Shown in pieces: positions 1 to 64,000 of a stretch of 64,000 nucleotides of DNA. Every line of letters begins with the position of its first letter. Within the stretch, counting starts at the first letter, position 1. This DNA comes from Terrabacter sp. Root85 (GTDB lineage: Bacteria > Actinomycetota > Actinomycetes > Actinomycetales > Dermatophilaceae), in NCBI RefSeq assembly GCF_001429185.1, contig NZ_LMIW01000009.1, forward strand, positions 124,001 through 188,000, in the 5' to 3' direction. A program made the position numbers and the translations under genes. The notes beneath the pieces are model-generated. The model was given only the letters and a program-made list of their open reading frames with translations. It did not search any database and was not told the DNA's origin.

Positions 1-585
1 GCCATCACCGAGCACTGCGTCCGCGCCCACGCGGCCGGTCACGACGTGGCGCGGCTGTGCTCCGGGGACCCGTCGCTCTACTCCGCCGTCGCCGAGCAGA
101 CCCGGCGGCTCGACCGCGCGGGGGTGCCGTGGGACGTGACGCCCGGCGTTCCCGCGTATGCCGCTGCTGCTGCCCTCATCGGTCGCGAGCTGACGGTCCC
201 CGAGGTCGCGCAGTCCGTGGTGCTGACCCGGGCCCACCGCGACTCGACGCAGATGCCCGAGACGGAGTCGCTCGCCCACTTCGCGCGGTCCCGAGCCACG
301 CTCGTGCTGCACCTCGCGATCCGCCGCACCCGCGAGCTCATGGCGTCGCTCGTCGGCGACTACGGCGACGACTGCCCCGTGGTCGTCGTCGCCAACGCCG
401 AGCAGCCCGACCAGCTCGTGCTGCGCGGGACCCTGGCCGACATCGCCGACCAGGTCGAGGCCGCCGGTCTGCGTCAGGCCGCGGTCATCCTCGTCGGACG
501 CGCGCTCGCCGCGCGCGACGCCGACGACTTCGTCGAGTCGCACCTCTACGGCACGCGGATCACCCGAAACACGCCGGGCGCCTAG
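1..585 (+). CDS. cobM: Precorrin-4 C11-methyltransferase CobM, 3' part (start lies outside the window)
   Basis: The reading frame is open from the first base and ends at TAG 583-585, so only the C-terminal ~194 residues are present. The family transfers a methyl group from S-adenosylmethionine to C11 of precorrin-4 in corrin ring synthesis. Visible hallmarks are the LCSGDPSLYSAV segment (SAM-dependent tetrapyrrole methylase GDP loop), the VTPGVPAYAAAAA segment, and the LTRAH and HLAIRR strands typical of CobM/CbiF. It reads toward the cobalamin riboswitch and cbtBA downstream, and other corrin genes follow within 18 kb, which supports the call. An internal GTG at 46 is not the start, because homologous sequence continues upstream of it. 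Confidence 0.93.
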   Translation, partial: AITEHCVRAHAAGHDVARLCSGDPSLYSAVAEQTRRLDRAGVPWDVTPGVPAYAAAAALIGRELTVPEVAQSVVLTRAHRDSTQMPETESLAHFARSRATLVLHLAIRRTRELMASLVGDYGDDCPVVVVANAEQPDQLVLRGTLADIADQVEAAGLRQAAVILVGRALAARDADDFVESHLYGTRITRNTPGA

Positions 586-611
586 GGTCCCCGTGGCGTG
601 TCCGGACGGGC

Positions 612-790
612 TGTGTCAGGATGCGAGTGCCGCAGTGCACGGGAAGTCGGTGTGATTCCGACGTGGTCCTCGCCACTGTGACCAGGGAGCAAGTCCCCAC
701 CGTTCGCCACTGGTGACCTCAGGTTGACGCCGGGTCGCTGGGAAGGCTGGGGAGGCGTGACGATCTGGAAGCCAGGAGACCGGCTGCGGC
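612..790 (+). ncRNA. Cobalamin (AdoCbl) riboswitch upstream of cbtB-cbtA
   Basis: The 247-nt gap between cobM and cbtB holds the conserved core of a cobalamin riboswitch. GGGAAGTCGGTG followed by ATTCCG lies at 641-660, the CCACTGTGA core at 673-681, and a B12-box-like sequence (GAAGCCAGGAGACCGGCT) at 768-785. The purine-rich GAAAGGG just before the cbtB ATG is the probable ribosome-binding site, so translational control by sequestration is likely. I saw no clear intrinsic terminator. Exact ends are approximate. Confidence 0.85.
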
Positions 791-832
791 GCGATCTGTC
801 CACGAGGCATGGAACGAAAGGGTCAATCTGCC

Positions 833-1039
833 ATGACCACTGCTGCATCGGCGTCTGCCGTCTCCCCGTCCACGAGCGTCCGCGTCCCCGTCTGGGCGTG
901 GGCCCTGCTGGCGTTCGCCGTCTTCGCGCTCTACTTCGTCTCGCAGGAGAACGGCGCCCTGCTCAGCGCTCCCGCTGCGCAGATGCTCCACGAGCTGACG
1001 CACGACGCGCGTCACGCTCTCGGCGTCCCCTGCCACTGA
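833..1039 (+). CDS. cbtB: CbtB, small cobalt transporter subunit
   Basis: This 68-residue protein has one membrane segment (about residues 21-40, VWAWALLAFAVFALYFVSQ). It ends in the family's histidine-rich, cobalt-binding type C-terminus (MLHELTHDARHALGVPCH). CbtB works with CbtA in B12-regulated cobalt uptake in organisms lacking CbiMNQO. I chose ATG 833 because GAAAGGG sits 10-16 nt upstream. An in-frame ATG at 809 lies too near the riboswitch. cbtA starts 2 nt after the stop, so the two genes are co-transcribed under the riboswitch. Confidence 0.88.
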   Translation: MTTAASASAVSPSTSVRVPVWAWALLAFAVFALYFVSQENGALLSAPAAQMLHELTHDARHALGVPCH

Positions 1040-1040
1040 G

Positions 1041-1814
1041 GTGGGCCTGAGCTTCGGCTCCGTGCTGCGGCGCGGGGTCCTTGCCGGCGTGTCCGCAGGT
1101 CTCGCGGCCGCCGTCGTCATCTGGCTCGTCGTCGAGCCGGTCATCCGTCGGGCCCTCGCCATCGAGGACATGCGCTCGATGCACGGCGGCCAGTCGGCGC
1201 CCGCCGGTCTGCCCACCCACGGTGGCGACGAGCCGCTCGTGTCGCGGGCCGCCCAGGTCGTCGGTGGCGCCGTGACGGCGGTCCTCGTCGGGGTCGCCGT
1301 CGGGGTCGTCTTCGCCGTCGTCTTCGCCAGGATGCGTGAGCGGCTCCCCGGTCGGGGCGACTTCGGCCGCTCGATGGTGCTCGCCACCATCGGCTTCGCA
1401 GCCGTGAGTCTCCTTCCGGCACTGAAGATCCCGTCGAACCCGCCGGCAGTCGGCGATCCGGGGACAGTCGGGCAGCGCACGCTGGTCTATGCCGTCGTCC
1501 TCCTCCTCGGGGTCGCGATCGCCCTGCTCGTGCCGGTGCTCGACCAGCGCCTCGTGGCGCGAGGGACGGTGCCGGCCACGCGGTGGGCCATCGACGTCGT
1601 CGCGACCGTGGTGCTCGTCGTGCTCGTGCTGGTGCTCGTGCCGGGCTCGCCCGATGCTGTGCCGGCCGACGTGCCGGCGGCGCTGCTCTGGGACTTCCGG
1701 CTCGCCTCCCTGGCACAGCTCGCCACGATGTGGCTCACGCTGGGTCTCGTCTTCGGGCTGCTCCTCGAACGGGTCGCCGCGCCCAAGCGGGCTCTCGAGC
1801 CCGTGGCGGCGTGA
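1041..1814 (+). CDS. cbtA: CbtA family cobalt transporter
   Basis: This 257-residue membrane protein has about five hydrophobic helices (near residues 10-32, 73-96, 115-133, 151-172 and 185-203) plus a C-terminal one near 222-243. The layout and the MHGGQ histidine motif after helix 1 match CbtA (PF09490), the partner of CbtB in cobalamin-repressed cobalt import. The GTG start at 1041 follows the cbtB stop by 1 nt. The C-terminus overlaps the next gene by 4 nt (GTGA), so the three genes probably form one riboswitch-controlled operon. Substrate specificity is inferred from the family and from the riboswitch. Confidence 0.88.
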   Translation: MGLSFGSVLRRGVLAGVSAGLAAAVVIWLVVEPVIRRALAIEDMRSMHGGQSAPAGLPTHGGDEPLVSRAAQVVGGAVTAVLVGVAVGVVFAVVFARMRERLPGRGDFGRSMVLATIGFAAVSLLPALKIPSNPPAVGDPGTVGQRTLVYAVVLLLGVAIALLVPVLDQRLVARGTVPATRWAIDVVATVVLVVLVLVLVPGSPDAVPADVPAALLWDFRLASLAQLATMWLTLGLVFGLLLERVAAPKRALEPVAA

Positions 1815-2218
1815 CGGCACACGAGAACGCCTCTGCCGACAGCGATTCCGCGCGCACGTGCATCGTCCGCGTGTGCCGTGACTGCTGCTGCGGCACGGAA
1901 CGCAAGCACCCCGGGGTCGACCACGACGGGCTCCTGGCCCGCCTCGAGGTCGGCACCCGGGGGAGCGCCCGCGTGCTGCGGAGCGCGTGCCTGCTCGCCT
2001 GCGACGAGTCGAACGTCGTCGTCGTGACGCCGTCGGTGGTCGGTCGCCGCGCCGGCGGTCGGCCCGTGTGGGTGCGCGCCGTGCTCGACGACGAGACGGT
2101 CGACGCGGTCACCGGGTGGGTCGCGCTCGGCGGCCCGGGTGTCGCGGACGTGCCGGCGCCGCTCGCGCAGCAGGTGTTCGCCCCGAGCGGGCTGTCGCTG
2201 ACGTGGACGGCGGTCTGA
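1811..2218 (+). CDS. (2Fe-2S) ferredoxin-domain protein of the cbt operon
   Basis: This 135-residue soluble protein starts at GTG 1811, overlapping the cbtA stop. Its N-terminal cysteine cluster (CIVRVCRDCCCGTERKHPG, about residues 16-34) is followed about 30 residues later by SACLLACDESNVVVV. That is the four-cysteine pattern of thioredoxin-fold [2Fe-2S] ferredoxins. Translational coupling to cbtA suggests a role in cobalamin metabolism, for example electron supply for cobalt or corrinoid reduction, or metal sensing. The C-terminal part (VWVRAVLDDETVDAVTGWV) looks like the conserved tail of (2Fe-2S) domain proteins found in actinobacterial cob clusters. The exact partner is unknown. Confidence 0.75.
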   Translation: MTAHENASADSDSARTCIVRVCRDCCCGTERKHPGVDHDGLLARLEVGTRGSARVLRSACLLACDESNVVVVTPSVVGRRAGGRPVWVRAVLDDETVDAVTGWVALGGPGVADVPAPLAQQVFAPSGLSLTWTAV

Positions 2219-2227
2219 GGCGCCGCA

Positions 2228-2518
2228 TCAGGAGTCGGCGCGGACGTCCAGCCCCACCTCGACGGTGTCACCCTCCTCGACGTCCTCGGCGCGACGGACG
2301 GCGACCTTGAGGGGGACGACGTAGCCGCCGTCCTTGGGCCACAACGACGTCGTCCACCGGGTGCGCCCGATGCGTGCGGTGACCGGGATCATGCCCCAGC
2401 CGTAGCTGACGTGCGCGACGTCGTGCAGCGCCTGCGACTCGTCCTCGGGCACGCTGACGAAGTAGTAGGGCGACGGACCCCGCCACTCCCAGACCTCGGC
2501 GCTGAACTCCAGCTCCAT
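2228..2518 (-). CDS. DUF1905 domain protein
   Basis: This 96-residue protein matches the DUF1905 beta-barrel family. It begins MELEFSAEVWEWRG and then has GPSPYYFVSVPEDES, YGWGMIPVTARIG, TTSLWPKDGGYVVPLKVAVR and a closing GDTVEVGL. I chose ATG at 2516-2518 because the conserved domain begins directly at that Met. Upstream in-frame residues are Arg-rich and would overlap the divergent gene's promoter. It stands alone on the minus strand, convergent with the ferredoxin gene and 9 nt from it. No biochemical function is established; DUF1905 is often found beside or fused to YdeI/OmpD-type domains. Confidence 0.82.
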   Translation of the reverse strand: MELEFSAEVWEWRGPSPYYFVSVPEDESQALHDVAHVSYGWGMIPVTARIGRTRWTTSLWPKDGGYVVPLKVAVRRAEDVEEGDTVEVGLDVRADS

Positions 2519-2578
2519 GCCCACAGGATGGCACCGATGTCGCTCCGCTCGACGTGGTCTGCGACGGCCCGACGTGGC

Positions 2579-2584
2579 TAGCAT
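2579..2584 (+). promoter_or_regulatory. Candidate -10 element (TAGCAT) for the DUF1801 gene
   Basis: TAGCAT ends 10 nt before the ATG at 2595, the spacing of leaderless or near-leaderless actinobacterial transcripts. No strong ribosome-binding site is seen in front of that ATG. Confidence 0.4.
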
Positions 2585-2594
2585 CGTGACCGAG

Positions 2595-3050
2595 ATGGAC
2601 ACTCCTCAGCAGGTCGAGGCCTACCTCGCCGGTCAACCCGAGCCCAAGCAGACCGAGCTCCGAGAGCTGCACGCGCGGATGCTCGCGGAGTTTCCCGCAT
2701 GCCGGCTGTGGTTCATCGACGGCTCGGACGAGCACGGCAGGGTCGTGGCCAACCCCAACATCGGCTATGGCGTCCGCACCATCACCTATGCCGACGGGTC
2801 GTCACGCGAGTTCTACCGCATCGGCCTCAGCGCGAACACGACGGGCATCTCCGTGTACGTGCTCGGCCTGGCGGACAAGACCTACCTCGCGCGCACCTAC
2901 GCAGACTCGATCGGCAAGGCCAGCGTCACGGGCTACTGCATCAAGTTCAGGCGCCTCTCGGCCGTCGACGCCGATGCGCTCCAGGCGGCGATCCGCGACG
3001 GCATGACCGGCGACCAGAGCTGCGGACCGTTGTCCACGGAGCACAGGTAG
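2595..3050 (+). CDS. DUF1801 (YdhG/Fjo21-like) domain protein
   Basis: This 151-residue protein resembles DUF1801 proteins. The N-terminal helix pair is MDTPQQVEAYLAGQPEPKQTELRELHARML. It is followed by the mixed alpha-beta domain with VRTITYADGSSREFYRIGLS, GISVYVLG and a C-terminal SVTGYCIKFRRLSAVDADAL that holds the conserved lysine/arginine 'KF(R/K)' patch. The fold is related to frataxin-like domains and is of unknown function. An alternative GTG start lies at 2586. It is divergent from DUF1905 and probably a single-gene transcript. Confidence 0.75.
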   Translation: MDTPQQVEAYLAGQPEPKQTELRELHARMLAEFPACRLWFIDGSDEHGRVVANPNIGYGVRTITYADGSSREFYRIGLSANTTGISVYVLGLADKTYLARTYADSIGKASVTGYCIKFRRLSAVDADALQAAIRDGMTGDQSCGPLSTEHR

Positions 3051-3104
3051 CGGCGTGGTCGACCAAGCCGTCGGGTCAACACTGTCCACGGAGGAGGTGG
3101 GGGC

Positions 3105-4115
3105 GTGTCGATGTTCGTTCCCGGGGCGGAGCTGAGCCGGCGGTTCTACGACGAGGTCGTGCAGCCCGTCTTGAGCGCCACCTTTCCCGGCGTGCCGCAC
3201 TCTGCTGCGCTGCTCGGCCGTGGGTCGGAGGTGCTCGGCTTCGATGATGAGATGTCGACGGACCACGACTGGAAGCCCCGTGCTCTGATCTTTCTTGCCG
3301 AGGAGGACGAGCGGCGCCTCGGTGCCGAGGTGCGAGCGGCGCTGCAGCGCGACCTTCCGGCGACCTTCGCCGGTCGTCCGACCGGCCATGCGGTCCACAC
3401 CGTGCGCGGCTATCTCCGGCAACAGCTGGAGCTGGACATCGACCACGACATCGAGCCGCGCGACTGGCTGACCCTGCCGGAGCACGGGTTACGTGCGTTC
3501 ACCTCGGGCGTCGTCTTCCACGACGAGGTGGACCTGCAGACGGCCCGCGACCGTCTGGCCCACTATCCCCATGACGTCTGGCTCTACCTGCTGATCGCCG
3601 GGTGGTGGCGCGTGCACCCGGAGATGAACCTGGTGGGCAGAGCGGGAGCTGCGGGCGACGAGCTGGGCTCCTCGCTGATCGGGTCGCGCCTGGTCGGCGA
3701 CCTGATGCGGCTCGCGTTCCTGATGGAACGGCAGTACGCGCCGTACTCGAAATGGTTCGGGACGGCCTTCTCACGTCTGGAGTGTGGCTCGGAGCTGACT
3801 CCGGTCCTGTGGAACGTAGGCCGCGCGGCAACGTGGCCGGACCGCGAAGCGGCTCTCATGACGGCGTACGAGCGTCTGACCGCGATGCACAACGCGCTCG
3901 GTCTGACGGCTCCGGTCACGACGGAGGTCGTGCAGTTGTGGGACCGACCCTTCAAGGTCGCGTGGGCGGGCATCCCGGACCTGCTCCTGCCTCTGATCCA
4001 GGACCCAGCGGTCGTGAGCATTGCGCAGAGATGGCCGGTCGGACCCGTGGACCAGTTCCGCGAGCTGATCTGGGCACCGCAGAATCGACACCTGCTCCTG
4101 CGACTCTTCGACTAG
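3105..4115 (+). CDS. DUF4037 domain protein (nucleotidyltransferase-like)
   Basis: This 336-residue protein begins with a nucleotidyltransferase-like core: LLGRGSEVLGFDDEMSTDHDW near residues 38-58 has the G-(S)-x-D-x-D pattern. The DUF4037 helical half follows, with LAHYPHDVWLYLL, LERQYAPYSKWFGTAF and LWDRPFKV. GGAGGTGGG at 3091-3099 precedes the GTG at 3105; an ATG at 3111 is also possible. The gene contains a TTA leucine codon (3489-3491) and somewhat more A/T-ending codons than its neighbours, which hints at transfer. Substrate is unknown. Its position inside the cobalamin island looks incidental. Confidence 0.78.
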   Translation: MSMFVPGAELSRRFYDEVVQPVLSATFPGVPHSAALLGRGSEVLGFDDEMSTDHDWKPRALIFLAEEDERRLGAEVRAALQRDLPATFAGRPTGHAVHTVRGYLRQQLELDIDHDIEPRDWLTLPEHGLRAFTSGVVFHDEVDLQTARDRLAHYPHDVWLYLLIAGWWRVHPEMNLVGRAGAAGDELGSSLIGSRLVGDLMRLAFLMERQYAPYSKWFGTAFSRLECGSELTPVLWNVGRAATWPDREAALMTAYERLTAMHNALGLTAPVTTEVVQLWDRPFKVAWAGIPDLLLPLIQDPAVVSIAQRWPVGPVDQFRELIWAPQNRHLLLRLFD

Positions 4116-4178
4116 GGGGAGCCCACGGAGTGTTCGCACGCGTCTCCGGGCCGTGGTCAGAGCGGTCGCCCGCGAGCG

Positions 4179-5708
4179 TCAGTGGACGTAGCGGGGCGTC
4201 CACACCTGGCCGACGCCGGTGACGCGGGTGCCGGACGCGCAGACGATGACGAGGCACTTCATGTCGATCGTCGCCGGGTCGAGGTCGGCGAGGGTCGTCA
4301 CCGTGAGGGACTCCTCGGCTCGGCCGACGTCGCGACCCACGACGACGACGGTGGCTGGGTCGCGTTCCTCGAGGAAGACCTCGCGGGCGCGGGCCACCTG
4401 CTCGGTCCGGCTGCGTGAGGCGGGGTTGTAGAGAGCGACGACGAGGTCGGCCGACGCGGCGGCCCGCAGGCGCCTCTCGATGACGTGCCACGGCTTGAGC
4501 CGGTCGGAGAGCGACATGATGGCGAAGTCGCCGCCCAGCGGTGCGCCGGCGCGAGCCGCCACGGCCTGGGCCGCAGTGACTCCGGGCAGCACTCGCACCG
4601 GCACGTCGGTGTAGCCGTGCATCTCGGCCGCCTCGAAGACCGCCGATGCCATGCCGAAGACTCCGGCGTCGCCACCGGAGACGACCGCGACCCGCTCGCC
4701 CTTGCGGGCCAGCTCGAGGGCGTCCCGGGCGCGGTCCACCTCGACCGTGTTGCCGGAGGCGTGACGGGTGAGGCCCTCGCGCTGCGGGACCCGGTTGACG
4801 TAGGGCGCGTAGCCGACGACGTGACCGACGTCGGCGAGCGCGGCCGACGCCTCCGGGGTGAGCCAGCGGTCGGGTCCGGGGCCGAGGCCGATGACGACGA
4901 CCTCGCCCTGGACGTCGTCCTCCGGACCTTGTTGCGGGACAGCCGGATCGCTCGTGCCTGAGGATGCCGCACGCCCGGCCGCGTCAGCCCGCAGGTCGCG
5001 ACCGGGAACGACGACCATCGACATGTACGGCACGGTCGAGGCGTCGACCTCGGCGACGGGGAGCACCCGCTCGGCATCCGAGCTGGCCCGCTCGACGTAG
5101 CGCGCCTCGTCGAGCCGTCCGGCCTGTCGCAGGGCCTCGCGGACGTTCTCGAAGGTGCGGCCGAGCTTCATCACGACGGCAGCCTCGGTGTCGGCGAGCC
5201 GGCGCGCGAGCTCCGGCACCGGCAGCGTCCCGGGCAGGATCGTCAGCACGTCCTCGTGTCGGCAGAGGCCGGTGGCGACGGCGGCCGCCGACCCGCTGAC
5301 CGACGTGACACCCGGGACGACCGCGGTGTCGTAGCGGTCGGCGAGACGGTCGTGGAGGTACATGTAGGTGCCGTAGAAGAGCGGGTCCCCCTCGGCGAGG
5401 ACGACGACGTTGCGGCCCGAGTCCAGATGTGCGGCAAGGCGATCGGCCGACTCGTCGTAGAAGTCGGCCATGAGGCCGTGGTAGCCGAGCGGGTGGTCCG
5501 TCGCGCCGGTGGTGACGGGGTAGACGAGCAGCTCCTCGACGACTCCGTCACGGAAGTACGAGGCGGCGATGCGTCGGGCGATCGAGTCGCCCCGCGGCCC
5601 GCTGTGGAAGGCGACGACGTCGGCCTCACCGATGAGCCGCGCGGCCTTGACGGTGACGAGCTCGGGGTCACCCGGCCCGACGCCGACGCCGCGGAGCCAG
5701 CCGGTCAC
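4179..5708 (-). CDS. cobIJ: CobI-CobJ fusion: precorrin-2 C20-methyltransferase / precorrin-3B C17-methyltransferase
   Basis: This 509-residue protein carries two complete SAM-dependent tetrapyrrole methylase domains. Residues ~1-245 are CobI (GVGVGPGDPELVTVKAARLI, LAEGDPLFYGTYMYL, VVPGVTSVSGSAAA). Residues ~268-509 are CobJ (VVIGLGPGPDRWLTPEAS, VSGGDAGVFGMASAVFEA, VLPGVTAAQAVAARAGAPLG). They are joined by a variable linker of ~20 residues rich in Ser/Asp/Gln. The enzyme would methylate precorrin-2 at C20 and carry out the C17 methylation with ring contraction of precorrin-3B, so the products of neighbouring CobG and CobH connect directly to it. The start is GTG 5706-5708, sharing GTGA with the cobH stop. 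Such fusions are known in actinobacteria. Confidence 0.95.
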   Translation of the reverse strand: MTGWLRGVGVGPGDPELVTVKAARLIGEADVVAFHSGPRGDSIARRIAASYFRDGVVEELLVYPVTTGATDHPLGYHGLMADFYDESADRLAAHLDSGRNVVVLAEGDPLFYGTYMYLHDRLADRYDTAVVPGVTSVSGSAAAVATGLCRHEDVLTILPGTLPVPELARRLADTEAAVVMKLGRTFENVREALRQAGRLDEARYVERASSDAERVLPVAEVDASTVPYMSMVVVPGRDLRADAAGRAASSGTSDPAVPQQGPEDDVQGEVVVIGLGPGPDRWLTPEASAALADVGHVVGYAPYVNRVPQREGLTRHASGNTVEVDRARDALELARKGERVAVVSGGDAGVFGMASAVFEAAEMHGYTDVPVRVLPGVTAAQAVAARAGAPLGGDFAIMSLSDRLKPWHVIERRLRAAASADLVVALYNPASRSRTEQVARAREVFLEERDPATVVVVGRDVGRAEESLTVTTLADLDPATIDMKCLVIVCASGTRVTGVGQVWTPRYVH

Positions 5709-6373
5709 AGCTCCTCCTCGCGGGCCAGGGCGTTGACGGCAGAGGCCGCGAGGGCTGAGCCACCGCGCCGACCGTGCACCACGAGCCACGGGATGTCGAA
5801 GGGGTTGTCGGCCAGGGCGAGCTTCGACTCCGCGGAGCCGATGAAGCCGACGGGGATGCCGATGATGGCGGCCGGGCGCGGGCCCCCGTCGGCGATCGTC
5901 TCGAGGAGGTGGAAGAGCGCCGTGGGCGCGTTGCCGATCGCGACCACGGCGCCGTCGACCCGGTCGCCCCAGAGCGAGACGGCCGCCGCGGATCGCGTCG
6001 TGCCCCAGGCCCGTGCGAGAGCCGGAACCCGCTCGTCGCGCAGCGTGCAGACGACCTCGTTGTCGCGGGGGAGCCGGGCCCGGGTGATGCCGGAGGCGAT
6101 CATGTGCGCATCGGTGAGGATGGGCGCACCGGACCGCAACGCGGTCCGCGCGGCCGCGACGAGCCGGGGGTGCACGGCGATGTGCTCGGTGAGGTCGACG
6201 TCGCCGCTGGCGTGCACCATGCGGACGGCCACGACTCGGGCGTCCTCGGGAAGGTGGTCGAGCCGGGCCTCCGTCCGGATCGTCGCGAACGACCGGCGAT
6301 AGATCTCCGCCCCGTCCGTGACGTAGTCGTAGCGGCGCGTCGGCGCCTGCCGTGTCTCGGTGGTCACGTCCAT
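5705..6373 (-). CDS. cobH: Precorrin-8X methylmutase CobH
   Basis: This 222-residue enzyme moves the methyl group from C11 to C12 of precorrin-8X, giving hydrogenobyrinic acid. Family features are YDYVTDGAEIYRRSFATIR near the N-terminus, the conserved catalytic-type segment ARVVAVRMVHASGDVDL (His near residue 53), ILTDAHMIASGI, AIGNAPTALFHLLE and IGIPVGFIGSAESK. The ATG at 6371-6373 lies inside the 3' end of cobG (10-nt overlap), and its stop overlaps the cobIJ start. This indicates strict translational coupling in cobG-cobH-cobIJ. Confidence 0.95.
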   Translation of the reverse strand: MDVTTETRQAPTRRYDYVTDGAEIYRRSFATIRTEARLDHLPEDARVVAVRMVHASGDVDLTEHIAVHPRLVAAARTALRSGAPILTDAHMIASGITRARLPRDNEVVCTLRDERVPALARAWGTTRSAAAVSLWGDRVDGAVVAIGNAPTALFHLLETIADGGPRPAAIIGIPVGFIGSAESKLALADNPFDIPWLVVHGRRGGSALAASAVNALAREEEL

Positions 6374-7506
6374 GAGGACTCCTGCTCGGCGATGGTGGAC
6401 AAGGCTTGCTCGGCGGACCGTGGGGCCACCACGTCGACGTATGCCGTCGCGGGCGTTCCGCACCGACGCTCGCATCCGCTGACGTGCACGGGGAGGTGGC
6501 CGCCCGGCAGGACCGGGGCGAGGTCGCGGGCCAGGGCTCGGGTGTCGAGAGCGGACCGGGCACAGCCCGGGAGGCCGGTGCAGGCGTGCAGCCGGGTCCA
6601 GGGTGAGCCGGCGTGGGTCACCAGGCCCGCTGCCTCGAGCTCGGGCAGTGCTGCGGCGGCCTTCTCGATGACGAGCGAGCGCCACGGAGTCACGAGCACG
6701 CGGTCCGTGACCCCGGCGAGCGCGGCAACGTGGTCGGGTCGGAGCAGGCCGAGCGGCACCGCCACGACGGCGTGGTCGCCGACGGCGCCGAGCGGGCGCT
6801 CCGGCTGACGTGGCAGGTCGAGCTCGGCCGTCGGCTCGGGTCCGAGCGGCACCGCGAGCTCGCTGACGTGCCAGACGGATTCGTCGCCGCTGGCCGCTTG
6901 CACGAACTGACGGGCGAGGGCGACCAGCCGCGGAACTGCGGCCGCCAGCGGCACCTCCCAGCCGCGGTCGATGCCGCCAGCCAGCACGACGCAGCGAGCG
7001 GGACCGGTCGCGAACAGGCCGAGGTCGAAGGACTCGCCCACGACGTCGCCACGCCCGTCGTCGAGGACGAGGAGGAAGCGGCCGCCGAGGCGGGAGAGGT
7101 CGGGATCGGTGCGGAGCGCGGCGTCGAGGGCGCGGGTCACGGGACGCAGGTCGCAGTGCCCGGCGCCGTCGAGACCGGAGAGCGGCGAGGCGACGATGTT
7201 GCGGACGAGCTCGTGGGTCGCCGAGGGGACGAGTCCCGTCGCCCGGATCGCGTCGCGGATCCGCGGCGTCAGCGGGTCGGGGAGCCCCCGCAGCTGCAGG
7301 GCGCCCCGAGACGTCAGTTGGATCGCCGGATCCTGCTGTCCGGCAATGACATCCATGAGATCGGACAGGACCTCGATGCGCACCGGCTGGCCGGCAGGAC
7401 GGAGCCGCACGATCGAGCCGTCGACCGCGACGAAGGGTCGGCTGACACCGGGACAGGCATCGCCTGCCCGGCGCTCTCGGCTCGACGGGGCGGTCACGCG
7501 GCACAT
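6364..7506 (-). CDS. cobG: Precorrin-3B synthase CobG (oxygen-dependent)
   Basis: This 380-residue protein has the sulfite/nitrite reductase ferredoxin-like half-domain near its start (IQLTSRGALQLRGLP). It has an RNIVASPLSGLD segment typical of the siroheme-reductase fold, and the cysteine cluster HACTGLPGCARSALDTRAL ... HVSGCERRCGTP for an Fe-S cluster. CobG hydroxylates precorrin-3A at C20 with O2, so its presence marks the aerobic (late cobalt insertion) route and fits with cobN nearby. The ATG at 7504-7506 is the farthest upstream start. A GTG three codons later is also possible. No riboswitch core was seen in the 54-nt gap to the next gene. Confidence 0.92.
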   Translation of the reverse strand: MCRVTAPSSRERRAGDACPGVSRPFVAVDGSIVRLRPAGQPVRIEVLSDLMDVIAGQQDPAIQLTSRGALQLRGLPDPLTPRIRDAIRATGLVPSATHELVRNIVASPLSGLDGAGHCDLRPVTRALDAALRTDPDLSRLGGRFLLVLDDGRGDVVGESFDLGLFATGPARCVVLAGGIDRGWEVPLAAAVPRLVALARQFVQAASGDESVWHVSELAVPLGPEPTAELDLPRQPERPLGAVGDHAVVAVPLGLLRPDHVAALAGVTDRVLVTPWRSLVIEKAAAALPELEAAGLVTHAGSPWTRLHACTGLPGCARSALDTRALARDLAPVLPGGHLPVHVSGCERRCGTPATAYVDVVAPRSAEQALSTIAEQESSWT

Positions 7507-7560
7507 GCTAGGCCTGAGCCCGGCGAGGTCAAGACGGCCGTCTCGGGCACCGGCCCGGTG

Positions 7561-8340
7561 TCAGGGGCTCGGCACCCACATGTACTGGGGGGTCTGGCAC
7601 ACCTCGACGAAACCGAGTCGCTCGTACGTGGGCCGACCCATCTCGGACGCCATGAGGACCGCTTCGGTGCATCCGCGGCGTTGCGCGAGGTTCATCAGGG
7701 TGGCTGTGACGGCATACCCCAGGCCTTGTCGCCTGGCCGGCTCGACGGTGGCGATGTTGTAGACTCCTGCCGTCCGCCCGGTGACGAAGACCGACCCGGT
7801 GCTCACGGCCTCCCCACCGACCCGTGCGACGACGTGGAAGAGCACGTCGGGGCCGAAGTCGGCCAGTGCCAGTCGCAGCGGTTCGACGACGAAGTCGGGG
7901 AAGCCGAAACCGGAGGCCATCACGGCCACGAGCTCCTCGGTCACCGGGCTGAGCGAGATGTCGACACCCGCCCGTAGGCCTGCGTCGACCGGTCCGGCGA
8001 GCCGGACGTGCATGCCGGGCTCGGGGCGCGGGTCGATGCCCCGGTCGCGCAGCACGGCGTCCATCTCGGGCGTCATCGTCGACGGGGTCGCCCACCACAG
8101 GAAGGGCAGCCCTCGGGCCACGTAACCGTCGACGAGCTCGGCGGTGCGCCGCGCCTCCGAACCCGCAGCGAACCGTGCTCCGCAGATCGCGTTGAAGAGC
8201 GGGAACGCGAGATCGCGGGTGAACGCGACGACATCGTCGTCGGGGAGGGCCTCGACGTGCTCGGTGCCGGCCAGGAGCCGGAACTGGGCGATGAGGTTCT
8301 CCTCCACTGCGGTGACTCGTGGATCGCCGTGAGCGCTCAC
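7561..8340 (-). CDS. GNAT family N-acetyltransferase
   Basis: This 259-residue protein has a C-terminal GNAT domain. STGSVFVTGRTAGVYNIATV is followed by the acetyl-CoA loop RRQGLGYAVTATLMNLAQRRG, an R-x-x-G-x-G/A-type motif, and YERLGFVEV. The N-terminal ~110 residues (LIAQFRLLAGTEHVEALPDD ... PFLWWATPS) form the second, degenerate half seen in larger GNAT proteins. The GTG start is at 8338-8340. It lies between the cobG operon and the riboswitch of cobN and points away from cobN. Nothing ties it to corrin synthesis, and the substrate is unknown. Confidence 0.82.
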   Translation of the reverse strand: MSAHGDPRVTAVEENLIAQFRLLAGTEHVEALPDDDVVAFTRDLAFPLFNAICGARFAAGSEARRTAELVDGYVARGLPFLWWATPSTMTPEMDAVLRDRGIDPRPEPGMHVRLAGPVDAGLRAGVDISLSPVTEELVAVMASGFGFPDFVVEPLRLALADFGPDVLFHVVARVGGEAVSTGSVFVTGRTAGVYNIATVEPARRQGLGYAVTATLMNLAQRRGCTEAVLMASEMGRPTYERLGFVEVCQTPQYMWVPSP

Positions 8341-8402
8341 GGTCGCACCGTAGCCGGGGCGCGATGCGGTCCGCAGGGAAATGCGCGTCGCCCACGGGCT
8401 AT

Positions 8403-8510
8403 GGTGGGGCCAGCGTCGTCGATCCAGGAACCCGGTGAGAATCCGGGACGGTCCCGCCACTGTGAGTCGCCACCCGTGAGGGAGGCGGTGAGTCAGGAAC
8501 TGCCGGCAGC
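8403..8510 (+). ncRNA. Cobalamin riboswitch upstream of cobN
   Basis: The leader of cobN contains GGAACCCGGTGAGAATCCGG (8428-8447), then GTCCCGCCACTGTGA (8451-8465), then the B12 box GAGTCAGGAACTGCC at 8490-8504. This is a textbook cobalamin riboswitch core. It is on the same strand and ends ~55 nt before the cobN GTG. Confidence 0.93.
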
Positions 8511-8530
8511 GCTTCTCTTTCCTTTCGACC

Positions 8531-8550
8531 GCGGGGCGTGGACACCCCGC
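8531..8550 (+). promoter_or_regulatory. Expression-platform hairpin before cobN
   Basis: GCGGGG at 8531-8536 pairs with CCCCGC at 8545-8550, immediately before the CGAGGAG ribosome-binding site (8551-8557) and the GTG start at 8563. No U-run follows, so it probably controls access to the ribosome-binding site rather than acting as a terminator. A pyrimidine-rich TTCTCTTTCCTTT stretch sits just upstream. Confidence 0.55.
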
Positions 8551-8562
8551 CGAGGAGTTCCA

Positions 8563-11500
8563 GTGACGCGCATCGCGCTGCTCTCGACGTCTGACACCGA
8601 CCTGCTGTGTGCCCGCGGGAGCGGTGCCGACTACCTGGTCGCCAACCCCTCCCGTCCCGGTCACACGTCCATGGCCGAGGCCATCGAGGCTGCCGACATC
8701 GTCGTGGCCCGCATCCTCGGTGGTCCCCAGGACCTCTGCGCGGGCTTCCGCCGGATCCGGAGCACGGGCACGCCGATGGTCGTGCTCGGCGGCGAGCAGA
8801 CCCCGCACGCCGCCCTCATGGAGCTCTCGACGGTCGCGCCCGGCGTCGTCGCCGAGGCGCACCGCTACCTCGCCGAGGGCGGTGCCGCCAACCTCCGGGA
8901 GCTGCACGCCTTCCTCGGCGACACGCTCCTCATGACGGGGGAGGGTTTCGAGCCGCCCGTGGCCCTGCCGACATGGGGCGTGCTCGACCGCCCGGAGCCC
9001 GGGCCTGCGGTCGACGGCCACCCCCGTCCTCGAGTCGGGATCCTCTTCTACCGGGCCCAGTTCGCCGCCGAGAACACCGCCTACGTCCACGCCCTCGCCG
9101 ACGCCGTCGACGCGGCCGGCGGTGTCGGCGTGCCGGTCCACGTCTCGTCGCTGCGCGACGCCCCCGCCGACCTGCTCGAGCACCTCACGGCATACGACGT
9201 CCTCGTGACGACGGTGCTCGCAGCGGGCGGCACCAAGCCGGGCACGGCGAGCGCCGGCGAGGACGACGAGGCGTGGGACGTGCAGGCGCTGGCCGCCCTC
9301 GACGTCCCGATCATCCAGGGCCTCTGCCTGACGTGGAGCCGCGACCAGTGGGACGCGAGCGACGACGGGATGAGCCCGCTCGACGTCGCGACGCAGGTCG
9401 CCGTGCCCGAGTTCGACGGCCGCATCATCGGAGGGGTCTTCTCCTTCAAGGAGACCGACGCCGACGGCCTGCCGCACTACGTGCCCGACCCCGAGCGCTG
9501 CGCGCGTCTCGCCACGCTCGCCGTCAACCACGCCCGCCTGCGCCACACCCCGCCGGCCGAGCGCAGGATCGCGATCGTCCTGTCGGCCTACCCGTCCAAG
9601 CACTCGCGCATCGGCAACGCCGTCGGTCTCGACACGCCGGTCTCGATCATCCGGCTGCTGCGGGCGATGCGCGACGCCGGCTACGACCTCGGCGAGCCGG
9701 GCGAGATCCCCGGCACCGGGCCGCTCGAGCCGGTCGACGGCGAGTCGCCCGACACGACCGCGGGCAACGCGCTCATCCACGCCCTCATCGAGGCTGGTGG
9801 CCAGGACGAGGACTGGCTGACGCAGGAGCAGCTGAGCGGCCAGCCGGTGCGCATCCCGGCTGCCCGCTACCGCGAGCACTTCGACGCCCTCCGGGCGGGG
9901 CTGCGCGACGCCGTCACGAAGCACTGGGGCGACGCGCCCGGCGAGGTCTTCGTCGACCGCCACGCGGACCCCGAGGGCGAGCTCGTCGCGGCGAGCATCC
10001 GAGCCGGCAACGTCGTCGTCCTCGTCCAGCCGCCGCGCGGCTTCGGCGAGAACCCCATCGCGATCTACCACGACCCCGACCTGCCGCCGACGCACCACTA
10101 CCTCGCCGTCTACGACTTCCTCGCAAGGGAGTTCGGCGCTCACGCCGTCGTCCACATGGGCAAGCACGGCAACCTCGAGTGGCTGCCCGGCAAGAACCTC
10201 GCGCTCTCCGCGGCGTGCGGGCCCGACGCGACGATCGGGTCGATCCCGCTCGTCTACCCCTTCCTCGTCAACGACCCCGGAGAGGGCAGCCAGGCCAAGC
10301 GCCGCGCCCACGCGACGATCGTCGACCACCTCGTGCCCCCGATGGCCCGCGCCGAGTCCTACGGCGACATCGCCCGACTCGAGCAGCTGCTCGACGAGTA
10401 CGGCAACGTCTCCGTCATGGACCCGGCCAAGGCGCCGGCCCTGCGCGCCGAGATCTGGACGCTCATCCAGTCCGCTCAGATGCACCACGACCTGGGCCTG
10501 ACGGACCGGCCCGACGACGATGCCTTCGACGAGTTCGTCATGCACGTCGACGGCTGGCTCTGCGAGGTCAAGGACGTCCAGATCAGGGACGGACTCCATG
10601 TTCTTGGCGAGGCCCCCACGGGGGAGGGCCTCGCCAACCTCGTGCTCGCGATCCTGCGGGCCAACCAGGTCTTCGCCGGTGCCGTGGGCGCCGTGCCGGG
10701 ACTTCGGACGGCGCTCGGGGTGAGTGAGGGGCACTCCGAGCGCTCGTCCGTCGACGACGCCGAGGAGCAGGCGAGCGCACTCGTCGCCGCTCTCGCCGAG
10801 GCCGACTGGGACGAAGCCGCGGTGCCAGGCATCGTGCGCGACCGGCTGGGCGCCGACCCGCAGGTCGACACCGATGGCGTATGCCGTTCGCTGGCCTTCG
10901 CGTGCCGCGAGGTCGTCCCGCGCTTGCGGGCGACGACGGGCGAGATCGACGCGGTGCTCCATGCGCTCGACGGTGGCTACGTCCCGGCCGGGCCGTCGGG
11001 GTCGCCTCTGCGCGGCCTCGTCAACGTGCTGCCGACCGGCCGCAACTTCTACTCCGTCGACCCGAAGGCGATCCCGAGCCGACTCGCCTGGGAGACCGGA
11101 CAGCGCCTCGCCGACGACCTGCTCGCCCGGCACCGAGCCGACACCGGCGAGTGGCCACGGTCGGTCGGGCTCTCGGTGTGGGGCACGTCGGCGATGCGCA
11201 CGTCGGGCGACGACATCGCCGAGGTGCTGGCGCTCCTCGGCGTGCGCCCCCGCTGGGACGAGATGTCGCGCCGGGTCGTCGGGCTCGACGCCGTCCCGCT
11301 CGCCGAGCTCGGCCGGCCGCGCATCGACGTCACGGTCCGCATCTCCGGCTTCTTCCGGGACGCCTTCCCGCACGTCATCGCCATGCTCGACGACGCCGTG
11401 CAGCTCGTGGCCGACCTCGCCGAGTCCCCCGACGACAACTACCTCCGGGCCCACGTCGCCGGCGACCTCGCCGAGCACGGTGATGCCCGCCGCGCCACGA

Positions 11501-12216
11501 CCCGGATCTTCGGCAGCAAGCCCGGCTCCTACGGCGCCGGCATCCTCCCGCTCATCGAGTCGGGCAACTGGCGCTCGGACGCCGACCTCGCGGAGGTCTA
11601 CGCGACGTGGGGCGGCTTCGCGTACGGGCGTGAGCTGGACGGCATACCTGCTCGGGCCGACATGGAGCGCACCTACGCGCGGATGGACGTCGCCGCGAAG
11701 AACATCGACACGCGCGAGCACGACATCGCCGACAGCGACGACTACTTCCAGTACCACGGCGGCATGGTCGCGACGGTCCGCGCGCTCACCGGTCGCGAGC
11801 CCAAGGCGTACGTCGGCGACTCCACGACGCCGGACGCGGTGCGCACGCGCAGCCTCACGGAGGAGACGGCGCGCGTCTTCCGGGCACGCGTCGTCAACCC
11901 GCGCTGGATCGCGGCGATGCGGCGGCACGGCTACAAGGGCGCCTTCGAGCTCGCGGCGACCGTCGACTACCTCTACGGCTTCGACGCGACGGCCGGTGTC
12001 GTGACGGACTGGATGTACGAGCAGCTCGCCCAGACCTACGTGCTCGACAAGGAGAACCGCGACTTCCTCCAGCACGCCAACCCGTGGGCGCTGCACGGCA
12101 TGATCGAGCGGCTCCACGAGGCCGTCGACCGCGGCCTCTGGGAGGAGCCGGACCCCCAGCTGATGGCGGACCTCCAGCAGGTCTACCTCGACGTCGAGGG
12201 CGACCTCGAGGACTGA
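8563..12216 (+). CDS. cobN: Cobaltochelatase subunit CobN
   Basis: This 1217-residue protein has the usual CobN/BchH-like length. CobN is the large ATP-dependent subunit that inserts cobalt into hydrogenobyrinic acid a,c-diamide. Recognisable segments are AAEAIEAADIVVARILGG in the N-terminal part, VGILFYRAQFAAENTAYVHAL, FDGRIIGGVFSFKE, the strongly conserved VVHMGKHGNLEWLPGKNLALS (about residue 530), ILPTGRNFYSVDP-like VLPTGRNFYSVDPKAIPS, and SKPGSYGAGILPLIESGNW near the C-terminus. GTG 8563 follows CGAGGAG by 5 nt. CobS and CobT are not in the window. The gene is regulated by the riboswitch just upstream. Confidence 0.96.
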   Translation: MTRIALLSTSDTDLLCARGSGADYLVANPSRPGHTSMAEAIEAADIVVARILGGPQDLCAGFRRIRSTGTPMVVLGGEQTPHAALMELSTVAPGVVAEAHRYLAEGGAANLRELHAFLGDTLLMTGEGFEPPVALPTWGVLDRPEPGPAVDGHPRPRVGILFYRAQFAAENTAYVHALADAVDAAGGVGVPVHVSSLRDAPADLLEHLTAYDVLVTTVLAAGGTKPGTASAGEDDEAWDVQALAALDVPIIQGLCLTWSRDQWDASDDGMSPLDVATQVAVPEFDGRIIGGVFSFKETDADGLPHYVPDPERCARLATLAVNHARLRHTPPAERRIAIVLSAYPSKHSRIGNAVGLDTPVSIIRLLRAMRDAGYDLGEPGEIPGTGPLEPVDGESPDTTAGNALIHALIEAGGQDEDWLTQEQLSGQPVRIPAARYREHFDALRAGLRDAVTKHWGDAPGEVFVDRHADPEGELVAASIRAGNVVVLVQPPRGFGENPIAIYHDPDLPPTHHYLAVYDFLAREFGAHAVVHMGKHGNLEWLPGKNLALSAACGPDATIGSIPLVYPFLVNDPGEGSQAKRRAHATIVDHLVPPMARAESYGDIARLEQLLDEYGNVSVMDPAKAPALRAEIWTLIQSAQMHHDLGLTDRPDDDAFDEFVMHVDGWLCEVKDVQIRDGLHVLGEAPTGEGLANLVLAILRANQVFAGAVGAVPGLRTALGVSEGHSERSSVDDAEEQASALVAALAEADWDEAAVPGIVRDRLGADPQVDTDGVCRSLAFACREVVPRLRATTGEIDAVLHALDGGYVPAGPSGSPLRGLVNVLPTGRNFYSVDPKAIPSRLAWETGQRLADDLLARHRADTGEWPRSVGLSVWGTSAMRTSGDDIAEVLALLGVRPRWDEMSRRVVGLDAVPLAELGRPRIDVTVRISGFFRDAFPHVIAMLDDAVQLVADLAESPDDNYLRAHVAGDLAEHGDARRATTRIFGSKPGSYGAGILPLIESGNWRSDADLAEVYATWGGFAYGRELDGIPARADMERTYARMDVAAKNIDTREHDIADSDDYFQYHGGMVATVRALTGREPKAYVGDSTTPDAVRTRSLTEETARVFRARVVNPRWIAAMRRHGYKGAFELAATVDYLYGFDATAGVVTDWMYEQLAQTYVLDKENRDFLQHANPWALHGMIERLHEAVDRGLWEEPDPQLMADLQQVYLDVEGDLED

Positions 12217-12262
12217 GCCGCGCGCTCGTCTCGTTGCGGGGACGCGGCGGCGCCCCGGGTCC

Positions 12263-12268
12263 TACCGT
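12263..12268 (+). promoter_or_regulatory. Candidate -10 element (TACCGT), near-leaderless start
   Basis: TACCGT ends 5 nt before the ATG at 12274, and no ribosome-binding site is present between them. Confidence 0.4.
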
Positions 12269-12273
12269 GGGGC

Positions 12274-12735
12274 ATGGTCGGTCGATCGGGAGGTCGGGCG
12301 GTGCGTGGCCTCGCGGCAGCCGCAACCGTCGTCATGATGGCCGGGCTGGCCGGCTGTGGGGACGACGACAGTGGCGGTGGCGGCGGGGACGCCGCGACCG
12401 ACCAGGCCTGCGAGTTGACCATGAGTGCCCTCGCCTCGGGGCTGCAGGAGTACTCGCGCACCCGCGCCGTCGGCGAGTTCCTCTCCGTCATCGCCAAACC
12501 CGCCTCGGTCCCGTGCCGCAACGCGATCGCCAACCTCGCTTCCGGTCGCTCGGCGACGTTCGACCTGCTGCGCCCCAACGGGTCGGTCGAACCGCTCGAC
12601 GTGTCGCCCCAGGTGTTCGAGCCGGTCATCGGTAGGCCGGGTGGCGCGGACGTCAGGGCGTCGCGGTGTGCGGCGACGTTCGGGACGACCTGGCTCTACG
12701 ACTCCTGCGTCCTCGGGCGGATCGACCCGCTCTGA
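12274..12735 (+). CDS. Putative lipoprotein of unknown function
   Basis: The 153-residue product starts with a basic, hydrophobic signal peptide ending in the lipobox LAGCGDD (Cys near residue 28), followed by a Gly/Asp-rich spacer. The mature part has three further cysteines (QACELTM, VPCRNAI, SRCAATF and DSCVLG segments), which could form two disulfides. I recognise no named family. The ATG at 12274 gives a complete signal peptide; a GTG at 12301 would also keep the lipobox. It is a single gene downstream of cobN and appears to have its own leaderless-type promoter. Confidence 0.65.
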   Translation: MVGRSGGRAVRGLAAAATVVMMAGLAGCGDDDSGGGGGDAATDQACELTMSALASGLQEYSRTRAVGEFLSVIAKPASVPCRNAIANLASGRSATFDLLRPNGSVEPLDVSPQVFEPVIGRPGGADVRASRCAATFGTTWLYDSCVLGRIDPL

Positions 12736-12777
12736 CGCACTGCCCTCGGGTCGTGGTTCGCCCCGGCCCGTCAGGTC

Positions 12778-12918
12778 TCAGAACTGCAGGCCGCGCATGT
12801 CGTGCTCGACGACGTCGACGTCGCCGCACCGCTTGCAGGTCAGGATCGTGCGGCCCCTCAGCTTCATGCGCGTGTAGCGGTGGCCGAGGATGAGGCACTT
12901 GAGATTTCGTCGCGCCAT
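12778..12918 (-). CDS. 46-residue zinc-ribbon-like small protein
   Basis: The product begins MARRNLKCLILGHRYTRMKL and contains LTCKRCGDVDVVEHD. It therefore has one lone Cys, a His and a CxxC knuckle arranged like very small phage/host proteins with a 'C-x-x-x-GH ... CxxCG' zinc ribbon. It is strongly basic at the N-terminus. The ATG at 12916-12918 is preceded on its strand by GGGGGAT. It is short enough to be missed by standard annotation; its composition and conserved metal-ligand pattern make it a credible gene. Function is unknown. Confidence 0.65.
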   Translation of the reverse strand: MARRNLKCLILGHRYTRMKLRGRTILTCKRCGDVDVVEHDMRGLQF

Positions 12919-12967
12919 CCCCCGAGTCTCCTCCGATCCCTTCGCCCCGGGACCGGATCGACCGGAA

Positions 12968-13450
12968 CTAGCTGAGGATCCCGTGGCGCGCGTTCCAGCG
13001 CCTCGCGCCCGCGGCCGCGTCGACCATGCCCCACACCCAGAAGCCGAAGACGCCGACGATCCCGATGAGGACGATGACGAGCACACAGCTGATGAGGTAG
13101 CCGATGAGGATCCCGACGCCCTTGGCCACGTCGCCGTTGATCATGCTGCCGAGGCCCGGCAGGAAGAACGACGCGAGCACGGAGAGCGCCGGGCTCTTCG
13201 GTGCCACCTGGGCGTAGTAGACCGGGGTGCCGACCATCCCGGGAGGGCCGGGGGAGGGCGTCGGAGGCGGCCAGCCGGGCTGTCCCCAGGGCGCGTCCGC
13301 CACACGGTGCGGCAGCCCGTGGGCGTCCGTCGCGGCCACCGGTGGGGCCATCGGGGGCCGGGTGTGCGCTGTCCACGCGCGCCCGTCCCAGTAGCGCTCG
13401 CCCTCACCGGCCGGGTACCAGCCGGGAGGAGCCGAAGGTCCTTCGTTCAT
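12968..13450 (-). CDS. DUF2510 / TM2 domain membrane protein
   Basis: This 160-residue protein starts with the DUF2510 tryptophan-rich motif (APPGWYPAGEGERYWDGRAWTAHTRPP, residues ~6-33). A Pro/Gly-rich linker follows, then the TM2 domain: SVLASFFLPGLGSMINGDVAKGVG and two membrane helices with IGYLISCVLVIVLIGIVGVFGFWVWGM. DUF2510 modules are common at the N-termini of actinobacterial membrane proteins. Function is not known. ATG 13448-13450 begins the conserved domain. It lies 49 nt downstream of the zinc-ribbon gene on the same strand, so the two might be co-transcribed. Confidence 0.85.
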   Translation of the reverse strand: MNEGPSAPPGWYPAGEGERYWDGRAWTAHTRPPMAPPVAATDAHGLPHRVADAPWGQPGWPPPTPSPGPPGMVGTPVYYAQVAPKSPALSVLASFFLPGLGSMINGDVAKGVGILIGYLISCVLVIVLIGIVGVFGFWVWGMVDAAAGARRWNARHGILS

Positions 13451-13538
13451 GATCGAGCTCCTCCTCCGCCTCGTCGGCCTCGTCAATGTCCTGACCTCCA
13501 GAGCGTATGTCGGGACGCGGCCACGTCTGGACGTTTTG

Positions 13539-13910
13539 TCAGGGAGCGAAGGGCGTCAGGCAGAAGGGATGGCCGGCAGGGTCGAGCAGCACGCGCCAGC
13601 GGGCGTCGGGCTGCGGGTCCACGAGGCGCGCGCCCAGTCCGCGGGCGCGCTCGGTCTGGGCGTGGAGGTCGTCGGCGTCGACCGTGACGTCGAGGTGCAC
13701 GATCGAGTGGTCTGGCCACGTCGGCTCGCGATGGTCCTCGACCCCCTGCGCCACGAGGACCAGGCCGCCCACGTCGACAGCCGACGCGTGGTCGTGCGAC
13801 CAGAGCACCGTGCCGTCGAAGAGCTCCGCGTAGAAGGTCGCGAGCGCGGCATGGTCGGCGCAGTCGAGCGAGACGGCGCTGACGCGAAGAGGGGCTGGGT
13901 CGGCGGTCAT
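13539..13910 (-). CDS. VOC (glyoxalase-like) family protein
   Basis: This 123-residue single-domain VOC protein contains VSLDCADHAALATFYAELF at the start. SIVHLDVTVDADDLHAQTERARGLGARLVDP, WRVLLDPAGHPFCL follows, the usual beta-alpha-beta-beta-beta signature with potential metal ligands (His in HLDV, Glu/His near the end). Its ATG overlaps the stop codon of the upstream ArsR-type regulator (ATGA), so it is translated with the regulator. The substrate cannot be told; such pairs often handle small electrophiles or aromatic ring products. Confidence 0.85.
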   Translation of the reverse strand: MTADPAPLRVSAVSLDCADHAALATFYAELFDGTVLWSHDHASAVDVGGLVLVAQGVEDHREPTWPDHSIVHLDVTVDADDLHAQTERARGLGARLVDPQPDARWRVLLDPAGHPFCLTPFAP

Positions 13911-14500
13911 GGTGCCTCCTCGTCGGCAGGCTCGGCCTCGGGCAGGACGGGCTGGTCGGTGGGGTAGAGGCCGACGGCGAGCCCGTAGACGGTGTCGCCG
14001 GAGCGCGGCAGTGCGGTGAACTCGCGCACGAGCCCCTCGACGCGGCGCCAGAACTCCGACGCGCTCTCCCTCGGGATCCGGACGTGCCGGAGCGTCGAGT
14101 AGAGCGTGTCGTCCTCGTGGGCCGGGACCGACTCGGCCGCGGCGACCGAGAGCCCGTTGACGCACACGGGGACCGTCGGGTCGCCGGGGTGGCGGGACAC
14201 GCCGATGGTGATGGTGCGGCCGGTGCGACCGTAGAAGCGCTCGTCGATGGCGCGCACCCGGCGGGTCCGGACGACCCGCAGCATGCCGGCGTCGACGAGC
14301 ACGCCGACGTGGTGCGCGACGGTGCTCCTGGGCCGGCCGACGGCGGCGGCCAGCTCGGCCACGGTGGCCGCCCGCTCGAGCACGAGGTCGAGGAGGGACG
14401 AGCGGAGCGGATCGGCGATGGCGCGCAGCTGGGCAGGCGTCGTCAGCTCCACCGCGTCGGGGAGCTCGTAGTCGGGAAGCTGCGGGCTATTGATCGACAT
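13907..14500 (-). CDS. ArsR/HTH_20-type winged-helix transcriptional regulator
   Basis: This 197-residue protein has an N-terminal winged helix at ~residues 20-85. TPAQLRAIADPLRSSLLDLV, ATVAELAAAVGRPRSTVAHHVGVLVDAGMLRVVRTRR contains the helix-turn-helix. A C-terminal ~100-residue ligand-type region follows. It is divergent from the dienelactone hydrolase gene. The ATTGTTGGATCA direct repeats between the two starts are a likely operator, and one copy overlaps its own ATG, so autoregulation is likely. It shares an ATGA overlap with the VOC gene downstream. There is no obvious arsenic or metal-binding cysteine set. Confidence 0.85.
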   Translation of the reverse strand: MSINSPQLPDYELPDAVELTTPAQLRAIADPLRSSLLDLVLERAATVAELAAAVGRPRSTVAHHVGVLVDAGMLRVVRTRRVRAIDERFYGRTGRTITIGVSRHPGDPTVPVCVNGLSVAAAESVPAHEDDTLYSTLRHVRIPRESASEFWRRVEGLVREFTALPRSGDTVYGLAVGLYPTDQPVLPEAEPADEEAP

Positions 14501-14528
14501 TGTTGGATCAGTCTAGATTGTTGGATCA
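14499..14528. promoter_or_regulatory. Probable operator: direct repeat ATTGTTGGATCA x2
   Basis: ATTGTTGGATCA occurs at 14499-14510 and again, identical, at 14517-14528. The 18-nt period is close to two helical turns. TGATC at 14491-14495 also forms an inverted half-site with GATCA at 14506-14510. It lies exactly between the divergent regulator and hydrolase genes and is AT-rich relative to its surroundings. Confidence 0.65.
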
Positions 14529-14561
14529 ACAGCAGGGAAACCATCGAGCACAGGAGCAAGC

Positions 14562-15137
14562 ATGGCCGACGTCCTCCTCCTCCACCACGCCCAGGGCCAG
14601 ACCCAGGGCTTCCTCGCCTTCGCCGACGCCCTCCGCGCCGCGGGCCACACGGTCCACACGCCCGACCTCTACGGCGGCGAGAGCTTCGCGACCCTCGACG
14701 AAGGGATGGCCAAGGCCCGCTCGATCGGCTTCGGCACCCTTCAGGAGCAGGGGGTCGCTGCGGCCGACGGTCTCCCCGACGACCTCGTCTGTGCCGGCTT
14801 CTCGCTCGGCGTCATGGCGGCGCAGCGGCTCGCCCAGACCCGGCCGGGCGCGCGCGGCGCCGTCCTGCTCGACTCGGCCATCCCGCTCGGCGAGTTCGCC
14901 CCCGACTGGCCCGCAGGCGTCCCCGTGCAGATCCACGGCGGCGAGGCCGACGAGTTCTTCATGGACGAGGGTGACGTCGACGCGGCCCGCGCCGTCGTCG
15001 CCGCCGCCGAGGACGGGGAGCTCTTCACGTATGCCGGGTGCGGGCACCTCTTCGCCGACGCGAGCACGACGGCCTACGACCCCGAGGCCGCCGCGCTCGT
15101 GCAGCAGCGCGTCCTCGACTTCCTCGCCCGGGTCTGA
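14562..15137 (+). CDS. Dienelactone hydrolase family protein
   Basis: This 191-residue alpha/beta hydrolase begins MADVLLLHHAQGQTQGFLAFADAL. It has the nucleophile elbow CAGFSLGVMAAQRLA (Ser near residue 88, where classical DLH has Cys), an acid region around GGEADEFFMDEGDVDAAR, and the catalytic histidine in TYAGCGHLFAD near residue 157. The family hydrolyses lactones and esters. AGGAGCAAGC precedes the ATG. It is divergent from the ArsR-type regulator and under the shared operator, so it is likely repressed in the absence of an inducer. It converges with cobF, with 4 nt between the stops. Confidence 0.88.
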   Translation: MADVLLLHHAQGQTQGFLAFADALRAAGHTVHTPDLYGGESFATLDEGMAKARSIGFGTLQEQGVAAADGLPDDLVCAGFSLGVMAAQRLAQTRPGARGAVLLDSAIPLGEFAPDWPAGVPVQIHGGEADEFFMDEGDVDAARAVVAAAEDGELFTYAGCGHLFADASTTAYDPEAAALVQQRVLDFLARV

Positions 15138-15141
15138 GGGT

Positions 15142-16518
15142 TCAGGCCGGGGCCTCTGGCCTCAAGGCCTCGCGGGTCAGGGAGTAGTAGATCTCGTCGG
15201 AGCGGGTGCCGTCCGGGTTGGGCAGACGGCCGCTGAGCCGGCCCTCGGCCCGGAAGCCCGCCTTGGCGGCCACCCGGCCCGAGGCCTCGTTGCCCACCTT
15301 GTGGCCGAGCTCGAGCCGGGCGAGCCCTGTCTCCTCGAGCGCCCACCGCGACACGAGTCGCAGGGCCCGGGTCGTGAACCCGCGCCCCCGGAAGGCCGGG
15401 AGCACGCCGTAGCCGATGAGCCCGGTGCCGGGCGGTCCCATCCGCAGGACGCCGATGACGCCCGCACCCTCACCGGAGGCGGCGTCGACGACGACGAATC
15501 GCGCCGCCCGCCCGCGGCGCCACTCGAGCGTGGCCGAGGCCGCCCGGCGGCGCGCCTCGTCGTCGGTCAGCGGCTGGCCCGCGAAGTCCCAGCGCAGCGA
15601 CTCCTCGTTGTTGTGCTCGTCCCGCACCGTCTCCCAGTCGGCAGCGGTCATCGGCCGCAGCGTGACGACTCCGTCGGTCAGCGGCTCCGTCTGCGGGAAG
15701 GGGCTCGGGCGGGGGCCGGTGGGCGCGTCCGCCGGCGGCCGGAGCAGGTAGGTGTCCATGACCCAGCCGTGGCGCTCGCGGGCCTCGGCGCGCAGGCGCC
15801 GCACCTCGCCGACGACGTCGGCGAGACGTCCGTGCACGAGCAGCTCGTCGGGCGTGCCGAGGTAGGCACCCCACCAGAGCTCGAGGTCGGGGAAGGCGCC
15901 GGCGAGCTCGCCGCACGCGAGGTGCCCGTCGAGCATGACGACGACATCACCGAGCGAGGGGTCGTACTCGTCGAGCAGCCGTCGGCCGGTCGTGATGTGG
16001 ATCGGCGCGCCGATCCGGTTGAGCGGGATGCGGTGCCGCGCGGCGAGCAGCTGCGGCGCGCTGATCCCGGCGATGACGTCGTGCTCGACGGTGAACCCCG
16101 TTGCGGCGTAGCGCTCGACGAGCGCGTCGACGACCCGGATCGTGGAGTCGTAGAAGGCCGGGTCGCCCCACACGAGGAAGCCGACCGTCGTCTCGCCGTC
16201 GTCGAGCCCGTCGATGACGTCGGCGTACGCGTCCACGCGGGCCGCGTGCCAGTCGCGCACCCCGCGGTCGTATGCCGTCGCGTCGCGTTCGGCGTCCGGC
16301 CCCCGTCGCGGGTCGGTGACCTCCACGACGCGGTAGGCGTGCTCGGCGGGGATGAGCGCGTCGCACACGGCCTGCCGGGCGGCGACGAGGTCGGACTTCG
16401 CGTCGCCCTTGTCGGCGACGAGGTAGACGTCGACGGTGGCCAGGGCGCGGGCCGCCTCGCCGGTCACGTGCCCCGGGTCGCCCATGCCGATCCCGATGAC
16501 ACGGATGTGCTCGATCAT
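15142..16518 (-). CDS. cobF: CobF (precorrin-6A synthase, deacetylating) fused to a GNAT acetyltransferase domain
   Basis: One uninterrupted frame of 458 residues contains two domains. Residues ~1-255 are CobF: VIGIGMGDPGHVTGEAARAL, DAYADVIDGLDDGETTVGFLVWGDPAFYDSTIRVV and ISAPQLLAARHRIPLNRIG, a tetrapyrrole methylase that methylates C1 with loss of acetate. Residues ~275-455 are a RimJ/RimL-type GNAT: VVTLRPMTAADWETVRDEHN, FRGRGFTTRALRLVSRWALE, NEASGRVAAKAGFRAEG. The linker is APTGPRPSPFPQTEPLTDG. The start is ATG 16516-16518, sharing ATGA with the cobQ stop. An internal ATG at 15757-15759 (near the CobF C-terminus) has no convincing ribosome-binding site, so I favour a genuine fusion. Separate translation of the GNAT part is possible. 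Confidence 0.85.
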   Translation of the reverse strand: MIEHIRVIGIGMGDPGHVTGEAARALATVDVYLVADKGDAKSDLVAARQAVCDALIPAEHAYRVVEVTDPRRGPDAERDATAYDRGVRDWHAARVDAYADVIDGLDDGETTVGFLVWGDPAFYDSTIRVVDALVERYAATGFTVEHDVIAGISAPQLLAARHRIPLNRIGAPIHITTGRRLLDEYDPSLGDVVVMLDGHLACGELAGAFPDLELWWGAYLGTPDELLVHGRLADVVGEVRRLRAEARERHGWVMDTYLLRPPADAPTGPRPSPFPQTEPLTDGVVTLRPMTAADWETVRDEHNNEESLRWDFAGQPLTDDEARRRAASATLEWRRGRAARFVVVDAASGEGAGVIGVLRMGPPGTGLIGYGVLPAFRGRGFTTRALRLVSRWALEETGLARLELGHKVGNEASGRVAAKAGFRAEGRLSGRLPNPDGTRSDEIYYSLTREALRPEAPA

Positions 16519-18032
16519 GGCGTGGCTCCCATCCGGGTGAAGGAGAGGAGGGCGTCGATGTCGACGTGCTCCTCGAGGGCGTCGGCGAGGGTGTCGAGCA
16601 TCCGCTCGCGCCGCACCGCGAAGCCCGGGGCGTCGGCGTGGGGCTGCCACTCCGATCCTGCCGCGCGGGCGACCTGCGTGAGCCAGGCTCGACGGAAGTC
16701 GTCGCTCTCGAAGGCGCCGTGCCACATCGTGCCCCACACCCGGCCGACGGTCCAGCCGTCGAGGAAGCCCTGCGCTGCAGGCGATTCCACGGTCGCAGGG
16801 TGACCGTCGGGCAGCCTTCGCGCGATGCCGTGGTGGATCTCGTAGGCGGTGTCCACGGCGTGCTGGCCCCACCACCCCTCGGGCCGCGCCAGCACCTTCG
16901 ACTCGCCGAACTCGACCCGCACGGGCAGGTGCCCGAGTCCGGGCACGACTCCGACGCGGCCCTCGACGTCGTCCTCGATCTCGTGCCCGAGCATCTGGTA
17001 GCCGCCGCACACGCCGAGAACCGGACGTCCGGCCGCGACGCGGCGGTCGACGACCTCGGCGAGTCCCCGTTCGCGCAGCCACTCGAGATCGCTTGCCGTC
17101 GAACGGGATCCGGGCAGGACGAGCAGGTCCGCAGCCTCGGCGACGGCCGGGTCGATCGTCACGAGGACGTCGACGCCGGGCTCGGCGGCGAGGGCGTCGA
17201 CGTCGGTGGCGTTCGAGATGCGGGGGAGCCGGAGGACCGCCACCTTGAGCCGGTCGCGAGACGTCGCGGACAGGGCGGTCGAGGCCCGCCAGTGACCGAC
17301 CTCGAGGGTGTCCTCGCTGTCTAGCCACACGTCGAGCAGCCACGGGATGACGCCGTGGAACGGCACGCCGGTGCGGTCCGTGATGGCCTCCAGCCCCGGC
17401 TCGAGCACCGACACGTCGCCGCGGAACTTGTTGATGACGAAGGACTTGAGCAGCGACCGGTCGTCCTCGTCGAGGAGCGCCCACGTGCCGTAGAGCGAGG
17501 CGAGGATGCCACCCCGGTCGATGTCACCGACGACGACGACCGGCAGGCCGAACTCGCGGGCCAGTCCCATGTTGACGTAGTCGCCCGAGCGGAGGTTGAT
17601 CTCGGCGGGGGAGCCGGCGCCCTCGCACACGACGAGCTCGTACGCGTCGGCGAGCTCGCGGTAGGCCGCGAACGCGGCGTCGGCCAGGTGGGCGCGCCCG
17701 GCGGCATACTGCCCCGCCTCGAGCGTCCCGGCCGGTTCGCCCCGCACGACGATGAACGACCGGCGGTCGGTGCCCGGCTTGAGCAACACGGGGTTCATCG
17801 CCGTGGTCGGCTCGACCCGGGCGGCGACGGCCTGGAGCCACTGCGCCCGGCCGATCTCACCGCCGTCGAGGCAGACCATCGAGTTGTTCGACATGTTCTG
17901 CGCCTTGAACGGGGCGACCCGCACGCCACGGCGCACGAGGGCGCGGCACAGTCCCGCGACGATGACGGACTTGCCGGCGTCGGACGACGTCCCGGCGACG
18001 AGGAGGCCGGAGGGGGCGGCGGGCGTGGGCAC
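16515..18032 (-). CDS. cobQ: Adenosylcobyric acid synthase CobQ
   Basis: This 505-residue glutamine-dependent amidase converts adenosylcobyrinic acid a,c-diamide to cobyric acid with four ATP and four glutamine. The N-terminal dethiobiotin-synthetase-like domain has the P-loop GTSSDAGKSVIVAGLCRAL and FKAQNMSNNSMVCLDGGEIGRAQWLQA. The C-terminal class I amidotransferase domain has VLPGSRSTASDLEWLRERG, the nucleophile in PVLGVCGGYQMLG and the closing His in YEIHHG. The start is GTG 18030-18032, the first possible codon before the domain. Its stop overlaps the cobF start, giving a cobQ-cobF operon. No cobalamin riboswitch is visible in the 56-nt gap to the divergent gene. Confidence 0.95.
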   Translation of the reverse strand: MPTPAAPSGLLVAGTSSDAGKSVIVAGLCRALVRRGVRVAPFKAQNMSNNSMVCLDGGEIGRAQWLQAVAARVEPTTAMNPVLLKPGTDRRSFIVVRGEPAGTLEAGQYAAGRAHLADAAFAAYRELADAYELVVCEGAGSPAEINLRSGDYVNMGLAREFGLPVVVVGDIDRGGILASLYGTWALLDEDDRSLLKSFVINKFRGDVSVLEPGLEAITDRTGVPFHGVIPWLLDVWLDSEDTLEVGHWRASTALSATSRDRLKVAVLRLPRISNATDVDALAAEPGVDVLVTIDPAVAEAADLLVLPGSRSTASDLEWLRERGLAEVVDRRVAAGRPVLGVCGGYQMLGHEIEDDVEGRVGVVPGLGHLPVRVEFGESKVLARPEGWWGQHAVDTAYEIHHGIARRLPDGHPATVESPAAQGFLDGWTVGRVWGTMWHGAFESDDFRRAWLTQVARAAGSEWQPHADAPGFAVRRERMLDTLADALEEHVDIDALLSFTRMGATP

Positions 18033-18076
18033 CCGACCATCCTGCCGGACGACCCCGCAACGCCACCCGACGGTCC

Positions 18077-18082
18077 TACGCT
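18077..18082 (+). promoter_or_regulatory. Candidate -10 element (TACGCT), leaderless-type start
   Basis: TACGCT ends 6 nt before the ATG at 18089, with no ribosome-binding site between them. Confidence 0.45.
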
Positions 18083-18088
18083 GCACCC

Positions 18089-18595
18089 ATGCAGCTGCGC
18101 CCGGTCGACGACGCCAACCCGGTCCAACGCGCCCTGCGGTCCGTCGTCGCCTCCCGGCCGGGTGCGTGGGTCTCGAAGCGCGTGCTCCACCGGCTCGACC
18201 TGCTGGCCCACCGGCTCGCGCCCGGCCGGACCCTGCCGAGCCAGTGGCTCGCCGCCGTCCCCGTCGGGATGCTGACGACCACGGGTGCACGGTCCGGGCA
18301 GCCCCGCACCGTGCCGCTCATGCTCGCGCCGCTCGAGGACGGGTGGGGCGTCATCGCCTCCCGCTACGGCTCGGCGACGCCGCCGGCGTGGTACTTCAAC
18401 CTCCGCGCGCACCCGCAGGCCTCGCTCGAGGTCGACGGCGTCGTGCACCGGGTCAGGGCCGAGCAGGTCCAGGGGCCCGACAAGGAGCGCGTGCGCGAGG
18501 CGGCCCTCGAGTACTACCGCGGCTACACGGCTTACGAGGAACGTGCCGGTGGGCGCGACCTCGGCTTCTTCGTGCTGCACCCCGAGCGCGACTGA
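18089..18595 (+). CDS. DDN-like nitroreductase-family deazaflavin (F420)-dependent oxidoreductase
   Basis: This 168-residue protein matches the DDN/F420H2-dependent reductase family (split beta-barrel). MLTTTGARSGQPRTVPLMLAPLEDGWGVIASRYGSATPPAWYFNLRAHPQASLEVDG is the typical core with the W-Y-x-N-L motif and the basic residues for coenzyme binding. AALEYYRGYTAYEERAGGRDLGFFVL closes the domain. It suggests the organism makes F420, and the luciferase-like protein at 20.2 kb agrees. It is divergent from cobQ and convergent with the PadR gene. Confidence 0.88.
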   Translation: MQLRPVDDANPVQRALRSVVASRPGAWVSKRVLHRLDLLAHRLAPGRTLPSQWLAAVPVGMLTTTGARSGQPRTVPLMLAPLEDGWGVIASRYGSATPPAWYFNLRAHPQASLEVDGVVHRVRAEQVQGPDKERVREAALEYYRGYTAYEERAGGRDLGFFVLHPERD

Positions 18596-18634
18596 GCGCG
18601 CTCGGGGTGCAGGTGGGGCCGGTGGTTGTCAGGC

Positions 18635-19345
18635 CTACTCCGGGTCGCCGTCGGCGAGCAGGCGGTAGAGCTTGCGTCGGGTCTCCGTGAGGATCTCCGC
18701 CGCCTCCGCGCGCTGTTGGGAGGTGCCGGTCGTGACGACCTGCCACATCCCGCCCATGACCTGGCCGACGAGCGGCATGAGGTCGTTGGCACCGCCGGAG
18801 GGGCGGGGGGCGTCCTCCTCGGTCGACTCCTCGAAGGGCCGCCAGGTGGCGGCCATCTCCTCGGCGTTCTCCTCGACGTAGGCGCGACCCGCGTCGGTGA
18901 GGCGCAGCAGTCGCCGGCCCTCGACGTCGCGGCCCTCGACGAGGCCTTCGTCCTCGAGCTGCTGGACGGTCGGGTAGACCGAGCCGGGGCTCGGCTTCCA
19001 CGCACCGTTCGTGCGCTCGGAGATCTGCTGGATGAGCTGGTAGCCGTTCATCTCGTCGCCCGCGAGGACGTCGAGGATGGCGGCGCGGACGTCGCCGCGT
19101 CGGGCGCGGGGTCCGCGGCGTCCGCCGAACTCGGGGCCGAAGCCGGGTCCGCCGAAGTGGCGGACGAGGTCGGCGACCCACGGGGGCGGGCCGGGGCGGC
19201 CACGGCCGCCGGGGCCGGGTCCTCCGGGACCGCCCCAGGGGCCACGGCCGGGTCCGAAGCCGGGGCCGTTGCCCTGGCCTCCCCAGCCGCCGCCCCAGTT
19301 GCCGTCCCAGCCGGACTCGCGTCGGTGGTGGTGGTGTCCGTGCAT
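18635..19345 (-). CDS. PadR family transcriptional regulator with His/Gly-rich N-terminus
   Basis: This 236-residue protein has an N-terminal MHGHHHHRRE tag and ~70 residues of Gly/Pro-rich sequence. A PadR winged helix follows at ~residues 78-160 (RGDVRAAILDVLAGDEMNGYQLIQQIS, WKPSPGSVYPTVQQLEDEGLV, LTDAGRAYVEENAEEM), then a C-terminal helical dimerisation region. His-rich PadR proteins of this type usually repress neighbouring transporters or themselves. Here no target is adjacent, so autoregulation through the perfect inverted repeat 28 nt upstream is the simplest reading. The histidine cluster could bind metal (inference). Confidence 0.9.
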   Translation of the reverse strand: MHGHHHHRRESGWDGNWGGGWGGQGNGPGFGPGRGPWGGPGGPGPGGRGRPGPPPWVADLVRHFGGPGFGPEFGGRRGPRARRGDVRAAILDVLAGDEMNGYQLIQQISERTNGAWKPSPGSVYPTVQQLEDEGLVEGRDVEGRRLLRLTDAGRAYVEENAEEMAATWRPFEESTEEDAPRPSGGANDLMPLVGQVMGGMWQVVTTGTSQQRAEAAEILTETRRKLYRLLADGDPE

Positions 19346-19372
19346 GGTGGTTCTCCTTCTACGAACGCGGCT

Positions 19373-19417
19373 CACGAACAGTCGCGATAGGTCGACGATA
19401 TATCGCGACTGTTCGTG
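19373..19417. promoter_or_regulatory. 17-bp perfect inverted repeat, probable PadR operator
   Basis: CACGAACAGTCGCGATA (19373-19389) is followed, after an 11-nt spacer, by its exact reverse complement (19401-19417). A smaller palindrome, CGATATATCG, lies at 19396-19405. The element is AT-rich for this genome and sits 28 nt upstream of the padR ATG. Confidence 0.75.
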
Positions 19418-19502
19418 ATGCAAGCAGCTGTCCAAGACGTCCGCGGGTGGGTAAGGGCGGGGCGGGTGCGAGAGTCCCCGCAGTGCGAGCCCGCGGCTTC
19501 CG

Positions 19503-19546
19503 CCGTATCCAGCCCTCTACGACATTCGCTAGATGTCTGGATACGG
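19503..19546. repeat. Nested inverted repeat upstream of the ATP-binding protein
   Basis: CCGTATCCAG (19503-19512) pairs with CTGGATACGG (19537-19546). Inside, GACAT (19521-19525) pairs with ATGTC (19533-19537). It could be an operator or the terminator of a transcript from the left. No T-run follows. Confidence 0.5.
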
Positions 19547-19660
19547 ACGAATCGGCAGGTCAGCGGCACGGGAAAAACTCGCACTTCATTGAGGTACGGC
19601 GCAGGTTTCGTTAGCGTTCAACGACGGGGGCATGCGAATCGCCCGTGAGGAGGACCTGAC

Positions 19661-20176
19661 GTGGCGAGCACACAGGGGAGCGGCTCGGCGTCCCACACCG
19701 ATGTGGACGCCCGACGAGCCAACGCGATCGCGAGGAGATCCATGAGCAACGTCCCGGCCGTTCCGCTGGGCGAGAAGCGCACCGTCCGCATCCAGTGGGC
19801 GCCGTCCGCGGCTCCTCGGATCCGCAAGGAGCTCGTCGAGGACCTCCTGGCCCGTGAGGTCTCGCCGCAGGTCATCGACGAGGCCGAGATCGTCGTCAGC
19901 GAGCTCGTCGCCAACGCCATCCGCCACGCAAAACCCCTCTCCGACGGTGCGATCCGCATCCACTGGAAGGTCAAGAACAACGTCGTCGAGGTCGAGGTCT
20001 CCGACGGCGGCGGTCCGACCGCACCACGCCCCGCGCCCCCGACGATGTGGGCTCCGGGCGGCCGCGGTCTGCGCATCGTCCGCTCCCTCGCCCACGAGTG
20101 GGGCGTCATCGAGGAGCCCCACGGCCGCACCGTCTGGGCCTCGCTCGGCGGTCCCTCGCGCCGCCGCTCGCACTGA
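19661..20176 (+). CDS. ATP-binding protein, RsbW-like anti-sigma/HATPase_c
   Basis: This 171-residue protein carries a GHKL ATPase domain after an ~60-residue N-terminal extension. The N box is EAEIVVSELVANAIRHAK, the G1 box SDGGGPTAPRP, and the G2 box GGRGLRIVRSLAHEWGV. Proteins of this size in actinobacteria act as serine kinases on anti-anti-sigma factors or as anti-sigma factors. TGAGGAGGA precedes the GTG at 19661. No partner sigma or STAS protein lies next to it, so the target is unknown. Confidence 0.85.
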   Translation: MASTQGSGSASHTDVDARRANAIARRSMSNVPAVPLGEKRTVRIQWAPSAAPRIRKELVEDLLAREVSPQVIDEAEIVVSELVANAIRHAKPLSDGAIRIHWKVKNNVVEVEVSDGGGPTAPRPAPPTMWAPGGRGLRIVRSLAHEWGVIEEPHGRTVWASLGGPSRRRSH

Positions 20177-20195
20177 GCCTCGGGCAACCCGCGTC

Positions 20196-21650
20196 GTGTC
20201 CCTTCCCGACCCGGCGCTCGTCGTCCTCGTCGGCGCCTCCGGCTCGGGCAAGTCGACGTGGGCGGCGTCGCGCTACCGCGACGCCGAGGTCGTCTCGTCC
20301 GACGCGCTGCGCGCCGTCGTCGGCAGTGGTGAGCACGACCTCGACGCCTCGGCCGATGCCTTCGCGCTGCTCGAGCAGGTCGTCGCCGCCCGCCTCGGTC
20401 GCCGACTCACGACCGTCGTCGACACGCTCGGCAACGACGCCATCCGGCGCGGCGCGTGGAGGGACGCCGCTCGGGCCGTGGGACTCCCGGCCGTCGCGGT
20501 CGTCCTCGACACCCCTGCGGGCGTATGCCGTGCGCGCAACGCGGCCCGCGACCGCCCGGTCCCGGCCCGCGTCCTCACGAGCCAGCTCGCGTCGGTCGCG
20601 GCCACGGTCGACCTGCTCGATGCCGAGGGCTGGCAGGTCGTGCGGGTCGCCGTGGACCAGTCGTCCACCGACGGGCCCGCGCTCGAGCCTGCCCGTCCTC
20701 CAGCATCGGCCGGGGCACCGCCGGGCCTGCGCGGCGTCGTGCTCCAGCTCTCGCGCTTCCCGGCCGAGGGTGACCTGCTCGTCTGGCTTCGCGACATGGC
20801 CGCAGCGGCCGAGGAGGCCGGGCTCGCCGGCCTCGCCCTCATGGACCACCTCATCCAGATCCCTCAGGTCGGCCGCGCGTGGGACCCGATCCCGGAGCCG
20901 TGGGTGACCCTCGGCGCCCTCGCCGCCTCGACGACCCGACTCCAGCTCGGCACCCTGGTCACGCCCGTCACCTTCAGGGCCCCGGGCATCACGGCCAAGG
21001 CCGTGGCGACACTGTCGGCGCTGACGGGTGGGAGGGCGTTCGTCGGTGTCGGTGCGGGCTGGTGGGAGCGCGAGCACGCGGCATACGGCCTCGGGTTCCC
21101 TTCTGCGCGAGCGCGACTCGACGCGCTGGAACTGGGCATCGAGACGATGAAGGCCCTCTGGGCACCCGGCACCAAACCGTATGCCGGACAGCGGGTCTCG
21201 CTGCCCGAGACGACGTCGTACCCCAGGCCGGTCGGCGAGATCCCGGTCATCGTGGGCGGCGGCGGCGACCGGACGCTGCGCATCGCGGCCCGGCTCGGCG
21301 ACGGCTGCAACGTGCCCTCCGACGAGGTCGGTCTCGCCAAGGTGGTGCGCTACCTCGCGCTCGTGGGGCAGGCCGGTCGGGACCCGGCAGCGGTCCACGC
21401 GACGGTGCTCGACCTGCCGCTCGTCGGCCGGGACCGCGACGACGTCTGGGCCCGTGTCGAGCGACACCGGGGTCGCACGGCCGCAGCGACCTTCGCTGCG
21501 CGACACCACGCCGGCACGGCGGCGGAGCACGCGCCCCGTCTCGCGGGCCTCGCCGACCTCGGGGTCACCACCGCGTTCGTCGCTCCGATCGGGCTCGACG
21601 GGCCCGACGACGTGCTGGCCCTCGCCCCGCTCGCGACCGCGTTCGGCTGA
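20196..21650 (+). CDS. Fusion: P-loop kinase domain + luciferase-like (LLM) flavin/F420 oxidoreductase
   Basis: This 484-residue protein has two domains. Residues ~1-165 are a polynucleotide-kinase-like P-loop domain: VVLVGASGSGKSTWAASRY as Walker A, SSDALRAVVG, VVDTLGNDAIRRGAW and VVLDTPAGVCRARNAARDRPVP as the lid arginines. Residues ~180-484 are a luciferase-like monooxygenase: GVVLQLSRFPAEGDLLVWLR, LMDHLIQIPQVG, GTLVTPVTFRAPGITAKAVATLSALTGGRAFVGVGAGWWEREH and EIPVIVGGGGDRTLR. It starts at GTG 20196, 19 nt after the previous stop. The P-loop part resembles kinases fused to other actinobacterial enzymes. The substrate of either half is unknown. Confidence 0.82.
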   Translation: MSLPDPALVVLVGASGSGKSTWAASRYRDAEVVSSDALRAVVGSGEHDLDASADAFALLEQVVAARLGRRLTTVVDTLGNDAIRRGAWRDAARAVGLPAVAVVLDTPAGVCRARNAARDRPVPARVLTSQLASVAATVDLLDAEGWQVVRVAVDQSSTDGPALEPARPPASAGAPPGLRGVVLQLSRFPAEGDLLVWLRDMAAAAEEAGLAGLALMDHLIQIPQVGRAWDPIPEPWVTLGALAASTTRLQLGTLVTPVTFRAPGITAKAVATLSALTGGRAFVGVGAGWWEREHAAYGLGFPSARARLDALELGIETMKALWAPGTKPYAGQRVSLPETTSYPRPVGEIPVIVGGGGDRTLRIAARLGDGCNVPSDEVGLAKVVRYLALVGQAGRDPAAVHATVLDLPLVGRDRDDVWARVERHRGRTAAATFAARHHAGTAAEHAPRLAGLADLGVTTAFVAPIGLDGPDDVLALAPLATAFG

Positions 21651-21665
21651 CCCCGCCCCGGCCAC

Positions 21666-21671
21666 TAGGGT
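21666..21671 (+). promoter_or_regulatory. Candidate -10 element (TAGGGT), leaderless-type start
   Basis: TAGGGT ends 7 nt before the ATG at 21679, with no ribosome-binding site between. Confidence 0.45.
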
Positions 21672-21678
21672 GGCGCGC

Positions 21679-22566
21679 ATGGGTAAGGCATCACGTCGAC
21701 CGCGCAGCGAGCGCGCAGACCGTTCCGCACGTCCGCTTCCGGCCCCGTTCGTGGCGCGCCCCTTCGAGGGCCTTCCCAACGAGACCGACTGGGTCGCGAT
21801 GCGCGAGATCGTCCCGGCCGCGACCGCCACGGTGCGCTTCGCGAAGGGTCAGGCGCCCGAGGACGCGCCCGACGAGGTGACGATCGCGACCGTGCTCCCC
21901 CTCGCCTGGCCGGGCCTGCACCGCGAGAACGGCGAGGTGCTCGTCGGCATCCAGTCCGGCAACGCGAGCGGCGACACGAGCCGCGACATCGCCCAGGCGA
22001 TCGCGCTCGCGTCCGTCGCCGAGGCCGGCTCGCCCGTGACGACGCTGCCGGTCTCGATGGCCGACACCCCGCGCCTGCAGGACATCCTCGACACCGAGGC
22101 GGCCTTCGAGATGGAGCTGCACGAGGGCTTCGACTTCTGGGTTGCCGACGCCGATCTCGACGCCGACGGCAAGGAGTCGCTCGACCGCGCCAACGAGTCG
22201 GCCATCCCGACGGTCAAGCTCGACGCCGCGCCGTCCGCCTTCTGGTGCCGCATCGGCGAGCGCACCTACGTGCGTTGGGTGCTGCCGTTCGACGAGGACA
22301 CCGCGACCGGCGCCCTGGCCCGCCTCCACGCCGCCGGCGAGAGCCACCTCGGCGAGGACGGCCGCCTGCTCGGCTGCTTCCGCTCGAGCGGGCTGCTCAT
22401 CCCGGTGTGGGAGGTCGACCCCGGTTCAGCCGCCGCCGACTTCGAGGACGCCGTCGCGGCCATGAAGACGAAGATCGACGCCGCGGCCGCCTCGACCGAG
22501 CCGCTCAATGCGGCCGAGCGCGGCGCGAAGGCCGGGCTGACCAACCGCCAGGTCACCCTGCGCTGA
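21679..22566 (+). CDS. DUF5926 family protein
   Basis: This 295-residue soluble protein matches the actinobacterial DUF5926 family. It has a basic start (MGKASRRPRSERADR) and then PFVARPFEGLPNETDWVAMREIVPAATA, VLPLAWPGLHRENGEVLVGIQ, SGNASGDTSRDIAQAIALA and ESHLGEDGRLLGCFRSSGLLIPVWEVDPG. It ends GAKAGLTNRQVTLR, the conserved tail. The family has no assigned function. The linkage to a glycosyltransferase immediately downstream (14 nt) is one I recognise from other actinobacteria, so the two probably form an operon. Confidence 0.88.
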   Translation: MGKASRRPRSERADRSARPLPAPFVARPFEGLPNETDWVAMREIVPAATATVRFAKGQAPEDAPDEVTIATVLPLAWPGLHRENGEVLVGIQSGNASGDTSRDIAQAIALASVAEAGSPVTTLPVSMADTPRLQDILDTEAAFEMELHEGFDFWVADADLDADGKESLDRANESAIPTVKLDAAPSAFWCRIGERTYVRWVLPFDEDTATGALARLHAAGESHLGEDGRLLGCFRSSGLLIPVWEVDPGSAAADFEDAVAAMKTKIDAAAASTEPLNAAERGAKAGLTNRQVTLR

Positions 22567-22580
22567 GGAGACGCGCGACG

Positions 22581-23312
22581 ATGACGACCCCACCGCTGTC
22601 CGTCGCCGTCGTCATCCCGGCCAAGGACGAGTCCGCTCGGATCGCCGAGACCATCCGGGGCGTGCGCACCATCCCCGGCGTGTCCGCGGTGGTCGTCGTC
22701 GACGACGGGTCGACCGACGGCACCGCCGTGATCGCCGCCCGCGAGGGGGCCGAGGTCGTGCGCCACGTGCGCAACCACGGCAAGGCCGACGCGATGATGA
22801 GCGGCCTCGGCCGCGTGTCCGGGCTGCGCCGAGTCGGGCGCCTCGACGCCGGCACGTCGGTCCTCTTCGTCGACGCCGACCTCGAGGCGTCGGCCCAGGC
22901 CGTCGGTGCCCTCGTCGGACCCGTCGCCCGCGGCGAGGCCGACCTCACGATCGCCACCCTGCCCGAGCAGAAGGGCAGCGCCGGCGGACACGGCCTCGTC
23001 GTCGGCCTGGCCCGGCGCGGCATCGAGGAGCTCACCGGCTGGTCCCCGAAGCAGCCGCTGTCGGGCATGCGCTGCCTCTCGCCGGCGGCGATCGCCGCGG
23101 CCACGCCCTTCGCCCGCGGGTGGGGCGTCGAGGTGGGCATGACCGTCGACGTGCTCGACGCCGGCCTGACCATCCTCGAGGTGCCGTGCGACCTCCAGCA
23201 CCGGGTCACCGGCACCGACTGGCGCGCGCAGGTGCACCGGGCCGGTCAGTACCGCGACGTCGCGCTCGCCCTCGGCGTCCGCCGGCTGCGTCGCCGCCTC
23301 GGCCCCGGCTGA
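22581..23312 (+). CDS. Glycosyltransferase family 2 protein
   Basis: This 243-residue protein has a GT-A fold. VAVVIPAKDESARIAETIRGVRTI is the N-terminal donor-binding strand, VVVVDDGSTDGTAVIAAREGA the first acidic motif, and VLFVDADLEASAQAV the DxD-type metal-binding motif. PLSGMRCLSPAAIAA and GWGVEVGMTVDVLDAGLTILEVPCDLQHR form the acceptor side. There are no membrane helices, so the enzyme is cytosolic. It resembles glucosyl-3-phosphoglycerate synthase-like or polyprenol-phosphate transferases, but the acceptor cannot be told. ATG 22581 follows GAGGAGACGCGCGACG. It converges with pyrE. Confidence 0.85.
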   Translation: MTTPPLSVAVVIPAKDESARIAETIRGVRTIPGVSAVVVVDDGSTDGTAVIAAREGAEVVRHVRNHGKADAMMSGLGRVSGLRRVGRLDAGTSVLFVDADLEASAQAVGALVGPVARGEADLTIATLPEQKGSAGGHGLVVGLARRGIEELTGWSPKQPLSGMRCLSPAAIAAATPFARGWGVEVGMTVDVLDAGLTILEVPCDLQHRVTGTDWRAQVHRAGQYRDVALALGVRRLRRRLGPG

Positions 23313-23322
23313 CCCGGCCCGT

Positions 23323-23895
23323 TCAGGGGCGCGCGGTCGCTCGCGCGGCGTCGAGGTCGGCGCGGGTCAGCACGGACCGGGTCTCGAGCCCCAGCTCGTG
23401 GAGGCGGTTGGCCCCCGGCTCGCTGCGGTCGATGGTGCACACGACGACCTCGACGGTGGCGCCCTGCCCACGGAGCGCGACCGTCGCGTCCCGGGCGGCG
23501 CCGCCCGTCGTGACGATGTCCTCGACGAGGGTGATCCGTCGACCGTCCACGTCGGCGCCCTCGGCGAGCCGGCGCGTGCCGTACGCCTTGGGTGCCTTGC
23601 GGACGAAGAGCGCCGGCAGGCCGGTGAGGCTGCTCATCATCGTCGCGATCGGCACGCCGCCGAGCTCGAGACCGCCCAGCAGGTCGGTGTCGGCCGGCAC
23701 GAGGGGCACCATGGCCGCGGCCACCCGACGCAGCAGCAGCGGGTCGGACTCGAAGAGGTACTTGTCGAAGTACTCCGACACGACGGCGCCGGACCGGACG
23801 ACGAACTCGCCCTCGAGGCGGCAGACCCGGTCGATGTCACGGGCCAGCGCGGCCAGCTCGGCCGGCGCGGCGTGCACGTCGGGCTGCTCGCCCAT
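23323..23895 (-). CDS. pyrE: Orotate phosphoribosyltransferase
   Basis: This 190-residue enzyme joins orotate to PRPP in pyrimidine synthesis. The PRPP loop is RRITLVEDIVTTGGAARDA (with the ED/TTGGA motif near residue 123), and EFVVRSGAVVSEYFDKYLFESDP and LGGLELGGVPIATMMSSLTGLPALFVRKAPKAYGTRRLAEG are the substrate loops. A normal-length type I OPRTase. ATG 23893-23895 has no strong ribosome-binding site. It lies 11 nt downstream of the large membrane-protein gene on the same strand, so the two may be co-transcribed. Confidence 0.93.
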   Translation of the reverse strand: MGEQPDVHAAPAELAALARDIDRVCRLEGEFVVRSGAVVSEYFDKYLFESDPLLLRRVAAAMVPLVPADTDLLGGLELGGVPIATMMSSLTGLPALFVRKAPKAYGTRRLAEGADVDGRRITLVEDIVTTGGAARDATVALRGQGATVEVVVCTIDRSEPGANRLHELGLETRSVLTRADLDAARATARP

Positions 23896-23906
23896 GGGGT
23901 CGCTCC

Positions 23907-26099
23907 TCAGATGTGGTGGCGGTCGCGGCGCCGGCGCACGGGGGCGTTGCGCGCCTCGATGGACAGGAAGTGCATGACCGCCGACACGACGAGCGGCACG
24001 GTGAAGATCGCCGCGACGGGTGGGATCGCCGCGCCCGAGTCGTTGGTGAGGAAGCCGATGACGGCCATGACGATGACCGAGAGCAGGCCGCGTCGCATGA
24101 GCGGGGCCTCCTCGAGCAGGCGGCGGAGCGGCTCGGTCCCGAGGATGCCGGGGCGCAGCACGATCATGACGACGACCACCATGAGGGCGACGACGACGAG
24201 GAGCAGCACCGGCAGGTGCACGGCGAGGGAGACGTTGCCCCACAGCTTGCGCGACATGACGTCCCAGGCACCGCCGTCGATGACGGTCTGGAGGAAGCGA
24301 CCCGGGTGCGAGCGCTCGGACTCAGGCCGGCGCCAGTCGAGGTAGCAGACGAGCCCGACGACGAGGCCCGCGACGAGCACGACGATCGACACGTTGCGCA
24401 CCGACGTGCGCCAGCCCATGACGCCCATGAGGAGGAAGCCGAGGGCCGGCACGAGCGCGATCGGCCCACCGAAGTCGGCACCCCAGGCGGGGAGCACGTC
24501 GACGGCAAGCGCGACACCCCCGATGACGACGACCGCGAAGACGGCGAGCCGCGGGGAGTCCCGCCTGACGAGCGCGTGCGCGATGGCGGCGCACAGCAGC
24601 AGGACGGCGGCGGCATACAACGCGAAGGCGACGTTGCCCATGCCGTAGAAGCGGCCTCCGACGAGCGGCTGGAGTCCGAAGATCGACGAGATCTGCAGGT
24701 GTGAGCCCGTCAGCAGGTCGATGCCGATGACGCCCGCCGTGATGGCCGACATCGCAGCCAGCGGGCCGAGGGCCGAGCTGCTCCACGGGCCCTGGAGGCA
24801 CGCGAGGGTCAGCACGGAGCTGATCGCGAGGACGAGGACGAGGAGCACCGCCACGAGCACGACGGTGTTCGTCGACCAGCGCCACCACGGGACGAGGTTG
24901 GCCAGGAAGGTCGCGGCGGGCATCGCGGCCGAGACGAGCCCGACGAGGCGCACGAGGCGCAGGACGCGCGCCCGCGTGAAGCGGCGGTTCCACGGTCGGG
25001 CCCGGCGCATCACGAGCCACAGCACGAGCATCGCCAGGGCCGTGCCCACGAGCCAGATGAGCAGGAACGGCGCGACGACGTCGTGCATCGCGTCGGCCTT
25101 GGTGTCGATGTCGGTGAGCACCGTCAGCTTGGCCGCGGCCGTCGACTCGCTGTTGTTGGCCGACGGCACGACGCTGAGCGCCCGGCCGCCGATGGCGGCC
25201 TGCGGCTCCACGCCGCCGCGCTGGAGGATCGTGGCCGTGATGTCCGAGAGCTGCGCGATCCCGACCATGCGCGTCGAGGCCGACGCGAGCAGGCCCGGGG
25301 CGTAGTGCGGTCCGCTCGCCGTGAGCAGCCGCAGACGCTCCTGCTGGTCACGGTCGGCCAGCCCGGCGACGACGAGGTCGGCGCCGTTGGGCATGGCGTC
25401 CATGACGAGCTCGATCCGGCGCTCGATGCCGTTGATCTGCTCGAGGTGCCGCGTCGGGTTGGGGTCGGTCGAGCTGATGCCGCCGACGTCGACGATGCTG
25501 ACCGGGCACTGCGCCAGGTCGGACACGAGGGTCGTCGCCTGGAAGGGGGAGTACTTCGCGACCTTGCCGTCCCCCGTCGCTGCGGCGAGGCCGGCGCCCG
25601 GGCCGACGGCCTGGATGCACGTCTTGGCCGCCGCGAAGCTGTCGCCGAGCAGGCCGAGCTGTGCCCGGAACTCCGCCTCGCGCGACGCCGCCGCGAGCGC
25701 GTCGAAGCCGATGACGCGGTAGCCGGTCGTCGCGTCACCCGCGACGGGTGGCAGTGGCGTGCACTGCGGGCGGGACTCGGTCGTGTCCGGGCCGGCCGCC
25801 TCACCGGCCGAGACCGTGGCCCAGCCGTCGGTCGGGCACGTCGTCAGCCGCAGGCTCTTGACCGACACCGACGCGGCCGAGCCGTCACGGAGCAGGCCCC
25901 AGAGGATGGGCGTGTCCTCGGCCGAGACGTCGTCCCACGAGAGGCCTCCGAGCCCCACGACGACGAGCGACTCGCCCGGTTTCGGCTGCGAGGTGGGCGG
26001 CACGGGGACGGTGGTGCGCTTGACGTACGCGAGCGTGAGCGCAGCCACCATCACCAGGAGCAGGACGACGAGCGTCTTGACGGGGTGGCGGCGGATCAC
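23907..26099 (-). CDS. Large integral membrane protein with extracytoplasmic alkaline-phosphatase-like N-domain
   Basis: The 730-residue product has one N-terminal membrane helix (residues ~9-25). An ~300-residue extracytoplasmic domain follows, beginning LVVVGLGGLSWDDVSAEDTPILWGLLRDGSAASVSVKS, which resembles the start of alkaline-phosphatase-superfamily domains. Then come about ten membrane helices from residue ~340. The N-domain lacks the clear catalytic Thr/Ser and full metal-ligand set, so enzymatic activity is doubtful. The start is GTG 26097-26099. Related unnamed actinobacterial proteins are known, but I cannot give a function; a role in cell-envelope assembly is inference. Confidence 0.7.
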   Translation of the reverse strand: MIRRHPVKTLVVLLLVMVAALTLAYVKRTTVPVPPTSQPKPGESLVVVGLGGLSWDDVSAEDTPILWGLLRDGSAASVSVKSLRLTTCPTDGWATVSAGEAAGPDTTESRPQCTPLPPVAGDATTGYRVIGFDALAAASREAEFRAQLGLLGDSFAAAKTCIQAVGPGAGLAAATGDGKVAKYSPFQATTLVSDLAQCPVSIVDVGGISSTDPNPTRHLEQINGIERRIELVMDAMPNGADLVVAGLADRDQQERLRLLTASGPHYAPGLLASASTRMVGIAQLSDITATILQRGGVEPQAAIGGRALSVVPSANNSESTAAAKLTVLTDIDTKADAMHDVVAPFLLIWLVGTALAMLVLWLVMRRARPWNRRFTRARVLRLVRLVGLVSAAMPAATFLANLVPWWRWSTNTVVLVAVLLVLVLAISSVLTLACLQGPWSSSALGPLAAMSAITAGVIGIDLLTGSHLQISSIFGLQPLVGGRFYGMGNVAFALYAAAVLLLCAAIAHALVRRDSPRLAVFAVVVIGGVALAVDVLPAWGADFGGPIALVPALGFLLMGVMGWRTSVRNVSIVVLVAGLVVGLVCYLDWRRPESERSHPGRFLQTVIDGGAWDVMSRKLWGNVSLAVHLPVLLLVVVALMVVVVMIVLRPGILGTEPLRRLLEEAPLMRRGLLSVIVMAVIGFLTNDSGAAIPPVAAIFTVPLVVSAVMHFLSIEARNAPVRRRRDRHHI

Positions 26100-26182
26100 G
26101 GGGGACAGACTACAAACCGAGCCTGTCCGTGGAGGGCGAGGTCACGGGCTGGAATCGGAAGGCCACGGGCGACCGGCGCGGC

Positions 26183-26188
26183 TACCCT
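26183..26188 (+). promoter_or_regulatory. Candidate -10 element (TACCCT), leaderless-type start
   Basis: TACCCT ends 8 nt before the GTG at 26197, with no ribosome-binding site in between. Confidence 0.4.
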
Positions 26189-26196
26189 TTCCGATC

Positions 26197-26697
26197 GTGG
26201 ACGCCTCGACGCTGACGACCCTGGCCATCGCCGCCGCCGTCGTCGCGCTGCTCGCCCTCGCGCTCGCCGTCCGGGCCCAGCTGCAGCTCTCCCGGCTCCG
26301 GCGCGACTTCGCCGCCCTGGACGACGGCGGCCAGACCGACATCGCGCGCGTGGCCGCCACCCAGAACCACCGCATCGACCGGCTCACGGCCGAGCTGACC
26401 CGCCTGCGCGAGCACGTGGCGAGCGCCGAGGACGACGTGCGCCAGAGCCTGCGCAACGTCGCCGTCGTGCGCTACGACGCCTTCGGTGACATGGGCGGGC
26501 GACTGTCCTTCTCGGCCGCCATCGTCGACGACCTGGGGGACGGCATCGTGATCAGCTCGATCCACGCCCGCGGCGAGTCCCGCACGTATGCCAAGGGCAT
26601 CGTCGGCGGGAAGTCGAGCATCACCCTGACCCCCGAGGAGCAGCAGGCGCTCGCCTCGGCGACCCGCCTGCCCGACCGGACGAAGGACGCGTCGTGA
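26197..26697 (+). CDS. DUF4446 family membrane-anchored protein
   Basis: This 166-residue protein has an N-terminal membrane helix (TLTTLAIAAAVVALLALALAVRAQLQLSRLRRDF). A coiled coil follows (NHRIDRLTAELTRLREHVASAEDDVRQ), then the DUF4446 core with NVAVVRYDAFGDMGGRLSFSAAIVDDLGDGIVISSIHARGESRTYAKGI. The family is widespread in Gram-positives and of unknown function. GTG 26197 gives a clean membrane anchor. The stop overlaps the pheA start (GTGA), so the two are translated together, an arrangement known in other actinobacteria. Confidence 0.88.
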   Translation: MDASTLTTLAIAAAVVALLALALAVRAQLQLSRLRRDFAALDDGGQTDIARVAATQNHRIDRLTAELTRLREHVASAEDDVRQSLRNVAVVRYDAFGDMGGRLSFSAAIVDDLGDGIVISSIHARGESRTYAKGIVGGKSSITLTPEEQQALASATRLPDRTKDAS

Positions 26698-27641
26698 CGC
26701 CGCCCCGCACGCCAGACCAGCTGCACCGCTTCGGCTACCTCGGGCCGCGTGGCACCTTCACCCAGATGGCGCTCGACGCCTGGGACGCCGCCGAGGGCCG
26801 CGACCACCTGCCGTTCGGCTCGGTCGACGCGGCGCTCTCGGCGCTCCGGACCGGTGACATCGACGCCGCCATGGTCCCGATCGAGAACTCCGTCGAGGGA
26901 GGCGTGTCCGCGACCCTCGACTCCCTGGCGACGGGGGAGCCGCTCGTCGTCATCGGCGAGGTGCTCGTCCCGATCACGTTCGTCCTCTGCGCCCGGCCGG
27001 GTGTGCCGCTCGACACGGTCCGCACGGTCGGCACCCACTCGCACGCCTGGGCCCAGGTGCGCGGCTGGATGGGGCAGCACCTTCCCGAGGCGGAGTACGT
27101 CCCGACCCTGTCGACGGCCGCGAGCGCCGCCGCGCTCGGGCAGCCGGGCGACGTCATGTTCGACGCCGGCGTCTGCGCGCCCGCCGCGGCCCGCAACGAG
27201 GGGCTCGAGATCCTCGCCGAGGACATCGGCGACAACGCGTCGGCCGTCACGCGCTTCGTCCTCGTCGCGCGACCCGGCACGCTGCCCGAGCCGACCGGCG
27301 CCGACAAGACGACGGTCGTGCTCTTCCAGCGCGACGACCACGCGGGTGGCCTGCTCGAGCTGCTCGAGCAGTTCGCGGTCCGCGGCGTCAACATGACCCG
27401 CCTCGAGTCACGGCCCACGGGCGAGGCCATGGGCTCGTACTGCTTCTCCATCGACTTCGAGGGCCACGTCCTCGACGCGCGCGTCGGCGAGACCCTCATG
27501 GGCCTGCGGCGGGTGTGTGCCGAGGTGCGGTTCCTCGGGTCCTACCCGCGGGCCGACGGGGGTCGCCCCGACGCACGGCCCGGCACGTCCGACGACGACT
27601 TCGATCGCGCGAGGACCTGGCTCGACGACCTGCGCGCCTGA
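26694..27641 (+). CDS. pheA: Prephenate dehydratase
   Basis: The 315-residue monofunctional enzyme converts prephenate to phenylpyruvate for phenylalanine synthesis. The PDT domain (residues ~10-195) has YLGPRGTFTQMALDAW, DAAMVPIENSVEGGVSATLDSL and the catalytic TRF motif in ASAVTRFVLVA. The ACT domain (~205-290) has LLELLEQFAVRGVNMTRLESRPTGEAMGSYCFSIDFEGH with the ESRP allosteric phenylalanine site. No chorismate mutase domain is attached. It starts at GTG 26694, overlapping the DUF4446 stop by 4 nt. Confidence 0.95.
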   Translation: MTPPRTPDQLHRFGYLGPRGTFTQMALDAWDAAEGRDHLPFGSVDAALSALRTGDIDAAMVPIENSVEGGVSATLDSLATGEPLVVIGEVLVPITFVLCARPGVPLDTVRTVGTHSHAWAQVRGWMGQHLPEAEYVPTLSTAASAAALGQPGDVMFDAGVCAPAAARNEGLEILAEDIGDNASAVTRFVLVARPGTLPEPTGADKTTVVLFQRDDHAGGLLELLEQFAVRGVNMTRLESRPTGEAMGSYCFSIDFEGHVLDARVGETLMGLRRVCAEVRFLGSYPRADGGRPDARPGTSDDDFDRARTWLDDLRA

Positions 27642-27675
27642 CCGGCCCTCCTCGGACGGTCCGGCCGACTCGGCC

Positions 27676-28440
27676 TCAGCCGATCGTCGCGCCCATCTTG
27701 AGCAGGAAGAGCGTCTCGTCGCCGACGACGCCGTCGTCCCCGATGCGGTTGGCCTGCTGGAAGCGCTTGACGACCTTCTTCGTCTCGGAGCCGAAGTCCC
27801 CGTCGACGGTGATCGTGCCGCCCGCGGCCCGCAGCGCCCGCTGGAGCGTCACGACGTCGGCGCCCTTCGAGCCGACCTTGAGCGTGCCGTCGCCGAGGGA
27901 GCGCGAGATGAGCAGCACCCACATGCCGGCGTCGATGCGGCCCGGCTTGGGCGCCGGCCCCTCGAAGGTCGACTCGACCTTCGTCACGGCCGCGCGGGTC
28001 TGGGCGCCGTAGACGCCGTCGACCGCGACCGGGCCGTAGTCGGCGTCGTTGAGGAAGCACTGGAGCGACCGCACCGCCGGTGCCGTCGCGCCGCGCTCGA
28101 GCGCGGGGTATGCCGGCAGCGTGCGCTCGCACGCCCCCGCGACGCTCCCCGGGTCGGTCGGCGTCGGAGCCGGTGTCGTCGGCGTCGCGCTGGGCGTGGC
28201 CGACGGGCGCGGGGTGGGCTTCGTCGGGGTGAGCGGGTCGGCCGTCACCGTCGGGATCGGCTCGGTGGGGCCGGGCTGGACGGTGCCCGTCGCCGTGGCC
28301 GTGACCGTAGGCGACTCGACGGCTGACGTCGTCTGCGGTGTCGTGCCGCTGCACGCCGTCAACGTCAGGCCGAGCACGACCACCGCTGCAGCAGAGGCGA
28401 TCCCGCCCCGTCGATCGTGACTGTTCCGAAGGCCTATCAT
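27676..28440 (-). CDS. Lipoprotein with two peptidoglycan-binding domains
   Basis: This 254-residue protein has a signal peptide ending in lipobox LTACSG (Cys near residue 30) and a ~70-residue Thr/Pro-rich wall-spanning linker. Two PG_binding_1 repeats follow: LERGATAPAVRSLQCFLNDADYGPVAVDGVYGAQTRAAV and LKVGSKGADVVTLQRALRAAGGTITVDGDFGSETKKVVKRFQ. It would sit on the outer face of the membrane and bind cell-wall peptidoglycan. No hydrolase domain is present. ATG 28438-28440 gives a complete signal peptide. It is divergent from the subtilisin-CHAT operon and convergent with pheA. Confidence 0.88.
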   Translation of the reverse strand: MIGLRNSHDRRGGIASAAAVVVLGLTLTACSGTTPQTTSAVESPTVTATATGTVQPGPTEPIPTVTADPLTPTKPTPRPSATPSATPTTPAPTPTDPGSVAGACERTLPAYPALERGATAPAVRSLQCFLNDADYGPVAVDGVYGAQTRAAVTKVESTFEGPAPKPGRIDAGMWVLLISRSLGDGTLKVGSKGADVVTLQRALRAAGGTITVDGDFGSETKKVVKRFQQANRIGDDGVVGDETLFLLKMGATIG

Positions 28441-28879
28441 GCCCTGCACCCTGACTCCCCTGAGCTCACGTCGCGCGGTCCCGACGTCCGCGCACGTTCG
28501 AGAAGTATGCGCTGCCGGGAGGGAGCGCGCGAGCGCGACGCGCGGCGACGGCATACGCGGGCCGTGCCCGTCCGAGGTGCGGCCCTGCGCGCGGGCCGGG
28601 GAGGGGGCGCCGGTGCTGCCAGGCCCGGCGCCCCACGGACGGGACCGCCCCCTGGAAGTCCCGAACCCCTGTGCAGGTCACCGGGCCTGCTGCCCCTCCG
28701 CAGCGCCCCGTTGCAGCCCGGTGACCGTTCCCCCTGACCACCCAGAGTCGTCCCGTCCCGGCTTGATACGTCTCCGGACGAAAAAGTTCGGAAGGCCCGA
28801 TGTATCAGGAAAACGAGTACGCACACTCAGTCGGGTGTAAGGGTCTTTCCAACACCATCCGCCCCTCAGGAGGTTGTCG
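28441..28879. other. 439-nt intergenic region upstream of the subtilisin-sigma-CHAT operon
   Basis: The left two thirds are very GC-rich with no coding signal I trust. The right third is clearly more AT-rich and is the likely promoter region. TTGATAC (28763-28769) and GTATCA (28802-28807) form an inverted repeat, and inside it CCGGAC (28774-28779) pairs imperfectly with GTTCGG (28786-28791). AGGAGG at 28868-28873 is the ribosome-binding site. An operon-encoded ECF sigma factor would be expected to bind here, but I could not assign -35/-10 boxes. Confidence 0.5.
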
Positions 28880-30454
28880 ATGTCAGAGTCGGGTCCCGAC
28901 GCCCCACAGGGAGCGACCGGCGAGAACGCGGCCGGCGGCTCCCGCCGCCCCGAACGTCCGCCCGTCCGCGCCCTCGACCCGGCCACGGCGATGCGCCTGA
29001 CCGACGGTCGCCCGCCGCTTCCCGCCCTCTACCTCTCCGACCGCCTCCTCGTGCGCACTCCGTCGGGTGGGGGCAGGCCGCGAGGACTCGAGGACCTGCG
29101 CACGGCGCTGGGCAAGCTCGAGCTCGACTTCACCGTGACGCCCCGGCCCGACGGTGGGCCGCGCGACCTCGACCAGCCCACTTGGGGCACGAGCATCACG
29201 CTCCGGCCGACCCGCTCGATCGACCCTGTCGACGCGTGGAGCGTGCTCCAGCGGCTGCGCCAGTCCGGCGAGCCCGTCGCCGAGCAGCTGAGCCTCGAGC
29301 ACGTCCTGCGGCCGGCAGACGGCTACTGGGGCGGCGTGGGCGGCTACTGGGGCGGCGTCGGGGGCTACTGGGGTGGCGTGGGCGGCTACTGGGGTGGCGT
29401 CGGGGGTTACTGGGGTGGCGTCGGCGGGTCCGCGCTGCAGGAGTACTCCGTGCCCGGGCGGGGCGGCCGTATGCCGGTGGCCCTGGCCCTGCCCGACCCG
29501 CGGCTGCGGGCACGTCCCGTCGACCGCAACCCCGTCGTCGTCGTGCCCGACACGGCGGTCGCGGTGCACCCCTGGTTCAAGGACGGCGAGGGGGTCGTGC
29601 GGCTCGAGCTCAAGGACGGCCGGCTCGTGCCGGTGAAGACGCCGAAGCCGGTCGACCCACCGATCTCCGTGCCGGCCCCGAGCGAGCCCGTCGGGCTGCT
29701 CCAGGGGCACGCGACGTTCATCGCCGGCCTCGTGCGCCAAGGCTGCCCGGAGGCGACGATCCTCTCCATCCCTGTCATGGGTGACGACGGCGTCGTCGAC
29801 GAGAGCGTCATGCTCGACGTCCTCCAGGCGCTGCTCGACCGGCACGTCCACGGGCAGGAGCACGACGACGCGTCCGAGGTGGTCGACGTCCTCTCGCTCT
29901 CCCTCGGCTACTACGCCGAGGACCGCAGCTACACGTCCGGGCCCGTCGCCGACCTGCTCGACCGCTTCGGCGAGCACGGCGTCCTCGTCGTGGCCGGAGT
30001 CGGCAACGACGGCACGAACGCGCCGTTCGTCCCTGCGGCGCTCGCGGCGGCACCCCCGCAGCGCGTCACCGCGAAGTCGGTCCCGCCGCTGGCCAGCGTC
30101 GGCGCGACGAACCCCGACGGGGTGACCGTCGCGCTCTTCTCCAACAACCTCACGGTCGTCAGCGCCGTGCGGTCCGGCGTCTCCGTCGTCAGCACCTTGC
30201 CGCTCACCAACGGCATGGGCCAGCCGTCGTCGCAGGTCTCGGCCGACGGCACGGTGCGCTGCACGGTCGACCCCGACGACTACACCGGTGGCTTCGGCGT
30301 CTGGAGCGGCACGTCCTTCTCCACCCCGGTCTTCGCGGCAGAGCTCGCGGCGGCCCTCATCGACGAGGGCGGCCTGGCCGAGGTCTCGTCGCCCGTCATG
30401 CGCAAGCGGGCCATCCGTGCCCTGCGCACCTGCATCGGAAGGGCGCGATCATGA
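28880..30454 (+). CDS. Cytoplasmic subtilisin-like (S8) serine protease with GYWGGVG heptad repeats
   Basis: This 524-residue protein begins with an Ala/Pro/Arg-rich tail and then an ~100-residue N-domain (LRTALGKLELDFTVTPRPDG ... VDAWSVLQRLRQSGEP). Five perfect GYWGGVG heptads follow (residues 148-182), and a subtilase catalytic domain lies at ~210-510. All catalytic positions are present: Asp224 in VVPDTAVAVH, His277 in LQGHATFIAGL, Asn376 in AGVGNDGTN and Ser479 in SGTSFSTPVFAAEL. There is no signal peptide, which is unusual for S8 enzymes and implies action inside the cell. ATG 28880 follows AGGAGG by 6 nt. The stop overlaps the sigma-factor start (ATGA). The substrate is unknown; partners in the operon or the protein itself are candidates. 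Confidence 0.9.
   Translation: MSESGPDAPQGATGENAAGGSRRPERPPVRALDPATAMRLTDGRPPLPALYLSDRLLVRTPSGGGRPRGLEDLRTALGKLELDFTVTPRPDGGPRDLDQPTWGTSITLRPTRSIDPVDAWSVLQRLRQSGEPVAEQLSLEHVLRPADGYWGGVGGYWGGVGGYWGGVGGYWGGVGGYWGGVGGSALQEYSVPGRGGRMPVALALPDPRLRARPVDRNPVVVVPDTAVAVHPWFKDGEGVVRLELKDGRLVPVKTPKPVDPPISVPAPSEPVGLLQGHATFIAGLVRQGCPEATILSIPVMGDDGVVDESVMLDVLQALLDRHVHGQEHDDASEVVDVLSLSLGYYAEDRSYTSGPVADLLDRFGEHGVLVVAGVGNDGTNAPFVPAALAAAPPQRVTAKSVPPLASVGATNPDGVTVALFSNNLTVVSAVRSGVSVVSTLPLTNGMGQPSSQVSADGTVRCTVDPDDYTGGFGVWSGTSFSTPVFAAELAAALIDEGGLAEVSSPVMRKRAIRALRTCIGRARS
29321..29425 (+). repeat. Five tandem 21-bp repeats encoding GYWGGVG
   Basis: GGCTACTGGGGCGGCGTGGGC-type units are repeated five times in frame without indels. 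They differ only at synonymous third positions (GGC/GGT/GGG, GTG/GTC). The encoded heptads are identical. Confidence 0.95.
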
Positions 30455-31032
30455 CGCCGACCCCCACCGCTCCCGACGGACTCGGGACCCTCGCGGGCAA
30501 GGCGTTCGCCGCCTACCGCGCGGGGGAGCGCGAGCGGCTCTCCGAGCTCGTCGACCTCGTGACCCCGGTCCTCTGGAACGCGGCGCGTTCCCAGGGCGGC
30601 GCGCCTGCGACGTGCGAGGACGCCATCCAGACGGCGTTCCTCCAGCTCGTCGACCGGGCCGACTCGATCAACGAGCCGGCTGCGGTGCTCGGTTGGCTCG
30701 TCGTCGTCGTCAAGCGCGAGGTCTGGCGGCTCGCCCGCGGGGCCCGGCGCGAGTTCGGTGTCGAGGAGGTGCCGGAGGCCCCGGCGCAGCAGCTCGACCC
30801 CGAGGCGCAGTCGATCCTCTCCGAGCGCCAGCGCGTGCTGTGGAAGCACGTCTCGACCCTCTCACCGCGGTGCCAGGAGCTGCTCCGGGTCATCGCCTTC
30901 GCCGACCGCCCTGACTACGCCGCCATCGCGGAGTCGCTGGGGATGCCGGTCGGCAGCATCGGCCCGACCCGTGGCCGCTGCCTCCAGAAGCTGAGGACGA
31001 CCCTCGGCACCGACCCCGGATGGGCGGTCTGA
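30451..31032 (+). CDS. ECF-type RNA polymerase sigma factor
   Basis: This 193-residue sigma-70 family protein has region 2 at ~residues 30-95 (LVDLVTPVLWNAARSQ, CEDAIQTAFLQLVDRADSINEPAAVLGWLVVVVKREVWRLAR). Region 4 is at ~130-185 (LSPRCQELLRVIAFADRPDYAAIAESLGMPVGSIGPTRGRCLQKLRTTL), with the helix-turn-helix ending G-P-T-R-G-R. No sigma-1.1 or region 3 is present, as in ECF factors. ATG 30451 overlaps the subtilase stop by 4 nt. The next gene starts 2 nt after its stop. It presumably transcribes this operon and possibly other genes when released by an operon-encoded regulator (inference). Confidence 0.92.
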   Translation: MTPTPTAPDGLGTLAGKAFAAYRAGERERLSELVDLVTPVLWNAARSQGGAPATCEDAIQTAFLQLVDRADSINEPAAVLGWLVVVVKREVWRLARGARREFGVEEVPEAPAQQLDPEAQSILSERQRVLWKHVSTLSPRCQELLRVIAFADRPDYAAIAESLGMPVGSIGPTRGRCLQKLRTTLGTDPGWAV

Positions 31033-31033
31033 C

Positions 31034-31540
31034 ATGACATCTCACACTGACGCCATCGATGCCCGCGACATCGCCAACCTCCACCACGTGCGTGACCTCT
31101 TCGGCCACGCCGACCCCGTCCCGAGCGACCTCGCCGAGCGCATCAAGTTCGCGATCACGGTCCACGCCCTGCACGCCGAGGTCGCCGAGCTCATGGACTC
31201 GGCCCTGCTGACGACGCGGGGCGCCGACGCCAAGGTCGAGCCGACACCGACCGACTCGGTGACCTTCACGGCCGCCTCGGTGAGCCTCATGGTCTCGTCC
31301 GGTCCCGCGGACTCCGACGGCACGGACGACGACGACGACCGTGTGCGCGTCGACGGCTGGGTCACGACGCCGGGCGCGCAGATCGAGGCCGTGACGACCG
31401 AAGGCAGTTCCATGGTGATTTCGGATGCGAACGGGCGCTTCGTTCTGGATGATCTACCCCATGGGCCGGTGCACTTCGTCGTCACCGACCCTGGCAACGA
31501 GGACATGCGACCGGTCATCACCCCCACCATCCAGATCTGA
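31034..31540 (+). CDS. Small acidic protein with helical N-domain and beta-sandwich C-domain (putative sigma regulator or protease substrate)
   Basis: This 168-residue protein has an N-terminal helical part (residues ~10-60, LHHVRDLFGHADPVPSDLAERIKFAITVHALHAEVAEL). A linker with a run of Asp follows (GTDDDDDRV, ~95-105), then a carboxypeptidase-regulatory-like/prealbumin-like beta domain (VDGWVTTPGAQIEAVTTEG, DANGRFVLDDLPHGPVHFVV). There is no signal peptide or membrane helix. It begins 1 nt after the sigma-factor stop. Its place between an ECF sigma factor and a CHAT protease makes it the best candidate in the operon for an anti-sigma factor or a cleavable partner of the sigma factor. That is inference; I recognise no named family for the N-domain. 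Confidence 0.7.
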   Translation: MTSHTDAIDARDIANLHHVRDLFGHADPVPSDLAERIKFAITVHALHAEVAELMDSALLTTRGADAKVEPTPTDSVTFTAASVSLMVSSGPADSDGTDDDDDRVRVDGWVTTPGAQIEAVTTEGSSMVISDANGRFVLDDLPHGPVHFVVTDPGNEDMRPVITPTIQI

Positions 31541-31646
31541 CGATCCGGCCCGACGTGGTGACCGGCCCTGAGCGAAAGGCCGGGCGGGACCCATCGATCT
31601 GCTCGAGAGTGCACGCACCCTGCGCGAGCAGGGTGCCGCGGACAAC

Positions 31647-34274
31647 ATGGCCGGCAGGCCGGTCGACGCGGCGCGCTCGCTGACGGCGGCCCTCGACGAG
31701 ATCGAGCGCCTGGCGGGCGCCGCGCCCTCCCGGGATCGGCTCGAGCTGCGCTGCAAGACCCTCATCACGCTCGCCCTGACGGAGTTCATGCTGTCCGGCG
31801 TCGAGGCCGCCCTGGCTCGGCTCTCCGAGGCCGAGGTGCTCGTCGACGAGCTCGGCGACGAGGCGCTCCGAGCCCGGCTCGACTATCAGCGCGCCAACAT
31901 CCACGGCCGCGTCGGTGACCTCGCCTCGGCATGGGACGGGCTCGAGGGGGCAGTGCGCCGCCTCGACGCCTTCACCGAGCGCGAGCAGTGCTCGGTGCAC
32001 CTAAGCCGCGGGATGCTCGCCTTCGAGCTGCTGCGGCCGCAGGAGGCGCTCGAGTCCTTCGCCGAGGCGGCGCGCCTCGCGCACGACCTCGGCGGGGTGG
32101 CCCAGGAGTTCATGGCCCGCCACAACGAGGGGTATGCCGCCTACCTCCTCGGTGACATCCCGCGGTCCCTCGCCGGCATGGCGCTCGCCGAGGAGCTGGA
32201 GTCCGACGTCTTCACGGGACCAGCGCGCCTCGACCGTGCCCAGGTGCTGCTCGAGGCGGGGCTCGTCAAGGAGGCGGTCGAGGCGCTGCACGGTGGCCTC
32301 GAGGCTCTCGAGGGCGACGGCCACGACCAGATGCGGGCCGAGTTCGAGCTGGCACTCGCGCGCGCCCACCGGCTGCTCGGCCACCTCGACCTGGCGGCCT
32401 CGGCCGCCGCGTCGGCTCGCGAGACGTATGCCCGCATCGGGGCGACCGCGTGGGCTGCCAAGGCGATGCTCGTCGGCCTGCTCGTCGAGCTGGACCGCCA
32501 GCGGCGCACCCGCCGTGGTCGGGAGCGCGACGGCCACGGCGGCGTCACCGAGCACCAGGACGGGAGCCGCCAGACCGGGGAGCGCCAGGGAGAGCTCCGT
32601 GAGGCCGACCTCCGTGAGGCCGACCTCGTCCGGCGCGTCGTCGGTGTCGGGGACGCCACCGTGGCCCTCGCGGCGGCGGCGACCGCCGACGAGCTCGCGG
32701 AGACGGCGACCGAGCTGGGCGACTCCGAGCTCGCCGACAGTGCTCGGGTCGTCGCCGCGCAGGCACTGCTGCTCGCCGGTGACCCGGCCGGAGCCAACAC
32801 GAGGCTGCTCGGCCTCGAGCGGGTCTCCACCGGGTCGCTCTCCGACGAGCTCGATGCCGCCGTGGTCACCGCGATGACGCTCGTCGCCACCGGCGACCTC
32901 GCGCCGGCCCGACGCATCCTCGTTCGGGCCTCCCGTCGCCTCGCGGCGGGTCAGGAGGGGAGCGCGAGCCTCGACCTGCGCACCGCCCGCGCGGTCCACG
33001 GAGCCCGACTCTCCGAGCTCGACCTCGAGCTCGCCGTCCCCCGGGGCAGCGGCGCCGTGCTCGAGGCCCTCGAGCGGTGGCGCAGCGCCACCGACCGGCT
33101 GCCGTCGCTCGGGCGACCCGACGACGAGCAGCTCGCCCAGCTCACCGAGCAGCTGCGCGCCGTCCGGGGGCACCTGCGCGGAGAGGGCGACCCGGAGCAG
33201 GCGCGCGAGCTGCACGACCACGCCTCGCGCCTCGAGCGGCAGATCCGAGACCGCGACTGGGCCCTGAGCCGCAGCGGTGGGGCCTCGCGCGCCGTGCCGG
33301 TGCGGGTCCGTGAGGCGCGCGAGCACCTCGGCCGGGCCGACCGCGACCTCGTGTGGTTCTTCCGGCACCGCGGCCGCATCGGTGCGGTCGGGGTCGTCGG
33401 TGGTCGCGCGACGATGCGTGACCTCATGCCGGCCGACCGGGCCGCAGAGCTCGCCCAACGCATCCGCGTCGACCTGCGGGCCGCGGCCACGCACCACCTG
33501 GGCCCGCTCGCCGGCGCCGTCTGGTCGTCGTTGCGTTCGAGCGCGACCGAGCTCGACGACGGCCTGCTGCGGCCGTGGCGCACCGACCGTGGCCTCGTCG
33601 TCGTGACGTGCCCCGAGCTGTCGGCCCTCCCGTGGGCGCTCCTGCCGTCGATGACCGGACGGCCGTTCACGGTGGCGCTGTCGCTGACATCGTTCACCCG
33701 CCGCGCCGCACCAGCGGGGGACGCTCCTCGTCGGGGGCCCGTCCACGTCAGCGTCGGCCCATCCGTGCCTCGCGCGTCGGGCGAGGGCCGCACGATCGTC
33801 GGCACGTGGGGCGAGGTCGCCCACCTCGCCGAGCCGTCCCGCCGGGCCGACCTCGTCGGGGCACTCGCCCGCCCGGGTGTCGTCCACGTCGCCGCGCACG
33901 GCACCCACCAGGTGGAGTCGCCGCTCTTCTCCTCGCTCGTGCTCCACGACGGGCCCGTCTTCGCTCACGAGCTGCAGCCCACCGGCGTGCGCGCCGACCA
34001 CGTCGTGCTCTCGGCGTGCGAGGTCGGGCTCACCTCGCCCCGCCCCGGGCACGAGTCCCTCGGTCTGGCGCTCTCACTCCTCTCGCTCGGCGCGCGCTCG
34101 GTCGTCGCGGCGGTCTCGCCCGTGCCCGACGACGTCGCCGCGACGACGATGACGCGCCACCACGAGCTGCTGGCCGCCGGCCTCCCGAGCGACGAGGCCC
34201 TGGCCCGCTCGGTCGCGGAGACCGACGACGTCGCCGCCGCCTTCCTCAACCTCGGCGGCCAGCACCGCCCCTGA
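31647..34274 (+). CDS. TPR-CHAT protein: caspase-like cysteine protease with tetratricopeptide repeats
   Basis: This 875-residue protein has an N-terminal array of about ten TPR-like helix pairs (residues ~1-480, e.g. AALARLSEAEVLVDELGDEALRARLDYQRANIHG and LRPQEALESFAEAARLAHDLGGVAQEFMARHNEGYAAYLLGD). A helical linker follows, then a CHAT domain at ~540-875. The caspase-type dyad is His751 in VVHVAAHGTHQVESPLF and Cys791 in HVVLSACEVGLT. ATG 31647 is the first canonical start, but helix-forming sequence of the first TPR continues in frame back to 31593. True initiation may therefore be at ATC 31593 or CTG 31599, after GGGCGGGA. It is the last gene of the operon, and TPRs would sense a protein or ligand that switches on proteolysis (family knowledge). 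Confidence 0.88.
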   Translation: MAGRPVDAARSLTAALDEIERLAGAAPSRDRLELRCKTLITLALTEFMLSGVEAALARLSEAEVLVDELGDEALRARLDYQRANIHGRVGDLASAWDGLEGAVRRLDAFTEREQCSVHLSRGMLAFELLRPQEALESFAEAARLAHDLGGVAQEFMARHNEGYAAYLLGDIPRSLAGMALAEELESDVFTGPARLDRAQVLLEAGLVKEAVEALHGGLEALEGDGHDQMRAEFELALARAHRLLGHLDLAASAAASARETYARIGATAWAAKAMLVGLLVELDRQRRTRRGRERDGHGGVTEHQDGSRQTGERQGELREADLREADLVRRVVGVGDATVALAAAATADELAETATELGDSELADSARVVAAQALLLAGDPAGANTRLLGLERVSTGSLSDELDAAVVTAMTLVATGDLAPARRILVRASRRLAAGQEGSASLDLRTARAVHGARLSELDLELAVPRGSGAVLEALERWRSATDRLPSLGRPDDEQLAQLTEQLRAVRGHLRGEGDPEQARELHDHASRLERQIRDRDWALSRSGGASRAVPVRVREAREHLGRADRDLVWFFRHRGRIGAVGVVGGRATMRDLMPADRAAELAQRIRVDLRAAATHHLGPLAGAVWSSLRSSATELDDGLLRPWRTDRGLVVVTCPELSALPWALLPSMTGRPFTVALSLTSFTRRAAPAGDAPRRGPVHVSVGPSVPRASGEGRTIVGTWGEVAHLAEPSRRADLVGALARPGVVHVAAHGTHQVESPLFSSLVLHDGPVFAHELQPTGVRADHVVLSACEVGLTSPRPGHESLGLALSLLSLGARSVVAAVSPVPDDVAATTMTRHHELLAAGLPSDEALARSVAETDDVAAAFLNLGGQHRP

Positions 34275-34292
34275 GCGCGCCCCCATCCCGAA

Positions 34293-34360
34293 CCGAACGC
34301 AGCGTTCGATCGCGAACTCAGGGCTCTAACAGTGAGTTCGAGAGCGAACGCGGCGTTCGG
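34293..34360. repeat. 68-bp palindromic intergenic element, copy A
   Basis: The element begins with the hairpin CCGAACGC-A-GCGTTCG. It has a central CGCGAACTCA ... CTCTAACAG ... GAGTTCG segment and closes with a second GAACGC-G-GCGTTC hairpin. It aligns without gaps to 40870-40937, 57 of 68 positions identical by eye. It lies in the gap between convergent genes (CHAT, flavin monooxygenase). Confidence 0.85.
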
Positions 34361-34398
34361 TCGGGTTTGTGGCGGGTCTGTGGCGGGTCTGTGGTGGG

Positions 34399-35580
34399 TC
34401 AGGCGGCCTTGCGGCGGGCCTTGATCTCGCGGCGCTTGCGCAGGGCCATGGCCAGGGCGATCTTGCGCGCGTCGATGGACAGCTCGCGGAGCATGCCGGA
34501 GATCGGGTTCGTGTAGCCGGTGAACCACAGGCCCTTGGCGCCGCGCGCCGTGCGCCCGCCGCGTTCGACCGGGCGGCCCTTCTCGTCGAGCACCCCGAGG
34601 TGCCCGATGAGGGGCTCGAGCCCCTGGCTGTAGCCGGTCGCGAGCACGACGAGGTCGGGCGTCAGGCGTGTGCCGTCCGCGAGCACGACGGCATCCCCGC
34701 CGAACTCCCGCAGCGCCGCCACCGGCTCGACGGCGCCGGTCCGGATCGCGTCGATGATGCCGACGTCCTGCACCGGGATCGCGTTGTCGCGCTCGACCCT
34801 GGTCAGCAGGCCGGTGTCGGGACGCGGCAGTCCCTGCGCCGACAGGTCAGGGGTCTGCAGCCGGCCGACGATCGGTGCCACCGTGTCGACGAAGGCCGTG
34901 GGCAGCCGCCGCACGGCGATGCCGGTGTACTGAGCGGCATACGGCCCCGTGTTGCGTCGCAGGATGTGCGGCACCGTGCGCACGGCCAGGCGCACGCGCG
35001 CGGCGCCGTGCTCGACGAGGTCGACGGCCAGCTCGGTGCCGGTGTTGCCCGTGCCCACGACGAGGACGTCCTTGCTGGCGTGGGCCGACCCGTTGCGGTA
35101 GTGCCGAGCCAGCACGACCTCACCGGAATATCCTTGCAGGCCAGGCACGTCCGGCTCGCGAGCCGTGTGGTTGAAGCCCGTGGCCACGACGGCGTACGGC
35201 GCCGTGAGGGTCGTCCCGTCCGCGAGCGTGAGCATCCACGACTCACCGTCCGCGGAGCGGTCGACCCGGCGCACCTCGGTGCCGAGGCGCACGTCGAGCC
35301 GGTGGTGGGCGGCATACAGCTCGAGATAGCGCACGACGTCGTCGCGTGCGACCCAGCGGCCCATCTCCTTCGGGATCGGGAAGCCCGGAAGGCCGGAGAG
35401 CTCACGCGGTGTGTGCAGGTGCAGCCGGTCGTAGTGGCTGCGCCACGACGTGCCGACGCCGTTGCTCCGCTCGAGGACGACGCCGTGCAGGCCACGGGCT
35501 TCGAGGGCGGCGGCGACGGCCAGGCCACCCGGGCCGGCACCGATGATGTATGCGTCGACCGGGACGCTGCGCTGGGTCAC
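34399..35580 (-). CDS. Flavin-containing monooxygenase-like NAD(P)/FAD oxidoreductase
   Basis: This 393-residue protein has an N-terminal FAD-binding GxGxxG motif (YIIGAGPGGLAVAAALEARG). It has the FMO/YUCCA-type WRSHYDRLHLHTPRELSGLPGFPIP, an ATG motif (YAVVATGFNHTAREPDVPG) and a second NADPH-binding GxGxxG (DVLVVGTGNTGTELAVDLVEHGA). Enzymes of this type oxygenate soft nucleophiles or ketones with O2 and NADPH. The GTG at 35578-35580 starts three residues ahead of the conserved region. The gene is divergent from the methyltransferase with an 80-nt gap. The substrate is unknown. Confidence 0.88.
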   Translation of the reverse strand: MTQRSVPVDAYIIGAGPGGLAVAAALEARGLHGVVLERSNGVGTSWRSHYDRLHLHTPRELSGLPGFPIPKEMGRWVARDDVVRYLELYAAHHRLDVRLGTEVRRVDRSADGESWMLTLADGTTLTAPYAVVATGFNHTAREPDVPGLQGYSGEVVLARHYRNGSAHASKDVLVVGTGNTGTELAVDLVEHGAARVRLAVRTVPHILRRNTGPYAAQYTGIAVRRLPTAFVDTVAPIVGRLQTPDLSAQGLPRPDTGLLTRVERDNAIPVQDVGIIDAIRTGAVEPVAALREFGGDAVVLADGTRLTPDLVVLATGYSQGLEPLIGHLGVLDEKGRPVERGGRTARGAKGLWFTGYTNPISGMLRELSIDARKIALAMALRKRREIKARRKAA

Positions 35581-35660
35581 CGGCCCAACGTAGCCGCCCA
35601 CCCTCGACAGTTCTCGGCAAACCCCGCCCCGATCCGAACGGTGGGCAGCATGCTGGAGCG

Positions 35661-36524
35661 GTGACCCCTCAGTCGGGCCCGACTCTTCCCGAGGAGCCGG
35701 GCGCCGCCCCGAACATGTTCACGCGGGAGCGGATCGGCGAGGGCGACGCTGCCCGCGTCGCCACCCTCGTCGCGCTCCTCGACGCGCAGGAGCAGCAGCC
35801 GGCGGTCCGGCGCCTGCGGGCCTGGGCGTTCGCGGCCCTGGCGCCGGAGCCCGGGGAGTCGGTCGTCGACGTCGGGGCGGGGCTCGGCACGGAGCTGCGT
35901 CGCCTCGCCGAGGCCGTCGCACCGAACGGACGTGCGGTCGGTGTCGAGCCCAACCCCGGCCTGCGCGAGGAGGCGTCGCGGCGTGCGGCCCTGCTCGGGT
36001 CCGCCGCGACGTTCATCGACGGCGACGCCGCCGACCTGCCCTTCGCCGACGGTGCCGTGCACGTGCTGCGCTGCGAGCGCGTCTTCCAGCACCTCGCCGA
36101 CCCGCAGGCTGCGGCCCACGAGCTCGCGCGGGTGCTCGCGCCCGGTGGACGCGCCGCCGTCCTCGACAGCGACTGGGGCACCGTCATCAGCCACCCCGGC
36201 GACCCCGACCTCGTGCGTCGCTACGCCGAGGCCAACTGGCGACGGATGCCGAACCCGTTCGCGGCGCGACACCTGCCGAACCAGCTCCGGGCCGCCGGGC
36301 TGCTCGTCGACCACGACATCGGCTCGGCCGCGCTGATCATGCCGCCGCGCGCGCTGCTCGGCAGCGGTGTGGTCCACCGGAACGCCGATGCCGCGGTGCA
36401 GGAGGGCGCGCTGACCCGCGAGGAGGCCGACCGGCTCCTGGCGGACGTCATGGCCGCGGCGCGGGCGGGCACGGCCTTCTTCTCCGTGACGATGTTCGGG
36501 GTCATCGGTCGCAAGGCCGGCTGA
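35661..36524 (+). CDS. SAM-dependent class I methyltransferase
   Basis: This 287-residue enzyme has the Rossmann SAM motif I VVDVGAGLGTELRRLAEAV, an acidic motif II (AVGVEPNPGLREEA), FIDGDAADLPFADGAVHVLRCERVFQHLADP and LAPGGRAAVLDSDWG. This is the pattern of Methyltransf_11/UbiE-like enzymes that methylate small molecules. The GTG at 35661 is preceded by GGAGCG. It is divergent from the monooxygenase and convergent with DUF2461. The substrate is unknown. Confidence 0.88.
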   Translation: MTPQSGPTLPEEPGAAPNMFTRERIGEGDAARVATLVALLDAQEQQPAVRRLRAWAFAALAPEPGESVVDVGAGLGTELRRLAEAVAPNGRAVGVEPNPGLREEASRRAALLGSAATFIDGDAADLPFADGAVHVLRCERVFQHLADPQAAAHELARVLAPGGRAAVLDSDWGTVISHPGDPDLVRRYAEANWRRMPNPFAARHLPNQLRAAGLLVDHDIGSAALIMPPRALLGSGVVHRNADAAVQEGALTREEADRLLADVMAAARAGTAFFSVTMFGVIGRKAG

Positions 36525-36549
36525 CGGTGCAGCCGGGAGGCCGGGCACG

Positions 36550-37227
36550 TCACCGCCGGGTCGCAGGCTCCTCGGCGCCGACGTGCTCCTCGAGCCAGGC
36601 CGTCAGCGCTCGCACGGCCCGCCACGTGTCCCGGACCTCCGTCAGCGTCCGGGTCGTCGACAGCCAGGCGGGCGCGCCGAAGTCGCGGGAGACCATCAGC
36701 TCCTTGTGACGCAGCGTCGCGATGCGGGGGTGGTCGGCGGCGTATCCCCTCGGGGTGGTCTTGACCTGCTCGCCCATCAGCTCGAAGTCCTTGCCGCGCA
36801 ACGCCTCGAGGATGGTCTCGAGCGCGAGTCCACTGGACGGCGTGTCGACGGCTGCCCGGAAGCGGGCGGTCTGCGCCGGGCTCACCGCCCGGAAGCCGCC
36901 GCCAGCGCGCAGGCCGTCGGCGCTCACCTGCACGTAGTAGCCGAGCACCGTGCCGGAGCCCACGAGCGCGCCCTGGTGGGTCTTGTAGGGCGACTTGTCG
37001 GCGCTGAAGCGCACGTCGCGGTTGGGTCGGAAGAGCTTGGCCGGGCCGAACTCGTCCTCGAGACCGTCGAGCAGGGCGAGCATCGGCTCGCGCACGTCGC
37101 GCTCGTAGACGTCCTTGTGGGCGAGCCACCAGTCCCGGGAGTTCACGTCCTCGAGCTCGGCGTAGAAGGACAGGGCACCGGGAGGAAAGCCGGAAAATGT
37201 CGGGGAGGAGGACTCAGGCGTGCTCAT
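36550..37227 (-). CDS. DUF2461 domain protein
   Basis: This 225-residue protein matches DUF2461. FSGFPPGALSFYAELEDVNSRDWWLAHKDVYERDVREPM is followed by the conserved RPNRDVRFSADKSPYKTHQGALVG, YYVQVSADGLRAGGGFRAVSPAQTARFRAAVD, then KTTPRGYAADHPRIATLRHKELMVSRDF. The family is of unknown function and widely conserved. ATG 37225-37227 begins just before the domain. It is divergent from the iron-uptake operon. Confidence 0.9.
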   Translation of the reverse strand: MSTPESSSPTFSGFPPGALSFYAELEDVNSRDWWLAHKDVYERDVREPMLALLDGLEDEFGPAKLFRPNRDVRFSADKSPYKTHQGALVGSGTVLGYYVQVSADGLRAGGGFRAVSPAQTARFRAAVDTPSSGLALETILEALRGKDFELMGEQVKTTPRGYAADHPRIATLRHKELMVSRDFGAPAWLSTTRTLTEVRDTWRAVRALTAWLEEHVGAEEPATRR

Positions 37228-37256
37228 GTGGCGACTCTGACACCGGGACCGGGTTG

Positions 37257-37275
37257 TTAGGCAAGGCTTACCTGT
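37257..37275. promoter_or_regulatory. DtxR/IdeR iron box in front of efeUOB
   Basis: TTAGGCAAGGCTTACCTGT closely matches the 19-bp DtxR/IdeR consensus TTAGGTTAGGCTAACCTAA. It lies between DUF2461 and efeU, ~66 nt before the efeU GTG, as expected for iron-dependent repression. Confidence 0.88.
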
Positions 37276-37340
37276 GCTTTCCTGAATTCCGTCACGTCGC
37301 CGTGGCGTAATTGCTGAGAATAACCTGAGAGAAGGCACCC

Positions 37341-38231
37341 GTGCTCGCGAGCAACGCGCTCATCGGACTCCGAGAAGGACTCGAGGCGGCCCTCGTGGTC
37401 GTCATCCTCGTGGCCTTCCTCGTCAAGACCGATCGCCGCTGGGCCCTGCGCCACGTCTGGACCGGGGTCGGTGTCGCCGTCGCCCTGTCGGTCGCCCTCG
37501 GGGCCCTGCTCACCTACGGCACGAAGCAGCTGACCTTCGAGGCCCAGGAGCTCATCGGTGGCAGCGCCTCGATCATCGCGGTCGTCTTCGTCACCTTCAT
37601 GGTCTTCTGGATGAAGTCCGCCTCGCGGACGATCTCGGGCGAGCTCAAGGGCAAGCTCGACAAGGCGCTCGACATGGGCCCGCTCGCGATCGCCCTCGTC
37701 GCCTTCCTCGGCGTCGGGCGCGAGGGACTCGAGACGGCGATCTTCTTCTACGCCACGACCGAGGCCGCCGGCCAGGGCAACAACCAGCCGCTCATCGGCT
37801 GGGTCATCGGTCTCGGCGGCGCCGTCGTCCTCGGCTGGCTCATCTACCGAGGCGCGGTCAAGATCAACCTCGGCACCTTCTTCCGCTACACCGGCATCCT
37901 CCTCGTCCTCGTCGCGGCCGGCATCCTCGCCTACGGCATCCACGACCTCCAGGAGGCCGGCTTCCTGCCCGGCCTGACGACGCTCGCCTTCGACGTCAGC
38001 GCGACCGTCGACCCGGGCAGCTGGTACGCCACCCTGCTCAAGGGCATCTTCAACTTCACGCCCGCGACCACCGTGCTCCAGGCCATCGCGTGGGTGCTCT
38101 ACGTCGGCATCGTCCTGACCCTCTTCCTGCGCCCGGCCCGGCCGGCCGCCCCGGTCGCCCCGGCTGCCCCGGCGCAGCAGGCCCCCAGCGCGACCCCGAC
38201 GAGCGACGCGCGTCCCACCGTCGCCGCCTGA
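37341..38231 (+). CDS. efeU: EfeU/FTR1 family iron permease
   Basis: This 296-residue membrane protein has seven hydrophobic segments. It carries the two REGLE iron-translocation motifs of the FTR1 family (LREGLEAAL at residues ~10-18 and GREGLETAIFF at ~130-140). It imports iron in the EfeUOB system. The C-terminus is a Pro/Ala-rich cytoplasmic tail. The GTG at 37341 is preceded by GAGAGAAGG. It is the first gene of the efeUOB operon under the iron box. Confidence 0.94.
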   Translation: MLASNALIGLREGLEAALVVVILVAFLVKTDRRWALRHVWTGVGVAVALSVALGALLTYGTKQLTFEAQELIGGSASIIAVVFVTFMVFWMKSASRTISGELKGKLDKALDMGPLAIALVAFLGVGREGLETAIFFYATTEAAGQGNNQPLIGWVIGLGGAVVLGWLIYRGAVKINLGTFFRYTGILLVLVAAGILAYGIHDLQEAGFLPGLTTLAFDVSATVDPGSWYATLLKGIFNFTPATTVLQAIAWVLYVGIVLTLFLRPARPAAPVAPAAPAQQAPSATPTSDARPTVAA

Positions 38232-38299
38232 CCGTCTCGCGCCGACCGGCCCGGCCGGTCCCCTCCGCACTCACACCGACGCCCTCCAGGAGAACCACC

Positions 38300-39481
38300 A
38301 TGCCCCGCCCTGCCTTGCGCCCCGCTGCCCGCGCCGTGCGCACCGCCGTGCCCGTCGCCCTGTCACTCGCAGCGGCCCTCGCCCTGACCGGCTGCGCCGA
38401 CAAGCCGACCGCGACTGCCGGCTCGACCGCGGCCGGTGGCGGCGGCGGACCGATCACGGTCAACGCCACCGACACCGCGTGCGAGCTGAGCGCCACGACG
38501 GCCAAGGCCGGCACCGTGACCTTCCAGGTCACGAACTCGGGCAGCAAGGTCAACGAGTTCTATCTCTACGCCGAGGGTGACCGCATCGTCTCCGAGGTCG
38601 AGAACATCACGCCCGGCCTGAGCCGCGAGCTCAAGGTCGAGATCACCGAGCCCGGCACGTTCACGACCTCGTGCAAGCCCGGCATGGTCGGCGACGGCAT
38701 CCGCGGCGCGTTCACCGTGACGGGCACCGCGGCGAAGGGCAGCGCCGACTCGAAGGTCGCCAAGGCGATCACCGACTACAAGGCCTTCGTCGCCTCCGAG
38801 GCCGACGAGTTCGTCGACGGCACCGAGGAGTTCGTCGCCGCGGTCAAGGCCGGTGACGTCGCGAAGGCCAAGTCGCTCTACGCCCAGGCGCGCCACCCGT
38901 GGGAGGCCATCGAGCCGGTCGCCGAGAGCTTCGGCGACCTCGACCCGAAGATCGACGGCCGTGAGGACGTCATCGCCGACGGCATGGCCTTCACCGGCTA
39001 CCACCGCCTCGAGAAGGACCTCTGGAAGGACGGCCTCCAGAAGGACTCGGGTGCGATCGCCGACCAGCTGCTCGCCGACGTCACCGAGATCGCCGCGAAG
39101 AGCAAGACCGTCGAGCCGACCGCCCTGTCGATCGCGGGCGGCGCCAAGGCCCTGCTCGACGAGGTCGCGACGGGCAAGATCACGGGCGAGGAGGAGCGCT
39201 ACTCGCACACCGACCTCTGGGACTTCGACGGCAACCTCGAGGGCTCGCGTCAGGCGCTCGCCGTGCTGCGCCCCGTCATCGCCGAGCGCGACCCGGCCCT
39301 GCAGAAGGCCCTCGACGCCGACTTCACCGAGCTGTCGAGCCTGCTCGCCAAGCACAAGACCGGCGCCGACTACGCGAGCTACACCGCGCTCACCGAGGCC
39401 GACATCAAGGACCTGACCGTCTCGCTCGACGCGCTCTCCGAGCAGGTGTCCAAGGTCCCCGGAGTCGTGGAGGCCAAGTGA
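38300..39481 (+). CDS. efeO: EfeO family iron-uptake lipoprotein (cupredoxin + M75 domain)
   Basis: This 393-residue protein has a signal peptide with lipobox LALTGCADK (Cys near residue 33). A cupredoxin-like domain (~50-135, ITVNATDTACELSATTAKAGTVTFQVTNSGSKVNEFYLY ... TSCKPGMVGDGIRGAFTV) and an EfeO/M75 imelysin-type helical domain (~140-390) with the HxxE motif in ARHPWEAIEP follow. It binds iron outside the membrane and passes it to EfeU. CAGGAGA precedes the ATG at 38300. Its stop overlaps the efeB start by 4 nt. Confidence 0.94.
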   Translation: MPRPALRPAARAVRTAVPVALSLAAALALTGCADKPTATAGSTAAGGGGGPITVNATDTACELSATTAKAGTVTFQVTNSGSKVNEFYLYAEGDRIVSEVENITPGLSRELKVEITEPGTFTTSCKPGMVGDGIRGAFTVTGTAAKGSADSKVAKAITDYKAFVASEADEFVDGTEEFVAAVKAGDVAKAKSLYAQARHPWEAIEPVAESFGDLDPKIDGREDVIADGMAFTGYHRLEKDLWKDGLQKDSGAIADQLLADVTEIAAKSKTVEPTALSIAGGAKALLDEVATGKITGEEERYSHTDLWDFDGNLEGSRQALAVLRPVIAERDPALQKALDADFTELSSLLAKHKTGADYASYTALTEADIKDLTVSLDALSEQVSKVPGVVEAK

Positions 39482-40836
39482 GCCCCTTCCCTGACGAGCC
39501 CGGCGTCCCCGAGCGCGCAGACGCGACGGTCCCCGGGACCGAGGTCGGTGGCGGCGTGAGCCGCCGCCGTCTCCTGGGCGCCTCCGGGACCGCCGCGGTC
39601 GCCGGCGTGGTCGCGGGCGCGACGAGTGCCTATGCCGTGTCGCGCGGTACCGACGCCTCTGCGGCAGGTGCCCCGACGGCCACCGCAGCGCCCGCGCTCG
39701 CGCTCGACGCGGCCATCCCGTTCCGCGGTGAGCACCAGGCCGGCATCGTCACTCCCGCGCAGGACCGCCTCCACTTCGTCGCGCTCGACGTCGTAACGAA
39801 GGACCGCACGCAGCTGCGCCGGCTCCTCGAGGACTGGACCCGTGCGGCCGAGCGGATGACGGCCGGCGCCGAGGCAGCGCCCGGCGGGCTCGTCGGTGGC
39901 GGCCCCAACCGGGCTCCCGAGGACACGGGTGAGGCCTACGGCCTGCCGGCGTCCGGGCTGACGATCACGATCGGCTACGGCCCCTCCCTCTTCGACGACC
40001 GGTTCGGCCTCGCGTCGAAGCGCCCGGCCGCGCTGCGGGACCTCCCGGCCTTCACCGGCGACCAGCTCGATCCGCGCCGCACGGGCGGGGACCTCTGCAT
40101 CCAGGCGTGCGCGAACGACCCGCAGGTCGCGGTCCATGCCGTGCGCAACCTCGTGCGGCTCGGCTTCGGGGTCGTCGCGGTCCGCTGGTCCCAGCTCGGC
40201 TTCGGCCGCACGTCGTCGACGTCGACCGCGCAGGCCACGCCGCGCAACATGTTCGGCTTCAAGGACGGCACCAACAACGTCAAGGCGGAGGAGCCGGAGG
40301 GCCTCGCGCAGCACGTGTGGGTCGCACCTGACGACGAGACCGGCGGCGGTGCGTGGATGGCCGGCGGCTCCTACCTCGTCGCGCGCCGCATCCGGATGCA
40401 CATCGAGGTCTGGGACCGGACGAGCCTGCAGGAGCAGGAGGACGTCATCGGTCGCGACAAGAAGGAGGGGGCCCCGCTCGGCCGGGCGAAGGAGTTCGAC
40501 GCGCTCGACTTCGCGAGGAAGGGCCCCGACGGCCAGCCGGCGATCCCCGTCCGCGCGCACGTGCGTCTCGCCCACGAGAGCCAGCTCGGCGGCATACGCA
40601 TCCTGCGGCGCGGCTACAACTTCACCGACGGCTCCGACGGCGTCGGCCACCTCGACGCGGGGCTCTTCTTCCTCGCCTACATGCGCGACCCGGGCCGGCA
40701 GTTCGTCCCGATGCAGCGGGCCCTCGCCAAGGCGGACGTGCTCAACGAGTACATCGAGCACAACGGCTCGGCGGTCTTCGCGTGCCCACCCGGTTTGAAG
40801 GACGGGCAGACTTGGGGTCAGGCGCTCTTCGCCTGA
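39478..40836 (+). CDS. efeB: EfeB DyP-type heme peroxidase, Tat-exported
   Basis: This 452-residue protein has a twin-arginine signal (GVSRRRLLGASGTAAVAGVVAG, residues ~26-48). The DyP peroxidase fold carries the signature GFKDGTNNVKAEEPEG (GxxDG, about residues 259-274), HESQLGGIRILRRGYNFTDGS and LDAGLFFLAYMRDPGRQFVPMQRALAKADVLNEYIEHNGSA. In EfeUOB it oxidises ferrous iron or extracts heme iron outside the membrane. GTG 39478 overlaps efeO by GTGA. Confidence 0.94.
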   Translation: MSPFPDEPGVPERADATVPGTEVGGGVSRRRLLGASGTAAVAGVVAGATSAYAVSRGTDASAAGAPTATAAPALALDAAIPFRGEHQAGIVTPAQDRLHFVALDVVTKDRTQLRRLLEDWTRAAERMTAGAEAAPGGLVGGGPNRAPEDTGEAYGLPASGLTITIGYGPSLFDDRFGLASKRPAALRDLPAFTGDQLDPRRTGGDLCIQACANDPQVAVHAVRNLVRLGFGVVAVRWSQLGFGRTSSTSTAQATPRNMFGFKDGTNNVKAEEPEGLAQHVWVAPDDETGGGAWMAGGSYLVARRIRMHIEVWDRTSLQEQEDVIGRDKKEGAPLGRAKEFDALDFARKGPDGQPAIPVRAHVRLAHESQLGGIRILRRGYNFTDGSDGVGHLDAGLFFLAYMRDPGRQFVPMQRALAKADVLNEYIEHNGSAVFACPPGLKDGQTWGQALFA

Positions 40837-40869
40837 GCGGCCCTGCCCGGACCCATCCCCTCCTCCCGC

Positions 40870-40937
40870 CCGAACGCTGCGTTCGGTCGCGAACTCAGTG
40901 TTCTAACAGCGCGTTCGCCACCGAACGCTGCGTTCGA
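40870..40937. repeat. 68-bp palindromic intergenic element, copy B
   Basis: It has the same layout as the element at 34293-34360: CCGAACGC-T-GCGTTCGG hairpin, central GCGAACTCAG ... TCTAACAG ... GCGTTCG, closing GAACGC-T-GCGTTC hairpin. Several differences between the copies fall at loop or stem-paired positions. It lies between efeB and the convergent lipid kinase gene. Confidence 0.85.
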
Positions 40938-40958
40938 TGCGGGGGGTGAGGGGGCGGC

Positions 40959-42068
40959 CTACTGGCTGACGCGCACCGTGAGGCAGCCGGGGCGCACGGT
41001 CGCACTGACCTCGGTGGCCTCGCCGATGACGTCACCGTCGATCTGGACGGGCACGGGCCGGTCGGTGCGCACGCGGATCTCCTTGCACGCCTTGTGGTCC
41101 AGGGTCGGGTGACCCTTGCGCTGCCGGGTGGCGACCCGCGTCGCCACGGGCACCCAGCCGACGACCCCGCGCGGGGACGCGATGACGGCGTCGAGCTGGC
41201 CGTCGTCGACGCGGGCGTTCGGCATGAGCACGAGGCCGCCGAGGAGGCGTCCGCAGTTGCCGATGACGACCATCCTTGCGCGACGGCGGAACTCGAGCTC
41301 GTCGTCGACCTTGACGGCGATCCGGAACTCCGGCGAGACGAGGTGCTTGGCCCCCGAGACCATGTAGGCGGGCCAGCCGACCTTGGCCTTGAGGTTCTCG
41401 TTGGTGCCGGCCATGATCTGCGCGTCCATGCCGACACCGCTCATGACGAGGAAGTAGTGCGTCTCGGGGTCGACCGGCTCGTCGGAGTCCTCGCCCGCCT
41501 CGCCGCTCGCGGTCACGCCCAGGACGAGCTCGCCGACGTCGATGCGCCGGTTGCGCCCCGTCAGCGCGACCGCAACGGCCGCCTCGAGGGCGACGGGCAG
41601 GTCGAGGTTGCGCGCGAGCAGGTTGCCGGTGCCGGCGGGGAGGATGCCGAGCGCCGTCTCGGTGCCGACGAGGGCGGTCGCGACGTTGCGCACGGTGCCG
41701 TCGCCACCGAGCGTGCACACGATGTCGACGCCGTCGCGGACGGCCTGCGCGGCCTGCCCCTGCCCAGGGTCCTCGACGGTCGTCTCGTAGAAGTGCGGCT
41801 CGCCCCAGCCGTTCGCGAGGCACGTGGCGGTGATCCGCTCGCGCACCGCGGGCAGGTCGGTGAACTTCGTGGGGTTGATGACGATCCCGGCCCGCTTGAG
41901 CGGGGCGGGGCTCTCGTCACCGCTGCGGAAGTGGTCGCGCGGCGGGCGGGGACGGCGGCGCAAGGTCGCGGTCGCCTCAGGAGCGACGCGGGTCAGGACG
42001 ACTCCTCCGATGACCAGCGCCAGCACGACGAGGCCGGCGACGATCCACGGCAGGTAGTCCTTGAGCAC
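40959..42068 (-). CDS. Diacylglycerol kinase-like lipid kinase (YegS/DagK family)
   Basis: This 369-residue protein has an N-terminal membrane helix (LPWIVAGLVVLALVIGGVVL) and then a DAGK catalytic domain. AGIVINPTKFTDLPAVRERI, VCTLGGDGTVRNVATALVGTETALGILPAGTGNLLARNLDLP (the GGDGT nucleotide motif) and FLVMSGVGMDAQIMAGTNENLKAKVGWPAYM are present, and it ends with DGDVIGEATEVSATVRPG. It phosphorylates a lipid such as diacylglycerol or a related membrane lipid. GTG 42066-42068 is the best start I see before the membrane anchor; upstream in-frame residues look unlikely. It is divergent from the DinB gene. Confidence 0.85.
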   Translation of the reverse strand: MLKDYLPWIVAGLVVLALVIGGVVLTRVAPEATATLRRRPRPPRDHFRSGDESPAPLKRAGIVINPTKFTDLPAVRERITATCLANGWGEPHFYETTVEDPGQGQAAQAVRDGVDIVCTLGGDGTVRNVATALVGTETALGILPAGTGNLLARNLDLPVALEAAVAVALTGRNRRIDVGELVLGVTASGEAGEDSDEPVDPETHYFLVMSGVGMDAQIMAGTNENLKAKVGWPAYMVSGAKHLVSPEFRIAVKVDDELEFRRRARMVVIGNCGRLLGGLVLMPNARVDDGQLDAVIASPRGVVGWVPVATRVATRQRKGHPTLDHKACKEIRVRTDRPVPVQIDGDVIGEATEVSATVRPGCLTVRVSQ

Positions 42069-42136
42069 GAAGACATACGGTATCCCCCGCAGGGTGGACT
42101 CCCCGAACTGCCGCTCGCCGGTGGGCGCCCCGGCCC

Positions 42137-42142
42137 TAGGCT
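42137..42142 (+). promoter_or_regulatory. Candidate -10 element (TAGGCT), leaderless-type start
   Basis: TAGGCT ends 7 nt before the ATG at 42150, with no ribosome-binding site in between. Confidence 0.45.
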
Positions 42143-42149
42143 GGGCGCC

Positions 42150-42698
42150 ATGAGCGAGCCCCTCACCGACCCCGGGCCGTCGATGCCGGACGACGCGGAC
42201 TGGACGTGGGTCCTGACGCGACCGTGCCCCGACTGCGGCTTCGACGCCGCGGCCGTCGAGCCCGCCGACGTGCCGGCGCTGCTCCGCGACGCGGGGCAGC
42301 GGTATGCCGCCGCACTGGGTCGCGAGGACGTGCGGGCCCGCCCGGCCGAGGGCGTCTGGTCGCCGCTCGAGTACAGCTGCCACGTCCGCGACGTCTGCGA
42401 CGTCATGCGGGGCCGGCTCGAGCAGATCCTCGCCGGAGGCGGCGAGGTCGTCCGCTTCGCCGACTGGGACCAGGACGAGAGCGCCGTCGAGCAGCAGTAC
42501 TGGCGCTCCGACCCCGACGTCGTGGCACGCGAGGTCACGGCGGCGTTCGAGGCGGCGGCGACGGCATACGCCCTCCCGGCGGGTACGCAGTGGGAGTGGC
42601 CGGCCCTGCGCAGCAACGGCTCGGAGTTCACGGCCCGTACCCTCGCGCTCTACTTCACCCACGACATACGCCACCACCTCTGGGATGTGAACGCATGA
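42150..42698 (+). CDS. DinB family protein
   Basis: This 182-residue four-helix protein has three likely metal-ligand histidines. SPLEYSCHVRDVCDVMRGRLEQIL carries the first near residue 74, and LALYFTHDIRHHLWDVNA at the C-terminus carries the others. The N-terminus has CPDCGFDAAAV, a CxxC pair that might hold a zinc. DinB-fold enzymes in actinobacteria often act as mycothiol- or bacillithiol-type thiol transferases (family knowledge). The TGA overlaps the next ATG (ATGA). Confidence 0.85.
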   Translation: MSEPLTDPGPSMPDDADWTWVLTRPCPDCGFDAAAVEPADVPALLRDAGQRYAAALGREDVRARPAEGVWSPLEYSCHVRDVCDVMRGRLEQILAGGGEVVRFADWDQDESAVEQQYWRSDPDVVAREVTAAFEAAATAYALPAGTQWEWPALRSNGSEFTARTLALYFTHDIRHHLWDVNA

Positions 42699-43750
42699 CC
42701 CTGCCCATCGACGTGCCCCTCCAGCTGCCCGAGCCGCGCACGCCCGACCCGCACGACGCCCCCGCCATCCGATGGGGCGTCCTCGCGCCCGGTGGCATCG
42801 CGCACGCCTTCGCCGACGCCGTGGCGGTCGGGACGTCGTCGTCGGTCGTCGCCGTCGGCTCGCGCAGCCGCGAGCGGGCGCAGGACTTCGCCGACGAGTT
42901 CGCGGTCCCGCGGGCGTACGGCTCCTACGAGGAGCTCGTCGCCGACCCGGAGGTGGACGCGATCTACGTCGCGTCGCCGCACTCCGAGCACCGCGACCAC
43001 GCCCTGCTGGCGCTCGAGGCCGGCAAGCCGGTGCTCGTCGAGAAGGCCTTCGCGCGCAGCGCCGCCGAGGCCCGCGAGGTGCTCGCCGCCGCCGACGCCC
43101 AGAACCTGCTCGTCGTCGAGGCGATGTGGAGCCGCTTCCTGCCGCACTACGACGTCGTGCGACACGTCGTCGAGACCGGCCTCATCGGCGAGCTCGTCGC
43201 CGTGTTCGCCGACCACGGGCAGCGCCTCTACCCCGGCGGCCCGGCCCGCCTCTCGCAGCCCGAGCTCGCGGGTGGCGCCCTGCTCGACCTCGGCGTCTAC
43301 CCCGTGTCGTTCGCCGACCTCGTGCTCGGCGCACCGTCGGCCGTCACGGCCACCGGCACGCTCACCGACCTCGGCGTCGACGCGACGACGACGATCACCG
43401 TCACCGGCTCCGGGGGAGCCCACGGCGTGCTCTCGTGCACGATGGCCGCGGTCACGCCGGTCACCGCGGTCGTCGCCGGCACCCTGGCCCGCCTCGAGCT
43501 GTCCGGCGCCTTCTACGGTCCGGGCTCGACGATCCGGCTCGTCGGCCCCGACAACGAGGTCATCGACGAGCGGCCCGGCGGCCTCACCGAGGACGTGCGC
43601 GGCTTCTCCTACGAGGCGGCCGAGTTCGCCCGCTGCCTCGTCGCCGGTGACACCGAGTCACCGCTCATGCCGCACGCCACGACGCTGCGCGTCATGGAGA
43701 CGATGGATGCCGTACGCCGTCAGGTCGGGGTCGTCTACCCCGGCGAGTGA
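42695..43750 (+). CDS. Gfo/Idh/MocA family NAD(P)-dependent oxidoreductase (copy 1)
   Basis: This 351-residue protein has the Rossmann motif IRWGVLAPGGIAHAFADAV. The catalytic-type lysine is in GKPVLVEKAFARSAAEAREV, with PHSEHRDHALLAL and EAMWSRFLPHYDVVRHVVETGLIGEL also present. The EAMW(S)RFLP motif places it with dimeric dihydrodiol dehydrogenase-like members that act on polyols or sugars. It overlaps DinB (ATGA), so it is co-transcribed with it. A paralogue with the same motif lies at 58550-59596. Confidence 0.87.
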   Translation: MTLPIDVPLQLPEPRTPDPHDAPAIRWGVLAPGGIAHAFADAVAVGTSSSVVAVGSRSRERAQDFADEFAVPRAYGSYEELVADPEVDAIYVASPHSEHRDHALLALEAGKPVLVEKAFARSAAEAREVLAAADAQNLLVVEAMWSRFLPHYDVVRHVVETGLIGELVAVFADHGQRLYPGGPARLSQPELAGGALLDLGVYPVSFADLVLGAPSAVTATGTLTDLGVDATTTITVTGSGGAHGVLSCTMAAVTPVTAVVAGTLARLELSGAFYGPGSTIRLVGPDNEVIDERPGGLTEDVRGFSYEAAEFARCLVAGDTESPLMPHATTLRVMETMDAVRRQVGVVYPGE

Positions 43751-43755
43751 GGTGG

Positions 43756-43788
43756 GGCGGGCATCACCCCCAACAGGTGATGCCCGCC
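43756..43788. terminator. 13-bp perfect hairpin downstream of the Gfo/Idh/MocA gene
   Basis: GGCGGGCATCACC (43756-43768) is followed by a 7-nt loop and its exact reverse complement (43776-43788), directly after the oxidoreductase stop. No T-run follows, which is common for actinobacterial terminators. It could alternatively be an operator for the gene at 43817. Confidence 0.65.
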
Positions 43789-43816
43789 GACGTCGGCGCG
43801 ACGAGGATCGAGTGCC

Positions 43817-44314
43817 ATGACGACGACGACATCGCTCACGGCGGACCAGGCCGACCTCGTCCGCGAAACCGAGCCGGCCCGCCTCGCCGAGCTGTCCGAG
43901 GACGAGCTCATCGAGCTGCACCAGAGGGTGCGTCGGGCCCGCACCAAGCACGTCGGCCTCTACCGGCGTCAGGCCAGCGCGCGGGTCGCGGCCAAGGGGT
44001 CTCGCGGCGCGGCTCGACCGGCCAACCGGCTCAACGCCGACCGGGCCGAGGTCTTCGAGCTGGCTCTGGCACGGGTCAGTGCGAGGCTCGGCGTCGTCGC
44101 CCGAGCCGCGGCCGCCGACCTCAAGGCCGAGCGCCTCGCGGCGGCGCGTGAGGTCAAGGCCGGGACGGGTCCGGGATCGGTGGCCTCGACTGCCGGTGCC
44201 GCCTCGGTGCCGTCGGGCAAGCGGCGCGCGACGAAGACGACGGGCGGCCAGAAGCGGGACGCGTCGTCGCAGTCGCAGGGCGCCCGCCGACAGGCCAAGA
44301 AGGATGCTCGCTAG
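43817..44314 (+). CDS. Basic hypothetical protein, actinobacterial
   Basis: This 165-residue product has a folded-looking helical first half (AELSEDELIELHQRVRRARTKHVGLYRRQASARVAAKGSRGAARPANRLNADRAEVFELALARVSARL). The second half is low-complexity and Ala/Lys/Arg/Ser/Gln-rich, ending QARRQAKKDAR-like. Its strong positive charge and helical start suggest nucleic-acid binding (inference). I do not recognise the family. ATG 43817 follows ATCGAGTGCC; no clear ribosome-binding site. Confidence 0.65.
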   Translation: MTTTTSLTADQADLVRETEPARLAELSEDELIELHQRVRRARTKHVGLYRRQASARVAAKGSRGAARPANRLNADRAEVFELALARVSARLGVVARAAAADLKAERLAAAREVKAGTGPGSVASTAGAASVPSGKRRATKTTGGQKRDASSQSQGARRQAKKDAR

Positions 44315-44395
44315 ACCGAGCCCGACGGCGTGCAACCATTCGGGCCGGGGACGCAGTCATAGAGGATGACTCACCCGACCGACGACAGGGTTGCC

Positions 44396-44848
44396 ATGCT
44401 CACCGAGGAGTTCGTCCCGTTCGACCAGGCGATGTCCGGTCCGCCGCCGCTGTTCATGGCGTTCTTCGGCCTCGTCGCCATGGTGGTCGTCGCGGGGTTC
44501 GCGTTCGTGATCATCAAGGGCGTCTCGCAGTGGCGGGCCAACAAGGCCAGCCCGCTGCGCAGCGTCGAGGCCCTCGTGGTGTCGCGTCGCACCGACGTGC
44601 GCCGGCGTTCCGGGTCGCCGGGCCTCCCCGGCGCCGAGGCCGGCGCGCCGATGAGCGCCGACACTCCCTCGAGCGCGAGCACGACGTACTTCGTGACGTT
44701 CGAGGAGCCGTCCGGCGAGCGCCGTGAGCTGATGGTGTCCGGTCGGGACTTCGGCCAGCTGGCTGAGGGGGACCGAGGCCACCTCATGCACCAAGGCACT
44801 CGCTACAAGGGATTCACCCGCCAGACGGTCGTCGACGGCCCACGCTGA
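44396..44848 (+). CDS. DUF2500 family membrane protein
   Basis: This 150-residue protein has one N-terminal membrane helix (PLFMAFFGLVAMVVVAGFAFVIIKGVSQW). The DUF2500 domain follows: SVEALVVSRRTDVR, a Ser/Gly-rich loop, TYFVTFEEPSGERRELMVSGRDFGQLAEGDRGHLMHQGTRYKGFTR. ACAGGG five nt before the ATG at 44396 decides this start; an ATG at 44366 is the alternative and lacks a ribosome-binding site. Function unknown. Confidence 0.85.
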   Translation: MLTEEFVPFDQAMSGPPPLFMAFFGLVAMVVVAGFAFVIIKGVSQWRANKASPLRSVEALVVSRRTDVRRRSGSPGLPGAEAGAPMSADTPSSASTTYFVTFEEPSGERRELMVSGRDFGQLAEGDRGHLMHQGTRYKGFTRQTVVDGPR

Positions 44849-44868
44849 GGCATCACCGGCCGGGCGGG

Positions 44869-45888
44869 TCAGGGCAGCTGGACGGAGCCTGTCGCGGTGA
44901 CGAAATCCTCGCCGACGAGCCGGGTGTCGAAGGTCAGGTCCACCCGCCCGTGCGTGTCGGCCGAGATGGGGAAGCACAGGTGCAGTCGGCGCACGGGTGG
45001 GGCGTCGACGCCAAGGACGAGGCTCATCCCGGGCTCGGCGACCGCCGCGGTGCTTCCGGCTGGGCTGGCCATCGCGCGCTGTGCCGCGACGCCGCCCACC
45101 GATCGCGACGGCGACTGGATCGTCCCGACGAGCTCGAGGACGAGCTGGTCGGAGGCCAGGGGCACATAGGTCACGTCGACCGGGTTCGGACCCGAGCACG
45201 CCGCCGCCAGGAGGCTGACGTCGCGCGACTCGAACCTGGCGCCCGTGTGGGCGTTGCTGATGACGACGGTCGCCGGGACGTCGCGCGGGCGGGTCGCGAC
45301 GGCCGTCGCGTTGGCCTTCGGGTCGCCGAGGGCGAAGACGGCCTGGTGGTCGCCCTCGCCGCCGAGGACGAGCTGGGCCGCGGTCAGGTCGAAGTCGTCC
45401 GGCACCGAGGGAAAGCGCAGGGTGCTGGGCAGCGTCGTGCCGTGCGGGATGGTGTCGGAGGCCGTGTCCCACGCCGTCACGTGGTCGGGGGAGCCGACCG
45501 AGATCTCGGCTCTCGTGGCGCCGAGGTTGGTGTCGACGGACGACGTGTTCGTCAGTTTCGCCTGCACCTCGAGCAGCCGGGTCTGCTCGTCGAGGCGGGC
45601 GGAGACGAGCTCGATCTCGAAGCCGGACCACCACACCGGAGCGCCCGGCAGGAAGGCCGCTTCGGTCGGAGAGCCTGACCCGGAGGCCGTCGACGGAGCG
45701 GTGGAGGTCAGCCCGTCAGCGGCGGCCGACGTCGCCGAGCCGACGGCAGCCGTGCCCGGTCCCGGCGCGGGGCCCGGGTTCGGCGTGCCGACCGAGCTCC
45801 CGCAGGCCGCGAGGAGGCCTGCGGCAGCGGTCGCGACAGCAGCAGTGGTCGCGGCGGTCGCGGCCCTGACCAGACGTGTGGGCACCAT
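44869..45888 (-). CDS. Lipoprotein of unknown function
   Basis: The 339-residue product has a signal peptide ending in lipobox LLAACGSS (Cys near residue 29) and an ~60-residue Pro/Ala/Ser-rich linker. About 250 residues of mostly beta structure follow, with VWWSGFEIELVSARLDEQTRLLEVQAKLTNTSSVDTNLGATRAEISVG, an Ig-like or DUF4352-like accessory fold. It would be exported and anchored outside the membrane. I cannot assign a function. It converges with DUF2500 (21 nt). Confidence 0.75.
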   Translation of the reverse strand: MVPTRLVRAATAATTAAVATAAAGLLAACGSSVGTPNPGPAPGPGTAAVGSATSAAADGLTSTAPSTASGSGSPTEAAFLPGAPVWWSGFEIELVSARLDEQTRLLEVQAKLTNTSSVDTNLGATRAEISVGSPDHVTAWDTASDTIPHGTTLPSTLRFPSVPDDFDLTAAQLVLGGEGDHQAVFALGDPKANATAVATRPRDVPATVVISNAHTGARFESRDVSLLAAACSGPNPVDVTYVPLASDQLVLELVGTIQSPSRSVGGVAAQRAMASPAGSTAAVAEPGMSLVLGVDAPPVRRLHLCFPISADTHGRVDLTFDTRLVGEDFVTATGSVQLP

Positions 45889-45971
45889 GGCGGCTCCATC
45901 GTTAGCGGGCCACCCCAGTGTGCTCGCGGGCTCCCGGCCCGCGCAGCCGAATTACGACCTCCTGGTTGGGC

Positions 45972-47405
45972 TCAGGCGCCGGTCGTGTTGGGGTCGCGCC
46001 AGCGCCGCTCGAAGGGCAGGCGCCACGTGAAGGGTGCGACGAGCTGGTGGATCTGGTTGGGGCCCCACGTGCCCGGGTCGTAGGGGCGCACGATCGGCGG
46101 GTTGTCGAGGAGCGGCTGGCTGATCTCCCAGAGGCGTTCGATGCCGTCGGCCGACGTGAAGAGGGTGCGGTCGCCGCGGGCGGCGTCGTAGATGAGCCGC
46201 TCGTACGCCTCGAGCACCGCTCCGGCCCAGTCGGTCTCGCCCATGGAGAACTGCATCGAGAGCTTGTCGAGCTTCATCCCGGGCCCGGGTCGCTTGCCGT
46301 AGAAGGAGAGCGACATGCGTGACCGGTCGGCGAGGTCAAAGGTCAGGTGGTCGGGGCCGTTGTCGCCGACGCCCGATCCTGCCGGGAACATCGAGCGCGG
46401 CGGCTCTTTGAAGGCGATCGAGATGATGCGCGCGCCCTCAGCCAGCCGCTTGCCGGTGCGCAGGTAGAAGGGCACCCCCGCCCAGCGCCAGTTGTCGACG
46501 AAGCACTTGAGCGCGACGAAGGTCTCGGTCTGGCTGTCGTGCCTGACGCCGGGGACGTCGCGATAGCCGACGTACTGCCCGCGCACGACGTCGTGCGGCT
46601 CGATCGGCGACATCGACCGGAAGACCTTGTTCTTCTCCTCGCTGATGGCGTGCGGCTCGAGCGCCGTCGGCGGCTCCATCGCGGTGAAGGCGAGCACCTG
46701 GAAGAGGTGCGTGACGACCATGTCGCGGTAGGCGCCAGTGCTCTCGTAGAAGTCCGCGCGCTGCGCGAGGCCGAGCGTCTCCGGGACGTCGATCTGGATG
46801 TGGTCGATGTGGTTGCGGTGCCAGATCGGCTCGAAGAGGCCGTTGGCGAAGCGGAAGGCGAGGATGTTCTGGGCCGCCTCCTTGCCGAGGAAGTGGTCGA
46901 TGCGGAAGATCTGCTCCTCATCGAAGACCTCGTGGAGCTCGGCGTTGAGCTTGCGGGCGCTCTCGAGGTCGGTGCCGAAGGGCTTCTCCATGATGATCCG
47001 GCTGCGTTCGACGAGACCGGCTTCGGCGAGCTGGTGCACGACGGCGAGGGCGGCCTTGGGCGGCACCGAGAGGTAGTGCAGCCGTCGTGCGTCGGGTCCG
47101 AGGATCGCCTCCGACTCGTCGACGGCGGCCCGGATCCCTTGCGGCCCGGAGCTGCCCGGCACCCAGTGGATCCGCTCGGCGAACTCGCGCAGGTCGTCGT
47201 CGCTCACGTTGTGGCTGCTGTGCTCGCGCACCGACGCGAGGACGAGGTCGAGGAACTCCTCGCGGCTCAGCTCGTCGAGCGAGGTCGCGACGATGCGCAG
47301 GCCCTCGAGGAGCTGGGACTCGTGCAGGTGCAGCATGCCCGGGAGCAGCTTGCGCCTGGCGAGGTCTCCGGTGGCGCCGAAGAGGACGACCGTGGTGGCT
47401 GGCAT
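45972..47405 (-). CDS. zwf: Glucose-6-phosphate 1-dehydrogenase
   Basis: This 477-residue enzyme oxidises glucose 6-phosphate to 6-phosphogluconolactone in the pentose phosphate or Entner-Doudoroff route. Landmarks are the coenzyme motif VVLFGATGDLARRKLLPGML at the start, IIMEKPFGTDLESAR, the catalytic RIDHFLGKEAAQNILAFRFAN (about residues 168-188), AYRDMVVTHLFQVLAF and PFYLRTGKRL. It stands alone rather than with opcA/tkt/tal. It is divergent from the YihY gene with a ~100-nt gap. Confidence 0.95.
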   Translation of the reverse strand: MPATTVVLFGATGDLARRKLLPGMLHLHESQLLEGLRIVATSLDELSREEFLDLVLASVREHSSHNVSDDDLREFAERIHWVPGSSGPQGIRAAVDESEAILGPDARRLHYLSVPPKAALAVVHQLAEAGLVERSRIIMEKPFGTDLESARKLNAELHEVFDEEQIFRIDHFLGKEAAQNILAFRFANGLFEPIWHRNHIDHIQIDVPETLGLAQRADFYESTGAYRDMVVTHLFQVLAFTAMEPPTALEPHAISEEKNKVFRSMSPIEPHDVVRGQYVGYRDVPGVRHDSQTETFVALKCFVDNWRWAGVPFYLRTGKRLAEGARIISIAFKEPPRSMFPAGSGVGDNGPDHLTFDLADRSRMSLSFYGKRPGPGMKLDKLSMQFSMGETDWAGAVLEAYERLIYDAARGDRTLFTSADGIERLWEISQPLLDNPPIVRPYDPGTWGPNQIHQLVAPFTWRLPFERRWRDPNTTGA

Positions 47406-47504
47406 GGGTCCAGCGTGGCGCAGATCGGGCGCCAGCGGGAGGTGCGGTCCGGACCGGTCGGGCGAAGACCCACCACTGGGGCGCTCGCCGTGGGAACCTC
47501 AGCC

Positions 47505-48566
47505 ATGGCACACGGGGCCGGGCACGACGCAGACCTGGAGGCCGACGGGGGCGCGGTGGAGCCCGCGTCAGGTCGTCTGGCGCGTCTGCGGTCACGAGGG
47601 GAGGACACCGCGTCCCGGTATGCCCGGAAGTACATGGAGCTCTCCCGCCGCATTCCCGCGGCGAAGGTGCCCCTGGAGATGGCGGCCCTCTACGTCGCCC
47701 GCCAGGGCATGCTGCTCGCCAGCGCCGTCGCGTTCCGCACCTTCCTGTGGCTGCTCCCGCTCGCCCTGCTCGTGTCCGGCCTGGTGGCGGGACTCAGCCG
47801 CGCGATCCCCGGTGCGGCCGAGGACGCCGTCGCCGTCACGGGGGTGACGAGCACCCTGCGGCAACAGATCACCGTCGCCCTCGAGGAGTCCACCCGCTCG
47901 TGGTGGGTGGCCGTGCTCGTCGGTCTCTTCCTCTCGCTGTGGACGACGCGAACCCTGATGCGCAACCTCGTCATCGTCAACGCGCACGTGTGGGACGCCC
48001 GGGTGCCGCGACGCACGCAGCGCGAGGTGCTGGGGGCGACGCTCGTCTTCGGGGCGGCCTGGCTGGGCATCTTCCTCGGTGCCGCGCTCGTCACGAGTCT
48101 CGACAACCTCCTGCCCGGCGGCATCCTGCTGTCCTTCGTCTGCCAGGCGGGGATCTCCGGCGCCGGGTGGGTGCTCATCACCCTCCACCTGCCCGACCGG
48201 CGTCGGTCCTGGCTGGACCTCGTGCCCGGCGGCCTGCTCTTCGGGGTGGGGCTCGCGACCCTCCACGTCATCAGCCGCGTCTACCTCCCGGCCCGGATCG
48301 AGCACTCGTCGGCGCTCTACGGCTCGCTCGGCGTCGCCGGTGCCGTGCTCGTCTGGCTCCTCGTCGCCGGTCAGCTCATCGTGGGCTGCGCCATCCTCAA
48401 CCGGGTGTGGCTACGCCACCAGGACCCGACGTTCGACCTGGACTTCGACGCGTCGTTGGACTTCTCGATCGAGCCGGCCATCGAGAGGGCCGCCGAACGT
48501 GCCACCGAACGGACCACCGAACGGACCACCGAGAAGCCAGATGATTCGGGCGACACCACGGTCTGA
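47505..48566 (+). CDS. YihY/BrkB family inner-membrane protein
   Basis: This 353-residue protein has about six membrane helices and the YihY family segments KVPLEMAALYVARQGMLLASAVAFRTFLWLLPLALL, LYGSLGVAGAVLVWLLVAGQLIVGCAILNRVW. It ends with a repetitive tail (IERAAERATERTTERTTEKPDDSG) made of short E-R-x-x-E-R repeats. ATG 47505 starts before a 40-residue hydrophilic N-tail. It is followed 27 nt later by the GlsB-like gene. The function is not established; the old label ribonuclease BN is not supported. Confidence 0.85.
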   Translation: MAHGAGHDADLEADGGAVEPASGRLARLRSRGEDTASRYARKYMELSRRIPAAKVPLEMAALYVARQGMLLASAVAFRTFLWLLPLALLVSGLVAGLSRAIPGAAEDAVAVTGVTSTLRQQITVALEESTRSWWVAVLVGLFLSLWTTRTLMRNLVIVNAHVWDARVPRRTQREVLGATLVFGAAWLGIFLGAALVTSLDNLLPGGILLSFVCQAGISGAGWVLITLHLPDRRRSWLDLVPGGLLFGVGLATLHVISRVYLPARIEHSSALYGSLGVAGAVLVWLLVAGQLIVGCAILNRVWLRHQDPTFDLDFDASLDFSIEPAIERAAERATERTTERTTEKPDDSGDTTV

Positions 48567-48581
48567 GGCGTCTGGTGCCTC

Positions 48582-48587
48582 TATGCT
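48582..48587 (+). promoter_or_regulatory. Candidate -10 element (TATGCT), leaderless-type start
   Basis: TATGCT ends 6 nt before the ATG at 48594, inside the short gap after the YihY gene. Confidence 0.4.
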
Positions 48588-48593
48588 CGGCCC

Positions 48594-48857
48594 ATGCTCA
48601 TCATCGGCATGATCCTCTTCGGCATGCTCGTCGGCGCCGCCGCCCAGCTCATCCTGGGTCGCGAGGGCAAGAGCATCGACTGGACGATGGCCATCGTCGC
48701 GGGCCTCGTGGGCTCGTTCGTCGGTGGTCTCCTCGCGAGCCTCATCGCGGGCGACGGCCTCGCGCTGCGACCGAGCGGCATCATCGGCTCGATCGTCGGC
48801 GCCGTCGTCGTGACGGCCGTGTGGCGCTGGAGCCGCACCCGCAGCGTCACCCGCTGA
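48594..48857 (+). CDS. GlsB/YeaQ/YmgE family stress-response membrane protein
   Basis: This 87-residue protein has three small hydrophobic helices with glycine zippers (MLIIGMILFGMLVGAAAQLIL, MAIVAGLVGSFVGGLLASLI, GIIGSIVGAVVVTAVWRW). This is the transglycosylase-associated/YeaQ pattern. It lacks the longer extension of some members. Function in envelope stress is family-level knowledge. It converges with the ABC-F gene. Confidence 0.88.
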   Translation: MLIIGMILFGMLVGAAAQLILGREGKSIDWTMAIVAGLVGSFVGGLLASLIAGDGLALRPSGIIGSIVGAVVVTAVWRWSRTRSVTR

Positions 48858-48880
48858 CCGAGCCTCTGCCGCAGGTCCGG

Positions 48881-50539
48881 TCAAAGGCTCTCGACGCGGA
48901 CGCGTCCGCGCGTGACGACCCACCGGTGGGTCAGGCGTATGCCGTCGAGCAGGCTCTCGTCGTGGCTCACGACGAGCACGGTCCCTCCGAAGGCCGCCAC
49001 GGCGGCCTCGAGCTGCTCGATGGCGTCGACGTCGAGGTGGTTCGTCGGCTCGTCGAGCACGAGGACGTTGACCTCACGACCCTGGAAGAGGGCCATGAGC
49101 GCTCGCGTCCGCTCTCCCATCGACAGGCTCCGGGCCGGACGTGAGACGTGCTCGGACCCGAGCCCGAACTTCGCGAGGAGGGTGCGCACCTCCGCGACCG
49201 GCCACTCGCTCCCCGACCTCGGGTGGGTCCCGAGCTCGCGCCGCACGACCTCGAGCACCGAGGCGTCGTCGTCGAGCAGGTGCCGGCGCTGGTCGATGAC
49301 GCCGACGGCCACACGCGTGCCCAGGCTCTGGCGACCGGACGTGAGGGGCAGGTCACCGAGCAGGGCGCCGAGCAGCGTCGTCTTGCCCGAGCCGTTGTCG
49401 CCGACGAGCGCGATGCGGTCGCCGCGGCCGACGACGAGGCTGACCGGGCCGAGCCGGAAGCCGTGCCGCTCGACGACCGCGTCGGAGAGCGTGGCCACGA
49501 CATCGGCGGAGGGCCGGCCCTCGGTGATGGCGTAGCGCAGCTGCCACTCCTTGCGTGGTTGCTCCACCGCGTCGAGTCGATCAGCGGCCCGCTCGAGGCG
49601 GCCGCCCTTCGCGGCCTGACGGTCGGCCCTGGCCTTGTGCTTCTCGCGGATGTGCTTGTCAGGCTCCTTGCCGAGCGCGACATTGCGCCGCCCCCGGTCG
49701 GCCCAGTCGTGCCGCTGCCGGGACTGCGCGAGCAGCGAGTCCCGCTCGGCGGCATACCCCTCGTACGCCTCCCACGCGTGGGCGCGGGCGAGCTCGCGCT
49801 GCGCGACGAAGCTGCTCCAGCCGCCGGTGTAGTGGCCGATGCGCTGCTGCTTGACGTCGAGCTCGACGACGCCGGTGGCGACCGCGTCGAGGAAGGTGCG
49901 GTCATGGCTGGCGACGAGGATCGGGCCCTCGTGCGCGGCGACGAAGTGGGCCACGAGGGTGAGCCCGCGGGCGTCGAGGTCGTTCGTCGGCTCGTCGAGG
50001 AGCAGCACGTCGTACTGGCTGAGCAGCACGGCGACGAGGCAGGCCCGCGCGGCCTGCCCGCCGGACAGGGTGCCGAGGGGACGGTTGGACGCGACGTCGA
50101 GCCCGACGCGGGCGGCCGCCTCGGGCAGCCGCTCGTCGAGGTCGGCGGCCCCGAGCGCGAGCCAGCGCTCGAGGGCGGCGGCGTAGCGGTCCTCGCTGCC
50201 CTCGTCGCCGGCAGCGATCGCGGCGGACGCGGCCTCGAGCTCGGTGTCGGCCGCCGTGACGCCGGTGCGTCGACGGGCATACGTCAGGAGGGTCTCCGAC
50301 GGGTCGGGCACGACTTGCGGGAGCCAGCCGACCGTCGCGTCGCGCGGGGCGAGACGGATCGAGCCGGCCTCGATCGGCAGCTCGCCGACGATGGTGCGCA
50401 TGAGCGTCGACTTGCCCGACCCGTTGGGGCCGACGACGGCGAGCACGTCGCCGTCGGCGAGGGTCAGGTCGAGACCGGAGAAGAGGGTGCGTGCCCCGAA
50501 GGCGACGTCCAGTCCGGAGATGGTGAGGGTGGAAGACAT
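48881..50539 (-). CDS. ABC-F family ATPase (ribosome protection / translation factor type)
   Basis: This 552-residue protein has two ABC ATPase domains without membrane helices. Walker A motifs are VVGPNGSGKSTLMRTI and LVGDNGSGKTTLLGALLGD. The signatures are LSGGQAARACLVAVLL and SMGERTRALMALF; the second is degenerate. Walker B motifs are LLLDEPTNDLDARG and LVLDEPTNHLDVDAIEQ. A charged linker (DSLLAQSRQRHDWADRGRRNVALGKEPDKHIREKHKARADRQ) fits the P-site tRNA interaction motif of ABC-F proteins. Members range from antibiotic-resistance proteins to EttA-like factors; this one resembles the resistance-type class. The upstream leader may carry a short attenuator peptide. Confidence 0.88.
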   Translation of the reverse strand: MSSTLTISGLDVAFGARTLFSGLDLTLADGDVLAVVGPNGSGKSTLMRTIVGELPIEAGSIRLAPRDATVGWLPQVVPDPSETLLTYARRRTGVTAADTELEAASAAIAAGDEGSEDRYAAALERWLALGAADLDERLPEAAARVGLDVASNRPLGTLSGGQAARACLVAVLLSQYDVLLLDEPTNDLDARGLTLVAHFVAAHEGPILVASHDRTFLDAVATGVVELDVKQQRIGHYTGGWSSFVAQRELARAHAWEAYEGYAAERDSLLAQSRQRHDWADRGRRNVALGKEPDKHIREKHKARADRQAAKGGRLERAADRLDAVEQPRKEWQLRYAITEGRPSADVVATLSDAVVERHGFRLGPVSLVVGRGDRIALVGDNGSGKTTLLGALLGDLPLTSGRQSLGTRVAVGVIDQRRHLLDDDASVLEVVRRELGTHPRSGSEWPVAEVRTLLAKFGLGSEHVSRPARSLSMGERTRALMALFQGREVNVLVLDEPTNHLDVDAIEQLEAAVAAFGGTVLVVSHDESLLDGIRLTHRWVVTRGRVRVESL

Positions 50540-50591
50540 GGGGGTCCTTGATGGTCGGCAGGGCCCCGCGGGTGACGTCAGACGGTCGTCG

Positions 50592-50621
50592 TCAGGTCAG
50601 CGGCGGGCGGGCTCGAGGCAT
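50592..50621 (-). CDS. Possible 9-codon leader peptide (MPRARPPLT) of the ABC-F gene
   Basis: The ATG at 50619-50621 opens an Arg/Pro-rich 9-residue frame that ends 52 nt before the ABC-F ATG. Short Arg/Pro-rich leader peptides that stall ribosomes in the presence of drugs precede many ABC-F resistance genes. The spacing fits attenuation, but no strong ribosome-binding site or terminator was found. Confidence 0.3.
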   Translation of the reverse strand: MPRARPPLT

Positions 50622-50704
50622 CAGGAGATCCACACGGGAGAGAAGGTACGCGGCGCCCAGGGCTCGCGTCCAGCCCTTTTCCGTCGCGCTCGGGCAACTC
50701 GACC

Positions 50705-50823
50705 CCGCCCGGGCGGAGTTGTGGTGGTCAGGCGGCTTCCGGGGCGCGCCAGGTCCGCCCGGGCGGAGTTGTGGTGGTCAGGCGGGCTTCCGGCGCGCGC
50801 CAGGTCCGCCCGGGCGGAGTTGT
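50705..50823. repeat. Tandem ~50-bp repeat, about 2.4 copies, upstream of the ABC-F gene and downstream of the response regulator
   Basis: Each unit begins with the perfect palindrome CCGCCCGGGCGG, then GAGTTGTGGTGGTCAGGCG, then a GGCTTCCGG/GCGCGCC part ending in CCAGGT. The first unit is 50705-50754, the second 50755-50805 (one inserted G), the third is a partial copy at 50806-50823. Palindromes every ~50 bp make a strong hairpin array. Confidence 0.85.
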
Positions 50824-50833
50824 CGCGCCGGGC

Positions 50834-51547
50834 TCAGGGGAGGGCGGCGTCGTGGACGACGATGGCGATCTGGACGCGGTTGTCGGCGCCGAGCTTGTCG
50901 AGGACGCGCGACACGTGGGCCTTGACGGTCGGCACGGAGAGGTAGAGCTCGCGCGAGATGTCGGCGTTGGACAGTCCGCGGCCGATGGCGAGGGCCACCT
51001 CGCGCTCGCGGTCGGTGAGGGTCGCCAGGCGGGCCTCGGCGTCGGCGCGGCGGCGGTCGCCGGCGTCCGCCACGGCTCCTCCGCCGGTCGCGACGTGGGC
51101 CATGAGGGTCGCGGTGACGCTCGGCGACAGGATCGGCTCGCCGGTGGCGACGAGGCGCACCGCCTCGACGAGCCGTCGCGGCTCGGTGTCCTTGAGCAGG
51201 AAGCCGTGCGCGCCGGCCCGCAGCGCCTGCACGACCATGTCGTCGGCGTCGAAGGTCGTCAGGACGATGACCTTGAGGTCGTCGCCGCGCGCACCGCGGA
51301 CGGCCCGGGCGCCTTCGGACAGCAGCGCTCTCGTCGTCTCGAGGCCGTCCCGGCGCGGCATCCGGATATCCATGAGGACGACGTCGGGCCGGTGCTCGTC
51401 GACGACGCGCTCACCCGCGATGCCGTCACCCGCCTCCGCGACGACGTCGAGGTCGGGTGCCCCACCGAGGATCATCCTCAGCCCGGCACGCACGAGCGCG
51501 TCGTCGTCGACGATCACGACGCGCGTACGCCATGGGTCCCCGGTCAT
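50834..51547 (-). CDS. NarL/LuxR-family response regulator
   Basis: This 237-residue protein has a receiver domain: VVIVDDDALVRAGLRMIL, the phosphorylated Asp near residue 57 in VVLMDIRMPRRDGLETTRAL, the VLTTFDADDMVVQALRAGAHGFLLKD switch. A LuxR-type HTH follows at the C-terminus (LATLTDREREVALAIGRGLSNADISRELYLSVPTVKAHVSRVLDKLGADNRVQIAI). ATG 51545-51547 overlaps the kinase stop (ATGA). It is partnered with the kinase next to it and probably controls the divergent ABC exporter. Confidence 0.92.
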   Translation of the reverse strand: MTGDPWRTRVVIVDDDALVRAGLRMILGGAPDLDVVAEAGDGIAGERVVDEHRPDVVLMDIRMPRRDGLETTRALLSEGARAVRGARGDDLKVIVLTTFDADDMVVQALRAGAHGFLLKDTEPRRLVEAVRLVATGEPILSPSVTATLMAHVATGGGAVADAGDRRRADAEARLATLTDREREVALAIGRGLSNADISRELYLSVPTVKAHVSRVLDKLGADNRVQIAIVVHDAALP

Positions 51548-52815
51548 CGCGACCACGGTAGCCGGGCCGTGAGGACGAAGTCGCCCGCGCGGTCGGGACC
51601 GTAGGTCAGCTCGCCCCCGGCGAGGACGGCCCGCTCCGTGAGCCCGAGCAGCCCCAGCCCGGCTCCCACCGTGACGTCCTGGCGTATGCCGTCCGCTGCG
51701 TCCCCGCCTCCGCGCGGGACCGTGTTGCGCACCGTCACGCGGACGGCCTCGTCGTCGAGGCCGCCCTCCGGGGCGGTGGCCACGGTGACCCGGACGGCCG
51801 CGCCAGGGGCGTGCTTGCGGGCGTTCGTCAGGCCCTCCTGCACGATCCGGTAGGCGCCGCGCGACACCTGCTCGGGCACACGCTCGAGGTCACCCGACCG
51901 GTCGAGCCGGACCGTCGTGCCGCCCGAGCGTGCCTCGGCGACGAGCGCCTCGAGGTCGGCGAGCGTCGGCTGCGGCGGCTGGGGCGTGCCGTCGGCGGGA
52001 GCCCCCGAGCCGGGCACGTCGCGGAGCACCCCGAGCACGGCCCGCAGCTCGGTCAGGGCCTCGTTGGCGCTCTCGCGGACCACCTCGGCCGTCTCGGAGA
52101 CCTGCTCGGGCGTCAGGTCGGTGCGGTAGGCGAGGGCGCCGGAGTGCATGGCCACCAGGGAGATCCGGTGTGCGAGGACGTCGTGCATCTCGCGCGCGAT
52201 CCGGGCCCGCTCTGCGACCTGCGCCTGGACGACGCGCATCGCCTGCTCGCGCTCGGCGGTCAGGGCCCGTTCGTGGAGCGAGGCGACGAAGGCGCGGCGC
52301 TCGCCGATGGCCCAGCCGATCGCGACGCTGACGGCATAGCTGAGCAGGCCGATGATGACGTTCGGCAGGGTGACGACCTGGTCCTCGGTCGGGTAGACCA
52401 TCGAGTGCGACCAGCCCGCCACCATCCACGGCACGAGGACGACCGCGATCTCGCGCCAGTGGCGGCGCGTCGACAGGGACACGAGCGCCACGACGGACGC
52501 ACCGATCGCGACGGAGGAGATCCCGGAGAGGGCCGCCGTGACGACGGCGACGGCGAGCGGCCAGCGGCGGCGCCACAGCAGCAGCGTCGTCGAGCCGAGC
52601 CCGATCGCGAGGTCGACGAGGAGCCAGTCCTTGCCGAACGTCGGCTCCACGTGGCGTTGGTCGAGCTGCGCCTGCACGGCGCCCCAGAGAGCGAGTCCGA
52701 AGAGGAAGGCGACCCCGAGCCGCCACGTCTCACCCCACACGTGGCCCCGTCGGGTGCGGGCGATCCGGGGCAGCGGCACCCGGCCAGCGTAGGCGCCGAC
52801 CGGGCGCGACGGCAT
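51544..52815 (-). CDS. Two-component sensor histidine kinase (HisKA_3 type)
   Basis: This 423-residue kinase has an N-terminal region of 5-6 membrane helices (residues ~25-180). The HisKA_3 phospho-acceptor is ARIAREMHDVLAHRISLVAMHSGAL, with His near residue 225. Dimerisation helices and an HATPase_c domain (GAYRIVQEGLTNARKHAPGAAVRVTV, VGAGLGLLGLTERAVLAGGELTYG) follow. It autophosphorylates on the His and passes phosphate to the adjacent regulator. ATG 52813-52815 is the longest start; a GTG at 52777-52779 gives a shorter N-terminus. Confidence 0.92.
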   Translation of the reverse strand: MPSRPVGAYAGRVPLPRIARTRRGHVWGETWRLGVAFLFGLALWGAVQAQLDQRHVEPTFGKDWLLVDLAIGLGSTTLLLWRRRWPLAVAVVTAALSGISSVAIGASVVALVSLSTRRHWREIAVVLVPWMVAGWSHSMVYPTEDQVVTLPNVIIGLLSYAVSVAIGWAIGERRAFVASLHERALTAEREQAMRVVQAQVAERARIAREMHDVLAHRISLVAMHSGALAYRTDLTPEQVSETAEVVRESANEALTELRAVLGVLRDVPGSGAPADGTPQPPQPTLADLEALVAEARSGGTTVRLDRSGDLERVPEQVSRGAYRIVQEGLTNARKHAPGAAVRVTVATAPEGGLDDEAVRVTVRNTVPRGGGDAADGIRQDVTVGAGLGLLGLTERAVLAGGELTYGPDRAGDFVLTARLPWSR

Positions 52816-52866
52816 CCGACCAAGGTCTCGTCCGCGACCGCCGACGGGGTCCGACCCTGAGCACGG

Positions 52867-52886
52867 ACCCTGACTCCGGTCAGGGT
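52867..52886. promoter_or_regulatory. 20-bp palindrome between the two-component system and the ABC exporter
   Basis: ACCCTGAC (52867-52874) and GTCAGGGT (52879-52886) are perfect inverted arms around TCCG. It lies in the divergent promoter region of the sensor kinase and the ABC transporter. A related degenerate CGACC ... GGGGTCG dyad follows at ~52893-52910. The simplest reading is the binding site of the response regulator. Confidence 0.65.
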
Positions 52887-52965
52887 CGGGTGCGACCTAG
52901 GTAGGGGTCGGAATCAGGCTTGTGACGGATGTGCGACCACCGCCTCTCCCGGGAGGGTGGAGCCC

Positions 52966-53865
52966 ATGATCACAGTGGAACGACTCACCAAGCGCTACGG
53001 CCCGTTCACGGCCGTCGACGACGTCTCCTTCGACGTCAAGCCGGGCCTCGTCACCGGCTTCCTCGGCCCCAACGGCGCGGGCAAGACGACCGCGATGCGC
53101 GTCATGGCCGGCCTGACGCCCGCCACGTCAGGACGGGCCACGGTGCTCGGCAAGCCGTATGCCGCCCTGCCGAACCCCGGCCGCCACGTCGGCCTCCTGC
53201 TCGACGCCTCCGCGCAGCACGCCGGCCGCACCGGCCGCGAGGTGCTGACACTCGGCGCCATCCTCATGGGTGTCGGCAAGCACCGCGTCGACGAGATGGT
53301 CGAGCTCGTCGGCCTCACCGAGAAGGAGGCGAACCGCCGGGTGCGCAACTACTCCCTCGGTATGCGCCAGCGGCTCGGCATCGCGCACGCGCTGCTCGGC
53401 GACCCCGAGGTGCTCATCCTCGACGAGCCGGCCAACGGTCTCGACCCCGCCGGGATCCGCTGGATGCGTGACCTCCTGCGCGGTTACGCCAACGAGGGCG
53501 GCACGGTGCTGCTCAGCTCGCACCTGCTCAACGAGATCGAGCGCGTCGCCGACGAGATCATCGTCATCGGCCACGGCAAGATCGTCGCCCACGGCACCAA
53601 GGACGAGCTGCTCGCCGGGGCCGGCACCTACACCCGCTCCACCGACGACGACGCCCTCCTGGCCGCGCTCGCCGAGGCCTCGATCGTCGCCCAGCGCACC
53701 CCGACGGGCGGCCTGCAGGTCGAGGCCGAGCCGATCGCCGTCGGCCGCGTCGCCGTCGCCCACCAGATCGTCCTGACCGAGCTGCGCGGCGCCGACAGCC
53801 GGGGCCTCGAGGAGATGTTCCTCGACCTCACGGCCGACGCCGCCCGAGAGGAGGTGGCGGCATGA
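52966..53865 (+). CDS. ABC transporter ATP-binding protein
   Basis: This 299-residue ATPase has Walker A FLGPNGAGKTTAMRVMAG, the signature YSLGMRQRLGIAHALLGDPEVLILDEPANGLDPAG (containing Walker B) and a His-switch in LLSSHLLNEIERVADE. The C-terminus has the extra ~70 residues typical of export-type ATPases partnered with a single permease. The ATG at 52966 with GGAGGG upstream decides the start; a GTG at 52957 is the alternative. It overlaps the permease by 4 nt. It is probably activated or repressed by the divergent two-component system. Confidence 0.93.
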   Translation: MITVERLTKRYGPFTAVDDVSFDVKPGLVTGFLGPNGAGKTTAMRVMAGLTPATSGRATVLGKPYAALPNPGRHVGLLLDASAQHAGRTGREVLTLGAILMGVGKHRVDEMVELVGLTEKEANRRVRNYSLGMRQRLGIAHALLGDPEVLILDEPANGLDPAGIRWMRDLLRGYANEGGTVLLSSHLLNEIERVADEIIVIGHGKIVAHGTKDELLAGAGTYTRSTDDDALLAALAEASIVAQRTPTGGLQVEAEPIAVGRVAVAHQIVLTELRGADSRGLEEMFLDLTADAAREEVAA

Positions 53866-54710
53866 CCGCCACGACCACGACGACGCCCACCGCGGCTCCC
53901 GTCTCCAAGAACGCCGAGTCGGCCCTGCCGACCCACGCCAAGGTGCCGAGCCGCATCGCCGGCACGCGTCCCACGACCGGGGTGCCCTTCGGCCGTCTCG
54001 TCCACGTCGAGCTGCGCAAGATGCTCGACACCAGGGCAGGCCGCTGGCTCCTCATCGGCATCGGCGCCATCATCGCGGTCGCGCTGACGATCATGTTCTT
54101 CAACGAGGGTGGCCAGCACGCCTTCGGCGAGTACCTCCAGGCCACGACGATGCCGATGGCGCTCATCCTCCCGGTCGTCGGCATCCTCGCCGTGACGTCC
54201 GAGTGGAGCCAGCGCACCGGCCTCGTCACCTTCGGTCTCGAACCGCGCCGCATGCGCATCGCGTGGGCCAAGCTCCTCTCTGCGCTCCTCGTCGGCGTCT
54301 GCGCCTTCGCGCTGTCGCTCGTGCTGGCCGCCCTCGCGCACCAGGCCGCGATCACCTTCCGCGGCATCACCGGCGACTGGTCCACGGACGCGCTCGTGCT
54401 CCTCGGCGCCGGCGGCTACGTGCTGCTCGGCATCGCCCAGGGTGTCGGTTTCGGCATGCTCTTCAAGAACACGCCCGCCGCGGTCGTCGTCTTCTTCGTC
54501 CTGCCGACCGCGTGGTCGATCCTCGGCTCGATGGTCTCGTGGCTGGGCGACGCCGCGACCTGGCTCGACATGAACCAGACGATGCAGCCGCTCTTCGAGG
54601 GATCGCTGACGGGTGCCCAGTGGGCCCACCTCGCCACCTCGGTCGCCGTCTGGGTCGTCGCGCCCCTGGCTGTCGGCATCTGGCGCCTGACCCGCGCCGA
54701 GGTGAAGTAG
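53862..54710 (+). CDS. ABC-2-type transporter permease
   Basis: This 282-residue membrane protein has a ~45-residue hydrophilic N-tail and about six membrane helices (ABC-2 pattern). HVELRKMLDTRAGRWLLIGIGAIIAVALTIMFF starts the first helix, and later helices end with LATSVAVWVVAPLAVGIWRLTRAEVK. The arrangement EWSQRTGLVTFGLEPRRMRIAWAK is typical of exporter permeases. The start overlaps the ATPase stop (ATGA). The substrate is not evident. Confidence 0.9.
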   Translation: MTATTTTTPTAAPVSKNAESALPTHAKVPSRIAGTRPTTGVPFGRLVHVELRKMLDTRAGRWLLIGIGAIIAVALTIMFFNEGGQHAFGEYLQATTMPMALILPVVGILAVTSEWSQRTGLVTFGLEPRRMRIAWAKLLSALLVGVCAFALSLVLAALAHQAAITFRGITGDWSTDALVLLGAGGYVLLGIAQGVGFGMLFKNTPAAVVVFFVLPTAWSILGSMVSWLGDAATWLDMNQTMQPLFEGSLTGAQWAHLATSVAVWVVAPLAVGIWRLTRAEVK

Positions 54711-54726
54711 CACCTGACCACGAACA

Positions 54727-54769
54727 AGAGGTATGCCGTGTGCCTGACGGGGGCACACGGCATACCTCT
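54727..54769. terminator. 18-bp perfect hairpin between convergent permease and catalase genes
   Basis: AGAGGTATGCCGTGTGCC (54727-54744), loop TGACGGG, then its exact reverse complement (54752-54769). It sits in the 85-nt gap between two convergent stops and so would terminate both transcripts. The arms contain the window-wide GTATGCCG motif on both strands. Confidence 0.85.
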
Positions 54770-54795
54770 GCGTGTTGCTGGGGCGAAAGGCCTTG

Positions 54796-56382
54796 TCAGT
54801 TGGCCGCGTTCGTCTTCGTCTCGACGATCGGGTCCTTGACGACCTTGGCGTCGTCGGCGTCTCCGCCCGGGTTGGCGCCGCCGAGGCCGGCGCGGACGAG
54901 CTCCTCGATCTGCTTGCCCGTCTCGGCGTCGACGCTCTTCCAGTAGTCGATGGCGCGCTCGAGCACCGGGGACTTCACGCCGCCGAGCAGGTGGCCGGCC
55001 ACCGTCTCGGTGAACGCCTCTCGCTGTGCGTCGTCCCAGACCTCGCGGACGAGCAGGCCCGCCTGGCTGAAGTCGTCGTCGTCCTCGCGCAGCGTGTAGG
55101 CCTGGCGCACCATGGCGCCGTCGGTCTCCCAGCCCTCCTCGACCTCACCGACCTCGTCGGCGTAGCCGCGGCCCTCGCTGTTGGGGGCGTAGACGGGCAG
55201 GTCGCCGTGGTGGTCGTAGGCCATCGGGCCGTCCTGCGTGTAGGTGTTGAGGCCCTCGACGCGCGGACGGTTGACCGGCAGCTGGAGATAGTTCGGGCCG
55301 ATGCGGTAGCGGTGCGTGTCGCTGTAGGCGAAGACGCGGCCGAGCAGCATCTTGTCGGGCGAGAAGCCGATGCCCGGCACGACCGCCGACGGCTCGAAGG
55401 CCGCCTGCTCGATCTGCGCGAAGAAGTTGTCGGGGTTGCGGTTCAGCGTCATCGTGCCGACCTTGATGAGCGGGTAGTCGCGGTGCGGCCACACCTTCGT
55501 CAGGTCGAACGGGTTGACGTGGTAGGTCTTCGCGTCCTCGTAGGGCATGGCCTGGATCGACAGCGTCCAGCTCGGGAAGTCGCCCGCCTCGATGGCGTCG
55601 TGGAGGTCGCGGCGGTGGTGGTCGGCGTCCTGACCGGCGATGCGCTCGGCCTCGGCGCCGGTCAGGCCCTCGACCCCCTGGTTGCTGTGGAAGTGGTACT
55701 TGACCCAGTGCTTGTCGCCGGCCCCGTTGACCCAGAGGAAGGTGTGGCTGCCGTAGCCGTTCATGTGGCGGAACGTCTTCGGGATGCCGCGGTCGCCCAT
55801 GAGGTAGGTGACCTGGTGCGCCGACTCCGGGTTGAGGCTCCAGAAGTCCCACTGCATGTGGTTGTCGCGCAGCCCCGAGCCGCCGCGGCGCTTCTGGCTG
55901 CGGATGAAGTGCGGGAACTTCATCGTGTCGCGGATGAAGAAGACCGGGGTGTTGTTGCCGACGAGGTCGTAGTTGCCCTCGGTCGTGTAGAACTTCAGCG
56001 CGAAGCCGCGCGGGTCGCGCCACGTGTCGGGGCTGCCCTGCTCGCCGGCGACCGTCGAGAAGCGCGCGAGCATCTCGGTGCTGGCGCCCTTCTGGAAGAG
56101 CGCGGCCTTGGTGTAGGCCGACACGTCCTCGGTGGTCTCGAAGGTGCCGAACGCGCCGGAGCCCTTGGCGTGGACGTTGCGCTCCGGGATGCGCTCGCGG
56201 TTGAAGTGCGCCATCTGGTTGAGGAAATGGTGGTCGTGCAGCAGGATCGGGCCGTCCGGGCCGACCGTGAGCGAGTTGCGGTCACTCGGCGCCGGTGCTC
56301 CGGTCTCGGTGTGCGACCCGAGTCGCGCCTCCTCGCTCGGGGCCGTCTCGATGGACTCGCGGGACTTCGTGCTCTCACTCAT
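54796..56382 (-). CDS. katA: Monofunctional heme catalase
   Basis: This 528-residue clade-3-like catalase disproportionates hydrogen peroxide. Landmarks are [44 protein letters not shown] (distal His within RNVHAKG), [57 protein letters not shown], and the proximal heme Tyr in [23 protein letters not shown]. No Fur-type regulator gene is adjacent. ATG 56380-56382. It converges with the permease through the hairpin above. Confidence 0.96.
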
Positions 56383-56436
56383 GTCTGCTCCTTCGACGTC
56401 TGTACAGGGGCCATACCCAGTCGGCTCCGCCGGTCC

Positions 56437-56442
56437 TAGAGT
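56437..56442 (+). promoter_or_regulatory. Candidate -10 element (TAGAGT), leaderless-type start
   Basis: TAGAGT ends 6 nt before the ATG at 56449, with no ribosome-binding site between. Confidence 0.45.
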
Positions 56443-56448
56443 CGGGTC

Positions 56449-56982
56449 ATGAGGCTGCGCCGTGTCGTCGAGGCCGTGCCGGTGGTGGCCGCGCTGGCCA
56501 CGGCCCTGCTGGCTGCCGGGTGCACGACCGACGGAGGCGTGCGCGTGTCGCCCACGGTTGGCGTGTCCGCGGGGGCCGCGACGCCCGAGGTCTCCCTGAC
56601 GCCCATCGACCCCGGGCCACCACCCGTCGTGACGGTGCCTCCGCCGGTGGCCGGTGAGGTGGCGCGGGTGGTCGTGAGCAAGCAGGGCTCGGGCAAGGCG
56701 TTCCGCAACGTCCCCGGCGTGCCGGTCGCCGAGGGGCGCACCTACACGGTCGAGGTCGCGTGCGCCGCCGGTCGGGCCACGGAGGGCTCGAGCTACGCCG
56801 TCTACGATGCCGCGCCCGGCACGTGGGGCCACGGCGAGCCGCTCTACTCCCGCCCCTTCGCGTGCGACGGCGCCGTGCAGCGGACCGTGCACCTCGGGCT
56901 GCCGTCCGGGCGCGTCCAGATCGACGTCCGCGGCCTCCCGGCCGACGCCGTGACGGCATACGCCCTCATCCGCCCCGAATAG
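56449..56982 (+). CDS. Putative lipoprotein
   Basis: This 177-residue protein has a signal peptide with lipobox LLAAGCTTD (Cys near residue 25), a Pro/Val-rich linker (~40-70) and a beta-rich C-terminal domain ([58 protein letters not shown]). The two cysteines in VEVACAAG and RPFACDG could form a disulfide outside the membrane. No named family recognised. It is divergent from katA. Confidence 0.72.
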
Positions 56983-57113
56983 TCGAGTGAGCGCCCCGCC
57001 CCACTCGAGTGAGCGCTCCGTAACAGTCGAGCGAGCGCGCCGCCCCACGCGTCACGCGACGGATGGGACGGAGTGCTCAGTCGTGTGTGGTCAAGCGCTC
57101 ACTCGAGGTGGGG
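56983..57113. repeat. Intergenic repeat element with four TCGAGTGAGCGC copies
   Basis: TCGAGTGAGCGC lies at 56983-56994 and 57005-57016; a variant TCGAGCGAGCGC is at 57027-57038 and an inverted copy GCGCTCACTCGA at 57095-57106. The second copy, within CCCCACTCGAGTGAGCGCT, can pair with the inverted one, within AGCGCTCACTCGAGGTGGGG, making a long stem. TAACAG at 57021-57026 sits between units, as in the 68-bp elements at 34.3 and 40.9 kb. Confidence 0.8.
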
Positions 57114-57163
57114 AGGGTGGGGGACCGGCGGGATCTCGGTCGTGGGTCCGCGGGGCGCGCGGA

Positions 57164-57169
57164 TAGGCT
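57164..57169 (+). promoter_or_regulatory. Candidate -10 element (TAGGCT) of serS, leaderless-type start
   Basis: TAGGCT ends 7 nt before the GTG at 57177 and no ribosome-binding site intervenes. Confidence 0.5.
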
Positions 57170-57176
57170 GACCCGC

Positions 57177-58502
57177 GTGATCGACATCAAGCTCGTGCGC
57201 GACGAACCCGACCGGGTCCGCGCCTCGCAACAGGCCCGTGGTGAGGACCCGGGGATCGTGGACGCGATCCTCGCTGCCGACGAGCGCCGTCGATCGTCCC
57301 TCGGCGACTTCGAGAAGCTGCGCGCCGAGCAGAAGACCGTCAGCAAGTCGGTCGGCGCGGCCATGGGTGCCTTCCAGAAGGCGAAGAAGTCGGGCGCCGA
57401 CGACGCCGACCACCTGGAGAAGGTGGCGCACGAGGCGCGGGCGCGCGCCGGCACGCTGAGCGAGCAGGTCAAGTCGCTCGAGAGCGACGCCGACGAGGCC
57501 GGGGCCGAGCTCGAGCGCCTGCTCCGCCGGGTCGGCAACGTCATCATCGACGGTGTGCCCGTCGGCGGTGAGGACGACTACGTCGTGCTCGAGACCGTTG
57601 GAACGCCAAGGGATTTCGAGGCCGAGGGCTTCGAGCCGCTCGACCACCTCGCGCTCGGCGAGAAGCTCGGCGCCATCGACATGGAGCGCGGCGCCAAGGT
57701 CGGTGGCGCGCGCTTCTACTACCTCACCGGCGTCGGGGCCCTCCTCGAGCTGGCGCTGCTCAACATGGCGATGGCCCAGGCGACCGCGTCCGGCTTCACG
57801 CCGATGATCACGCCGACGCTCGCGCGCCCGGAGGTCATGGTCGGCGCCGGCTTCATGGACGCGCACGCCGACGAGGTCTACCACCTCGAGGCCGACGACC
57901 TCTATCTCACCGGCACCTCGGAGGTCGCCCTCGCCGGCTACCACTCCGACGAGATCATCGACCTGACGAACGGCCCGAAGAGGTATGCCGGGTGGTCGGC
58001 CTGCTACCGCCGCGAGGCGGGGTCGCACGGCAAGGACACCCGCGGCATCATCCGCGTGCACCAGTTCCACAAGGTCGAGATGTTCAGCTACTGCCGTCCC
58101 GAGGACGCCGAGGCCGAGCACCAGCGCCTGCTCGCGTGGGAGCAGGAGATGCTCGCCAAGATCGAGGTGCCCTACCGGATCATCGACACGGCGGCCGGCG
58201 ACCTCGGTGGTCCGGCGGCTCGCAAGTTCGACTGCGAGGCCTGGGTGCCGACGCAGGGCAAGTTCCGCGAGCTGTCGTCGACGTCGAACTGCACGACCTA
58301 CCAGGCGCGCCGGCTGGGCACCCGCGAGCGTGATCCGAACGGCTCGGGCACCCGCGCCGTCGCGACGCTCAACGGCACGCTGGGCACGACGCGCTGGCTC
58401 GTCGCGATCCTCGAGAACCACCAGCAGGCCGACGGCTCGGTCCGCATGCCCGAGGCCCTGCGCCCCTTCCTCGGCAGGGACGTCCTGACGCCGCTGTCCT
58501 GA
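57177..58502 (+). CDS. serS: Seryl-tRNA synthetase
   Basis: This 441-residue class II enzyme charges tRNA-Ser. It has the N-terminal antiparallel coiled coil (residues ~28-110, rich in E/K/A), motif 1 near [20 protein letters not shown], motif 2 ([28 protein letters not shown]) and motif 3 ([24 protein letters not shown]). The GTG at 57177 starts [16 protein letters not shown], the conserved family start. It is followed by a hairpin and a convergent oxidoreductase. Confidence 0.96.
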
Positions 58503-58507
58503 CCACC

Positions 58508-58557
58508 CGGTTGAGGTGGGCGCGCCGCGGAAACGCGCGCGCGATCACCTCAAACCG
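58508..58557. terminator. Hairpin between serS and the convergent oxidoreductase gene
   Basis: CGGTTGAGGTG (58508-58518) pairs with CACCTCAAACCG (58546-58557), one bulged base, with an additional GC-rich inner stem. The right arm overlaps the last codons of the minus-strand gene. It is a likely bidirectional terminator. Confidence 0.7.
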
Positions 58558-59596
58558 TGGGGGAGTAGGTGACGCCGAGCTGCCTCGCGACCTCGTCCAA
58601 CGCCGCCATGTTGGCCTGGACCGACTCTGCCGCGTGCAGGGGAGACTCGAGCAGGCCGTCGCCGATGCAGCGGGCCACTTCGAGGGCCGAGTGGTAGAGC
58701 GCGCCGTGACCGATCGGCTCGGGATCGGTCCACGTCACCGAGCCTGACCCGTCGGCGGAGGTGACGACGACGTCGCCGGGCATGAAGAACGGTCCGGGCA
58801 GGGTCAGCGTGGCCTCCGTCCCGGCGATGGTGGCCGCCGTGGGCGTACGCGTGAGCAGCGTCGAGTGCAGCACGCTCGTCGCGTTGCCGGCGTGGGTCAG
58901 GAGCATCGCGGCCTGGCCGTTGACCCCGGACGCGGCCGTCTCGCCGGACGCCAGGACGCGCGTGGCCGGGCCGAGCGCCCATGTCGCCAGCGTCGTGACG
59001 TAGGTGCCGAGGTCGAGGAGCGAGCCGCCGGCCATGGCCGGGTCGAGGATGCGGTGCGGCGGGTCGAAGTGCTCGCCGTGGTCGGCGATGACGGTGCGCA
59101 CGTCGCCGAGGAGGCCGGCGTCGAGCACCTGCCGCACGACGTCGAAGCGCGGCAGGAAGAGCGACCACATGGCCTCCATGCAGAAGACGCCGGCGGCCCC
59201 TGCAGCAGCCGAGATCGACTGTGCCTCAGACGCATCGAGACCCAGCGGCTTCTCGACGAGGACGTGCTTGCCGGCCCCGACGGCCAGGAGTGCGCCCGCG
59301 AGGTGCGCGTGGTGCGGCGTCGCGACGTACACGACGTCGACGTCCGGGTCGCTCACCAGTGCCTCGTGGCTCGCGTGCGCCCGCAGCCCACCCGCACCCC
59401 GGGCGAAGGTGTCGGCCGAGGCCTGCGACCGCGACCCCACGGCCACGACCTGCTGCGTCGTCGTGGCCTGGAGCGACGCGACGAAGCGTGACGCGATCCA
59501 CCCTGTGCCGAGGATGCCCCAGCGGAGGATCGGCACGCTGTCGGGCGACGGACGGCGTGGGGCGGGGAGGGTGGTGGGCAGCGAAAGGGCCGACAC
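58550..59596 (-). CDS. Gfo/Idh/MocA family NAD(P)-dependent oxidoreductase (copy 2)
   Basis: This 348-residue enzyme has LRWGILGTGWIASRFVASLQATTTQQVVAVGSRS (Rossmann motif), YVATPHHAHLAGALLAVGAGKHVLVEKPLG (EKP-type catalytic Lys), CMEAMWSLFLPRFDVVRQVLDAGLLGDVRTVIADHGEHFD and GGSLLDLGTYVTTLATW. It shares the EAMW-(S)LFLP motif with the copy at 42695-43750. It lies 46 nt from the GntR gene on the same strand and near a sugar transporter, so it may act on the imported sugar or polyol (inference). GTG 59594-59596. Confidence 0.87.
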   Translation of the reverse strand: MSALSLPTTLPAPRRPSPDSVPILRWGILGTGWIASRFVASLQATTTQQVVAVGSRSQASADTFARGAGGLRAHASHEALVSDPDVDVVYVATPHHAHLAGALLAVGAGKHVLVEKPLGLDASEAQSISAAAGAAGVFCMEAMWSLFLPRFDVVRQVLDAGLLGDVRTVIADHGEHFDPPHRILDPAMAGGSLLDLGTYVTTLATWALGPATRVLASGETAASGVNGQAAMLLTHAGNATSVLHSTLLTRTPTAATIAGTEATLTLPGPFFMPGDVVVTSADGSGSVTWTDPEPIGHGALYHSALEVARCIGDGLLESPLHAAESVQANMAALDEVARQLGVTYSPTV

Positions 59597-59642
59597 GGCA
59601 TACCTTCTCGGTGGTCGGGCGCCGCGACGGACCCCGGCGCGG

Positions 59643-60383
59643 TCAGCGCTCGTCGAGCATGACCTCGATGGAGTAGTCCTGGGCGCGGTAGCAGTGGTCG
59701 CCGTACTCGACGGGGCCGCCGACGGCGTCGAACGCGGTGCGCGACATCGTCAGGACCGGCTGGGACGGCGTGAGGTTCAGGTGCTTGCGCTCGGAGGCCG
59801 ACGGCTGCCGCGCACCGATGCGCTGGTGGGCCACGACGGGCTTGCCGCCGCGAGCGCGGAGCAGGGCGTAGAGGCCGTCGTGCTCGAGGTCCTCGCGGCT
59901 GATGTCGGAGTAGGCCGGCGGCAGCCAGTTGCGCAGGATCGCGAGCGGCCGGTCGCCGTCGAGACGGAGCCGGACGAGGCGCAGCAACGGCGTGTCGGCC
60001 GGGAGGCCCATCGCCGTCGCCGCGACCTCGTCGGTCGTCACCTCGTGCGTCAGCACCTGGGTGCGAGGGTCCCCCGAGCCCTCGCGCCGCAGGTCGTCGT
60101 AGAGGCTCGTCAGCTCGGCCCGCCGGTGGATCTGGCGGCCCGCGACCGTCGTGCCGAGACCTCGCCGCCGCAGCAACAGCCCCTGCCCGACGAGCTCCTG
60201 GATGGCCCGCCGCACCGTCGGTCGCGACAGGCCGAGCCGGTCGGCCATCGCGACCTCGTTCTCGAACGGGTCCCCCGGCTGGAGCACGCCGTCCGCGATG
60301 GCCGCGCTCAGCTGCTCGGCCAGCTGGTGGTAGAGCGGGACCGGCGTCTCGCGGTCGATGCGGACGTCAACGGGCTTGGGCAT
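59643..60383 (-). CDS. GntR/HutC family transcriptional regulator
   Basis: This 246-residue protein has an N-terminal winged helix (VPLYHQLAEQLSAAIADGVLQPGDPFENEVAMADRLGLSRPTVRRAIQELVGQGLLLRRRGLGTTV). A UTRA effector domain follows (TPLLRLVRLRLDGDRPLAILRNWLPPAYSDISREDLEHDGLYALLRARGGKPVVAHQRIGARQ ... YSIEVMLDER). HutC-type members bind sugar or histidine-pathway effectors. It is divergent from nothing immediate; the transporter, universal stress protein and oxidoreductase around it are its probable targets. Confidence 0.92.
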   Translation of the reverse strand: MPKPVDVRIDRETPVPLYHQLAEQLSAAIADGVLQPGDPFENEVAMADRLGLSRPTVRRAIQELVGQGLLLRRRGLGTTVAGRQIHRRAELTSLYDDLRREGSGDPRTQVLTHEVTTDEVAATAMGLPADTPLLRLVRLRLDGDRPLAILRNWLPPAYSDISREDLEHDGLYALLRARGGKPVVAHQRIGARQPSASERKHLNLTPSQPVLTMSRTAFDAVGGPVEYGDHCYRAQDYSIEVMLDER

Positions 60384-60449
60384 GGCCGCAGACTAACGAG
60401 ACGTTTCGGCCATGCGCGCACGTGTTCATGTCAGCACACCCTCGTGTCA

Positions 60450-60863
60450 TCACCTCGGGCTCTTGACGACGAGGACGGGCACGTCCGCGTCGAGGATGAT
60501 GTTCTGCGCCACGCTGCCGAGGAAGGCCTTGCCCATCGGCGAGCGGCGCCGAGCCCCGATGACGAGCAGGTCCGGACCGAGCTCGTGCACGGTCGCGAGG
60601 ATCGCCTCGGAGACGTCCGCGATGTCCCGGCCCCCGGGGACGAGGCGCACGTCCCACTGGAGGTCGGGCAGGCAGGCGGCCTCGAGCGCGCTCTCGACGG
60701 CATCGGAGATACCGGCCTTGTTGGCCTCCGCGATGTCGTTGTCGAGCGACTCGACGACGTGGACGACGAGCAGGTGGGTCCCGCGGTATGCCGCCTGGCG
60801 GGCTCCCTCCTGGAGCGCGAGCGCGCTCGAGCTGCGGGTGTGGTGGGCGACGGCGACGCTCAT
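60450..60863 (-). CDS. Universal stress protein (UspA family)
   Basis: This 137-residue single-domain protein starts VSVAVAHHTRSSSALALQEGARQAAYRGTHLLVVHVVE. It has the UspA ATP-binding ending GPDLLVIGARRRSPMGKAFLGSVAQNIILDADVPVLVVK, where G-(2x)-G-(9x)-G(S/T) is GARRRSPMGKAFLGSVAQ-type. ATG 60861-60863. It follows the ABC ATPase gene by 13 nt on the same strand, an order also seen in other actinobacterial sugar transporters. Confidence 0.88.
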   Translation of the reverse strand: MSVAVAHHTRSSSALALQEGARQAAYRGTHLLVVHVVESLDNDIAEANKAGISDAVESALEAACLPDLQWDVRLVPGGRDIADVSEAILATVHELGPDLLVIGARRRSPMGKAFLGSVAQNIILDADVPVLVVKSPR

Positions 60864-60876
60864 GACGCCACCCCGC

Positions 60877-61692
60877 TCACTTCTGCAGCTCGTGCGAGAG
60901 CTCGGTGAGCTCGTCGCCGCCGGCCATCTGGCGGGTGAGCTCGTCGAGACCGACGTCGGCGCGCTTCTTGTCGAGCACGGCCTGGCCGAGCTTGAGGATG
61001 ACGAAGTGGTTGCCGACGAGGTAGGCGTGGTGCGGGTTGTGGGTGATGAAGACGACGCCGAGGCCGGCGTCGCGGGCCGCAGCCGTGTACTTGAGCACGA
61101 CGCCGGACTGCTTGACGCCGAGGGCCGCGGTCGGCTCGTCGAGGATGAGCACGCGGGCGCCGAAGTAGACGGCCCGGGCGATCGCGACGCACTGGCGCTG
61201 GCCACCCGAGAGGGTGCCGATCGGCTGGTTGATGTCCTTGACGACGACGCCCATCTTGCGCAGCTCCTCGTCGGCGATGCGCTTCATGTCGGCGATCCGG
61301 AGGGTGGCGAACGGGCCCCTGCCGCTCGTCAGCTCGGAGCCGAGGAAGAAGTTGCGCCACACCTCCATGAGCGAGACGACGGCGAGGTCCTGGTAGACGG
61401 TCGCGATGCCGTGGTCGAGGGACTCGCGCGGCGAGGAGAAGCTGACCTCCTTGCCGTCGACCTTCATCGTGCCCTCGTTGTGCGGGTGGAGGCCGGCCAT
61501 GATCTTGATCAGGGTCGACTTGCCGGCGCCGTTGTCGCCGAGGACGCAGGTCACCTCGCCGGCGCGCACCGTGAGGTTGATGCCCTTGAGGGCGCGGATG
61601 GCGCCGTACGTCTTGCCGACGTCCTTCATCTCGATGAGCGGCTCGCCCGAGTGGAGCTCCGGGTCCGCGTGCTCGGACAGGGTGTCAGTCAT
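60877..61692 (-). CDS. Sugar ABC transporter ATP-binding protein (single ABC domain)
   Basis: The 271-residue ATPase has Walker [19 protein letters not shown], signature [33 protein letters not shown] and switch His in [14 protein letters not shown] single domain of this type (FrcA-like) partners with a CUT2 permease. CUT2 members import fructose, ribose, inositol and related sugars. ATG 61690-61692, one base after the permease stop on this strand's order. Its substrate is not determined from sequence. Confidence 0.93.
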
Positions 61693-61693
61693 G

Positions 61694-62755
61694 TCAGCCC
61701 ACCTTTCGGGCGGTCGAGAGCTTCTTGACGTAGAGGTTGACCATGACGGCGAGCAGGAGCATGACGCCGAGGAAGGCCCGGAACCAGTTGGGGTCCCAGC
61801 CGGCGTAGACGATGCAGAGGCTCGTCATGCCAAAGATGAACGCGCCGATCGCGACGCCGATGGCGTTGCCGTAGCCGCCGGTGAGCAGCGTGCCACCCAC
61901 GACCGCGGCGATGATGTAGAGGAACTCGTTGCCGATGCCGTTGCCGGCCTGGAGGGTGTCGAACTTGTAGAGCGTGTGCATGCCGACGAACCAGCCGAGG
62001 AACGAGACCGACATGAAGAGGCCGATCTTGACGGCCTTGACCGGGACGCCGACGGCACGGGCCGAGTCGGCGTTGCCGCCGACGGCGTAGATCCAGTTGC
62101 CGATCTTGGTGCGCTGGAGGATGAACGCCGACAGGGCGACGAAGAGGAACCACCAGAGGACGGTGATCTCGACGGTGACACTGCCGATCTTGAAGCTCGA
62201 GGCGAAGATCGCGTCGAGGGTCTTGTAGCCGTCCATCTGGTTGATGTTGGGCGTCGAGACCGAGCCGGTGACGAGCTTCGTGACCCCGAGGTTCGCGCCC
62301 TGCAGCACGAAGAACGTGCCCAGGGTGATGAGGAAGCTCGGTATGCCGGTCCTCACCACCAGGTAGCCGTTGAGGAAGCCGATGGCGAGGCAGAAGACGA
62401 GCGAGAGCACGGCGCCGACGATGAGGTTGATGCCGAGCTGGTAGCAGAACATCGCGTTGACGAGGCCGGCCGTGGTGACGATGACGCCGGCGGAGAGGTC
62501 GAACTCGCCGCCGATCATGAGCATTCCCACGGCCACCGCGACGATGCCGATGGTGGAGGACTGGTAGAGCACGGTGAAGAACGACGCGGGCGACCGGAAG
62601 GCCGGCGCGACGATGAGGAAGAAGACGAAGATGACGATCGCCGCGACGAGCGCCCCGACCTCGGGGCGGGCGAGCAGGCGGTTCGACCAGCCGAGCGTGA
62701 CCCTGTTCGATGCCTCGGCTGGTGCCGAGGGTGGAGTCTTGGTGGTTTGACTCAT
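61694..62755 (-). CDS. Sugar ABC transporter permease (CUT2 family)
   Basis: This 353-residue protein has about ten membrane helices ([66 protein letters not shown] is the family start). The RbsC/FrcB-type core contains [42 protein letters not shown] and [22 protein letters not shown]. It lies between the binding protein and the ATPase in the same direction, giving a complete CUT2 importer. Confidence 0.93.
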
Positions 62756-62843
62756 GGACCTCTCCGATCCGGTTTGACGAGCGAGCAGTGGAGTGCGGGA
62801 AGGGCGGCCGGCCCTGGTTGCCCGGGCCGGCCGCCCCGGTGGG

Positions 62844-63845
62844 TCAGCGCGTGTTGTTCTTGGCGAACGGGAGGATCACGGCGATGTTCTTCGAGTCCAC
62901 GAACGACGGTCCGGTCAGGACGGCGAGGCCGCCACCGATGTCGTTGCCGTTCTTCTTGTTGAGGTAGAGCGACTGGATGGCGAGGTAGCCCTGCACGTAG
63001 GGCTGCTGGTCGACCGAGAACTGGATCTTGCCGTCCTGGATCGCCTGCGCGGCGTCGACGTTGAGGTCGAAGGTGGCGAGCTTGGCCTTGCTGCTGGCCG
63101 CGTCCATCGCCTTGAGGGCGTCGAGGGCGATCGGGGCGCCGAGCGTGACGATCCAGTCGATCGAGCTGTCCTGCGCGAGCTTGGCCTGAAGGGCCGAGAC
63201 GACCGACGGGTCGTCGGCGCCGTTGACCTGGATGTTCTCCGTCGCCGGGATGCCCTTCTTGACGCCGGCGCACCGCGCCTCGAGGGCCACCGAGCCGGCG
63301 GCCTGGATGACGCAGAGGACCTTCTTGCCACCGGCGGCGGCGATGCGCTTGCCGGTCGCCTCACCGGCGAGGTTCTCGTCGGAGCCGAAGTACATCTTGG
63401 CGCCGACCTGCTGGTACTGGTCGATGCCGGAGTTGAAGGCGACGACGGGGATGCCGGCGTCGTTGGCCGACTTGACCGCACCGGCGAGGGCGTCGGGCGT
63501 GGCGAGTGTCGTGGCGATGCCGTCGACCTTCGAGTCGACGGCATTCTGGATCAGGGTCGCCTGCTTGGCCGGGTCGGGGTCGTTGGAGTACTTGAGCGTG
63601 ATGCCGCTGTTCTTCGCGGCCTGGGTGGCGCCGGCCTTGATCTTGTCCCAGAAGGTGTCGCCGGGGGTCTCGTGGGTGACCATGGCGAACGTGTAGCCGG
63701 AGTTGTCGCCGGCGCCGCTGCCGCTCCCGGCGTCGGCGGTGCTGGCGGGGGCGCCGCCGCTGCTGCACGCCGCGAGGGCGAGGGCGGCGGCCGTGGCCAT
63801 GCCGGCTGCGACGGTCAGGCTCTTGCGAGTCCGAGTCGGAGTCAT
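62844..63845 (-). CDS. Sugar ABC transporter substrate-binding lipoprotein
   Basis: This 333-residue protein has a signal peptide with lipobox LALAACSSG (Cys near residue 26). A periplasmic-binding-protein-4 type domain follows: YTFAMVTHETPGDTFWDKIKAGATQAAKNSGITLKYSND, LATPDALAGAVKSANDAGIPVVAFNSGIDQ, YFGSDENLAGEATGKRIAAAGGKKVLCVIQ. This is the ribose/inositol class. It is the first gene of the operon (binding protein, permease, ATPase, UspA). ATG 63843-63845. Upstream 63846-64000 holds the promoter region but no box I can assign. Confidence 0.93.
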   Translation of the reverse strand: MTPTRTRKSLTVAAGMATAAALALAACSSGGAPASTADAGSGSGAGDNSGYTFAMVTHETPGDTFWDKIKAGATQAAKNSGITLKYSNDPDPAKQATLIQNAVDSKVDGIATTLATPDALAGAVKSANDAGIPVVAFNSGIDQYQQVGAKMYFGSDENLAGEATGKRIAAAGGKKVLCVIQAAGSVALEARCAGVKKGIPATENIQVNGADDPSVVSALQAKLAQDSSIDWIVTLGAPIALDALKAMDAASSKAKLATFDLNVDAAQAIQDGKIQFSVDQQPYVQGYLAIQSLYLNKKNGNDIGGGLAVLTGPSFVDSKNIAVILPFAKNNTR

Positions 63846-64000
63846 CGTTGATTCCTTTCGTTGCGTCGCGGTGGCCCGGTCGCCGGAGTGGCGCGACGTT
63901 CTGTGACGGTCGATCCGTCGATCAGGGTGGAGCCCGAATGCCGTGTGCCGCCTGGCACGTGAGGTGCGGGCTGGAGGGGTGTCGGGTCGTGTCGACCCGG

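Follow-up and report, generated by a model that had tools for sequence, protein, structure and literature searches.

A tandem peptide array in the subtilisin of an ECF54-like operon of Actinomycetota varies together with the TPR region of a neighbouring CHAT protein

In Terrabacter sp. Root85, four genes on one strand encode a subtilisin of the S8 family, an ECF sigma factor (SIG), a small protein (SMALL) and a TPR-CHAT protein, and in the subtilisin a short peptide unit is repeated in a tandem array between the prodomain and the catalytic domain. The sequence of this unit changes between lineages, together with the S8 catalytic domain and with the TPR region of the TPR-CHAT protein. The operon lies in a stretch of 64,000 nucleotides (contig NZ_LMIW01000009.1, positions 124,001 to 188,000), which is referred to as the window. 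Sequence comparisons across related operons suggest that this ECF54-type operon may tie two proteases to one sigma factor, with the unit as a recognition tag that is specific to the lineage and that the TPR region reads, an interpretation to which we give about an even chance. What is new is the array itself, the way in which it varies together with the TPR region, and its occurrence on another protease fold.

The gene for the S8 protein (28880..30454, + strand, as are all features of the window given here) was assigned by Pfam (Peptidase_S8, E 2.1e-10), an AlphaFold2 model, Foldseek and its catalytic residues. The sigma factor gene (30451..31032) shares an ATGA overlap with the S8 gene, the gene for the small protein (31034..31540) starts 1 nt past the sigma stop, and the TPR-CHAT gene (31647..34274) follows; this arrangement is as described in the original prediction. 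The sigma factor (193 aa) matched Sigma70_r2 of Pfam (E 2.7e-07), with Sigma70_r4 sub-threshold, and was identified as sigma70-ECF over the cut-off by NCBIfam (E 6.3e-18). The caspase-like CHAT protease domain (33543..34211; Pfam CHAT, E 4.7e-26) contains H751 and C791. Residues 1-520 of the same protein (31647..33206) were taken as its TPR region for the covariation tests; TPR repeats were sub-threshold in the window protein, and Pfam TPR models matched 8 of 10 orthologs scanned. The four catalytic residues foreseen for S8 (D224, H277, N376 and S479) and the His/Cys pair of CHAT are in place, each of them being conserved in all of the 89 non-redundant operons defined below. The N-termini of the four proteins were not hydrophobic, which agrees, at the level of hydropathy only, with the claim that all of them lack signal peptides.

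The AlphaFold2 model of the S8 protein (79 aligned sequences, pLDDT 84) consists of two domains with the array disordered between them. The prodomain (residues 28-145, 28961..29314), which we take to be I9-like and to which Pfam I9 gave no match, has a predicted beta-alpha-beta-beta-alpha-beta order, as delimited with the model and Foldseek. Five GYWGGVG units follow (residues 148-182, 29321..29425), and the catalytic domain spans residues 193-520 (29456..30439; Pfam and AlphaFold2). Most of the top Foldseek matches of the model in the PDB were unautoprocessed pro-subtilisins, aligned over about 470-550 columns at 12-16% identity. The likeness to Tk-subtilisin, subtilisin E and PatA extends over the prodomain and the catalytic fold, which gave the best matches, RiPP proteases such as PatA ranking lower in the list. 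With a prodomain fold in front of a catalytic domain holding D, H, N and S, the S8 protein has the make-up of a pro-subtilisin. Pro-subtilisins cut themselves at the junction of prodomain and catalytic domain, and it is this junction that the array is predicted to occupy. We know of no tandem array at the corresponding junction of a pro-subtilisin or RiPP protease, and no description of such arrays was found, as judged by titles and the openings of abstracts, among the open-access papers searched.

All four genes were present in 122 of 140 loci across Actinomycetota, a collection that includes the best 80 of at least 311 loci as ranked by S8 similarity and in which loci are not equivalent to species, some genomes being in both sets or taken twice. 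These first 80 loci, obtained by scanning with an S8 alignment, range from Intrasporangiaceae and Microbacterium to Nocardioides, Actinosynnema and Salsipaludibacter. The other 60 were chosen via the small protein among the matches in evenly drawn phylum and order samples of 396 genomes each, in which its profile matched 27 and 85, respectively; weak matches and short contigs were omitted. A gene was counted as present when its profile matched anywhere in the locus, which includes one locus with a partial CHAT ORF (L076) and one with CHAT split over two ORFs (L083). Of the remaining 18 loci, seven are without S8, four without CHAT (one of these, L067, includes a masked stretch and another, L068, a contig end), two have S8 and CHAT only and five have other subsets. 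One locus (L095) has kept the genes for S8, the sigma factor and the small protein but lacks a CHAT gene in its vicinity. A search of 58 relatives with the small protein as query gave 25 matches, and all four genes were present in 17 of 20 wider stretches. Conservation of the gene set is far beyond chance and not specific to the strain.

The comparisons described below were made with 89 operons selected for a full set of the four genes, a CHAT ORF of more than 700 aa and a detected array. Loci with double operons (L096, L105, L186 and L187) were dropped, as were operons within 3% of another one in the S8 catalytic domain. The genes are on one strand throughout, in the order S8-SIG-SMALL-CHAT in 39 operons and SIG-SMALL-S8-CHAT in 50.

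The four-gene set is already known by its context. According to the available part of a 2022 review, control by proteases without an anti-sigma factor has been proposed for the ECF54 group on the grounds that its genetic context shows conservation of carboxypeptidase, subtilase and CHAT proteins; its model sequence is SFT86700.1 of Geodermatophilus amargosae (PMC8999054). The same ECF neighbourhood with genes for a carboxypeptidase(-like) protein, a subtilase and a CHAT protein is what was seen in the 122 loci, and we take the "carboxypeptidase" of the review to be the small protein, the sole Pfam match of which is a sub-threshold one to CarboxypepD_reg (E 1.4e-05). Regions 2 and 4 only, as given for ECF54, were found in the sigma factor of the window, region 4 with the sub-threshold match mentioned above. 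The assignment to ECF54 is thus by context and not by profile. In the part of the review that was available, the array, the link between TPR region and unit, the trypsin-like carrier described below and the promoter motif are not mentioned (PMC8999054).

Of the 97 evaluable S8 proteins of a first set, which holds some genomes twice, 84 had an array at the same fixed place, the prodomain/catalytic junction, and so had 46 of 52 in a second set. The other 13 and 6 proteins, respectively, had no array by the criterion used, some of them having degenerate repeats and others none. The 89 operons together use 64 different units (62 up to rotation) of 5-10 residues, mostly 6 (66 operons), in 2 to 12.7 copies per S8 protein (median 4.8). 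The unit includes an aromatic residue in 80 of them, and all copies are identical in 84. Exact repeats of at least three copies were present in 112 of 134 S8 ORFs and, as a control, in none of 135 SIG, 142 SMALL and 139 CHAT ORFs. An S8 protein encoded at a second ECF54-like locus in the genome of the window is without array, and no array was found in the five loci that lack S8 and CHAT and have SIG and/or SMALL (L041, L042, L188, L189 and L190).

The identity of the copies at the peptide level is accompanied by divergence at the DNA level. Among 2064 codon pairs from adjacent copies in the 89 operons, 780 differed synonymously and 5 non-synonymously, a count that is conditional on a detected array, arrays being detected by amino acid identity. 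As more than one third of the codon pairs differ, recent duplication of DNA alone cannot explain the identical copies; selection on the peptide can. By sequence, the unit peptide is under purifying selection within each gene and changes fast between lineages.

Distances between units were set against those of seven protein regions in 58 operons (set 1) and in 31 operons not near-identical to these (set 2). When all other regions were taken into account, the unit followed, in both sets, the S8 catalytic domain (0.31 in set 1, 0.41 in set 2) and the TPR region (0.20 and 0.30, respectively), each value being reached by 0 of 100 permutations. Two more regions passed in set 2, namely the CHAT domain (0.26) and the prodomain (0.19); with both sets pooled, the N-terminal part of the small protein (SMALLn) passed weakly (0.07, 0 of 60). 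The TPR region (0.28) and the CHAT domain (0.25) were not separated when equal numbers of columns and fewer controls were used, and the window around the catalytic His of CHAT (residues 721-760) scored 0.38, near the best TPR window (0.43).

A clearer distinction was obtained with 44 sister pairs, in which the unit correlated with the TPR region (rho 0.58) and the S8 catalytic domain (0.54) and little with the CHAT domain (0.16). The prodomain (0.39) and the sigma factor (0.36), the latter being part of the control distance, were also correlated. With the CHAT domain of the same protein held constant, the TPR signal was 0.71-0.77 over four pairing schemes and was reached by 0 of 2000 restricted permutations, and the S8 catalytic signal given the TPR region fell to 0.07-0.31. 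These tests are based on distance matrices and not on trees, the sister pairs being greedy nearest pairs. Two operons of Cellulosimicrobium (L093 and L108), 4% apart in the control regions, illustrate the relation: their units are PYTQGL and PYGQPH, and their TPR regions differ by 30% as against 12% for the CHAT domain.

The partial-correlation network falls into two parts, one made up of unit, S8 catalytic domain and TPR region and the other of CHAT domain, small protein and sigma factor, with the TPR-CHAT protein joining both. The CHAT domain is linked with SMALLn (0.26) and with the sigma factor (0.24). The idea that S8 also acts on the small protein gained no support from covariation: S8 was uncoupled from the N-terminal part of that protein (-0.05) and weakly coupled to its C-terminal part (0.12), its couplings being with array and TPR region. 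A network of this shape would be expected from a relay running from S8 via the array to TPR-CHAT and on to the small protein and the sigma factor; slow vertical descent of the CHAT/small protein/sigma group could contribute to the split.

In the seven operons without S8, six of one genus and one of another, an array was present in all seven cases on a neighbouring ORF (566-670 residues) that is transcribed divergently. Its repeats are PFTE or QPFT, with 2-11 synonymous codon differences between copies. The three carriers scanned with Pfam all matched Trypsin_2 below the cut-off (E 1.2e-4 to 2.5e-3), and their array is C-terminal to this domain. The TPR regions nearest to those of the S8-less operons belong to operons with the units PLTDPH, HPFTQS and PYTQPF, and in some cases SPMING, GSPATE and PYGQPH; the nearest sigma factors gave a mixed list that includes GWGDGI and GYGQGV. 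The SMALL proteins and CHAT domains are also near those of operons with PYTQPF and PLTDPH and, as these neighbours often have P-[FYL]-T units as well, the shared word may reflect common descent. It looks as if one short linear motif is carried by two unrelated protease folds.

Two other places in which the unit might recur were rejected. In the genome of the window, the GYWGGV pattern is confined to the five copies in S8, so that no partner protein sharing the motif was found. A pseudo-substrate in SMALL, SIG or CHAT was likewise dismissed, as the unit of an operon scored no better against its own proteins than a swapped one.

An ECF-type promoter motif, TGTATCA-N18-CTC, was found upstream of the operon by motif scan (28801..28828). 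In a dyad scan of the regions before the first gene, GTATC and CTCC occurred 17 nt apart in 43 of 88 cases, shuffled sequences giving at most 9. GTATCA-N15..18-CTC was present upstream of 69 of the 89 operons (shuffle mean 0.2), with a spacer of N16 in 56 of these 69; it preceded 45 of the 50 sigma-first and 24 of the 39 S8-first operons, and 19 of the 89 upstream regions match on the opposite strand too. The motif also stands before the gene for the trypsin-like protein and/or the sigma gene in 5 of the 7 S8-less loci. The original prediction reported neither the GYWGGVG array nor the promoter motif.

The genome of the window has four TGTATCA-N15..18-CTC sites, as compared with one for the reversed pattern used as a control. 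One of the four is that of the operon, and another is located 72 nt before a gene for a DUF7362/DUF7379/DUF7363-CHAT protein of 1150 aa; of 8 genomes from the genus, that of the window included, 7 have a looser form of the motif before this gene. No common second target was seen in other genera among 20 selected motif sites followed in 9 genomes, the neighbours of which were compared only with the four operon profiles and one CHAT protein; a SIG-like gene follows one of these sites, and a SMALL-like ORF is next to another. The conserved gene set, the intact catalytic residues and the ECF-type promoter motif make a circuit from proteases to sigma factor credible.

The small protein was modelled by AlphaFold2 (pLDDT 88, pTM 0.61) as two long helices followed by a beta sandwich. 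Its model had no match in the PDB at an E value of 0.001 or better, and the best match of its profile there had an E value of 0.051. Fold and profile gave no support for a role as anti-sigma factor, no likeness to a known one being found. It is plausible from the gene neighbourhood that the small protein binds the sigma factor.

The mechanism that we propose would start with a trigger to S8, upon which the array would be exposed or cut and would bind in the groove of the TPR region. Binding could activate the CHAT protease, either via short peptides that are set free or because a single array brings several TPR-CHAT molecules together. This S8/TPR-CHAT part is a supported hypothesis. The active CHAT protease might then cut or remove the small protein, or act on the sigma factor itself, by which the latter would be freed. 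This is the weakest step, drawn from the gene order and from the coupling between CHAT domain, small protein and sigma factor, and the part assigned to the small protein is weak. The freed sigma factor would transcribe its own operon and, in Terrabacter, the gene for the second large CHAT protein, both targets being suggested by the promoter motif. A more far-reaching version, which is possible but which we hold with less than even confidence, is that of an intracellular peptide-code relay: cutting of a zymogen protease at its self-processing junction would set free multiple copies of a short peptide, or expose the array as a multivalent tag, and recognition exclusively by the cognate TPR-CHAT protein would switch on the caspase-like protease and lead to release of the sigma factor. 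The code word would be private to the lineage and may also sit on a trypsin-like fold.

The array might instead be a linker with multiple sites for autoprocessing, by which the prodomain is efficiently released; the unit would then follow the specificity of the S8 active site, and TPR-CHAT would not be its reader. The place of the array between prodomain and catalytic domain and the covariation of the unit with the latter fit this explanation, as do the aromatic residues in most of the units, which suit the specificity of subtilisins. However, covariation with the unit is equally strong for the TPR region, even with the CHAT domain controlled for, the S8 signal drops when the TPR region is held constant, and the array of the trypsin-like carrier is C-terminal, where it is no prodomain linker. 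We consider it unlikely. The same applies to the published ECF54 model on its own, in which the proteases degrade or process the sigma factor (or the small protein) and no peptide message passes between them. A statement in the available part of the review (PMC8999054), the constant gene neighbourhood and the coupling of the CHAT domain with small protein and sigma factor speak for this model, which does not explain why the array is conserved, why it has many dialects or why it is linked with the TPR region. It is compatible with reading of the unit as a tag by the TPR region, and both can be true.

According to the original prediction, the operon would follow the logic of Craspase without CRISPR: CHAT would cleave the small protein as Csx29 cleaves Csx30, and S8 would be a second protease acting on it. 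The array would then be incidental. No match to a CRISPR RAMP or Cas1 family was found in the genome of the window, and the operon does resemble Craspase in having a TPR-CHAT protease near an ECF-type sigma factor and a putative sigma regulator, Csx30 being described, in the part of the report available, as binding and inhibiting its sigma factor (PMC10028731). The coupling of the CHAT domain with SMALLn and sigma factor also agrees with such a scheme. On the other hand, the likeness of the CHAT protein to Csx29 is only remote (26.1 bits versus a cut-off of 300; best solved chain, E 0.0093), no profile or fold likeness of the small protein to known anti-sigma factors was found, S8 is uncoupled from its N-terminal part and weakly coupled to its C-terminal part, and the operon, unlike Craspase, has a second protease that bears an array. 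This explanation, too, is improbable in our view. More doubtful still is the possibility that the array is a bait for foreign proteases, such as those of phages, the cutting of which would report invasion and set off defence, with unit diversity as the product of an arms race. The diversity of the unit at a fixed place would agree with this, as would weak PADLOC matches to IetS and BovA and the prediction of conflict systems with caspases and ECF sigma factors (PMC8195603, in part). If a foreign protease were the opponent in an arms race, however, the unit would not be expected to covary with the TPR region, and identical copies fit one steady reader better.

A TPR region reading the unit would have a parallel in the Rap-Phr and RRNPP(A) systems, in which, as far as the available parts of the reports go, proteolysis yields short linear peptides that TPR proteins read: RapJ, a TPR protein, reads the 5-residue peptide PhrC (PMC3601965), and Phr pheromone peptides can occur as tandem copies (PMC11343458). 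Unlike those peptides, the unit is located inside a protease without apparent signal peptide, and its presumed reader combines the TPR region with a CHAT protease. The secreted propeptide of RRNPP/RRNPPA systems has no counterpart here, as judged from hydropathy only, the N-terminus of S8 not being hydrophobic. The bacterial conflict systems predicted to use caspase-type proteases and ECF sigma factors likewise bring together a caspase domain, a TPR protein and an ECF sigma factor, and activation by autopeptidases has been proposed for them (PMC8195603, available part). They differ in their adaptors (EACC2, DUF1822 and TRADD-N), and arrays borne by subtilisins are not mentioned in that part.

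In conclusion, where the available part of the ECF54 review merely proposes a mechanism (PMC8999054), the array gives a concrete link between the proteases of the operon. The family offers many natural pairs of a short peptide and its presumed TPR reader, the specificity of which can be swapped, measured and predicted. If the proposed reading of the array by the TPR region is true, self-processing of pro-subtilisins, peptide-sensing TPR proteins and caspase-like proteases would come together in one bacterial circuit, and these operons would constitute an orthogonal set of peptide-gated proteases.

A second locus resembling the published sigma factor group ECF54 is present in the genome of Terrabacter sp. 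Root85 (L191, G000:C1:1088000-1098500), where it occupies positions 1808-6908 of the fetched region; its genes for the sigma factor, the small protein and the S8 protease lie on the minus strand and that for the TPR-CHAT protein on the plus strand. A locus of this type was also found in genome G004 (L195). The 438-aa S8 protease of the Root85 locus lacks the tandem array.

Incomplete or broken gene sets were observed at several other loci. L095 (8497-11218) carries an array-bearing S8 gene together with the sigma and small-protein genes, and no CHAT gene was found near this set. Both S8 and CHAT genes are present in L079, with irregular PHVAF repeats, and in L099, with SNPVEN as the repeat unit; sigma and small-protein genes were not found nearby in either. 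On a Microbacterium contig (L083, 3216-5545), a split CHAT gene is shared by two ORFs.

Two S8 genes, two CHAT genes and a single sigma gene were seen in L096 and L105, from Salsipaludibacter and a Nitriliruptorales MAG, both deep-branching actinobacteria (L186 and L187 come from the same two genomes). The two S8 genes bear different arrays, HPMYDG/HPLYDG versus GGPFTS, and the identity of the N-terminal TPR regions is 0.60-0.61 for matching pairs versus 0.38-0.42 across the two kinds.

Upstream of the Root85 operon, an inverted repeat is formed by TGATAC (window 28764-28769) and GTATCA (28802-28807), the TGATAC half being invariant in nine aligned upstream regions from the genus and near relatives.

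Further CHAT proteins of Root85 are encoded on the minus strand at G000:C13:265511-266332 and at L194:4450-7899 (G000:C1), the latter a 1150-aa protein combining DUF7362, DUF7379, DUF7363 and CHAT. The operon promoter motif, in a looser form than TGTATCA-N18-CTC, precedes this 1150-aa protein's gene in seven of eight genomes of the genus, and the gene is a candidate second target of the operon's sigma factor.
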